Below are positions 1 to 33,155 of a stretch of DNA of 33,155 nt, piece after piece. This DNA is from a virus. The notes under the pieces are model-generated. The model was not told the origin of the DNA. It saw nothing but the letters and a program-made list of their open reading frames with translations, and ran no database searches. The position numbers and the translations under genes were made by a program. Within the stretch, counting starts at the first letter, position 1; every line of letters starts with the position of its first letter. The stretch covers positions 371 to 33,525 of the IMG/VR virus record IMGVR_UViG_3300030101_001027; one strand, written 5' to 3'.

Positions 1-82
1 TTTGATTTGTTGGTTTTTTTTCTTTGTATCCATACACAGAACAAAAAAAAAGATACTTTTTAAGATAAAAATATCAAGATAA
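1..82. repeat. Left copy of terminal direct repeat
   Basis: This sequence recurs at 33074-33155 with a constant offset of 33073. Positions 27-82 are identical to 33100-33155 (56 bases); positions 2, 7 and 26 differ. A repeat at both edges is what a circular, circularly permuted or terminally redundant phage genome gives. The three mismatches show it is not simply a verbatim assembly overlap over its whole length. Confidence 0.85.
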
Positions 83-163
83 AACAAACTTTTAACAAGT
101 TTTTTCAAACTTTAAACTAGTTTTTAGTTTAGTTTTTGTTGATAAATGGGTGTAATTGTTAAT

Positions 164-200
164 AAAAAAGGGGTTATTTTTTCCGTAAATCGTGAACCCC
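164..200 (-). terminator. Intrinsic terminator (minus strand)
   Basis: Read on the minus strand, GGGGTT (200-195) pairs with AACCCC (175-170) around a 19-base loop and is followed at once by TTTTTT (169-164). This is a rho-independent layout. It can end transcripts of the minus-strand gene at 450-1313, or a short RNA started at the promoter-like copy at 238-257. In plus orientation no T-tract follows, so it is not a plus-strand terminator. Confidence 0.55.
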
Positions 201-296
201 AAAGTCTTTTAACCACATACACCTACACACACAAAACCAAAGTTCAATTTTATAAATACTATATTTTACTTAAACATCTATTTTAGAAGGTTGGTA

Positions 297-390
297 TATA
301 CTTTGCGATATGAGCAATGATGTTTACTATAAGACTAGAGGACGATTATAAGGGTTTAGATTTATGCTTACTCTTATAAGAGGACGAAGG
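297..390 (+). ncRNA. Candidate structured small RNA
   Basis: A promoter-like TATACTTTGCG (297-307) precedes a stem-loop in which TTATAAGGGT (346-355) pairs with ACTCTTATAA (370-379) over 10 bp with one G-U pair and a 14-base loop. The nonamer AGAGGACGA sits on both sides (337-345 and 379-387). No reading frame explains the conservation of these parts. The -33 element is not obvious and no T-tract follows, so an RNA gene is only one reading; a protein-binding site is another. Confidence 0.25.
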
Positions 391-449
391 TAGTGTTTTA
401 AAAATAAAGTTTTGCATAATTTTATTACAATACATAATAATGTTAACAA

Positions 450-1313
450 TTATAATCCACAGCCACCACTATCACAAGAATTAAAGTCCTCATCAAACAA
501 TTCAATTTGCTCTTTATATTTTAACATATCTTCTATTGATAGACCATTTATTTTCCAAGTCCTTCCATAATCTTTTAAAAATTTTTTTTCTTGCTTTATA
601 AACCACTCTATTTTGTTTTTGTTTTTTTTATATTGATGTTTTATATAGAATGGAGTAGCACCCATACATCCAACGCAATTATTTATCCAAGCAAATCTTA
701 CAGGTTTACCTTTCCAAAAAGACTCAATCTTATCCTTAAATATTGCATCTTCTATTAATGGAAATCTTGCAGTTTGCCATTCTAAATTTTTCCATTTATT
801 TCTACCTCCAGCAGATTTACCTATAACAAACTTATCCTCTAAAAATCCATTTACATTTTGTTTGTCTAGCATTGTTTTTCCTCTATTCATTTCATTTGCC
901 CTGAAACCTATTCTCATTTCACAAACTTCTCTTATGTTTTTATACCACCACTCCTTCATAGGTTTTAGTTTCATTTCAGTAGTGCAGAACCTCATATTGC
1001 TTTGAGGTAAATAAGTTTTTCCTCCTCCTTTCTGAAGAATAACATCATCAAATGTTTTGCCTGTTATCCAATCAATTTTCTTTCCTATCATTTGCTCTAG
1101 GTCTAGCATTGTGTAAATTATAACATCATCTTCTAGTGTTCCAATAAACTCAGTTCCTATTCTATCACTTACTTCTTGTCTTATTTTCTTATCAGGAAAC
1201 ATACAATTTTTATCATTAGTCCTAACAAGTGCAAATACATTATAGTCAGCAGGGTAATGAACTGCTATATAACTTGAAGTCTTACCTCCACTTAAACTAT
1301 TTACTGTTTTCAT
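450..1313 (-). CDS. PP-loop ATPase / PAPS-reductase-like protein
   Basis: A 287-residue protein of the adenine nucleotide alpha-hydrolase (PP-loop) fold as in PAPS reductase and DndC-like proteins. The PP-loop SGGKTSS lies at residues 8-14, and the FCTTEMKLKP segment matches the CT-x-x-K region of PAPS-reductase-like enzymes. Two more cysteine groups, NNCVGCMG and the C-terminal CDSGGCG, could hold a metal or Fe-S cluster. The family activates sulfate or modifies DNA/RNA through an adenylated intermediate; the actual substrate here is unknown. I chose the ATG at 1313 because the upstream TTG frame overlaps the -7 promoter box. It is the only minus-strand gene of the genome, with its own promoter (1341-1373), and the terminator at 164-200 lies downstream. 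DNA phosphorothioation, base modification or sulfur metabolism are all possible. Confidence 0.75.
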   Translation of the reverse strand: MKTVNSLSGGKTSSYIAVHYPADYNVFALVRTNDKNCMFPDKKIRQEVSDRIGTEFIGTLEDDVIIYTMLDLEQMIGKKIDWITGKTFDDVILQKGGGKTYLPQSNMRFCTTEMKLKPMKEWWYKNIREVCEMRIGFRANEMNRGKTMLDKQNVNGFLEDKFVIGKSAGGRNKWKNLEWQTARFPLIEDAIFKDKIESFWKGKPVRFAWINNCVGCMGATPFYIKHQYKKNKNKIEWFIKQEKKFLKDYGRTWKINGLSIEDMLKYKEQIELFDEDFNSCDSGGCGL

Positions 1314-1340
1314 ACCACAAATATAAAACAAAAAACATCG

Positions 1341-1373
1341 CAAAGTTCAATTTTATAAATTAATGTTAACAAT
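1341..1373 (-). promoter_or_regulatory. Minus-strand promoter of the PP-loop gene
   Basis: On the minus strand ATTG (1373-1370), a 21-base spacer and GAACTTTG (1348-1341) followed by CG fit the Bacteroidota -33/-7 pattern with one mismatch in the -7 box. The predicted transcript start is about 20 bases before the ATG at 1313. A second -7-like TATATTTG (1325-1318) lies even closer to the start codon but lacks a -33 box. Confidence 0.5.
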
Positions 1374-1466
1374 CTATTGTTCAATTTTATATTATAATTA
1401 GGAAAATAGAAAGGAAACATTTTGTATTTTGGCACAATGGAAGAAAAGAAATTAGGGGGAGAGGCG

Positions 1467-1850
1467 ATGAAGAAGCGACCTCAACTTGGTAAGATAGATG
1501 AGAATTATAATAAGACTCCTAAATCGCTACTGCCTAAAAACAATGAAGCAAGACAAGTAGCAAAGATGACTAGGAAGTCATTAGCCTATGCTTTAGAAGG
1601 GCAGCCGGTAAAGATTAAGATGGCATTAGATATTTTATTTGATGAAGACCCTAGAGCCTACATAGATGCTATAGCAAAACTGATGAACTACGCTATGCCT
1701 AAATTATCATCAACAGAAATCAAGAAGGATAACGACACTAAGATTGAGATTAACTTAACTGAAGGTGCAACACTTGATGATATTAAAAATCAAATCAGAG
1801 GTCTTGAAGATGCAGAAGATATTGATTACACAGAATTAGATGACGAATAA
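1467..1850 (+). CDS. Putative terminase small subunit
   Basis: A 127-residue protein directly upstream of, and overlapping by 11 bases, the terminase large subunit; this position and the size suit a small terminase subunit, which recognises phage DNA and feeds it to the large subunit. The middle part (about residues 30-80) is predicted helical and the C-terminus is very acidic, consistent with a part that contacts the large subunit. No specific HTH motif can be named with certainty. The start at 1467 is chosen because GGAG stands 5 bases before it; ATG codons in frame at 1437 and 1422 are alternatives. The call rests mainly on context. Confidence 0.6.
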   Translation: MKKRPQLGKIDENYNKTPKSLLPKNNEARQVAKMTRKSLAYALEGQPVKIKMALDILFDEDPRAYIDAIAKLMNYAMPKLSSTEIKKDNDTKIEINLTEGATLDDIKNQIRGLEDAEDIDYTELDDE

Positions 1851-3282
1851 AAAACTGCTAAAGTTTGCACTTGAAAAGAAACTTTGTGAAATGAGTTTCT
1901 ATGAGTTCTTTAAAAAGGCTTGGCACGTAGTAGAACCTGCAGTGCCTCTATCTACTAATTGGCATCATAAATATATATGTGATACACTACAAGCAGAGTG
2001 CGAGAGAATAATAGCACAAAAGCCAAAAACAAAAGACATAATTATTAACGTACCATTTAGAAGTACAAAGTCTTTGATAGTTACTGTTATGTTTCCAGTA
2101 TGGGCTTGGATAAAATCACCAAAACTAAGATTCATTACCTCATCATATTCTGCAACGCTGTCTATTGAACTATCAACTAAAAGTAGAGATATAATATTTA
2201 GTGATTGGTTTAAGAAAAGATGGGAAGATGTTTTTCATATTAAGAAAGACCAAAACCTAAAAGAGAGGTATGAGAATAATCATATTGGTATGAGAAGAGC
2301 AACCTCTGTTGGTGGTACTGTTACAGGTCAAGGAGGTGACTTTTTAATTGTTGATGACCCCCTATCACCACAAATGGCAAACTCAGCAACCGAAAGAGAT
2401 AATGCAAATGAGTGGTATAGGACAACATTCTACTCAAGACTTAATCAAGCAGATATTGGAGTGAGAATAATTATTATGCAAAGAGTACATGAAGAAGATT
2501 TAAGTGGGTTCTTGTTAGATAAGCAAACAAGAATAAACTATAAGCATATATGTATTCCTGCAACAAATGAAGATGGAAATATAAAACCAAAATCACTAGA
2601 AAAGTTTTACGACAAAGAAAATGGTCTTTTTTGGGAAGAAAGATTTAGCAAAAAAGTTTTAGATGATTATAAAAGTGCTTTAGGTACTTATGGCTATGCA
2701 GGGCAACTGCAACAAACACCAACACCTCTAGACAGTGGTATGATACATAGAGATTGGTTCAGGATAGATAAATATAAAAAAGAAGCAAAGGTCAATTTTA
2801 TAATAGACCCTGCATATACTGCAAATCAAAAGAACGACCCATCTGCATTATTAGCATATACCTATGTAGATAATATGTGGCAGATAGTAGACTGCGTAAA
2901 TGTTAGAAAAGAATTTCCAGAATTAGTAAAGTTCATTCCTGAGTGGGTGCAAAAGAATGGATATACAAATAAGAGTAGAATATATGTAGAGCCTAAAGCA
3001 TCTGGTAAATCTATAGTGCAAACACTAATTAGAGAAACAGGTCTTAATGTAAAAGAGGATAAGCCACCAACAAAAGACAAAGTGGCTAGGGTAAGTGATA
3101 TTAGTGCTTCACTTGAAAGTGGGAGAGTAAGTTTATTAAATGGAAAATGGAACGAAGAGTTTTTAGACCAATTAACTAAATTTCCTGCAGCAAAGCATGA
3201 TGATATGGTAGATTGCTTAGTTATGGCAGTAAATAAAGAGATTTGGGGCAATAGAACTGGCAAAATAGTATATTTTGATTAA
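1840..3282 (+). CDS. terL: Terminase large subunit (DNA packaging ATPase/nuclease)
   Basis: A 480-residue packaging motor that pumps DNA into the prohead and cuts it. The ATPase domain has an atypical Walker A, VPFRSTKSL, at residues 71-79 and a Walker B, FLIVDDP, at 168-174; TTFYSRL near residue 195 resembles the coupling segment. The RNase-H-fold nuclease starts with IIDPAY (Asp323) and ends with the HDDMVD motif near residue 455, giving the expected metal-binding aspartates. Length and domain order are normal for the family. The start overlaps the preceding gene, so the two subunits are probably translated together. Confidence 0.95.
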   Translation: MTNKKLLKFALEKKLCEMSFYEFFKKAWHVVEPAVPLSTNWHHKYICDTLQAECERIIAQKPKTKDIIINVPFRSTKSLIVTVMFPVWAWIKSPKLRFITSSYSATLSIELSTKSRDIIFSDWFKKRWEDVFHIKKDQNLKERYENNHIGMRRATSVGGTVTGQGGDFLIVDDPLSPQMANSATERDNANEWYRTTFYSRLNQADIGVRIIIMQRVHEEDLSGFLLDKQTRINYKHICIPATNEDGNIKPKSLEKFYDKENGLFWEERFSKKVLDDYKSALGTYGYAGQLQQTPTPLDSGMIHRDWFRIDKYKKEAKVNFIIDPAYTANQKNDPSALLAYTYVDNMWQIVDCVNVRKEFPELVKFIPEWVQKNGYTNKSRIYVEPKASGKSIVQTLIRETGLNVKEDKPPTKDKVARVSDISASLESGRVSLLNGKWNEEFLDQLTKFPAAKHDDMVDCLVMAVNKEIWGNRTGKIVYFD

Positions 3283-3329
3283 TTTTTCAGTTTGTTTAAA
3301 AACTATGAAAAAATTTAGAGTTATAAACG

Positions 3330-3337
3330 TAAATTTG
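3330..3337 (+). promoter_or_regulatory. Possible -7 promoter element
   Basis: TAAATTTG matches the TAnnTTTG box and lies about 28 bases before the ATG at 3366. No TTTG is at the usual 19-22 base distance (the nearest is 35 bases upstream at 3291), so it is weak. It could give extra transcription of the tail genes. Confidence 0.3.
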
Positions 3338-3365
3338 TTGCGTTTTGAATAATTATCAAAAAATT

Positions 3366-3806
3366 ATGAAAGATAAAGAGGTGATTTACTTAAATGCAGA
3401 GCATGAGGAAATTATAAAGAAGCATATTAAAAGTTTTAAGAAACTAATGTATTTTGCAACTGAAAATACACAAGAAGGAAAGTTTCAAGATTATTTAACT
3501 ATATTAAACTCAATATATATGTATTCTAATAATTTTTACAGCACTGTTGTTAGTAAAAAGAATTGTGACAAGGGGGCTGTAGCAGAATTTTTATTTTTGA
3601 TTCCTAATATGTCATTTTATACTGCTATTGGGTTTTTAACTGCATTAAAAGATGGAGAGAACGATTCAGAGTTAAAGAATCATTTAGAACAGATAGGCTT
3701 GTATTGCGAAGATACAACTGGTGAACTAGCAGACATTCTAATAGATGAAACAGAAGAAAATCGCTTAATAAAAGAAATTTTTGGTAATATAACAAATAAT
3801 AATTAA
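3366..3806 (+). CDS. Hypothetical protein between terminase and tail genes
   Basis: I do not recognise this 146-residue protein. It is largely helical, with acidic N- and C-terminal parts and a moderately hydrophobic stretch, AEFLFLIPNMSFYTAIGFL, near residue 75, which is too polar to be a clear membrane segment. It sits alone between terL and the tail chaperone pair with 2 bases to the next gene, so it is probably co-transcribed with the tail genes and may be a structural or assembly factor. The ATG at 3366 is preferred over a TTG at 3345 because the TTG lies only a few bases after a -7-like box. Confidence 0.65.
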   Translation: MKDKEVIYLNAEHEEIIKKHIKSFKKLMYFATENTQEGKFQDYLTILNSIYMYSNNFYSTVVSKKNCDKGAVAEFLFLIPNMSFYTAIGFLTALKDGENDSELKNHLEQIGLYCEDTTGELADILIDETEENRLIKEIFGNITNNN

Positions 3807-3808
3807 AT

Positions 3809-4489
3809 ATGATACAAATTAAAATTCAAGACAAGAATTACGACATTCCAACTGAGTGGAAAGACATGAAGTTGAATTATTGGTGTGGTCTTTATGCTAT
3901 AATAAATAAATACAACAAAAGAGATGATGATGGCAATGTTATAGAGGCAGAACACTCTGAAGTGGAACTTTTAAAGTTAAATAGAGATATATTTATGTAT
4001 TTAACTGGTTTAAAGGCGAATGAGATGGAACAATTAGATGTTGACAGTGTAAATAGTGCTATTACTGCATTTTCAGGGGCATTAGAAGAATATAAGCCAC
4101 AGGGAACAGATAAATTTGAATTAGATGGGGAAACGTATTACTTTCCAAAAGAATTTTTAAAAAGAAACACTTTTGGGGATTATATAGAGTCTACACACCT
4201 AGATAGTACAATTAATATAATGAAACATGGTAGATTTGATGTTTTACCAGAACAAATGGCAATACTATGCAGAGCAGTAGGAGAGGAGTATGATGATGAT
4301 GCCATACCATCAAAAACTGAAAAGTTTAAGGAGTTATCAATGGACATAGTATGGGAGTTCAGTTTTTTTTTGACTATGCAAAGCGTAAAATTAACAAGGA
4401 CTTTCCAAATGTTTTTGGGCAAAACAGAGGAGGAGTTGGAACAGGCAAAAACAGAGTTTCTACAATTGGACTCTACAACAAGTTCATAA
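3809..4489 (+). CDS. Tail assembly chaperone, G-like short form
   Basis: A 226-residue acidic protein whose last third overlaps another frame (4351-4689) and contains a run of nine T at 4363-4371. The gene pair with a slippery site in the overlap is the hallmark of siphovirus tail assembly chaperones (lambda gpG/gpGT type), which bind the tape measure protein during tail assembly. In the zero frame the codons at the site are AGT TTT TTT TTG. No sequence-level similarity to gpG can be claimed from inspection. The gene is not directly next to the tape measure (12059), as is usual; it lies about 7.5 kb upstream, with the tail-tip genes between. Confidence 0.65.
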   Translation: MIQIKIQDKNYDIPTEWKDMKLNYWCGLYAIINKYNKRDDDGNVIEAEHSEVELLKLNRDIFMYLTGLKANEMEQLDVDSVNSAITAFSGALEEYKPQGTDKFELDGETYYFPKEFLKRNTFGDYIESTHLDSTINIMKHGRFDVLPEQMAILCRAVGEEYDDDAIPSKTEKFKELSMDIVWEFSFFLTMQSVKLTRTFQMFLGKTEEELEQAKTEFLQLDSTTSS

Positions 4490-4689
4490 AACCATACGGA
4501 TGGTTAAATAGTTTATATATGGTAGCAGAAAAAAATATATTTAAAATGGATGGAGAAAATCATATTGAAAGTGTTAAAAAAACTGACTTATATAAAGTTT
4601 TAACTTATTTAAGTTGGAATACTGCTAAAAATGACTATGAAACTGCTGTTCAAGAAAAAATACATAATAAAAACAACATAACATTATAA
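4351..4689 (+). CDS. Tail assembly chaperone, T-like extension reached by frameshift
   Basis: Open frame in the -1 register relative to the gene at 3809. A -1 slip after TTT TTT at 4364-4369 would add 106 residues and produce a fusion of about 293 residues (3809-4689). The extension continues FDYAKRKINKDFP and ends KNDYETAVQEKIHNKN, helical and basic. An ATG at 4351 could start it independently, but it sits upstream of the slippery run without a clear leader, and the gpG/gpGT arrangement explains the overlap better. The long form in known phages recruits the tail tube protein. Confidence 0.6.
   Translation: MGVQFFFDYAKRKINKDFPNVFGQNRGGVGTGKNRVSTIGLYNKFIKPYGWLNSLYMVAEKNIFKMDGENHIESVKKTDLYKVLTYLSWNTAKNDYETAVQEKIHNKNNITL
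4363..4371 (+). promoter_or_regulatory. Probable -1 ribosomal frameshift slippery site
   Basis: The run of nine T gives two canonical X-XXY-YYZ heptamers in the zero frame: T TTT TTT (4363-4369) and T TTT TTG (4366-4372). A -1 slip moves the ribosome from the frame of 3809 into the open frame that runs to 4689. GGGAG at 4353-4357, six bases before the run, could act as an internal Shine-Dalgarno stimulator as in dnaX. No strong downstream hairpin was seen by eye. Confidence 0.65.
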
Positions 4690-4691
4690 CA

Positions 4692-5840
4692 ATGGCAATA
4701 ACAAGATTAACAGATATAGTATCGGTATTTGAAAGCAAATGGACTTATGGAGATGTTAAGTTTGGTTATGAAGGTGAAATAAACCAAGACCATGACGCTA
4801 AATACCCATTAATGCTTATAGAGCCACCAGAGTCTACAATACCACTAATTTATAATGGAAGAGAAGAATATACTTTTGAAATAAATTTTTATAATTTATA
4901 TTCTCAAGCAGCACAATCTGTAGTAACACTACAAAAAAGGTGGGATAATTTACAAGACTTGGCTAACGAATGGCTAGATTTTGTTTTGAAAAACTACCAA
5001 GATGTAACAGTAGATGCTTACTTAAATGATGAAAGTATAGAGATAGAAAGAGTAAAAGAAGTTGCAAATGACAGGCTAGTGCAATTAAAACTTACTTTTA
5101 CTATGAGTGCGTTCACTAAATGCTTTAGACCAGTATCTAAATACCCATCTGACTTTTCTGACTTAGTAATATGGCTGAAAGCAGATAGTGGTGTTACATT
5201 TGATATACCAACAAAAGCAGTAAGTGCTTGGGCTGACCAATCAGGTAATAGTAATAGTGTGGTACAGTCATCAAAGGGCAAACAACCTTTAAGGTATGGT
5301 TATGATGGGGCTAATGATAAAACATATTTATCTTTTGATGGTATAAATGATAGCATGGGCTCAAGTGACAACTGCCCTATATCTGCAACAAGTTACACTA
5401 TCTTTACTGTTGCAAAACATGTTGACACTCAATTAAATGTAAAGCCTATTTTTGATTATACTAGGTCGGCAATATCATCAAGAATTGTTGTTGGTTTTAG
5501 AAGCAATAAACTTTTTTCTTATGTAAAAAGTGGTTCGGTAGAGGCATCACATTTGCAAACTAGTGGAAATGCAAATGATTACGGAATGATAGCAACAAGT
5601 CTTCATGGAACTACAGGTAGACTTACATCTCAATTTAACAATGAGTCTGCTCAAGTCACAACTTCATTTGGATGGATTCCAGTAAGTTTTAATGACGTAC
5701 CTTTCGGTATAGGGGCTTCTACTGCTGATGGTTTTGCAAAGGCAAACATTGAAGAGGTAATAGTTTACAATAGAGAAATAACAGATGCTGAAAAATTAGA
5801 TATCAGAAATTATTTAAACACAAAATATAAAATATATTAA
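4692..5840 (+). CDS. Tail protein with C-terminal LamG/concanavalin-like domain
   Basis: A 382-residue protein in two parts. Residues 1-150 are an alpha/beta domain (MAITRLTDIVSVFESKW...) without a known name, ending near CFRPVSKYP; its place after the chaperone pair fits a tail structural or completion protein. Residues from about 155 to the end have the pattern of a LamG/concanavalin A-like jelly roll: the start LVIWLKADSGVTFD, SAWADQSGN, then YLSFDGINDSM and the terminal IEEVIVYNREITDAE. Such domains bind carbohydrate, so the protein may display a host-glycan or capsule-binding module on the virion. It is 2 bases from the previous gene and 3 from the next. Confidence 0.7.
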   Translation: MAITRLTDIVSVFESKWTYGDVKFGYEGEINQDHDAKYPLMLIEPPESTIPLIYNGREEYTFEINFYNLYSQAAQSVVTLQKRWDNLQDLANEWLDFVLKNYQDVTVDAYLNDESIEIERVKEVANDRLVQLKLTFTMSAFTKCFRPVSKYPSDFSDLVIWLKADSGVTFDIPTKAVSAWADQSGNSNSVVQSSKGKQPLRYGYDGANDKTYLSFDGINDSMGSSDNCPISATSYTIFTVAKHVDTQLNVKPIFDYTRSAISSRIVVGFRSNKLFSYVKSGSVEASHLQTSGNANDYGMIATSLHGTTGRLTSQFNNESAQVTTSFGWIPVSFNDVPFGIGASTADGFAKANIEEVIVYNREITDAEKLDIRNYLNTKYKIY

Positions 5841-5843
5841 GAT

Positions 5844-7643
5844 ATGGCAAGTATATTAGGAGATATAGACTGGGGTTTCCAACCATTTGGGTCAAGCAGC
5901 AGTGATTTAGCAGGTGCTTTTTTTGAAAACAAAAGTAACTATATAAAAAGTGCAAACGACCCTTTAAGATACCAAATTGTTTGGACTAAATCAGGAATAA
6001 CAGAAGCAGATGAGGCTTCTGAAACAAATGGAACAACCACAACAGGAGATTGTATATATATAAAGTTTATTGTAGAGGTATGCATTAGTGTAGAGGATGC
6101 AAATATTAATGGTTGGGAAAAGATTGCAGAAATAACTAAAACAAGAGACATAGCAAATAAAAGATTTGATACAGATGCTGCTGCCGAAGGGCATAGATTC
6201 ACAGTAGATGTTAGTAATATTGTAGCAGATGAATTATCTTACAGTTTGTGTCCTATAGGCAAAGGTACTTGGCAGAGCAACAAGTATGGAGGTATGAATG
6301 GAGGGCAAATAAAGCAAGACAATGTTATATCAAACAATGCAAGTATGGGAGACCCTGTGAGTAATTACAATGTGTCAAAAAATGGCACATGGAGAAGGCT
6401 AAGGCTAAGAGCATTGCCATATATAATAAATACAACTGGAGATATATTAGAGGCTCAGTCTGATGAAAAGACTTCAGAGATTATCTCAATAATCAATTCT
6501 GTAAACCAATTTGAACAAGATGGTCTTTTTTATTCTTCTAGGCAAATGAACGAAACAGTAACTGCAAGTGTATATCAAGCGTTTAAATTTTTCTCAAGAT
6601 ATAACAACGAATCTTCTGACTCTTCAGCACCACCTTCTAAAAAACCAATAAGAACAGATGAGGCTGCAGAGTGCTTAAACTTCTACTTTAGAAACGCATC
6701 TTCTAATAACATAGGAGGTACAGGAAATAACAAGATTAGGGCTATAGGCATGAAAGTAGAGACGTTTACTAGTGATGGCTCTTCAGAAAACACTTTTTAT
6801 TTAAACGATTTTGAGAGTAATTTTATTACAGCAGTAGACTCTTCGTCAGGCAAAAAACATATAAGAAAAGCACAAGACAGTATGTTTACTCAAAATATAT
6901 CACCTTCTTTTATTAATAACCATGCTGTTTGCAAGTCTTATAATGATGATGGTAGTGCTTCATTTCCTTATTGGACAACTTATAGTGGTAGTAAAATAAC
7001 ATCATCAACTGCATATTACAGGGTTAGTATAAGTAGATTTTCTTTTACTCTTCCAGCAAACACAAGAAGAACGTCTGAATATAGGTATTACACTATAGAT
7101 AGAGAGGATGAAAAACTTGCCTATCCATTTGTAAGATTCCATTGGCTGAATGACTTAGGGGCAATAGATAGTTATACTGCAAAAAGAAATATTACTGAAG
7201 TTTACTCAATAAATAGAGACGTGATAGAGAGAAACTCTACAGATAGAACTTGGTATCAAAATGATACTAGTCAAGGGAGTGCTTTAGCGAACACTGACTA
7301 TATTTCAGACACTATGAGAGGTGGAGATATATATAAAGGGGGGAGAGAAGTTATGAATGTTAATGCAGAAAAAAGTTTTAGTGTTTATACTCAGCCTTTA
7401 AACGATACAGATTCTAAATGGTTAGCAAAAATGATGCTGTCTCCAAATGTATGGATTGAAATGGAAACGGAAGCGACTAAAGTGGGTAAAGAAATGAATC
7501 CTTATCTAAGACCATCAGACAAGGAGTATATACCTGTTATAATAACAAATAGTGACGTTGAAACTGTTAATCAAGAGCAAGGGCTAGTTAGTTACAATAT
7601 ACAATACACGCTGTCACACAAAACAATAACTCAAAGAAACTAA
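5844..7643 (+). CDS. Putative tail protein
   Basis: A 599-residue protein rich in Ser, Thr, Asn and aromatic residues, with predicted beta structure throughout and no membrane segment or signal peptide. It begins MASILGDIDWGFQPFG and ends with a domain (about residues 490-599) starting near YKGGREVMNVNAEKSF that has the alternating pattern of a compact beta domain. I cannot name a family. Its place in the tail module, between the LamG protein and a 1018-residue tail protein with which it is tightly spaced, suggests a tail-tip, distal-tail or baseplate role. Confidence 0.6.
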   Translation: MASILGDIDWGFQPFGSSSSDLAGAFFENKSNYIKSANDPLRYQIVWTKSGITEADEASETNGTTTTGDCIYIKFIVEVCISVEDANINGWEKIAEITKTRDIANKRFDTDAAAEGHRFTVDVSNIVADELSYSLCPIGKGTWQSNKYGGMNGGQIKQDNVISNNASMGDPVSNYNVSKNGTWRRLRLRALPYIINTTGDILEAQSDEKTSEIISIINSVNQFEQDGLFYSSRQMNETVTASVYQAFKFFSRYNNESSDSSAPPSKKPIRTDEAAECLNFYFRNASSNNIGGTGNNKIRAIGMKVETFTSDGSSENTFYLNDFESNFITAVDSSSGKKHIRKAQDSMFTQNISPSFINNHAVCKSYNDDGSASFPYWTTYSGSKITSSTAYYRVSISRFSFTLPANTRRTSEYRYYTIDREDEKLAYPFVRFHWLNDLGAIDSYTAKRNITEVYSINRDVIERNSTDRTWYQNDTSQGSALANTDYISDTMRGGDIYKGGREVMNVNAEKSFSVYTQPLNDTDSKWLAKMMLSPNVWIEMETEATKVGKEMNPYLRPSDKEYIPVIITNSDVETVNQEQGLVSYNIQYTLSHKTITQRN

Positions 7644-7646
7644 TAG

Positions 7647-10600
7647 ATGTCAGTAAAAATTGAAGTATTAGATTATGTTTATGGAGTAGGGGGAAATTTA
7701 GTTGATTTTTCTGCAGGTACAGCAGCCACAGGATGGTCTCTATCTACTATAAACAATCAGAGGGCTAACTGGAGTGGTGATGGTTCGTCAAACACAAAGT
7801 TTTATGAAGATATTACAGAAACCTTACAGGCAGGGTCTAAATATAGAATAAAAATTGTAATAACAAATTATAGTGGTGATGGAACATCAAACATAGGAAT
7901 ATCTGCCTCTATTACAGGAAATATAGCAAACGGAATAGGGCAAACTTTTAGAGCCTCTGGAAACACCACTATAGAAGATGATGTTACTATTACAACAACA
8001 GGAAAACTTAGGGTTTTTGGAAGGGGTACAAACTCAGGCACAATTAGCGTAAGTGTAACTAGATTAGATGGTATTGTTTGGGAAGATAGTATTGTTGGTA
8101 GATTAGATGTTTCTGACCATACTGACTTTCCTCTTGCTTTGACGTTTCAAATATCAGATATAAAAAATATAACATCTACAAGTGGAAATTTCAGTAAGAC
8201 TTTTAAAATTCCTGCTACAAAAAACAACAATAAAATATTAAAACATCAGTTTAATCCAAATTCATTATATAATGGTGAGCATATATCATCTTCAAGAAAA
8301 TGTAGAATATCAGTTGATGACTTCTTTTCTCTAACTGGGAGGCTTAAAGTGACTGGTATTGAAGGATATGGAGAAACCCCTAATAGTTATGATTGCGTTT
8401 TTTATGGCAACAACTTGAGTTGGGCAAAAGATTTAGAAGGTAAATATTTGAATGAATCATTTTCTGATGGTTATAGTTTGTGGGGTAGTGCAGGAAGCCA
8501 ACTTGAATATAATAAAGCAAAAATAACTACAACTTGGGCTGATGAAAATTGCGACTCTTCAACATCTCCAATAGTTTACCCTGTAGTTTCTTATGGTAAC
8601 TACAATGCGAATGGCGACCCTAACACAATACAACTTTTAGATACTGCCTATGATTATAATGAAACAGGCTCACCAAATAAAAAAGGTTATAGTGGTTTTT
8701 TTGATAGTGGGAGTAGTTATAATACCCCTTCACCTTCGGCAGATTGGAGACCTGCAGTTTGGGTAAAAACAACAATAGTTGCAATATTTCAAAAATTAGG
8801 ATATAGCATATCCTCTACTTTTATGGATTCAGATATGTTTAAGCAATTAGTATGGTTGTTACCTAACTTTAAATACAACAATGTACAAGAAAGAGAGAAT
8901 GAATTTTCTTTAGAATATAAACTTGTTACTGAAAGAACAAAGACACTTCCTTCTTCAGGAGGGGCTATTCCTGCTCAAGATGTTAATTTATTTACTATTT
9001 TTGAAGGTGGTGGGATTAAACAATCTGATGAAGATAGCCCTACGACTTCTAAATATGATGGAGATAACAGGCAGTTTGTTGGACTTGCTAACGCTTCTTC
9101 CCCATTTCCTTCTGGTTATAATATTGAAATAATAAAAGACAATAATAGTAGGTTGGATTTTACTCCAAATGATGAGATAACTATAGGCGAGTATGGATAT
9201 TATAACATAAATGTTCCGAGTTTTGAAGTTCAAGTGTCTCAGTGTTACAAAGATGGTACTATACGAAAAGAGGTTTTTCTTATAGGTACTTGTATAAATT
9301 TAGAATTACACACAGTGGGGCAGAAAGACGAGAATATGGGTCATTGGAATATAATAGGTAGGATAGAAAAAGAGTTACATCCTCACGTAGCAGGTACTAG
9401 TAGTCATGAAGTAAATGTAAATAATTCCTCTTCTACTCCATTTGAAAGCACTGACAGTATATCTTTAGAATCATATTGGCTAAACAAAGGAGACAGACTA
9501 AAACTTTCAAGGGGAATTAAGATAATTGAATCAAGCGACGCTTCACAGGCTTTTGATGTGTTTGTTAGTTGGAGGAATATTGGAGAATCTAAATTTACTA
9601 TATCTCTTGATGCTAATAGGGTTGAGTATGGGCAGACTTACGATTTAAAAAATGTTATAAATAATGAATATAAGCAAGTTGACTTTATAAAGGGTGTTGC
9701 TCATGCTTTCAATTTAATTCTTACTACAAATGAGGTTACAAAAACAATAGAAATTGAGCCTTTTAATGACTTTTATCTACCCTATGCTGATGCTATAGAT
9801 TGGACTAGTAAGTTAGATAGAAGTAGGCAAATAAAAGACTCTTGGGTAAAGTCTGATTTAAAAAGAAGTGTTGTTTTTAAATACAAATCTGACAGCAAAG
9901 ATGAAAAAGTAAAAACAAGAGGTCAGAATGATTTTAACAAAATAGATGACGAGTTTCCTTACTTTACTGAACTTTCAGACTCTTTTGAAAGAGGGAGTAG
10001 TGTATATGAAAATCCATTTTTTGCAGGTACATTTAATGCAGTAGACAATGATGGTCAAGCCTTTCCTGACACCCCTGCTTATTCAGCGTGTTTATGGGAA
10101 ACAGATTCAGACCCAAAGTTAGATAGAGCAGAGACTCCAAAAGGTTTTGATTTTGAGCCAAGACTTTTACACTACAGAAAATACTCACCAAGTGGAACTG
10201 TTTATAATAATGGATTTGATAAAAGGGTTACAGTTCAAACATGGGTAGATAGATTTTCAGGGGTTATTCCTAACTCAAATTTAACTGTAGACCCTGTTTA
10301 TTCTATTGTAAGCAACTCTTTCCCTCAAGCAACATCTATAAACAGAGACCATTTAGATAGTCCTGTACTTTCTTATGGCAATGTTTTGATAACAGATTAT
10401 AATGACTCTACAGGAGTTTACGCTGCGTCTGTAGCGAAAAAAGGATTGTTTGAGACTTACTATGAAAAAATGTTTACAATGATAAAAGCCAGTCCTAGAG
10501 TAAGGACTGCTTATATTTATTTAAAACTAGCAGACATTATTAATTTGAATTTTAGGAGATTAATTTATATAGATGGTGCATATTGGAGAATAAATAAAAT

Positions 10601-10703
10601 TTTAGATTACAAGCCTAATACTAATCAGCCTACAAAAGTAGAGTTGTTATATTGGTTAGAAACAGAGAATTTTTCTGCTACACAGCCATCTTTTGGTGGT
10701 TAA
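7647..10703 (+). CDS. Large tail-tip/fibre protein with N-terminal carbohydrate-binding-like insert
   Basis: A 1018-residue virion protein, the largest of the genome. After about 15 residues (MSVKIEVLDYVYGVGG) a beta-sandwich-like insert runs to about residue 140, with AATGWSL and an evenly alternating beta pattern like CBM4/9-type carbohydrate-binding modules. The original domain then resumes at IVWEDSIVGRLDVSD. A segment SGNFSKTFKIPATKNN near residue 180 and the C-terminal YIYLKLADIINLNFRRLIYIDGAYWRI-type region resemble a tail-protein type I know from Bacteroidota phages. A role as tail tip or receptor-contact protein is inferred from size, composition and position, not from a proven family match. 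Confidence 0.6.
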   Translation: MSVKIEVLDYVYGVGGNLVDFSAGTAATGWSLSTINNQRANWSGDGSSNTKFYEDITETLQAGSKYRIKIVITNYSGDGTSNIGISASITGNIANGIGQTFRASGNTTIEDDVTITTTGKLRVFGRGTNSGTISVSVTRLDGIVWEDSIVGRLDVSDHTDFPLALTFQISDIKNITSTSGNFSKTFKIPATKNNNKILKHQFNPNSLYNGEHISSSRKCRISVDDFFSLTGRLKVTGIEGYGETPNSYDCVFYGNNLSWAKDLEGKYLNESFSDGYSLWGSAGSQLEYNKAKITTTWADENCDSSTSPIVYPVVSYGNYNANGDPNTIQLLDTAYDYNETGSPNKKGYSGFFDSGSSYNTPSPSADWRPAVWVKTTIVAIFQKLGYSISSTFMDSDMFKQLVWLLPNFKYNNVQERENEFSLEYKLVTERTKTLPSSGGAIPAQDVNLFTIFEGGGIKQSDEDSPTTSKYDGDNRQFVGLANASSPFPSGYNIEIIKDNNSRLDFTPNDEITIGEYGYYNINVPSFEVQVSQCYKDGTIRKEVFLIGTCINLELHTVGQKDENMGHWNIIGRIEKELHPHVAGTSSHEVNVNNSSSTPFESTDSISLESYWLNKGDRLKLSRGIKIIESSDASQAFDVFVSWRNIGESKFTISLDANRVEYGQTYDLKNVINNEYKQVDFIKGVAHAFNLILTTNEVTKTIEIEPFNDFYLPYADAIDWTSKLDRSRQIKDSWVKSDLKRSVVFKYKSDSKDEKVKTRGQNDFNKIDDEFPYFTELSDSFERGSSVYENPFFAGTFNAVDNDGQAFPDTPAYSACLWETDSDPKLDRAETPKGFDFEPRLLHYRKYSPSGTVYNNGFDKRVTVQTWVDRFSGVIPNSNLTVDPVYSIVSNSFPQATSINRDHLDSPVLSYGNVLITDYNDSTGVYAASVAKKGLFETYYEKMFTMIKASPRVRTAYIYLKLADIINLNFRRLIYIDGAYWRINKILDYKPNTNQPTKVELLYWLETENFSATQPSFGG

Positions 10704-10749
10704 ACAGGTAGAGAGTTAAAATAATATTATTGAAGATGATAAGAATAAA

Positions 10750-11502
10750 ATGAGAAATAAGGAACAACAAATAACATCTAGTGGTATAGCAAATCAAAAA
10801 GGATTAGAGGTTTTTACAACAGCAATATCTTATAGTGGTGAGTTTATAAATTGGGCTAATGCTTTAGCACTTGGTACTGGTTTGAATTTAGTTTTAGATA
10901 GACCTATATCAGGAGATTCAGTAGACCCTATATATGATGCTCTAACAAGTAGTTCGCCAACACAATACACAACGGGGCATTGGAACAGATTTCATACTGA
11001 AACAGGAACAAAAAATTATGTAGTAGCAGCACCGACAAGTGGTAGTGGTTATTTTACTTTTAACGCTGCTTCTTCTGGTGCATTATTGTCTTATGCAGGA
11101 ATATATCAGCAGTTGTCTACTACTGTTGGCACAGAGTACCAAATTGAAGTAACAAATACGACAGATACTGATACAGCAACTTTATATGTAAATACATATT
11201 TTCAAAGATATAATCCAGACCAAAATGAAGTGGGTTATAAAATAAACACAACTGCTAATAAAACTTATCCTGTAACTTTTGAACAAGAATGTATTTTAAC
11301 CTCAACATTTACTGCTAAAAGTACAAATGATTTTATTGTAATATACCTTACAACAACTGCTGCATCTGCAAGTATAAATATAACTAATATATCTGTAAAA
11401 GAAAAACTAGAATCTCTTATACCTGTTTATTCAGGAGATGCAAATGGAAACGCTGAAAAAGTATTGAGAAGAAACTTAGATAACCTAAGATTTAATTCAT
11501 AA
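10750..11502 (+). CDS. Putative carbohydrate-binding tail protein
   Basis: A 250-residue protein whose residues about 75-220 form a beta-sandwich-like domain (THWNRFHTETGTKNYVV, then YAGIYQQLSTTVGTEYQIEV and NITNISVKEK near the end), a layout typical of carbohydrate-binding modules on phage and glycanase proteins. The last 25 residues are basic and end at the stop that overlaps the next start (TAATG). It directly follows the large tail-tip protein and may be a small fibre or receptor-binding accessory. The 46-base gap upstream shows no promoter. Confidence 0.5.
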   Translation: MRNKEQQITSSGIANQKGLEVFTTAISYSGEFINWANALALGTGLNLVLDRPISGDSVDPIYDALTSSSPTQYTTGHWNRFHTETGTKNYVVAAPTSGSGYFTFNAASSGALLSYAGIYQQLSTTVGTEYQIEVTNTTDTDTATLYVNTYFQRYNPDQNEVGYKINTTANKTYPVTFEQECILTSTFTAKSTNDFIVIYLTTTAASASINITNISVKEKLESLIPVYSGDANGNAEKVLRRNLDNLRFNS

Positions 11503-12047
11503 TGAAATTTTTAAAACACACAAATATAACATTAAGGGAGGTGGGAGATTTGCTACGCAAAAAACTACAGGATGAATTAAAGTTTCAAAAGCACAATGCT
11601 ACAGGTAGATTAAGTAGAGGGTTGAAATATAATGTTATAAAGAAAGGCTTAAGTATTTTAAATGTAACCTCATCTGTTGCTTATTGGAAAGCAGTTAACA
11701 ATCCTGCATTTGCTAAAATTCCAAACCTCAACACAATACAAAGATGGATGAAGCAAAGAAATATAAAAGGAGGAATATCTGGTGCTATAGCAATTTTATC
11801 AAGAATAAAAACGAGTGGTTATGGTAATAGAAATTACCCAGATAATAGTATGAGAGATGCTTATGTTGTTTATCAAGAAGGCAACTATATACCAAGAAGA
11901 ACAAACTTTGCAGGATATGTAGCAGACAAACATTCAAAAGAAATAGCAGCAAAATTAGCACCATCAATAGGGATAGATGTGGCTAATATGATTTCAGACC
12001 AAATTAAAAAAAATAATCCAAAAACAAATGTTACTAGAGCATTTTAA
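11502..12047 (+). CDS. HK97 gp10-like tail completion protein (putative)
   Basis: A 181-residue basic protein. The N-terminal part (LRKKLQDELKFQ, then TGRLSRGLKYNV and a beta pair around ILNVTSSVAYW) follows the layout of HK97 gp10-like neck/tail-completion proteins: a helix followed by a beta meander starting with a Gly-Arg-Leu turn. This family joins the tail tube to the head. It starts on the stop codon of the previous gene and ends 11 bases before the tape measure. The C-terminal 60 residues are helical and not assigned. The match is by pattern only. Confidence 0.5.
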   Translation: MKFLKHTNITLREVGDLLRKKLQDELKFQKHNATGRLSRGLKYNVIKKGLSILNVTSSVAYWKAVNNPAFAKIPNLNTIQRWMKQRNIKGGISGAIAILSRIKTSGYGNRNYPDNSMRDAYVVYQEGNYIPRRTNFAGYVADKHSKEIAAKLAPSIGIDVANMISDQIKKNNPKTNVTRAF

Positions 12048-12058
12048 TATATAAAGAT

Positions 12059-14635
12059 ATGGCAAATACAGAAAAGATAGTAGTACAGGTAGTCGTACAA
12101 GGAGATAAGCAGTTAGATAATTTACAGAAAAAAACTAAAAGCACAACTATTGGTTTTGGTAAGATGGCAGCAGGTGTTTTAGCAGCAGCAACTGCATTTA
12201 GAACAGTAACAAATGCTGTCGGTAATGCCTTAAAAAGTTTTAGAGATTTTGAATTTCAAATGGCTAAAGTTAAAGCAATTACAGGGGCTAATCAGACTCA
12301 ATTTAATATGCTTACTAAGTCTGCACAACAACTAGGTAGAACCACTTTCTTTACAGCAACAGAAGTAGCAAAACTACAAACTAATTATGGTAAATTAGGT
12401 TTTACTACAGGCGAAATATTAAAAGCACAAGAAGCAACACTTGCCTTAGCAGTGGCTACAGATTCTGATTTAGCAAGAGCAGCGATTGTAGCAGGGGCAG
12501 CAGTTAGAGGTTTTGGATTAGATGCTGGTGAAACTCAAAGAGTAACAGATGTTATGGCTGTTTCATTTACAAGTTCTGCTATGGATATAGAAAAATTCCA
12601 AACTTCTATGACTAAGGTTGCCCCTATTGCAGCAGCAGCAGGTATAAGCATAGAGGCTACCACAGCAGTAATGTCAAAATTAACAGATACAGGTATTGAG
12701 GCTTCTATTGCAGGTACATCCTTGAGAAACATATTCCTGAAAATGCAAGATTCTTCTTCTGATTTATCTAAACATTTAGGATTTACAGTCAATAGCAGTG
12801 AAGATTTACAAAAAGCATTGTTAAAATTAAACAAAGAAGGTCTTTCAAATGAGGAGATAATGGGTCTTGTAGATATAAGACAGGTTGCTGCATTTAACAC
12901 AATGATAAGAGGGGCTGAAAACATTGGCGAACTAACACAAAAATTTAACTCTGCTAATGGGGCTTTAAAAGAAATGGTTGCCATAATTGAAGATAACCTT
13001 GAAGGAGATTTAAAAAAGTTGTCCTCTGCTGCAGATGGATTAAGACAGGACGTTGGAGGTAGGCTTTCTCCAACAATTAGAGAAGGGGTTCAAGATTTAA
13101 CTGATTTAACCAATGCAGCCACAGATAATGCAGATGCTATAGCAGAAATTGCAGTTAAGATAAAAGATGCAGTAAAACAAGCAATAGGGTTTAATTTTAT
13201 AGCGGGAGGTGTTGATAATTTACGAAAGTCTTTAAATTTTCTCACAGGAACAGAAGGATGGAGAGAGTTTACTGATTTTATAGGTTTAACTACAGCAAAA
13301 AACATTGAAGATATTGCTGAGGCAGCAAGATTAGAAAGGTTAAATGAGCAACTAGAATCAACATTAGATTTACAAGATTCAAACCTTAAACTAACTAAGA
13401 AAAACATAAACACACTTGAATTTCATATACGACTTAGAGAACAAGAGTTAGAGGTGATTAAAGAAAAAAACAAATCACTTCCTGATGTTATAAAAGACCC
13501 AGAGGAAGAGAGATTAGAGAGTGAACTAAAACAACTTAAAGAAAATTTAAAACAAAGACAAGATATTCTTTTTCAGTTTGAAGAAACCGCCAAACAGACT
13601 AAAAAAGAATCTGATGCTGCTGCAAAAAGAATAAAAGATGCTGAAGATGCTGCTGCATCTGCTGCTGAAAAAGCAAGAAAAGACAAAGAGTTTGAAGATG
13701 AAAAACAGAGAATAGATAGAGAATCTCGAGAACTTTTAAATATTCACAAACAAGGACTTATTAATAAAGAAATAGAAGATGAGGTTTATAACGAGGCTGC
13801 TTTTGATATAGAGCAGCAGAGGCTTGAGGATTTAAAAAATCTCTACATAAAATATGGCGAAGATGTTTCTGTTATTAATGGTCAGATTCTTGAAAATGAA
13901 TTAAACAAAATACAAACTGTTGCAGAAGCAGAAAAGGCTGCTTTTGATAGGAAACAAAAAGAAGAAGCAGACGAGAAAAAAGATAGAGAAGATAAGATTA
14001 ATGAAATGCAAGAAATTGGCAATCAATTAATATATATTGCAGGAGAGGAGAAGAGTTTACAAGGGGTAAAAGAAGCAGGAATAAAAATATCAAGAGCAGC
14101 AGCAATAGCAAAGAATTTTGAAGCAATGGCTGATTATGGAAGGGCTATATCAAGTGCGGCAGCAGATTCTCCTTGGTGGATGAAGATTATAAATGTTGTT
14201 GGTCTTATTGCTGCTATGGCTTCTACATTATCTTTAATGAAATCAATGAAAAACTCTTTTGCAAGTGGTGGAATGATAGAAGAGTTTGCAAATGGTGGTA
14301 TGGTACATGGTAGGTCACACGCACAAGGAGGAGAGAAATTTGCAGTAGGTGGTAGAGTAGTAGAATTAGAAGGAGGTGAGGCAGTGATAAATAAAAGAAG
14401 TACAGCGATGTTTAGAAATCAACTATCAGCAATGAACTCTGCAGGAGGAGGTGTTAAGTTTGCAGATGGTGGTCTTTTAAATCAACCTTCTTTCTCACAA
14501 CAGCAATTTAACGCTTTAGGGCAGAATCAGATGATGGGTGCTATGGGAAGTGCAAATAAAGTAGTGGTAGTAGAGGCTGACATTACTGATAGTCAAAACT
14601 CAGTTAGCGTTATAGAGGCTGACGCAAGAATATAA
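12059..14635 (+). CDS. Tail tape measure protein (TP901 type)
   Basis: An 858-residue protein that sets tail length and is ejected during infection. Residues about 60-280 carry the TP901 core: FRDFEFQMAKVKAITG, SAQQLGRTTFFTATEVA, then GFGLDAGETQRVTDVMA and the GIEASIAGTSLRNIF block. A long charged coiled coil runs from about 415 to 640, and a hydrophobic segment (IINVVGLIAAMASTLSLM) lies near residue 715. The C-terminus has several GG turns such as FASGGMIEEFANGGMV and EGGEAVINKRS, common at the ends of such proteins. At 858 residues a tail of roughly 130 nm is expected from the usual 1.5 angstrom per residue rule. No lytic domain is seen. Confidence 0.9.
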   Translation: MANTEKIVVQVVVQGDKQLDNLQKKTKSTTIGFGKMAAGVLAAATAFRTVTNAVGNALKSFRDFEFQMAKVKAITGANQTQFNMLTKSAQQLGRTTFFTATEVAKLQTNYGKLGFTTGEILKAQEATLALAVATDSDLARAAIVAGAAVRGFGLDAGETQRVTDVMAVSFTSSAMDIEKFQTSMTKVAPIAAAAGISIEATTAVMSKLTDTGIEASIAGTSLRNIFLKMQDSSSDLSKHLGFTVNSSEDLQKALLKLNKEGLSNEEIMGLVDIRQVAAFNTMIRGAENIGELTQKFNSANGALKEMVAIIEDNLEGDLKKLSSAADGLRQDVGGRLSPTIREGVQDLTDLTNAATDNADAIAEIAVKIKDAVKQAIGFNFIAGGVDNLRKSLNFLTGTEGWREFTDFIGLTTAKNIEDIAEAARLERLNEQLESTLDLQDSNLKLTKKNINTLEFHIRLREQELEVIKEKNKSLPDVIKDPEEERLESELKQLKENLKQRQDILFQFEETAKQTKKESDAAAKRIKDAEDAAASAAEKARKDKEFEDEKQRIDRESRELLNIHKQGLINKEIEDEVYNEAAFDIEQQRLEDLKNLYIKYGEDVSVINGQILENELNKIQTVAEAEKAAFDRKQKEEADEKKDREDKINEMQEIGNQLIYIAGEEKSLQGVKEAGIKISRAAAIAKNFEAMADYGRAISSAAADSPWWMKIINVVGLIAAMASTLSLMKSMKNSFASGGMIEEFANGGMVHGRSHAQGGEKFAVGGRVVELEGGEAVINKRSTAMFRNQLSAMNSAGGGVKFADGGLLNQPSFSQQQFNALGQNQMMGAMGSANKVVVVEADITDSQNSVSVIEADARI

Positions 14636-14724
14636 TGGATAAGAATCAGGTTAAAATATTTATAATTTATTTTACATTAATGATTTTAGTATTAACTTTA
14701 GGATTACTAACAAATGTTTGTTGA
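14635..14724 (+). CDS. 29-residue membrane microprotein
   Basis: A small frame starting on the TAA stop of the tape measure gene (TAATG) and overlapping the next gene by 11 bases. It encodes an N-terminal MDKNQVK, one hydrophobic segment of about 20 residues and a C-terminal cysteine. Translational coupling at both ends and the clean membrane span argue that it is made. The peptide at 31843-31932 has the same size, a membrane span and the same terminal cysteine. Function unknown; a lipid-anchored or lysis-related peptide is possible. Confidence 0.4.
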   Translation: MDKNQVKIFIIYFTLMILVLTLGLLTNVC

Positions 14725-14908
14725 TAAAAAAACCAAAATAGAAAGATTGAATATATGTAAAAAATGTAATTTTTACCGAAACTTTATGTTACTTAAAAGA
14801 CCAAAGATTAAATGGGGGGCAAGATGTGCAGATTGCAAGTGTTTCCTAGATGCAAAGACTTCTCTTACAAAAGACTTCTTTGGTAAGTGTCCACAAAACA
14901 AATGGTAA
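14714..14908 (+). CDS. Small zinc-ribbon protein
   Basis: A 64-residue basic protein with a CKKC pair at residues 15-18, a CADCKC cluster around residue 40 and a final KCP: a four-cysteine zinc-ribbon arrangement. Small proteins of this shape are frequent beside structural genes in Bacteroidota phages; their role is not known to me. DNA, RNA or protein binding are all compatible with the fold. It overlaps the upstream microprotein and ends 10 bases before the next gene, so it belongs to the same transcript. Confidence 0.65.
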   Translation: MFVDKKTKIERLNICKKCNFYRNFMLLKRPKIKWGARCADCKCFLDAKTSLTKDFFGKCPQNKW

Positions 14909-14918
14909 AAAATAACCT

Positions 14919-15221
14919 ATGAATTTTAAAGAAATCGCTGATAATTACAGCAAAAACAAAAGAAGCATGATGACAGATTCTGTTGTTAGAAATCAGAATT
15001 ACCAAAAAAACTTTACATCTTATCATACCGAATCATTAAATATAATGTTTGCAGAATGGCATTTATTATTTCCTACTCAAAAACAGGATATACATTGTTC
15101 TTCTTGCAGAATGGCTGTTGTTAAGTTTTGGGAAACTATGGTAGATGAATGGATTATAACCGAACAAACGTCAACAAAAAAACCTAATGCCTCTAAAAAG
15201 AAAAAAACAAAAGCAAAATAA
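14919..15221 (+). CDS. Hypothetical protein with lysine-rich tail
   Basis: A 100-residue protein of unknown family. It has one HCSSC pair near residue 59 and a strongly basic C-terminus (KKPNASKKKKTKAK). It overlaps the next gene by 35 bases in another frame, so the Lys-rich tail and the Lys-rich start of the next protein come from the same A-rich DNA. It probably acts with the neighbouring small gene, possibly on nucleic acid. Confidence 0.6.
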   Translation: MNFKEIADNYSKNKRSMMTDSVVRNQNYQKNFTSYHTESLNIMFAEWHLLFPTQKQDIHCSSCRMAVVKFWETMVDEWIITEQTSTKKPNASKKKKTKAK

Positions 15222-15525
15222 AATTGATGTTGTAAAAGACTTTATTGAAACTGCTGGTATTGGACTAGAAAAAAGATTTGGGCTACATCCTACCTGTAAA
15301 GACATTGTTAGACATTTTGTAGAAAGAGGTATAATAGAACCTAAAAGACTTCGTAACTTTATGATTATCGTAGACTTTGATAGAATGTTGGCTACAAACA
15401 AGGGTAGCAGAACTCACACTTGGATGGATTTATCTATAAAGTACAACATAAGCGAGAGCCAAGCACAGAACATAGTTTATAAAGAAAGGCAGAAGTCAAC
15501 AATATCTTATAATATTAGAGATTAA
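15187..15525 (+). CDS. Small HTH-like DNA-binding protein (putative)
   Basis: A 112-residue basic protein. The C-terminal third, LSIKYNISESQAQNIVYKE, has the spacing of a helix-turn-helix with the recognition helix around SESQAQNIV, and the front part (IGLEKRFGLHPTCKDIVRHF) is helical. It stands last before the head operon promoter at 15568, so it could be a late regulator or a packaging-related DNA-binding protein. The first residues MPLKRKKQKQNK overlap the preceding gene; a later start is possible but no good ATG follows. Confidence 0.5.
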   Translation: MPLKRKKQKQNKIDVVKDFIETAGIGLEKRFGLHPTCKDIVRHFVERGIIEPKRLRNFMIIVDFDRMLATNKGSRTHTWMDLSIKYNISESQAQNIVYKERQKSTISYNIRD

Positions 15526-15567
15526 AGTTTTGTAAGAAAATTGGGTGAATTTGTTTTTCCCTATTTA

Positions 15568-15575
15568 TATTTTTG
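15568..15575 (+). promoter_or_regulatory. Promoter -7 box of the head operon
   Basis: TATTTTTG followed by CG matches the TAnnTTTG box. The expected transcript start falls at about 15581, on the ATG of the protease gene, so the mRNA may be leaderless or nearly so. The -33 box is not at an ideal distance (TTTG at 15550 is 14 bases away, TTG at 15541 is 24). Confidence 0.45.
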
Positions 15576-15580
15576 CGTAC

Positions 15581-16615
15581 ATGAAAGAAAAATGGTATAA
15601 CATTAAGAATAAAGCAGGTAAAACTGCTGACGTATATATCTTTGATGAAATAGGAACTTATGGTGTAACAGCACAAGAGTTTATTAATGACATTAAAGAT
15701 TTAAAAGACTTACCACTCAATTTACGAATTAACAGTTTAGGAGGAGATGTTTTTGATGGTATGGCAATGTATAATGTAATCAAAAGAAGAGAGGCTAAAA
15801 CTACAGTTTATATTGAGGGAATAGCAGCGAGTATTGCTACTATTATTGCTCTTGGTGCAGACGAGGTTGTTATGGCTGAAAATTCTTTGTTTATGATTCA
15901 TAACGCTTGGGGAGGTACAATGGGTGAGGCTAAAGATATGAGAAAAACAGCAGAAACTCTTGATAAAATCTCAGGTGAACTAACAGACATTTATAGAAAA
16001 AAGACAGGATTATCTTATGATGTTTTGTCTGAAATGATGGATGAAGAAACTTGGCTAAATGCTGAAGAGGCATTTGAATTAGGTTTTGTAGACACTATCT
16101 CTGATTCTATTAAGGTGGCTGCTAAGTATGATGTTTCTAAATTTAAGAACATCACACAAGAACAAATACAGAATAAATTAAGTATTAATATAAATAACAA
16201 AAAAATGACTAATGAGTTAAAAGAATGGTTTAACAACAAAGTTGAGGAAATTGTTGCTGCTGTAAAAAGCGATGTAAAAGTTTCTAAAGACATTGTTGAA
16301 GAAACGACTATAAATGTTAACTTAGGTGATAATGATGATATTATGAATAAAATATCTGAGTTTGAAACTAATAACATTGAGTTATCAAACAAAATCACTT
16401 CATTAGAAGAAGAGTTAGTAAATGCTAAAGGAACTAACGAAACTTTAACTGAAGAGGTTGAAGCCTTAAACGCTAAAATCAACAAAGCAGATGCTAAAGG
16501 TACAGAAATTGTAACTGAAGCAGACCCTGTAGTGGTTGAGAACAAAAAAGAAGATGCTAATGCAGATTTTTACAATGCGATAGCAGAAAAACTTAGAAAT
16601 AAATTTAATAACTAA
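15581..16615 (+). CDS. Prohead protease (ClpP-like) fused to scaffold
   Basis: A 344-residue head maturation protease. Residues 1-200 are a ClpP/S14-type serine protease with NSLGGDVFDGMAMYN, the nucleophile in GIAAS (Ser84), His107 in MIHNAW and Asp136 in SGELTDIY: a complete triad. The rest is an acidic, helical coiled coil (about residues 230-330) of scaffold type, ending KLRNKFNN. The enzyme cuts scaffold and possibly capsid protein inside the prohead. The ATG at 15581 is chosen because a longer frame from 15545 would read through the -7 promoter box. A second in-frame start at 16205 can release the scaffold alone. Confidence 0.85.
   Translation: MKEKWYNIKNKAGKTADVYIFDEIGTYGVTAQEFINDIKDLKDLPLNLRINSLGGDVFDGMAMYNVIKRREAKTTVYIEGIAASIATIIALGADEVVMAENSLFMIHNAWGGTMGEAKDMRKTAETLDKISGELTDIYRKKTGLSYDVLSEMMDEETWLNAEEAFELGFVDTISDSIKVAAKYDVSKFKNITQEQIQNKLSININNKKMTNELKEWFNNKVEEIVAAVKSDVKVSKDIVEETTINVNLGDNDDIMNKISEFETNNIELSNKITSLEEELVNAKGTNETLTEEVEALNAKINKADAKGTEIVTEADPVVVENKKEDANADFYNAIAEKLRNKFNN
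16205..16615 (+). CDS. Nested scaffold protein (internal in-frame start)
   Basis: An ATG at 16205, in frame with the protease (208 codons in), follows an A-rich leader (AATAACAAAAAA) like that of real starts in this genome. It would give a 136-residue acidic coiled-coil protein starting MTNELKEWFNNKVEE, which is the whole scaffold part. This copies the lambda C/Nu3 scheme, in which the scaffold is made in excess from an internal start. The start is an inference from context and leader. Confidence 0.5.
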   Translation: MTNELKEWFNNKVEEIVAAVKSDVKVSKDIVEETTINVNLGDNDDIMNKISEFETNNIELSNKITSLEEELVNAKGTNETLTEEVEALNAKINKADAKGTEIVTEADPVVVENKKEDANADFYNAIAEKLRNKFNN

Positions 16616-16628
16616 AAAATAAAAAAAA

Positions 16629-17636
16629 ATGGCAAACGTAGCAAATAAAGGAACTTTCGCAACATACAATGGGGCGAGTCTAAATGAGATGTTCTATGAG
16701 CCAGTATTTAAAAGTGATGACATTATGCGTAACTATAGAGTTATACCTAATGTAAAACATAAAATGAATGTTTACACTTCTGCTGCTCTAACAAAAATAG
16801 TACAAAAATACACTTCTTGTTCTGCAACTAGTGGTACTACACAATTTAATATTGAAAATAAAACAATTACTGCTGGTAGAATGAGAGTTGCTCTTGAGCA
16901 ATGTCAATCTGAGTTTGAAAACACTTACATTGAAGAATTATACAGAAGTGGTGTTGATGTGTTTAACCTTGAAGGAACTGTAGTTGCAGATGCGATTGTA
17001 AATCGTGCTGTAAAAGGTATTGGTTCTGATGTAGTAAGATTAGCATGGGGTGGAGATAGTGCAACTGCTAACTACGACCAAATGTCTGGATGGATGAAAT
17101 TAATGGGTGACGATGCAACTGTATTGGCTGCTAGAACTGAGATAAGTGCAGTAGCACCTACAGCACCTACAGCAGCAGAATCTCTTAGTTTATTAAGAAC
17201 TATGTATGACTCTGCACCAGCAGCATTACAACAAGTTCCTGCAGCAGACAAGAGAATATATGTATCTCCTAAGACTTACAATGCTTACTTGCAAAACTTA
17301 GAAGGAACTTCTGCTGATTTAGCAATTACTAACCAACAAGATGGTCTTTTAGTTGTTAAGTTTAGAGGTGTTGAGATAGTGGCTATGTATGAGTGGGATA
17401 CTATTTTAGCAGATACTGACCCAGCAATGTTCTTGAGAGGTGGTGTTAATGGAACGGAAGGTGCTTGTTACTGTGCAGTAGACAACTTAATTATAGGTTC
17501 TGATGTAACAGACCCAGAAGGTTCTTTCAAAGTATTTTATGATGACTTAGAAGAAAAAATGTTCTTCAGAGGATACTTCAAGTTAGGAGTGCAATTCTTG
17601 TACCCTTCACTTGTACAATGGGGAATTTTCTACTAA
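16629..17636 (+). CDS. Major capsid protein
   Basis: A 335-residue protein next to the protease/scaffold gene, with the composition and size of an HK97-fold major capsid protein, which builds the head shell. The N-terminal segment MANVANKGTFATYNG is followed by the body with NYRVIPNVKHKMNVYTS and a C-terminal FFRGYFKLGVQF strand typical of the P-domain end. Recognition is by place and general pattern rather than by a signature motif. A strong hairpin follows the stop codon (17653-17677), which may set its high mRNA level or stability. Confidence 0.85.
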   Translation: MANVANKGTFATYNGASLNEMFYEPVFKSDDIMRNYRVIPNVKHKMNVYTSAALTKIVQKYTSCSATSGTTQFNIENKTITAGRMRVALEQCQSEFENTYIEELYRSGVDVFNLEGTVVADAIVNRAVKGIGSDVVRLAWGGDSATANYDQMSGWMKLMGDDATVLAARTEISAVAPTAPTAAESLSLLRTMYDSAPAALQQVPAADKRIYVSPKTYNAYLQNLEGTSADLAITNQQDGLLVVKFRGVEIVAMYEWDTILADTDPAMFLRGGVNGTEGACYCAVDNLIIGSDVTDPEGSFKVFYDDLEEKMFFRGYFKLGVQFLYPSLVQWGIFY

Positions 17637-17652
17637 ACAATAATGTAATATT

Positions 17653-17687
17653 AGAGGGGAGGCTAGTCCTCCTCTCTTAATTACTTT
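17653..17687 (+). terminator. Hairpin after the capsid gene (partial terminator)
   Basis: AGAGGGGAGG (17653-17662) pairs with CCTCCTCTCT (17668-17677) over 10 bp with one G-U pair and a 5-base loop. A TTAATTACTTTTT tract follows. Placed between capsid and downstream genes, it can lower read-through or protect the 3' end of capsid mRNA. Confidence 0.6.
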
Positions 17688-17713
17688 TTAATAATTTATA
17701 AAATAATAATAAT

Positions 17714-18307
17714 ATGGCAATAGATAAAGGAATCGGTGTAGATTGTACATCCCTACAAAGCACAGGTGGTATAAAACAAATATGCCTTAGAAGTTTTGCT
17801 ACTGATGATGTTGTAACTTATGATAATGGTGTGGGTAAGCATGATGTAACAAAGATTACTAGTGGTGGTGGTTCAACAGCGAATTGGTTTGTTTTTGAAT
17901 TTAAAAATGAAACTGCTGCACTAACTATAAATGCAACTAAAGAAAATGGCTCAACAGCATTTGAGTGTGGTCTTAATTTTATGATACCACAAATAAACAA
18001 TACTAGGATGCACGAATTACAAACAATGCTTGATACTTGTATGATGGCAATAGTTGTAACCACAAATGATGAAAAATTAGTTATAGGTCTAAGTGAAAAA
18101 TATGCAAACGAAGATGTGCCTTCTAAAAATCAAACTTTCTTAAATTTAGCAAGTATGGAGGGTGGTACAGGTGCTGCGTATTCAGATGAAAATGGTTTGA
18201 CAGTTAATTTGATGGCTAGACAGTTTGAACTTCCAAGACAATACGACCCAGCAACTGGTGCAGGTCTTGTAATTGATACGTCTGCTTTAACAGCAACTAC
18301 AACATAA
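17714..18307 (+). CDS. Putative major tail tube protein
   Basis: A 197-residue beta-rich protein starting MAIDKGIGVDCTSLQ. Size, beta content and lack of membrane segments suit a tail tube protein, and no other gene in the window fits that required role. It lies right after the capsid gene and its hairpin, an abundant-protein position. A capsid accessory protein is the alternative. No family-specific motif was seen, so the call is by elimination and context. Confidence 0.5.
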   Translation: MAIDKGIGVDCTSLQSTGGIKQICLRSFATDDVVTYDNGVGKHDVTKITSGGGSTANWFVFEFKNETAALTINATKENGSTAFECGLNFMIPQINNTRMHELQTMLDTCMMAIVVTTNDEKLVIGLSEKYANEDVPSKNQTFLNLASMEGGTGAAYSDENGLTVNLMARQFELPRQYDPATGAGLVIDTSALTATTT

Positions 18308-18322
18308 TAAATAAATATATAA

Positions 18323-18380
18323 TAATAGGTTGGTATTTTATCGTAAAATGTTTTAAACATGACCCTATTAATATATTTTT
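18323..18380 (+). terminator. Branched hairpin with T-tract (possible terminator)
   Basis: TAATAGG (18323-18329) pairs with CCTATTA (18364-18370), enclosing an inner stem ATTTTA/TAAAAT (18335-18340 with 18344-18349) and a short ATGTTT/AAACAT palindrome. ATATATTTTT follows. It could end transcription after the tail tube gene or act as an RNA processing site. Confidence 0.4.
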
Positions 18381-18443
18381 ATAATAATGTGTGATTGCTC
18401 TAATAATATTGTAGATTTATCACACTTAAAAATTTATACAATT

Positions 18444-18665
18444 ATGGCAAAATATAAGGCGATAAAAAAAGTAACAATATATCATGGTGCTAATGGTGTT
18501 ATAAGAACAGCATCAGCAACACAAGAAGAGTTAGCATACGCTTACGAAGAATTGGGAGCAACTAATTTAATAGAAAAATTATCAACTACAAAAACAAAAG
18601 ATGAGTCAAAGAAAGCAGCCAAGAAAGAAAAGTCAGGTAAAAAATCTTCAGACTCAAAAGAGTAA
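18444..18665 (+). CDS. Small basic protein overlapping portal
   Basis: A 73-residue protein beginning MAKYKAIKKVTIYHGANGV and ending in a Lys/Ser-rich tail (KKAAKKEKSGKKSSDSKE). The first 45 residues resemble a small alpha/beta unit with ATQEELAYAYEELG; the tail looks unstructured. The frame is open back to an ATG at 18387, but an ATGGCA start is the rule for neighbouring structural genes and the extra part contains a 7-bp inverted repeat (GTGTGAT/ATCACAC). It overlaps the portal gene by 65 bases. Function unknown; a head accessory role is likely from position. Confidence 0.55.
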   Translation: MAKYKAIKKVTIYHGANGVIRTASATQEELAYAYEELGATNLIEKLSTTKTKDESKKAAKKEKSGKKSSDSKE

Positions 18666-19908
18666 TACTTTTGAATTTGGAGTTTTTAATTTAGCAATCC
18701 CTGAACATATTGAAGAACCACAAGACTTATCAAAGGTAAGGACTAAGTTCATTCCTTTTGGTACTAACAACTTGTTTCCTCAATACTTAGCAGAATTAAA
18801 AAGAAAGTCTAGTACACACAGAAGTGTATTGGCACAAAAAGCAGTTTTTACAAGTGGTGCAAAATTTGTAACTAACAATGAAACTGTTAAAGAATACATA
18901 AAAGATGTAAATGCTGATGGCGAGTCATTAAGAGAAGTTTTTAAAAAACTTGCTGATGACTATTACACTTTTGGAAATGCTTATTTAGAGGGTGTTTTAT
19001 ATGATGGTGGTTTAAATCTATACCACATAGATGCAACTACTGTTAGAATGTCTAAAAACAAAAAAGAAGTATATGTACACCCAGACTGGGCTAAGTACAA
19101 TACTATGAAGGATAAACTTTCTATAATTCCTCTTTATCCAAATAGCAGAAGTAGTAGATTTGTAGTTCAGTTTAAAGACTATGAGCCTACTTTTCAATTC
19201 TATGGATTACCAGACTATATTGCTGCTTTAGAACATATTGCAGTAGATTATGAGATAGGAAAATGGAATCACACAAAATTCAAAAATGGCTTTCAACCTT
19301 CTGCTATTATTGAGATTAATGGTGATATGGGGGAAGAAGAAGCAAAAAAATTAGTTAGAGAAGCACAAAAGAAGTTTGTTGGAGATGGGAATAATGGCAA
19401 GATAATGTTTATTGTTAAGAATGGTGAGGCTTCAAACGCTAATGTTCAAATTATAAAAGATGACCAAGAAGGTAGTTGGATAGATTTACAACGAATTACT
19501 GACCAAAATATTGTGACTGCTCATAGATGGCAGCCATCATTAAGTGGTTTAGTAAGTTCTGGTAAGATGAATAATACAGGAAGTGAGATTAGAATTGCTT
19601 ATGATTTAGCAATGACTACAGTAATTAAAGACACATCTGATTTGTTATTAAATGGTCTTAGAACTGTTTTATTTAAGGAGATGGGATTCTTACCAGAAGA
19701 ATTAATTATACACTACGAGCCACCAATTAGTTTTGCAACTCAAATAGACCCTAAACAAATTCTTACTATTAATGAGCAAAGAAAAATGTTAGATGAGGAC
19801 TTACCAATGTTAGAGGAGGGTGATATGTTCATAACTGATAGAGAGCAGATTATTGTAACAAGAGATGATGAAGATAATGATTCACAAGTAACTGAAACTA
19901 AAGAATAA
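18601..19908 (+). CDS. Portal protein
   Basis: A 435-residue portal, the dodecameric ring through which DNA enters and leaves the head. The sequence FIPFGTNNLFPQYLAEL, the helical THRSVLAQKAVFTSGAKF block and the FGNAYLEG motif (about residue 120) follow the phage portal pattern (PBSX/SPP1-like). The acidic C-terminus (about 400-435) is common in this family. It starts inside the previous gene and ends 2 bases before the connector gene. It is unusual that it stands after the capsid and tube genes and about 15 kb from terL. Confidence 0.8.
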   Translation: MSQRKQPRKKSQVKNLQTQKSNTFEFGVFNLAIPEHIEEPQDLSKVRTKFIPFGTNNLFPQYLAELKRKSSTHRSVLAQKAVFTSGAKFVTNNETVKEYIKDVNADGESLREVFKKLADDYYTFGNAYLEGVLYDGGLNLYHIDATTVRMSKNKKEVYVHPDWAKYNTMKDKLSIIPLYPNSRSSRFVVQFKDYEPTFQFYGLPDYIAALEHIAVDYEIGKWNHTKFKNGFQPSAIIEINGDMGEEEAKKLVREAQKKFVGDGNNGKIMFIVKNGEASNANVQIIKDDQEGSWIDLQRITDQNIVTAHRWQPSLSGLVSSGKMNNTGSEIRIAYDLAMTTVIKDTSDLLLNGLRTVLFKEMGFLPEELIIHYEPPISFATQIDPKQILTINEQRKMLDEDLPMLEEGDMFITDREQIIVTRDDEDNDSQVTETKE

Positions 19909-19910
19909 CT

Positions 19911-20495
19911 ATGGCAAATGTAAACAAATATATCCCTCTAGTAACAGCAGCAGAAGTTATAAGCAATAGTTTTACTAATGCAAACACTGACCCTGCTTTA
20001 ATATCTGATAATACTATATTGCTTTCTGAATTAGCACACATAAAGTCTGCTTTAGGTCAGAAGTTTTATGAAGAAATAAAGACACAGCATAATAATGGTA
20101 CTTTAACTACTCACAATCAAACACTTGTAGATGACTTCTTAACTAGATGTCTTTCTTGGTTTGTAAGATTTGAGGTTATTAATGAGGTGCAGAGTAATAG
20201 TACAAGTGCAGGTATAGTACATAATATAGATGAGTTTGCTACTATTATAGACCCTTCAGAGTTAAATGCTTATAAGCAAGACACATACAGAAAGTCTGAG
20301 ATATACTTAAAAGATATGTTGGATTACATGAACGATGATGACCAAAATGGTCATTACCCTACTTACGAGTCTAACAAACCTTGTAACGAAAATGTTTATA
20401 AAAATCATGGCATAATAATGTATGACAGTATATATTCAAGACCTACTAGAAATTATAACACTTGGAAAGATTTTTGTCCTTGTGATGATTGTTAA
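19911..20495 (+). CDS. Head-tail connector / head completion protein (putative)
   Basis: A 194-residue mainly helical protein directly after the portal. The start MANVNKYIPLVTAAEVISNSF and the middle SELAHIKSALGQKFYEEI match the general shape of adaptor/connector proteins that bind the portal ring. The C-terminus is Cys- and aromatic-rich (WKDFCPCDDC), which could bind a metal. The role is inferred from position and helical pattern. Confidence 0.6.
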   Translation: MANVNKYIPLVTAAEVISNSFTNANTDPALISDNTILLSELAHIKSALGQKFYEEIKTQHNNGTLTTHNQTLVDDFLTRCLSWFVRFEVINEVQSNSTSAGIVHNIDEFATIIDPSELNAYKQDTYRKSEIYLKDMLDYMNDDDQNGHYPTYESNKPCNENVYKNHGIIMYDSIYSRPTRNYNTWKDFCPCDDC

Positions 20496-20506
20496 AAAAT
20501 AAATAA

Positions 20507-21148
20507 ATGGCTTCAAACGAACATAAAAATTTACAAGATATTAATAGACACAACCCAAAAGGTTTTGAAAATGCAACAAATTCTACTATTCTTTGTAAAG
20601 ACGCAGGTACTAGTGTTACTTTAAAAGATGGCAACTTAGAGTGGGTATCAAAAAGTGCATTAGGAACAACTATTTATAAAATGCAAGGATATATTGGCTC
20701 TGCACTTACGAATTATAGTTACGGAGAAGATATAGAAGATAATAAATCTCCTTTCCAGTGGGATATAGACTTTGGTAGTACAAGTGCAACAGGTGCTACA
20801 ATAACACCTAAAAATATGTTTAGAGCAGGTGCAGGTCATGTTGTTCCTTCTACTGCTACAGTAAACAGTATAAGAGGATGGGTAACTAGTGATGGTGGTA
20901 ATGTAATTACAATAGCGATTTGCAAACTTACTCCAACAGCAGGTTCTTCTTCCGCTTTAACACCAGTAGTTGTTGATGAATTTACTGCAACAGGTGCTAG
21001 TCATAATTCTAAGTTAGTCGCAATTAACGAAACAACTATTACTGCAGGTGCTTTGAAAGCAGGAGATATTTTGTTTCCAATGCTTAAAGAGGCTAGTGGA
21101 GGTTCTGAGATTTTTGTAAATCTAACAGTAGAAACAATAGGGTACTAA
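20507..21148 (+). CDS. Putative head decoration or fibre protein
   Basis: A 213-residue protein. The N-terminal segment NEHKNLQDINRHNPKGFENA looks like the capsid-anchoring start I associate with phage head-fibre proteins; the rest is Thr/Ser/Gly-rich beta sequence suited to a trimeric fibre or knob (for example SSALTPVVVDEFTATGASHN). It lies after the connector in the head gene group and overlaps the next start by one base. Head fibre, decoration protein or short tail fibre are the options. Confidence 0.5.
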   Translation: MASNEHKNLQDINRHNPKGFENATNSTILCKDAGTSVTLKDGNLEWVSKSALGTTIYKMQGYIGSALTNYSYGEDIEDNKSPFQWDIDFGSTSATGATITPKNMFRAGAGHVVPSTATVNSIRGWVTSDGGNVITIAICKLTPTAGSSSALTPVVVDEFTATGASHNSKLVAINETTITAGALKAGDILFPMLKEASGGSEIFVNLTVETIGY

Positions 21149-21381
21149 TGAATACTAAAGAAGAGTTAATAGCAATGAAAAAAGATATTATTACAATGGA
21201 TGGTAAAATAGATAAAATTGACTCTAAATTAGATATGCTTACTGAAAAACTTTTAGACCCTGATAAAGGTGTAACTGCTAGAGTAAACAGAAACACAGCA
21301 ATGAGAAAGGTTTTAGTAAAAGCAATGTGGGTTATATATACTATAACTTTAGGGGCATTAATAAAAATATTTACAGAATAA
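21148..21381 (+). CDS. XhlA-like coiled-coil membrane protein
   Basis: A 77-residue protein: residues 1-50 are a charged coiled coil (KKDIITMDGKIDKIDSKLDML) and residues 55-75 one membrane segment (VLVKAMWVIYTITLGALIKIF). This soluble-coil plus C-terminal anchor layout is that of XhlA/hemolysin-XhlA-like phage lysis proteins, which help holins or sit in the membrane. It starts on the last base of the previous stop (TAATG). The neighbouring decoration and endolysin genes fit a lysis-related role. Confidence 0.6.
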   Translation: MNTKEELIAMKKDIITMDGKIDKIDSKLDMLTEKLLDPDKGVTARVNRNTAMRKVLVKAMWVIYTITLGALIKIFTE

Positions 21382-21395
21382 AAAAATAAAAATAC

Positions 21396-21842
21396 ATGGC
21401 AACAACAGTAACAGCAGCAGACTTAACAGTAAGTATCAGAGAGAGTTATACTTTGAATGGGGTTAACTATGGTAATTCGGCAAACAAAACATATACAAGT
21501 AATGGACAGGTTTTGCAAAGAGTTATGAATATAAGCACAAGTGACCCTGCAGTTTTAAATTTTGGGGCGGCAGATGCAGCAGGGCAAGTAGCAGTAGCCG
21601 ACTACAAATACTTTAGAGTAACAAATTTAGATGACACTAACTTTGTAACCTTAACTCTATATAATGGTGCGGACTCATTCTTTTATAAATTAGCAGCAGG
21701 AGACACTTTTATTCTTATGAACAATGAGATGGATGCTATTGATGCAAGTACAACTTTTGGTTCTTTTCAAGATATAACTCAAATAAAAGCAAATGCAAAT
21801 ACAGCAGCCTGTGATGTAGAAATCCTTGCAGTAACAGCATAA
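21396..21842 (+). CDS. Small beta-rich virion protein (putative)
   Basis: A 148-residue Ala/Thr/Asn-rich protein starting MATTVTAADLTVSIRESYTL. Beta strands alternate with turns through the whole length (YFRVTNLDDTNFVTLTLYNG, FFYKLAAGDTFILMN), as in capsid decoration proteins or small fibre heads. No cysteine pattern or catalytic motif is visible. It lies in the head/lysis group and is probably on the virion surface. Confidence 0.5.
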   Translation: MATTVTAADLTVSIRESYTLNGVNYGNSANKTYTSNGQVLQRVMNISTSDPAVLNFGAADAAGQVAVADYKYFRVTNLDDTNFVTLTLYNGADSFFYKLAAGDTFILMNNEMDAIDASTTFGSFQDITQIKANANTAACDVEILAVTA

Positions 21843-21844
21843 TC

Positions 21845-22510
21845 ATGCCTTGCTACGAATGTGAAAATGGTAAATGGAAGTTTGGTCAAACTGGCGAATG
21901 TCAGTATGATTCTAAACAAACCTGTGAAACTGCCAATAAAGACTATTATGCAGAAGAAACTTATAATGACTACCCACAAGCAGCAACCAATAATGCTAAG
22001 AGAGCAATAAAGTATAAAGAAGAGAATGGTAGTGATTGTGGTACTATCGTTGGCTGGACAAGAGCAAGGCAACTTGCTAATAGAGAAAGCCTTACAAGAA
22101 GAACCATTGCTCGTATGGCTTCATTTAAAAGACACCAGCAACACAAAGATGTTCCTTATGATGAAGGTTGTGGAGGTATAATGTGGGATGCTTGGGGTGG
22201 TGATGCAGGGGTTAATTGGGCAATAAAGAAATTAGAACAAATAGATAAAAAAAACATGGCTAAAAAAAGAAAATACTATTCTGATGATGAGCATGACCAT
22301 CACTTTCACTTTACTCAAGAAATGATGGAAACTTTACATCATGAAGGAGAACTAGAGGTTAAGGTTCAGGAAGATGACAATGAAATGCTTATACTTTTTA
22401 CTTATGATGTGGATGAAATTGAAGAATACACTCCAGAAGAAGAAGATATTAAAGATGAGTTTGGTGGATATTTTGATGAGATTATTCAAAATCTTAATCA
22501 ATCAAAATAA
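21845..22510 (+). CDS. Phage protein with NAKRA-type helical domain
   Basis: A 221-residue protein in three parts. Residues 1-35 are Cys-rich (MPCYECENGKWKFG, ECQYDSKQTCE). Residues 42-140 contain YPQAATNNAKRAIKYKEENG, TIVGWTRARQLANRE and IMWDAWGGDAGVNWA, a domain I recognise from phage head or prohead-protease-associated proteins; its function is not established to my knowledge. The rest is acidic with a His-rich spot (DDEHDHHFHF). It ends 1 base before the endolysin gene. A head-associated or DNA-binding role is possible. Confidence 0.55.
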   Translation: MPCYECENGKWKFGQTGECQYDSKQTCETANKDYYAEETYNDYPQAATNNAKRAIKYKEENGSDCGTIVGWTRARQLANRESLTRRTIARMASFKRHQQHKDVPYDEGCGGIMWDAWGGDAGVNWAIKKLEQIDKKNMAKKRKYYSDDEHDHHFHFTQEMMETLHHEGELEVKVQEDDNEMLILFTYDVDEIEEYTPEEEDIKDEFGGYFDEIIQNLNQSK

Positions 22511-22511
22511 A

Positions 22512-22865
22512 ATGAATTTTAAGTTTTTTAAAAAATCAGAGTTTACCTGTAAGTGTGGCTGTGGAGAAACTATTATTAGTAAAGATTTGTTATTGCAGTT
22601 AGATAGAGCAAGAGGATTTGCAGGTATACCATTTAAAATCAATAGTGGTTACAGATGTGCAAACCATCCAGAAAGTAAGAAAAACCCTACATCTTCACAT
22701 ATAAAAGGAGTGGCTGCAGATATAGAGTGCAAAGACAGCACTACTAGAGCCATAATTATGGATGCTTTAGTTTATGCTGAGTTTGAAAGATTTGGTATTG
22801 CTAAAAATTTCATTCATGTTGATGTAGATAACGAAAAACCAAGTCCAGTTATTTGGTTGTATTAA
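22512..22865 (+). CDS. Peptidase M15-type endolysin
   Basis: A 117-residue peptidoglycan-cutting enzyme of the M15 D-Ala-D-Ala carboxypeptidase/endopeptidase family. It shows SGYRC (Arg48), SSHIKGVAAD (His63, Asp70) and FIHVDVD (His102), the set of zinc ligands and substrate residues expected. A CKCGCGE cluster at residues 13-19 is common in small phage M15 proteins. The ATG at 22512 follows the preceding stop by one base; a frame open further upstream overlaps the previous gene and is not needed. It lies beside holin-like genes, so a lysis function is well supported. Confidence 0.85.
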   Translation: MNFKFFKKSEFTCKCGCGETIISKDLLLQLDRARGFAGIPFKINSGYRCANHPESKKNPTSSHIKGVAADIECKDSTTRAIIMDALVYAEFERFGIAKNFIHVDVDNEKPSPVIWLY

Positions 22866-22892
22866 ATAGAGTATTAATTAAAATAAATAAAA

Positions 22893-23066
22893 ATGGAAAT
22901 TTTAAAAAAAATGGTTGATTCAAAAAAATTCTGGTACACTTTAGGGGCTATATTTGTTCCGTTCGTAGCAGTTAAATTAGGATTAACAGAAGGAGAAATT
23001 GAAAAAGTTTATTACGCAATCTTGACACTTATCTTAGGTCAGGGTATAGCAGATATTAAGAAATAA
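22893..23066 (+). CDS. 57-residue holin-like membrane protein
   Basis: A small frame starting MEILKKMVDSKKFWY behind an A-rich leader and ending on the base where the next gene starts (TAATG). It has two hydrophobic stretches: FWYTLGAIFVPFVAVKLGL (residues 13-31) and VYYAILTLILGQGIADI, separated by an acidic turn (TEGEIEK). Two short membrane hairpins and a place right after the endolysin fit a class II holin. It is short, so a membrane accessory is the alternative. Confidence 0.65.
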   Translation: MEILKKMVDSKKFWYTLGAIFVPFVAVKLGLTEGEIEKVYYAILTLILGQGIADIKK

Positions 23067-23344
23067 TGATAAAAAAATGGGTGGGTGAGGCACTATTAAC
23101 AGGTGGTGTGAAGCCAATAACAGAATTATTAAAAGCAGTTAAAGAACTATTTACTGACTCTAAAGGCAAGTGGAGTAGCAAAAGAACAGTTAGTGGAGTA
23201 GTTGTTATTGCTGCAAGTTTATATATAGAGAAAAATGGTATTGATACTAATGCTTTAATATTAACAGCACTAGGGGTGTTGCCTTTATGCTTCTCTGTAT
23301 TTGAGAAAAATAATTGCAATTCTTGTTGTGTTAAAGAAAAATAA
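23066..23344 (+). CDS. Putative holin / small membrane protein
   Basis: A 92-residue protein with a basic, amphipathic N-terminus (about residues 1-40), then two hydrophobic segments, TVSGVVVIAASLYI (41-54) and ALILTALGVLPLCFSVF (63-79), and a Cys-rich end (NNCNSCCVKEK). The layout suits a phage holin. It is coupled to the upstream 57-residue membrane protein; the two may work as holin and antiholin or partner. It is the last gene of the long late block before the structured leader at 23346-23446. Confidence 0.6.
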   Translation: MIKKWVGEALLTGGVKPITELLKAVKELFTDSKGKWSSKRTVSGVVVIAASLYIEKNGIDTNALILTALGVLPLCFSVFEKNNCNSCCVKEK

Positions 23345-23353
23345 TTATCTTTG
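23322..23353 (+). promoter_or_regulatory. Promoter upstream of the phosphoesterase gene
   Basis: CTTG (23322-23325), a 20-base spacer and TATCTTTG (23346-23353) fit the Bacteroidota -33/-7 pattern. It overlaps the end of the holin-like gene and would start RNA near 23359, giving a leader of about 135 bases before the ATG at 23494. Confidence 0.55.
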
Positions 23354-23446
23354 TGTGAACTTAGTACAGGGTTGTGCCTGTCTTTGTTTTCATTGTTTAT
23401 AGTTTTCAAGAGTGGGGTGTTCACAAACATCTCACTCTTGTATTTT
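23354..23446 (+). promoter_or_regulatory. Structured leader with terminator-like hairpin
   Basis: After the promoter, ACAGG/CCTGT (23366-23370 with 23377-23381) forms a small stem, and CAAGAGTG (23407-23414) pairs perfectly with CACTCTTG (23433-23440) around an 18-base loop, followed by TATTTT. The loop holds GTTCACA (23419-23425), exactly complementary to TGTGAAC at 23354-23360, so a pseudoknot or alternative fold is possible. It may be a terminator of the late operon, an attenuator, or a short RNA of its own. Confidence 0.5.
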
Positions 23447-23493
23447 AAAGGGGTTATTTTTATTATCTTGCAACAAACAAATTAAACAATACT

Positions 23494-24582
23494 ATGAAAA
23501 AAAACGGAAAAAGACTTAGGCTATCTGAAGAAGAGGTGGAAATGATTTACGAAAGTAGAGCAACAGAAACCAACGTAAACAATAATACAGTATTAGATAT
23601 GCACCTTGATGAAAGGGGTATTGATAAAAAAGATGTAGTATCGGTAAAACATTGGCAGTCTGCAAGTGGAGAGTTTAGATTCAGCGTAGTAACAAAAGAA
23701 GATGTATCTATAACTACAAACGATATATTAGATAAGATAAGTGAATTTATAGAAAACTATTCTCCTCATTACCCATCAGTAAAAAGAAAAAATAAAAATG
23801 CAAATCACTTATTAGTAATAAATCCAGCAGACATTCATATAGGTAAATACGCAAATGCCAATGAAACTGGCAGTGAATATGACGTTGAAACTGCTTGTAT
23901 GCAAGTTTTAGAGGGGCTACAAGGGCTTATTGACAAGTCTAAGGGGTTTAGTATAGAAAGGGTTTTATTCTGCATAGGAAACGATGTTTTGCATATTGAC
24001 AATGTATATGGCTCAACGACAAAAGGTACTTATCAAGATACAGATGGTAAATGGTGGGAACATTTTGAGGTTGCATTAGCCTTATATGTTAAATGTGTAG
24101 AGATGTTAAGAGAGGTAGCACCTGTAGATGTCATACATTGTATGAGTAATCACGATTATCAAAGTGGCTTTCATTTAGCACACGCATTAAAAAGTTGGTT
24201 TAGACAAGACGAGGAAGTTTCTTTTGATGTAGGGGTGGCACATAGAAAGTATTATCAGTATGGTACTAACTTGATAGGATTAGAGCATGGTGATGGTGCT
24301 AAGATGGACAATCTTCCTTTATTAATGGCTCAAGAAAAGCCAGATATGTGGAGTGAGACTAAGTACAGGTATTGGTATTTACATCATTTACATCACAAAA
24401 TAAAACATAAGTGGAGAGATGCTAAAGACTTTATAGGTGTTACTGTAGAGTATATGCGTTCACCATCAGGGACTGATAGTTGGCACTCAAGAAAGGGATA
24501 TACAGGTATTTTAAAAGCAGTAGAAGGCTTTGTTCACGAAAGAAATAGTGGTCAAGTAGCACGATTAGTTCATTATTTTTAG
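23494..24582 (+). CDS. Calcineurin-like metallophosphoesterase
   Basis: A 362-residue protein with an N-terminal helical region (about 1-100, LSEEEVEMIYESR, HTH-like) and a calcineurin-like phosphoesterase domain: PADIHIG (Asp113, His115), IGNDVLH (Asn163, Asp164), MSNHD, LEHGDGAK and the HHLHH metal motif. These are the usual dinuclear-metal ligands of the SbcD/phosphodiesterase superfamily. In phages such proteins are thought to process DNA ends or nucleotides. It is a single gene behind its own promoter and structured leader, between the lysis and replication blocks. Confidence 0.8.
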   Translation: MKKNGKRLRLSEEEVEMIYESRATETNVNNNTVLDMHLDERGIDKKDVVSVKHWQSASGEFRFSVVTKEDVSITTNDILDKISEFIENYSPHYPSVKRKNKNANHLLVINPADIHIGKYANANETGSEYDVETACMQVLEGLQGLIDKSKGFSIERVLFCIGNDVLHIDNVYGSTTKGTYQDTDGKWWEHFEVALALYVKCVEMLREVAPVDVIHCMSNHDYQSGFHLAHALKSWFRQDEEVSFDVGVAHRKYYQYGTNLIGLEHGDGAKMDNLPLLMAQEKPDMWSETKYRYWYLHHLHHKIKHKWRDAKDFIGVTVEYMRSPSGTDSWHSRKGYTGILKAVEGFVHERNSGQVARLVHYF

Positions 24583-24642
24583 AAAAAATCACAAAATTTT
24601 AACCTAGTAGGTAAACATTTATTGAAAAAATGTTAAAAAACC

Positions 24643-24673
24643 TTTGGTGGTTAATTCCAATTTTATAACTTTG
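24643..24673 (+). promoter_or_regulatory. Strong early promoter
   Basis: TTTG (24643-24646), a 19-base spacer and TAACTTTG (24666-24673) followed by CG: an exact Bacteroidota promoter. It heads the replication gene block starting at 24701. Upstream, ACCTA-G-TAGGT (24602-24612) is an 11-base hyphenated palindrome that could be an operator. Confidence 0.75.
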
Positions 24674-24700
24674 CGTCATTATTAACCAAATAAATAAAAA

Positions 24701-24886
24701 ATGGAAACTTACACACCAGCCAATAGTATTAATAAAGAAGAATTTAAAAAACATACTAATGAAGAAGTTAGAATACTTAGAGAGTCAAATTATAATTACA
24801 AATTAGAAATAATAGAATTAAAACAAAAACTAAAAGAAATTTATTTAGTATTGACAGACAATACAGATAATTTAATACAACAATAA
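24701..24886 (+). CDS. Small coiled-coil protein
   Basis: A 61-residue charged protein, almost entirely helical, with a heptad-like run in LRESNYNYKLEIIELKQKLK. It is the first gene after the strong promoter at 24643, a place often taken by early host-takeover or regulatory proteins. No family recognised. The A-rich leader and exact spacing to the promoter support it as a real gene. Confidence 0.6.
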   Translation: METYTPANSINKEEFKKHTNEEVRILRESNYNYKLEIIELKQKLKEIYLVLTDNTDNLIQQ

Positions 24887-24910
24887 TTATTAACTAAAAA
24901 CAAAAAAAAG

Positions 24911-25351
24911 ATGAAAAAAACTATGCAAGAAAAATTAAGAAAACAACCTGAGCCTGTTGTAGAAACAAGAAAAGAGGCACTAAGAAGGCTTTACAAAGAA
25001 AATGGTTTAACAGAAGAAGATATATACAAAGATAAAAGAGGCTTTGTAATTATCACAAGAACTGGTATTGATAAGATTGTATCTAAAAACAACATTACAG
25101 TTGCTTATGAAGTTATTAATATGGATATAGAAAAGTCTATATGCGTGTTGAGAGCAGCAGCAACAATGAAAGTTGGAAATGATGTTAGAAATTCTATGAG
25201 TTTTGGCGAGGCTTCTGATGCTAATTTAATGGGAGGTGGTAAAAAGTTTCCTGTTGCTATGGCAGAAAAGAGAGCAATGTCAAGAGTAGTTCTTAAAATT
25301 GCTGGATTCTACGAGCAAGGAGTGTTCGGTCAAGATGAGATTGTTGATTAG
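24911..25351 (+). CDS. Candidate ssDNA-annealing/recombination protein
   Basis: A 146-residue protein. The end has FGEASDANL, KKFPVAMAEKRAMSRVVLKIAGFY and EQGVFGQDE, a pattern I have seen in small phage proteins. It resembles in layout the Rad52/ERF-type annealing proteins, where a DNA-binding beta sheet (here about residues 45-85, GFVIITRTGIDKIV and the ICVLRAAATMKV strands) is followed by a conserved Lys/Arg-containing helix. The assignment is an inference from layout and from its place among replication genes. Its stop overlaps the GTG start of the next gene. Confidence 0.4.
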   Translation: MKKTMQEKLRKQPEPVVETRKEALRRLYKENGLTEEDIYKDKRGFVIITRTGIDKIVSKNNITVAYEVINMDIEKSICVLRAAATMKVGNDVRNSMSFGEASDANLMGGGKKFPVAMAEKRAMSRVVLKIAGFYEQGVFGQDEIVD

Positions 25352-25617
25352 TGGATGACGATTGGTTTGATGAGTTGCACAATGGTGAGCCAAAGCCTAT
25401 TACAGATACGCAATGGTTCATCATTGATAGCAACATACACAATACCTCATTAACTACAGAAACAATAGAAAGCATTATGAGCAATCTAAATGAAACATCA
25501 GAAATAGATGCTCAAGAAATAATAAAACTAATAAACGAAAATAAAATTGAAAAAGACACAAGAAAACAATGGCTCAAAATGTTCAAAGATGGAGTGTTTG
25601 GACATAGAGATTTATAA
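25351..25617 (+). CDS. Hypothetical acidic protein
   Basis: An 88-residue acidic protein starting with a GTG that shares a base with the stop of the previous gene; no ATG is in frame at the right place. It begins MDDDWFDELHNGE and continues with helices such as EIDAQEIIKLINENKIEKD. No family recognised. It overlaps the next frame. It may be a partner of the annealing protein since the two genes are coupled. Confidence 0.55.
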   Translation: MDDDWFDELHNGEPKPITDTQWFIIDSNIHNTSLTTETIESIMSNLNETSEIDAQEIIKLINENKIEKDTRKQWLKMFKDGVFGHRDL

Positions 25618-25801
25618 TCACTTTAGTAAACCTCACTCTTATATTGTGTGGTACAAAAAAAATATACTTGGCGAGGTTATTGAAGATGAAATTATGCAAC
25701 TTTTAAATAAAAACCAGTTGGTTGATTTCTATCACGTTGGGAAAAATAAATTTAAAATAGAAAAGTCTAAAGTAGATAAATACTTAACAAATGACAAATA
25801 A
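25589..25801 (+). CDS. Hypothetical small protein
   Basis: A 70-residue protein if it starts at the ATG at 25589 (MECLDIEIYNHFSKPHSY); a longer frame starts at 25547 inside the previous gene. The rest, KNILGEVIEDEIMQLLNKNQ and FYHVGKNKFKIEKSKVDKYL, looks like a small alpha/beta protein with a basic end. No family recognised. Both neighbours overlap it (29 bases before, 11 after), so translation is probably coupled. Confidence 0.5.
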   Translation: MECLDIEIYNHFSKPHSYIVWYKKNILGEVIEDEIMQLLNKNQLVDFYHVGKNKFKIEKSKVDKYLTNDK

Positions 25802-26033
25802 ATATTCTTTAAACAAGATAAGAAAATCAAGGAACGAATTTGAGGCTTTGCTTAGAATATATGGTGTATCTAATTTAAGGCTTTGTAAAGTGTTAGAGGT
25901 TAACTATGCAACAAGTAAAAAGTTTATTGCTACACCAACTAACATGAGGTTTATACACGCTAAAAGATTAGCAGACTATTTAGGGTTAGAGTTTCAGGAC
26001 ATTGTTGATACTATTGTGTATGACATTAAATAA
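25791..26033 (+). CDS. HTH regulator (Cro/C1-like)
   Basis: An 80-residue protein with a helix-turn-helix of the Cro/C1 type: RIYGVSNLRLCKVLEVNY (second helix with the conserved turn), the recognition segment ATSKKFIATPTNM and the closing helix FIHAKRLADYLGLEFQDI. It is likely to bind operator DNA as a regulator of early genes. It is not divergent from another regulator, so a classical lysogeny switch is not visible. It is followed by a 190-base gap with a promoter-like element. Confidence 0.7.
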   Translation: MTNKYSLNKIRKSRNEFEALLRIYGVSNLRLCKVLEVNYATSKKFIATPTNMRFIHAKRLADYLGLEFQDIVDTIVYDIK

Positions 26034-26086
26034 AATTAAAACTATATAAACAGAGTTGTAATCAAAATAATTATTAACACCGCTGT

Positions 26087-26095
26087 TATACTTTG
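26087..26095 (+). promoter_or_regulatory. Weak promoter-like element
   Basis: TATACTTTG has the same form as the element at 297-307, with one base too many between TA and TTTG for a perfect box. It lies in the 192-base gap (26034-26225) between the HTH gene and the DnaA-like gene and could start replication mRNA. No -33 box at the right distance. Confidence 0.25.
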
Positions 26096-26225
26096 TAGAG
26101 ATTACCAGTCATTATTGATAAACAACAAGAAATTGAATATTAATTAAAAAGAAAAATTAGTTTACAATGGACAATCGGAGATGGCTTCTCTGTTTGTATG
26201 GTTTATTAACTTAAAAAATAATAAA

Positions 26226-26663
26226 ATGAAAAGAAGAAGAGTAAAATTTAGCGACTATTATGACGAAATAATAGTTAATGAAATATGTGAAATATATGAT
26301 GTTGAAAAAGAAAGATTGTTTTTAGGAAGCAGAAAAAGAAACATCATACAGGCTAAAAGATTGTATATTTACATATTAAGAGAGGTTTTTGATATGACCT
26401 TGAAAAATATAGGTAAGGTTACAAACTTACATCATGCATCTATAATACATCATCATGAGCAGTTTAAATTTGAATACGAGACTTATGAATCAGAACAACA
26501 AAATTTTGAAAGAGTTGAAAACAAAATTATTGAAGTTGAAGTAGATGAAGAAATAAGAGATTTAGAAGAACAATTAAACACAATAAATAACACATTAACC
26601 AAATTATATAAAATAAATAAATTAAAGTATGAAAGAAAAGAAAGACAAAGTCTACTTGCCTAG
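26226..26663 (+). CDS. DnaA domain-IV-like DNA-binding protein
   Basis: A 145-residue protein. Residues about 15-80 look like domain IV of DnaA, the part that binds DnaA boxes: VNEICEIYDVEKERLFLGSR, then RNIIQAKRLYIYILREVF and the signature NLHHASIIHHHEQ (67-79), equivalent to DnaA's GgRDHSTVxHA. No ATPase domain is present. The remainder (80-145) is a charged coiled coil. The ATG at 26226 follows the A-rich leader; an upstream start at 26181 is less likely. It probably marks or helps open the phage origin, or competes with host DnaA. Confidence 0.65.
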   Translation: MKRRRVKFSDYYDEIIVNEICEIYDVEKERLFLGSRKRNIIQAKRLYIYILREVFDMTLKNIGKVTNLHHASIIHHHEQFKFEYETYESEQQNFERVENKIIEVEVDEEIRDLEEQLNTINNTLTKLYKINKLKYERKERQSLLA

Positions 26664-26904
26664 TAGCATCAAAAACATTAAAACAAAATTCGGAACAATG
26701 ATGGTTGCAAACTTTAAAACGGATGCACTACAAGAAAACTCTAAGAATGGTTGGGTTTCTATGGTGATTGCAGAAAGAAGAGAACCATCTGAAAAAGGGG
26801 CTACTCATTACTCTTATGTAAATGATTATGAGCCTCCTACAGATAATCAAACTTCTCCTAAAAAAGTTAAATCAACTACTGGAGATGATGATTTACCTTT
26901 CTAA
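26629..26904 (+). CDS. Small SSB-like protein
   Basis: A 91-residue protein ending GDDDLPF, the acidic tail by which bacterial single-strand binding proteins recruit partners. The body (FGTMMVANFKTDALQENS, GWVSMVIAERR) could be a reduced OB-fold of about 60 residues, shorter than normal SSB. It overlaps the DnaA-like gene by 35 bases and meets the nuclease gene at a shared base. Function as a ssDNA-binding protein in replication is a good inference, but the OB-fold is not proven by eye. Confidence 0.6.
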   Translation: MKEKKDKVYLPSSIKNIKTKFGTMMVANFKTDALQENSKNGWVSMVIAERREPSEKGATHYSYVNDYEPPTDNQTSPKKVKSTTGDDDLPF

Positions 26905-27413
26905 TGACTAATTGGAAAAATACAACTTACCCTAGCACTTTCATTGGCTTGTCTGATGAACTTGCTAAGGTTAGGAGTATGTTATCTGCAAATGTTTATA
27001 ATAAAAATACAGAAAAATATAGAGGTAATCAAGAACACGAAATACAAAGTCTAGGAATATTTGCCGAGTTAGTAGCAAGACATATCTTAGATAATAACAA
27101 TGGTGTTAAATATAAGGCAGCCCCACTTGTAGAAGACAAACCAGTAGTTGAGGCTGACATAATTATGCAGGGTATTGGAGAATTAAATTATATTGATGTT
27201 AAAGGTGTTAAAAGTAAAGGAAACACTCTTAGAGTTAATTTTAAAGCCCATAACAACACTAACAAAAAAGTTACGCACTATCTATTCATTCAGCCTCTTA
27301 ATGCTTTATACGCAAGATTTTGCTGGTATAAGCATGAAGATGTTAGTGATTGGGATATTGTTATGTCTACATATACTAAATGCTATGAACTAAAAATACA
27401 AAAACACAACTAA
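26904..27413 (+). CDS. PD-(D/E)XK-type nuclease (putative)
   Basis: A 169-residue protein with the order expected for a PD-(D/E)XK nuclease: an early helix with Glu (IFAELVARHIL), Asp in EADIIMQG, then YIDVKGVKSKG, where Asp-Val-Lys stands for the (D/E)XK pair, and a closing strand around HYLFIQPL. It could be a Holliday-junction resolvase or end-processing nuclease. No zinc finger. It lies between the SSB-like and initiator genes, suiting a replication/recombination role. Confidence 0.55.
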   Translation: MTNWKNTTYPSTFIGLSDELAKVRSMLSANVYNKNTEKYRGNQEHEIQSLGIFAELVARHILDNNNGVKYKAAPLVEDKPVVEADIIMQGIGELNYIDVKGVKSKGNTLRVNFKAHNNTNKKVTHYLFIQPLNALYARFCWYKHEDVSDWDIVMSTYTKCYELKIQKHN

Positions 27414-27416
27414 ACA

Positions 27417-28058
27417 ATGAAAGAACAACCAAACTACTATGCTATAATTAGTGCTGAGGTTAGGTATGATAAAAACCTTACTGCCAATGCTAAATTATTA
27501 TATGCTGAAATTACTGCATTACTCAATATGAATGGTGAGTGCTTTGCAACTAACAAATACTTTTCTAATCTTTATGGCAAGAGTATAGTAACAATATCTA
27601 AATGGATTGGCGAACTAATTGCAAATGGCTATATATCATCTAGTTACACTTATAAAGGGGGTACTAAAGAAATTGATAGGAGGTATATAAGTATTCTTAA
27701 AGGGGGTATTAAAGAAAACGACAAGGGGGGTATTAAAGAAAAGTTTAAGGATAATAATACAAGTATTAATATTAATCTTACAGATAGTAATAATAAGGTG
27801 CGTTTTAAAAAACCAACTATTAATGAAATTGCTGATTATTGTACTGAAAGAAAGAATAATATAGATGCAGAAACTTTTTATGATTTTTATGAAAGTAAAG
27901 ATTGGAAGATTGGTAAAAACAAGATGAAGGCTTGGAAGGCTTGTATAAGGACTTGGGAAAAAAGACAAACTAAAAACAATAACAGTATGAGTAAGATACA
28001 TTCTCATTTGCAAAAGAATATTAATGTAAAAGAAAAACTAAAAAAACAATTTAACTAA
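27417..28058 (+). CDS. Replication initiator (O-like, winged-helix)
   Basis: A 213-residue protein. Residues 1-95 are a winged-helix domain: NYYAIISAEVRYDKNLTANA, FATNKYFSNLYGKSIVTISK (recognition part), IGELIANGYISS. Residues 94-111 contain KGG(T/I)KE repeats encoded by the iterons at 27654-27741. The C-terminal domain (about 130-187) starts FKKPTINEIADYCTERK and holds FYESKDWKIGKNKMKAW, which resembles C-terminal domains of phage replication initiators. It is likely to bind its own iterons and load the replisome, as lambda O does. It overlaps the next start by one base. Confidence 0.7.
   Translation: MKEQPNYYAIISAEVRYDKNLTANAKLLYAEITALLNMNGECFATNKYFSNLYGKSIVTISKWIGELIANGYISSSYTYKGGTKEIDRRYISILKGGIKENDKGGIKEKFKDNNTSININLTDSNNKVRFKKPTINEIADYCTERKNNIDAETFYDFYESKDWKIGKNKMKAWKACIRTWEKRQTKNNNSMSKIHSHLQKNINVKEKLKKQFN
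27654..27741 (+). repeat. Iteron array inside the initiator gene (candidate origin)
   Basis: Three 19-base copies of (A)AAGGGGGTATTAAAGAAA start at 27654, 27699 and 27723, with a degenerate copy (ATAGGAGGTATATAAG) at 27676. The spacing is 22, 23 and 24 bases, near two helical turns. An AT-rich stretch (27750-27795) follows, as in an unwinding element. This copies the lambda design, with origin iterons inside the O gene. Confidence 0.6.
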
Positions 28059-28426
28059 TGAAACAGATAAAAACAATGACAAAAGAAGAACTACTAATGG
28101 GTTCTGTAGATTTAATTAGCAAAACATATATTGAGTTAGGTCAAAGCAATGTTGAGGAAGATACTATAATGATATTATCTCAAAGTTTAGCAGATGATTT
28201 AGCCAAAACTTATAAGAACTTTTATTTTGAAGATGCTCAAAATGCATTTAACTTAGGAGTAAGGACACCTATAAAAGGAAATTTTATACATCTAAATGTT
28301 CCTACATATATGAATTGGCTAAGAAAGCATAAGGATTTAATTTGGGATGCAAGAGCAAAGGTAGACAAAGGAGAAAATCCAAAATCAGTACCTCACTACA
28401 GACCAGAACCAAAATTATTAAGATGA
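28058..28426 (+). CDS. Hypothetical protein after the initiator
   Basis: A 122-residue protein, helical, starting MKQIKTMTKEELLMGSVDLIS and with a middle SLADDLAKTYKNFYFEDAQNA. It ends in a basic loop with Pro/Arg (HYRPEPKLLR). In lambda the gene after O is the helicase loader P; this position raises, but does not show, such a role. Family not recognised. It shares a base with the initiator stop. Confidence 0.5.
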   Translation: MKQIKTMTKEELLMGSVDLISKTYIELGQSNVEEDTIMILSQSLADDLAKTYKNFYFEDAQNAFNLGVRTPIKGNFIHLNVPTYMNWLRKHKDLIWDARAKVDKGENPKSVPHYRPEPKLLR

Positions 28427-28442
28427 TTAAAACAATTAGAAT

Positions 28443-28655
28443 ATGAAAAAAGAAAAAGTACCATACATAATTTTTGAAAATTTATTAAAGAAAAATCATA
28501 GTTTGCAATCTAAATTATATTGGAATGAAACATTTGTAGAGTATATTAAGAAAAACAATACAGAATTATATAAAAAGGCTAATAAATATACAAATGATTT
28601 AGAAGCAAATAATTATTTTACAGAAGAAGATAATAAAAAATGGGGTATAAAATGA
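28443..28655 (+). CDS. Hypothetical small protein
   Basis: A 70-residue charged, helical protein (KKEKVPYIIFENLLKKNHS, then KANKYTNDLEANNYFTEED). No family recognised. A 16-base A-rich leader precedes it, and the stop overlaps the start of the first membrane microprotein (ATGA). It is probably an early accessory gene. Confidence 0.5.
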   Translation: MKKEKVPYIIFENLLKKNHSLQSKLYWNETFVEYIKKNNTELYKKANKYTNDLEANNYFTEEDNKKWGIK

Positions 28656-28714
28656 TTGGATGGGTAATAATTACTTGGATAATCATGTATTTGATTAGAC
28701 AAATCAGAGAATAA
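28652..28714 (+). CDS. 20-residue membrane microprotein
   Basis: A tiny frame (MIGWVIITWIIMYLIRQIRE) starting at the ATGA overlap with the previous gene and ending at the TAATG of the next microprotein. It is one hydrophobic helix with a basic end. Coupling at both ends supports translation, but a frame this short can arise by chance. Confidence 0.35.
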   Translation: MIGWVIITWIIMYLIRQIRE

Positions 28715-28803
28715 TGAAGATACTAACAATCATATTGTTAATAGTTATTTTTATTTGTATACTTGAATGTGTATTTTATACTAAATTTGATGATAAATTA
28801 TAA
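28714..28803 (+). CDS. 29-residue membrane microprotein
   Basis: A frame starting MKILTIILLIVIFICILE on the stop of the previous frame (TAATG). It has a short basic start, a hydrophobic core of about 20 residues with Cys, and a charged end (YTKFDDKL). It looks like a membrane peptide, possibly with a signal-anchor. The strong promoter at 28786-28816 overlaps its 3' end. Function unknown. Confidence 0.4.
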   Translation: MKILTIILLIVIFICILECVFYTKFDDKL

Positions 28804-28816
28804 AATTATATATTTG
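28786..28816 (+). promoter_or_regulatory. Internal promoter
   Basis: TTTG (28786-28789), 19 bases, TATATTTG (28809-28816): an exact Bacteroidota promoter within the early block. It would transcribe the genes from 28821 onward (45-residue frame, MazG-like, nuclease). Confidence 0.65.
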
Positions 28817-28820
28817 TAAA

Positions 28821-28958
28821 GTGAAAATATTATTATTAGAAATTTTATCTGTTATTGTTTTTTTTAAAATTATGAAGTTTATAATGATGAGAGAGCATAA
28901 TGATATAGAAGATAATTTAAAAAGAATTAACAAAATAAAAAAAAATGACAAAGCATAA
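28821..28958 (+). CDS. Possible 45-residue protein with GTG start
   Basis: A frame beginning with GTG only 5 bases after the -7 box, so the mRNA would be leaderless. It encodes a hydrophobic first half (LLLEILSVIVFFKIMKFI) and a charged second half (DIEDNLKRINKIKK), and overlaps the MazG-like gene by 14 bases. It may be a small membrane protein, or the non-coding leader of the next gene. Weakly supported. Confidence 0.3.
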   Translation: MKILLLEILSVIVFFKIMKFIMMREHNDIEDNLKRINKIKKNDKA

Positions 28959-29343
28959 TAAATATTATCACGAAACTGGTAGGAATGGATGGACACCATC
29001 TAATACTTTTGATAATAAAGAAGATATGATAAATCCTAAAATGCTTTTAAGTAAAGACGAAATAATGAAAAAAGAAAAAGTAGATTACAACTTTAATTGG
29101 CATTTAGACAAAGTGTCTGACAGAGTAGTGAAACTGCTGAAAGAAAAAAATTCAGCCTATGGTAACACAGCATTGAACCCTCCAAACATATTTAGTAAGT
29201 TAGATTCTACTGAGGCTATATGTGCTAGGCTAGATGATAAGTTATCAAGAATAAAAAATAGAGGTATAAATGATAAGACAGAAGATACTGTTGATGATAT
29301 AATTGGATATTTATTTCTATTAAAAATGTCAATGGAAAAATGA
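28945..29343 (+). CDS. MazG-like nucleotide metabolism protein
   Basis: A 132-residue protein. Its second half (VSDRVVKLLKEKNSAYGN, then NIFSKLDSTEAICARLDDKL and DTVDDIIGYLFLLK) fits an all-helical MazG-like/nucleotide-modification-associated domain (DUF1599 type), in which acidic residues of the helices bind metal and a nucleotide. Such phage proteins hydrolyse NTPs or alarmone-type nucleotides, or assist base modification. The first 45 residues are a basic/polar extension. It overlaps the next gene by 4 bases (ATGA). Confidence 0.6.
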   Translation: MTKHNKYYHETGRNGWTPSNTFDNKEDMINPKMLLSKDEIMKKEKVDYNFNWHLDKVSDRVVKLLKEKNSAYGNTALNPPNIFSKLDSTEAICARLDDKLSRIKNRGINDKTEDTVDDIIGYLFLLKMSMEK

Positions 29344-29597
29344 AAAAACCAATCTTCAGAGTTTTTATAACCTACGAAATAAAAATAAAAAAAGGGGTTA
29401 GAAAAGGTAAGAGAGGAGTATTAGACACTTTTGTTTTAACGTCAAACTTAGAAGAAATAAAAAACGATGAAGATACTATAAATAGAATATGTTATGTAAA
29501 TAGAAGAAAGCCAGAAGATGTTGATGTTACCTTTATAGATATTGATATTGAAAATCAATATGGCGAAACAACAGATAGGTTTACAGATGAATACTAG
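29340..29597 (+). CDS. Hypothetical protein, mixed alpha/beta
   Basis: An 85-residue protein with beta strands at the start (IFRVFITYEIKIKKG), a turn rich in Lys/Arg, a central helix (EEIKNDEDTINRICYVNRR) and a final acidic strand (VTFIDIDIENQY). The layout suits a small phage protein of unknown use. It overlaps the MazG-like gene by 4 bases and ends 3 bases before the HTH gene. Confidence 0.5.
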   Translation: MKKPIFRVFITYEIKIKKGVRKGKRGVLDTFVLTSNLEEIKNDEDTINRICYVNRRKPEDVDVTFIDIDIENQYGETTDRFTDEY

Positions 29598-29600
29598 ATT

Positions 29601-29873
29601 ATGCCAAAGATTAGAAAAATAAAATTAGAAGATAGAAAAGATAGTAGAGGTGGAGGTTACTCCAGAAGAAAGTTTACTGTAGAAGAAGCAGACGCTATTA
29701 GAAGAGAGTACAAAACCTCAACACCCAAAATAACAATATCATCTCTTGCTAGAAAATACAGCGTATCTCAACCCCTAATGTACCAACTTGTTAAAGGAAC
29801 TACCTATAACGAGGGGGGCATGGGGGGTAGTAGGGGGGTACGTGGTGAAAACATTGTAGGTGGTAAACTATAA
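29601..29873 (+). CDS. Small HTH DNA-binding protein
   Basis: A 90-residue basic protein. Residues about 25-65 hold a helix-turn-helix: FTVEEADAIRREYKT, then ITISSLARKYSVSQPLMYQL with the recognition helix in SQPLMYQLVKG. The first 22 residues are basic, and the end is Gly-rich (EGGMGGSRGVRG), encoded by three runs of six G at 29813-29838. It could regulate or modify early genes. Unusual: those G-runs in an AT-rich genome. Confidence 0.6.
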   Translation: MPKIRKIKLEDRKDSRGGGYSRRKFTVEEADAIRREYKTSTPKITISSLARKYSVSQPLMYQLVKGTTYNEGGMGGSRGVRGENIVGGKL

Positions 29874-30221
29874 ATGAAAAAAGAAGCACAAGTACAATCA
29901 TCATTCTGCACTTATATGCAGTTCGCATATCCTGACATAAGATACTGTGCTAGTCTTGGTGGTATCAGAACATCTATGAAACAAGCAGTCTTAGCCAAAA
30001 AGACAGGATATGTCAAAGGCTTTCCTGATATGCAAATCCTAAAAGTAAATAGTCAATATGCTGGACTATTCCTAGAAATCAAAGCAGACAAAAAATCCTA
30101 CCCATCTAAAGAACAGAAAGAATGGGTGGCATATCTTAATGAAGCAGGTTACTATGCTAAAGTAGTTAAAGGTCTTGAAGAATGTATGGATGTTCTTGAT
30201 TGGTACATGAAAATAAAATAA
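29874..30221 (+). CDS. VRR-NUC domain nuclease
   Basis: A 115-residue protein matching the VRR-NUC fold: KGFPDM (Asp52), LFLEIK (Glu68, Lys70) and KEQKEW (Gln81) in the order G-x-PD ... E-x-K ... Q. VRR-NUC phage proteins cut DNA with structure or junction preference and act in recombination or packaging. The gene starts right after the previous stop, so it belongs to the operon, and it is the last gene before the repeat array at 30243. Confidence 0.8.
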   Translation: MKKEAQVQSSFCTYMQFAYPDIRYCASLGGIRTSMKQAVLAKKTGYVKGFPDMQILKVNSQYAGLFLEIKADKKSYPSKEQKEWVAYLNEAGYYAKVVKGLEECMDVLDWYMKIK

Positions 30222-30242
30222 TTTTTTAAAAAACTTTCTCGC

Positions 30243-30285
30243 TGAAACTGCTGGTGAAACTGCCCTGAAACTGCCCTGAAACTGC
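30243..30285 (+). repeat. Tandem array of TGAAACTGC, about 11-bp period
   Basis: TGAAACTGC occurs at 30243, 30255, 30266 and 30277 (steps 12, 11, 11), then TAGG follows. The step is near one helical turn, and an 11-base period cannot be a coding repeat. The array lies in the 261-base gap 30222-30482 upstream of the promoter at 30418. A related array is at 31965-32018. Confidence 0.75.
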
Positions 30286-30294
30286 TAGGCTTCT

Positions 30295-30306
30295 TGCGTA
30301 TACGCA
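30295..30306. promoter_or_regulatory. Palindrome, candidate operator
   Basis: TGCGTATACGCA is a perfect 12-base palindrome right after the repeat array. Further on, GCATA-ATA-TATGC and a perfect TTGTTAACAA (30377-30386) add two more palindromes before the promoter. Together they look like a regulated control region. Confidence 0.5.
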
Positions 30307-30417
30307 CACGCACCCCCACCCACGTTCCTATATGTGATATTTCCTATGCGTGCATAATATATGCTTGCATAATAAGTTGTTAACAATTAATTTTTAATAA
30401 ACTTTTTACACATTTTG

Positions 30418-30448
30418 TTTGGTAATGTTAAAAAGTGTTGTATATTTG
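30418..30448 (+). promoter_or_regulatory. Strong promoter of the small-gene operon
   Basis: TTTG (30418-30421), 19 bases, TATATTTG (30441-30448) then CA: exact consensus. It precedes the ATG at 30483 by about 28 bases of leader and serves the operon 30483-31932. Confidence 0.75.
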
Positions 30449-30482
30449 CAGCAAACAAAATTATTAATTAAAATTTTAAACA

Positions 30483-30680
30483 ATGGCAAAATTATCTATT
30501 AAAGAATGCAAAGAATTTCTAAAAGACAAAAATAATAAGAAATTTAAAAACCTTTATATAATGATAAATAAGTACGTAGAAAAATACAATAATTATGAAA
30601 GCCAGTATATGATACAAACATCTAAAGCGTATCAAAAAAAGGCAGAAAATAAAAAATTAAAATTATATAATAGAATTTAA
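30483..30680 (+). CDS. Small basic protein
   Basis: A 65-residue Lys/Asn-rich, helical protein (MAKLSIKECKEFLKDKNNKK, then SKAYQKKAENKKLKLYNRI). It is the first gene after the strong promoter. The composition is like small nucleic-acid or RNA-polymerase-directed early proteins, but no family is recognised. Confidence 0.55.
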   Translation: MAKLSIKECKEFLKDKNNKKFKNLYIMINKYVEKYNNYESQYMIQTSKAYQKKAENKKLKLYNRI

Positions 30681-30698
30681 CAACTAAAAACAAAAACA

Positions 30699-30941
30699 AT
30701 GAAAAACATTAATATCATAACTGGACAAGACTACAAAGCAACACATAAAAAAACTAAAAAAGTTTATTTTATGAACGCACAAGAACTAGCCAACTTTCTA
30801 TTTAAGTATGGATATAAAAATTTTAAAATAGATAATTTAAATAAAAAACTAATTGATTACATACCATTATGGCTAATTGTTACTGTAATGATTGCGGCAT
30901 TTATAACTTCTATATTGCTACACATACAACTTAACTATTAA
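30699..30941 (+). CDS. Small membrane protein
   Basis: An 80-residue protein with a basic cytoplasmic-looking part (residues 1-52) and one C-terminal membrane segment (YIPLWLIVTVMIAAFITSILL, about 54-74). The charge pattern predicts the N-terminus inside. Function unknown; a superinfection-exclusion or envelope-acting role is possible. It follows the 30483 gene after 18 A-rich bases. Confidence 0.55.
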   Translation: MKNINIITGQDYKATHKKTKKVYFMNAQELANFLFKYGYKNFKIDNLNKKLIDYIPLWLIVTVMIAAFITSILLHIQLNY

Positions 30942-30956
30942 TTAAAAATATAAATT

Positions 30957-31232
30957 ATGAAATTAGATAAATTTTACGAATGGATGGAGGCAACAAATCA
31001 AAATTTTCTTAACCCTACCGAGTACAACGGCAATAACTACACATGTAATGAATGTGGAAATCTTTTGGAAGTTTCGGATGTTTGCGAATGTATAAACGAA
31101 TATATAGAAGAATATATTATACCAAACGAATCAAACGAAAATATTAAATTATATTATAAAGGTTGCCTAGAATATGACAACGAATATATAAAAGAACATA
31201 AAAAATATAATACAGAATATAAAACAAAATAA
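30957..31232 (+). CDS. Small acidic protein with Cys motif
   Basis: A 91-residue acidic protein. CNECGNLLEVSDVCEC (about residues 30-45) gives a C-x-x-C ... C-x-C pattern that could bind zinc. The rest is Glu/Tyr/Asn-rich (EYIEEYIIPNESNENIK). No family recognised. It sits in the operon of tiny genes behind the promoter at 30418. Confidence 0.5.
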   Translation: MKLDKFYEWMEATNQNFLNPTEYNGNNYTCNECGNLLEVSDVCECINEYIEEYIIPNESNENIKLYYKGCLEYDNEYIKEHKKYNTEYKTK

Positions 31233-31252
31233 CTAACTAAAACTATAAACAA

Positions 31253-31420
31253 ATGAAAAAAGAAACACTAGAACAAGCAAATAAATTATTTGCACTATAT
31301 CAATTAGACACATTCATAAAAGATAATAAAATGTTTTTAAATTTAGGAAATATTGAAATTGAAATAAGCAAAGAAGAAATAAAAGCAAGAGCAAACCAGT
31401 ATAATAATTTAAAACAATAA
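31253..31420 (+). CDS. Hypothetical 55-residue protein
   Basis: A frame starting MKKETLEQANKLFALYQ behind an A-rich leader (ACAAATG). Helical, charged, ends KARANQYNNLKQ. No family recognised. Spacing and orientation match its neighbours, so it is likely real. Confidence 0.5.
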   Translation: MKKETLEQANKLFALYQLDTFIKDNKMFLNLGNIEIEISKEEIKARANQYNNLKQ

Positions 31421-31424
31421 AAAA

Positions 31425-31568
31425 ATGAAACAAAATAAAAATTACAAATTAAACAAATTAATTTATAAAGAAATTAAAAATAAATCTTTTGCAAACTCAG
31501 AAGAAAAAACAAAAGAAGCAATAGAAGTAATAAAAAAAATATTAAATAATAAAACAATAAACAAATGA
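31425..31568 (+). CDS. Hypothetical 47-residue basic protein
   Basis: A frame starting MKQNKNYKLNKLIYKEIK four bases after the previous stop. Very Lys-rich, helical, ending ATGA-coupled with the next gene. No family recognised. Low sequence complexity means that only position and coupling support it. Confidence 0.45.
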   Translation: MKQNKNYKLNKLIYKEIKNKSFANSEEKTKEAIEVIKKILNNKTINK

Positions 31569-31846
31569 CAAAGACAATAACAACAGACAAAGCAAAAGAA
31601 ATAATAAAAGCAAATAAATATAAGTTTTTTACTGCACACTTTATTAAAAAAAATAATACAACTAGAGTTTTAAATTGTATGATTGGGAAAAGATGGGAGG
31701 CAAAGACTGACAGAACACAACCCTATAATCCAGAAGATTACAACTTAATTAAAGTATATGATTTAAAAAAGAAAGGATTTAGAATAATAAACTTTGAAAC
31801 GCTTTACAAATTAAATATTAATAAAACTAAATATAAAATACTATGA
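31565..31846 (+). CDS. SH3-like small phage protein
   Basis: A 93-residue protein: FFTAHFIKKNNTTRVLNCMI, GKRWEAKTDRTQPYNPEDYN, LIKVYDLKKKGFRIINFETL. This order of strands, with the RVLNC turn and the KKGFRxIN end, matches a small beta-barrel family found in many phages and often labelled SH3 beta-barrel fold-containing; its function is unknown. It starts on the stop of the previous frame (ATGA) and its stop overlaps the next microprotein start. Confidence 0.65.
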   Translation: MTKTITTDKAKEIIKANKYKFFTAHFIKKNNTTRVLNCMIGKRWEAKTDRTQPYNPEDYNLIKVYDLKKKGFRIINFETLYKLNINKTKYKIL

Positions 31847-31932
31847 GCAAATCAGGACTTCCACTTACCAACTATTCAAACACCACTCTTACAGTGATTT
31901 TTTTACTTGCTTTAATTTTTGGCGGTTGTTAA
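31843..31932 (+). CDS. 29-residue membrane peptide with C-terminal Cys
   Basis: A frame starting MSKSGLPLTNYSNTTLT, with one membrane stretch ending LLALIFGGC. It overlaps the previous stop (ATGA). The size, single span and terminal Cys copy the peptide at 14635-14724. The GGC end is like a lipobox with nothing after it. An A/T hairpin (AAAAAAAATATTTTTT, 31931-31946) follows and may end the operon. Confidence 0.45.
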   Translation: MSKSGLPLTNYSNTTLTVIFLLALIFGGC

Positions 31933-31964
31933 AAAAAATATTTTTTATTTTTTATTTTTTTTTA

Positions 31965-32018
31965 TGAACTTGCTGAATCTGTTGAATCTGTTGAATCTGT
32001 TGAATCTGTTGAACTTGC
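31965..32018 (+). repeat. Six 9-bp tandem repeats
   Basis: TGAACTTGC (31965), four exact TGAATCTGT (31974, 31983, 31992, 32001) and TGAACTTGC (32010), then TAGG. The first and last units are identical, framing the four central ones. An ATG at 31964 opens a 24-residue frame, (NLL)6 then GTPKY, ending at 32038. It resembles the array at 30243-30285, which also ends GCTAGG, and lies in the 253-base gap 31933-32185. Confidence 0.75.
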
Positions 32019-32074
32019 TAGGTACACCGAAATATTAGTGCTAAGTATTTGAGTGTCAGAATATTACACCGATT

Positions 32075-32097
32075 TATTAACAATTATTTTGTTAATA
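32075..32097. promoter_or_regulatory. Inverted repeat, candidate operator
   Basis: TATTAACAA (32075-32083) and TTGTTAATA (32089-32097) form a perfect 9-5-9 inverted repeat 24 bases upstream of the promoter. The octamer TACACCGA occurs at 32023 and 32065 just before it. It is likely to be a binding site for a phage regulator. Confidence 0.55.
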
Positions 32098-32120
32098 TCT
32101 TTTTCAACATTTTCTTTAAA

Positions 32121-32154
32121 ATTGTGTATTATTTAAAAAATGTTTGTATATTTG
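32121..32154 (+). promoter_or_regulatory. Promoter of the last operon
   Basis: ATTG (32121-32124), 22 bases, TATATTTG (32147-32154) and CA: a good -7 box with a slightly long spacer. The transcript would start near 32160, 26 bases before the ATG at 32186. Confidence 0.6.
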
Positions 32155-32185
32155 CATTATTATTAATTTAAAAAACTATAAAAAA

Positions 32186-32344
32186 ATGTATTTAGAAACT
32201 AAAACAATAAAATTAGAATTGGAAATTGAAGTATTAACAAATATTTTAAATTCGGGAATTTTAAGCGAAAACGAAAGAATAGTAATTAAAAACCTACTAG
32301 AAGAAATAAAAACCGAATGTAAACTCGAATTAATGCAAGACTAA
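32186..32344 (+). CDS. Small charged protein
   Basis: A 52-residue helical protein starting MYLETKTIKLELEIEVLT; a longer frame back to 32144 would lie across the promoter and is rejected. Leu/Glu/Lys-rich with heptad-like spacing and one Cys. No family recognised. Confidence 0.55.
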   Translation: MYLETKTIKLELEIEVLTNILNSGILSENERIVIKNLLEEIKTECKLELMQD

Positions 32345-32364
32345 CAAAAATAAAATAATAATCA

Positions 32365-32384
32365 GGGGGGCGTAAAAACCCCCC
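32365..32384 (+). other. G6/C6 hairpin between genes
   Basis: GGGGGG (32365-32370) and CCCCCC (32379-32384) flank an 8-base loop. No T-tract follows, so it is not a standard terminator. In an AT-rich area it makes a very stable RNA hairpin, perhaps for mRNA processing or to separate expression of the two neighbours. Confidence 0.6.
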
Positions 32385-32401
32385 ATAAAAACTATAATAA
32401 A

Positions 32402-32749
32402 ATGAATACAGAAACAATTAAAACAGAATTACAAGAATACATTATTGAAGCATTGCAAGATGTTAATACTGATGAAATGATTAGCAGAGGACAAGACGTA
32501 CACGAATTGCACCAGGAGTTATTTAATACAGATTATTATTTAATAGGATATTATAAGTGTGAGCAATGGCTGAAGCATCACAACGTTAATATATTTGATG
32601 GCATAAACTACGTTCAAGAATGGGAAAAAGAAAATTTTGGAGAGTGTAAACAATATACAAACGCTGAACAATTAGTAAATATGATAGTTTACATAATAGG
32701 CGAAGAAATATTATTAAACGCTAAAGAATACAATGTATTACCAGTATAA
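32402..32749 (+). CDS. Acidic phage protein, unknown family
   Basis: A 115-residue strongly acidic protein. The middle YYLIGYYKCEQWLKHHNVN and the segment VQEWEKENFGECKQYTNAEQ, then MIVYIIGEEIL, look like a family common in phages and plasmids of Bacteroidota, but I cannot name it for sure. The charge is like DNA-mimic antirestriction proteins, and the position in a late-end small-gene operon fits host-takeover genes. Neither is shown. Confidence 0.55.
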   Translation: MNTETIKTELQEYIIEALQDVNTDEMISRGQDVHELHQELFNTDYYLIGYYKCEQWLKHHNVNIFDGINYVQEWEKENFGECKQYTNAEQLVNMIVYIIGEEILLNAKEYNVLPV

Positions 32750-32778
32750 CAAAATATTAATTTAAAAACAATAAAACA

Positions 32779-32919
32779 ATGATAACAATAAGATACTACA
32801 CAAATACAGGAATTTACAAAGGATGGAATAAATACAACAATAAAAACATTAAAGAGGCAAAAGAATGGTTAAGAAATGGCCATATAATAAAAATATTTGA
32901 CAAGATAATTAAAGCATAA
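32779..32919 (+). CDS. 46-residue basic protein
   Basis: A frame starting MITIRYYTNTGIYKGWNKYN behind an A-rich leader, ending FDKIIKA. A beta start followed by a helix (NIKEAKEWLRNG) suggests a small folded protein. It is the last gene and is followed 25 bases later by the terminator. Family not recognised. Confidence 0.5.
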   Translation: MITIRYYTNTGIYKGWNKYNNKNIKEAKEWLRNGHIIKIFDKIIKA

Positions 32920-32944
32920 ACAAAACAAACATACAAAGACAATT

Positions 32945-32970
32945 AAACCACTTTAAAAGGTGGTTTTTTT
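32945..32970 (+). terminator. Intrinsic terminator of the right operon
   Basis: AAACCAC (32945-32951) pairs with GTGGTTT (32960-32966) around an 8-base loop, followed by a run of T to 32970. A textbook rho-independent terminator at the end of the last operon. The remaining 32971-33073 shows no gene. Confidence 0.8.
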
Positions 32971-33073
32971 GTGCTTAATATCTACATACTACAACCACAT
33001 AAAACAAGTTAAAAACGTATTAAATAGATATGTTATTTTTTAATCAATGTTTGTTAAATTAAAATAAATTTGT

Positions 33074-33155
33074 TATGATATGTTGGTTTTTTTTCTTTTT
33101 ATCCATACACAGAACAAAAAAAAAGATACTTTTTAAGATAAAAATATCAAGATAA
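33074..33155. repeat. Right copy of terminal direct repeat
   Basis: This copy matches 1-82 with three differences (33075, 33080, 33099) and is identical over the last 56 bases. It ends exactly at the window edge. Confidence 0.85.

Follow-up and report, generated by a model that had tools for sequence, protein, structure and literature searches.

Co-oriented arrays of a 9-bp word are a conserved element of uncultured marine phages and putative sites of protein binding

Two tandem arrays of short asymmetric units, found in the genome of an uncultured virus, belong to a conserved element that is kept in one orientation at operon boundaries of related phages. The arrays are likeliest to be clusters of asymmetric protein-binding sites, and the putative binding protein is most likely encoded by the phage itself. 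The word TGAAACTGC, of which the first array is built, also occurs as scattered single copies in coding sequences, on the strand that carries the genes and at frequencies usually above those of codon-shuffled controls, and it is therefore a genome-wide polar word. Together, the clusters and the same-strand copies point to a protein that reads the word for the control of transcription or replication.

The DNA analysed here (the window, 33,155 nucleotides) makes up most of a 33,525-bp IMG/VR virus record and encodes a set of siphophage proteins: TerL, tape measure, portal, exonuclease, a DnaD-like initiator, a DnaA-domain-IV protein, a VRR-NUC nuclease and an endolysin. The phages that carry the arrays are uncultured marine phages, very probably of Flavobacteria-like hosts, and their TTTG-N19-TANNTTTG promoters indicate a Bacteroidetes host. 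By its terminase, the closest cultured phage is Croceibacter phage P2559Y (45%), while a search for prophage or host relatives of the terminase, run without a positive control, found none in 400 genomes of one bacterial family. P2559Y has repeats of its own, eleven exact 15-bp in-frame copies at the start of a small gene that follows the portal gene (L486, 5077-5239); as an in-frame coding repeat, they were rejected as relatives of the arrays. No integrase was recognised in the proteins searched. Almost all genes lie on the + strand, the only clear minus-strand gene being a PAPS-reductase-like gene (phrog_424, window 450-1343), which among the other genomes compared has a relative only in the sister phage G429 (57%). 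Positions 1-86 and 33066-33155 of the window are near-identical (about 85 bp with few mismatches), and the record has 370 bases before the window start; the similarity of the two ends may stem from a circular genome assembled with an overlap, or may be a direct repeat.

The VRR-NUC gene closes the operon on the replication side, and the first array begins about 20 bp past its stop codon. The arrays and their immediate upstream neighbours are the following:

29874-30221, + strand: VRR-NUC nuclease gene (PF08774, E=7.9e-6; 80 relatives)
30222-30242, + strand: AT-rich tract immediately 5' of array 1 (AT content against background)
30243-30285, + strand: array 1, four TGAAACTGC units with spacers TGG, CC and CC, then TAGG; kept in 71/71 relatives
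31933-31964, + strand: A/T tract ahead of array 2, read from the sequence
31965-32018, + strand: array 2, TGAACTTGC-(TGAATCTGT)4-TGAACTTGC with a 9-bp step, then TAGG

Both arrays are thus present where the original prediction had placed them, and a chance origin is ruled out by Markov simulations: in 300 simulated windows, 9-mers containing G or C reached at most two copies per 60 bp, against the four observed. Tandem Repeats Finder scores them at 65 (array 1) and 80 (array 2). The units of array 1 start at 30243, 30255, 30266 and 30277 (steps of 12, 11 and 11), those of array 2 at 31965 (TGAACTTGC), 31974, 31983, 31992 and 32001 (TGAATCTGT) and 32010 (TGAACTTGC), and each array ends in GCTAGG (30284-30289 and 32017-32022), as had been noted before. 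Array 2 can also be read as a 24-codon ORF (window 31964-32038, M(NLL)6GTPKY), which is probably a by-product of the 9-bp repeat.

A search with the VRR-NUC protein gave 80 loci, which, after removal of duplicates and incomplete ends, were reduced to 71 distinct downstream gaps. Every one of the 71 contains between two and seven co-oriented (T/C)GAAACTG(C/T) units and none contains a unit on the opposite strand. Steps between units are mostly 9, 11, 12 or 13 and never 10, and the last unit is mostly followed by TAGG, TGGG, CAGA or TGGA. The units are near-invariant and the spacers between them diverse; the downstream genes are hypervariable and the intervening sequence turns over, while the array is retained. 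In the reverse test, 108 contigs were collected solely by the DNA word, and 105 of them encode proteins that belong to this clade of phages. Such retention in all relatives examined fits binding by a dedicated factor. The suggestion that one factor serves both arrays is strengthened in so far as the same type of element occupies both gaps, with a conserved layout of an AT-rich or terminator end, an array and a promoter. Free variation of copy number, which had been named as an argument against regulation, does occur in the relatives, but the array is never lost. Neutral slippage, i.e. repeats without any function, might be suggested by that range of copy numbers and by the recent look of exact 9-bp repeats such as array 2; it is, however, extremely improbable in view of the 71/71 retention with constant orientation, diverse spacers and near-invariant units, and of the selection on the scattered copies described below. 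A partition site had also been considered; the searches, which covered the proteins of a subset of the ORFs, revealed no partition gene. Bacterial genomes yielded 18 scattered matches, which resemble repeats unrelated to the phage layout, and a literature search found, among the papers listed, none with the word in a phage context, and none on iterons of flavobacterial phages.

The word itself comes in several dialects. Other members of the phage group use AAGTAACTGC, CGAAACTGC or TGGAACTGT as the array word. The layout is also preserved in the sister phages, whose TerL is 65-74% to that of the window; their arrays consist of TGAAACTGC in some cases and of AAGTAACTGCC in 11-bp steps in others; the differing, related word AAGTAACTGC of sister phages occupies the same kind of position. 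Several phages of the focal clade have, in addition, a second array, homogenised to a word of its own (TGAATCTGT in the window, CGAAACTG in G014-G016, TGGAACTG in G003). In the window and in G003 this array precedes a second gap, and in G014 a promoter was recognised about 148 bp after it. Array 2 is a second case of the array 1 layout with a homogenised word of its own. In some sisters the units lie within coding sequence, where they are read as Glu-Thr-Ala repeats. L343 and L349 have word arrays on the minus strand that are part of a coding sequence and encode Glu-Thr-Ala repeats in frame, and the gene that bears them resembles the gene following VRR-NUC in G017-G019.

Downstream of each array lies a promoter, separated from it by a gap with features of its own:

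30297-30440, + strand: gap between array 1 and its promoter, with an alternating purine/pyrimidine stretch (GCGTATACGCACACGCAC), a 15-bp direct repeat and a GTTAAC palindrome
30418-30448, + strand: Bacteroidetes-type promoter after array 1 (TTTG, about 19 nt, TATATTTG), arranged in the same way in relatives
32122-32154, + strand: promoter after array 2 (TTG, 22 nt, TATATTTG)

The motif TATATTTGC occurs only twice in the window, at 30441 and 32147, i.e. about 155 and 128 bases from the ends of the respective arrays, a small correction of the 100-130 bases predicted originally. Where relatives have a recognisable promoter next to the array, the distance from the array to the end of the TANNTTTG box is about 125-185 bp (median about 153), a few falling below or above this range; the fixed pattern missed the promoter, or placed it further off, in several whole genomes. 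The palindromes and repeats expected between array and promoter were found in gap 1, where GCGTATACGC lies close to 30297 and a 15-bp repeat occupies 30345-30374. In many focal relatives the palindrome TTTAGAATNATTCTAAA lies between array and promoter, and G017 (rotated, about 31500) has a repeated AGTGTA..TACACT in this place; these palindromes are possible operators. In 40% of the relatives' gaps the alternating purine/pyrimidine run in the 70 bp after the array exceeds the 99th background percentile. In L151, L161, L178 and others the array is followed at once, ahead of the promoter, by an alternating purine/pyrimidine (GT/GC) tract that can reach about 30 nt; these tracts, GT-rich in some cases and AC-rich in others, are Z-DNA-prone.

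The 40 bp before the array have a median AT content of 88% (52 gaps), against a background median of 70% and a 95th percentile of 85%. In several phages the array lies directly 3' of an intrinsic-terminator hairpin and T-run; in the window no dedicated terminator was recognised between VRR-NUC and array 1, and two terminators elsewhere have no array behind them. The absence of a recognised terminator there is compatible with an element that acts at the level of RNA, in which unstructured repeats in nascent transcripts would recruit or titrate an RNA-binding protein, as are the location of every copy on the coding strand, the flexible spacing, which resembles that of sponges for RNA-binding proteins, and the presence of some units in terminator hairpin loops of sister phages. 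We nevertheless regard this explanation as quite improbable: many arrays are placed behind a terminator and ahead of the next promoter, and thus may be untranscribed, while the lack of any Rfam match and of a stable fold (z-scores of +0.85 and +0.94) argues against a known structured RNA.

Four genes of the window encode proteins that might bind the arrays, all of which are candidates only:

25791-26033, + strand: Cro/C1-like HTH gene (PF13443, E=3.1e-4, a match that narrowly misses the gathering score)
26181-26663, + strand: gene for a stand-alone DnaA domain IV, a DnaA-box-binding HTH (PF08299, E=2.4e-12)
27417-28058, + strand: DnaD/helicase-loader-like initiator gene (replication initiation families of PHROG, best E=7.5e-22; HTH_36, E=1.6e-12)
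29601-29873, + strand: small HTH-like gene (weak HTH_Tnp_1 match, E=0.009), conserved in both clades

In sister phages, the last of these genes immediately precedes the array. The AT-rich flank, the universal retention and the proximity of initiator genes favour a replication origin, the chief rival of the stoperator-like role discussed below, in which the arrays would be iterons or DnaA-box-like sites for the DnaA-domain-IV protein or the DnaD-like initiator, beside an AT-rich unwinding element (the 88% AT lies above the 95th background percentile). Consistent with an origin, the array is retained in 71/71 gaps while the downstream genes change, the gap ends the operon of replication genes, the spacing of the units is irregular like that of DnaA boxes, and, besides the DnaD-like initiator, the DnaA domain IV protein is clear in the focal clade and in several sisters. 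Relatives of the latter are clear in G422, G019 and G430 and only sub-threshold in G018 and G440, in which the protein is strongly diverged. We still find an origin rather doubtful, since one genome may contain several arrays with different words, the copies inside genes are left unexplained, and the type of the DnaA-like protein does not cleanly track the array word (the proteins of G018 and G440 are 61% identical and the array words of these phages differ). Moreover, the GC skew shows no reversal at the array, although the strand bias of the genes could mask one, and GC/AT skew was uninformative as an origin marker. DnaA-like inverted box pairs (TTATTAACA..TGTTAATAA) were set aside as a common property of the gaps, since among the genomes scanned only G017 and G440 have the strict pattern.

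In addition to the arrays, the window contains six single TGAAACTGC copies inside genes, which had been missed previously. Each is on the + strand, and the - strand has no copy:

4638-4646, + strand: single TGAAACTGC in a coding sequence, read from the sequence
15246-15254, + strand: single TGAAACTGC in a coding sequence, at the same codon position in 5 genomes
17908-17916, + strand: single TGAAACTGC in a coding sequence, 4 genomes
21925-21933, + strand: single TGAAACTGC in a coding sequence, at the same codon position in 11 distinct genomes
23886-23894, + strand: single TGAAACTGC in the exonuclease coding sequence, 14/17 genomes
29129-29137, + strand: single TGAAACTGC in a coding sequence, 5 genomes

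Outside the arrays TGAAACTGC is the top 9-mer of the window under an order-3 model (6 copies against 0.33 expected, and 0 on the other strand). Over 17 related genomes, the gene strand carries 95 copies outside arrays against 5.4 expected, and the other strand 3 against 2.7; these copies are not independent, as those that were mapped share about 24 codon positions, the others being unmapped. Within coding sequences the count is usually severalfold above the mean of synonymous-codon shuffles, and above every shuffle in most, though not all, genomes; Glu-Thr-Ala is nearly always spelled GAA-ACT-GC. Selection on the scattered word thus acts at the level of nucleic acid and not of protein. Codon conservation at individual sites is suggestive and modest, and the spacing of the scattered copies is not significantly regular. 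The one-strand bias is shared by the sister phages that use TGAAACTGC, while in G017-G019, which use AAGTAACTGC, the gene strand is essentially free of scattered copies of that word. The same-strand copies of TGAAACTGC are left unexplained by a purely local operator model, as first envisaged for the two arrays.

Strict orientation, copies both scattered and clustered, and selection at the DNA level inside genes would also be expected of a polar DNA-processing signal, such as Chi (read by RecBCD/AddAB), a packaging signal or a nuclease-protection signal, read from one side of a linear or concatemeric genome, and phages without recombination functions of their own are known to over-represent the Chi of their host (PMC3784561). 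The comparison with bacteria makes this improbable. In 395 Bacteroidia genomes the word reaches at most about 35 copies/Mb, versus 165/Mb outside arrays in the phages, and in the one Maribacter genome checked the word is only about 2-fold over expectation, although E. coli Chi itself has been reported at an O/E of only 2.3 (PMC3784561). The densest host genome lacks strand domains along long contigs, and the AAGTAACTGC phages are essentially devoid of scattered gene-strand copies. A host Chi site was accordingly disfavoured in so far as no enriched or strand-segregated genome was found among the sampled Bacteroidia, and recombination hotspots were rejected, the mosaic breakpoints of 11 genome pairs being no closer to the word than random.

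The orientation with transcription, the placement between operons and the scattered same-strand copies lead us to favour, tentatively and at less than even confidence, a stoperator-like role, in which asymmetric sites of a phage-borne protein act with the polarity of transcription at operon boundaries. We infer protein binding, a phage origin of the binder and transcription as its target. One sequence-specific protein would bind a 9-bp site with a core of roughly NG(A/T/G)A(A/T)CTG(C/T) and would act in cis where the replication-side operon meets the variable small-gene operons; the bound array would block or insulate transcripts that leave the upstream operon, and/or determine how active the promoter is that lies some 130-155 bp further on, while the same-strand single copies would serve as weaker sites, like the stoperators of mycobacteriophage L5. 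Several observations weigh against the stoperator-like role: the arrays are kept everywhere though the downstream genes look dispensable, the scattered copies are mostly inside genes and essentially missing from G017-G019, and no protein family cleanly separates the two dialects of the word. Besides, with almost all genes on one strand, the polarity of transcription is inseparable from that of replication or packaging. A broader possibility, which we consider unlikely, is a new genome-wide control system of phages, in which one phage-encoded protein reads a polar 9-bp word, in an array at the operon boundary and in single copies on one strand, and thereby co-ordinates transcription (or replication) over the genome, while the word drifts into dialects from one related phage to another.

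Whatever their role, the arrays are a diagnostic cis-element for a common clade of uncultured marine phages, and they offer a concrete target word, in two natural dialects, in a host group whose phages have poorly described regulatory and replication sites. If the role is stoperator-like, orientation-dependent genome-wide silencing would reach beyond actinobacteriophages. The stoperators of Cluster A (L5-like) mycobacteriophages are alike in being asymmetric and oriented with transcription (PMC9283540), in being present in many copies per genome and in having words that differ between related phages (PMC6550527). They differ in length (13-14 bp, against 9 bp for the marine phage sites, which form tandem arrays in one or two gaps). 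For the immunity repressor that binds stoperators, the marine phages have candidate HTH proteins, and no integrase was recognised among the proteins searched. Stoperators favour short intergenic spaces; in the marine phages the arrays are intergenic and the single copies mostly inside genes. Iteron and DnaA-box clusters, such as the lambda O sites and oriC, share with the arrays short direct repeats, an AT-rich tract and nearby initiator genes, and the marine phage has a domain of the DnaA-box-binding type; in contrast to them, the marine phages have several array words per genome, polar copies inside genes and an array word that does not cleanly track the DnaA-like protein. Chi in phages is likewise a short polar word over-represented on one strand, but no comparable enrichment was found in the sampled Bacteroidia, and the marine phages carry the word in tandem arrays at a fixed gap.
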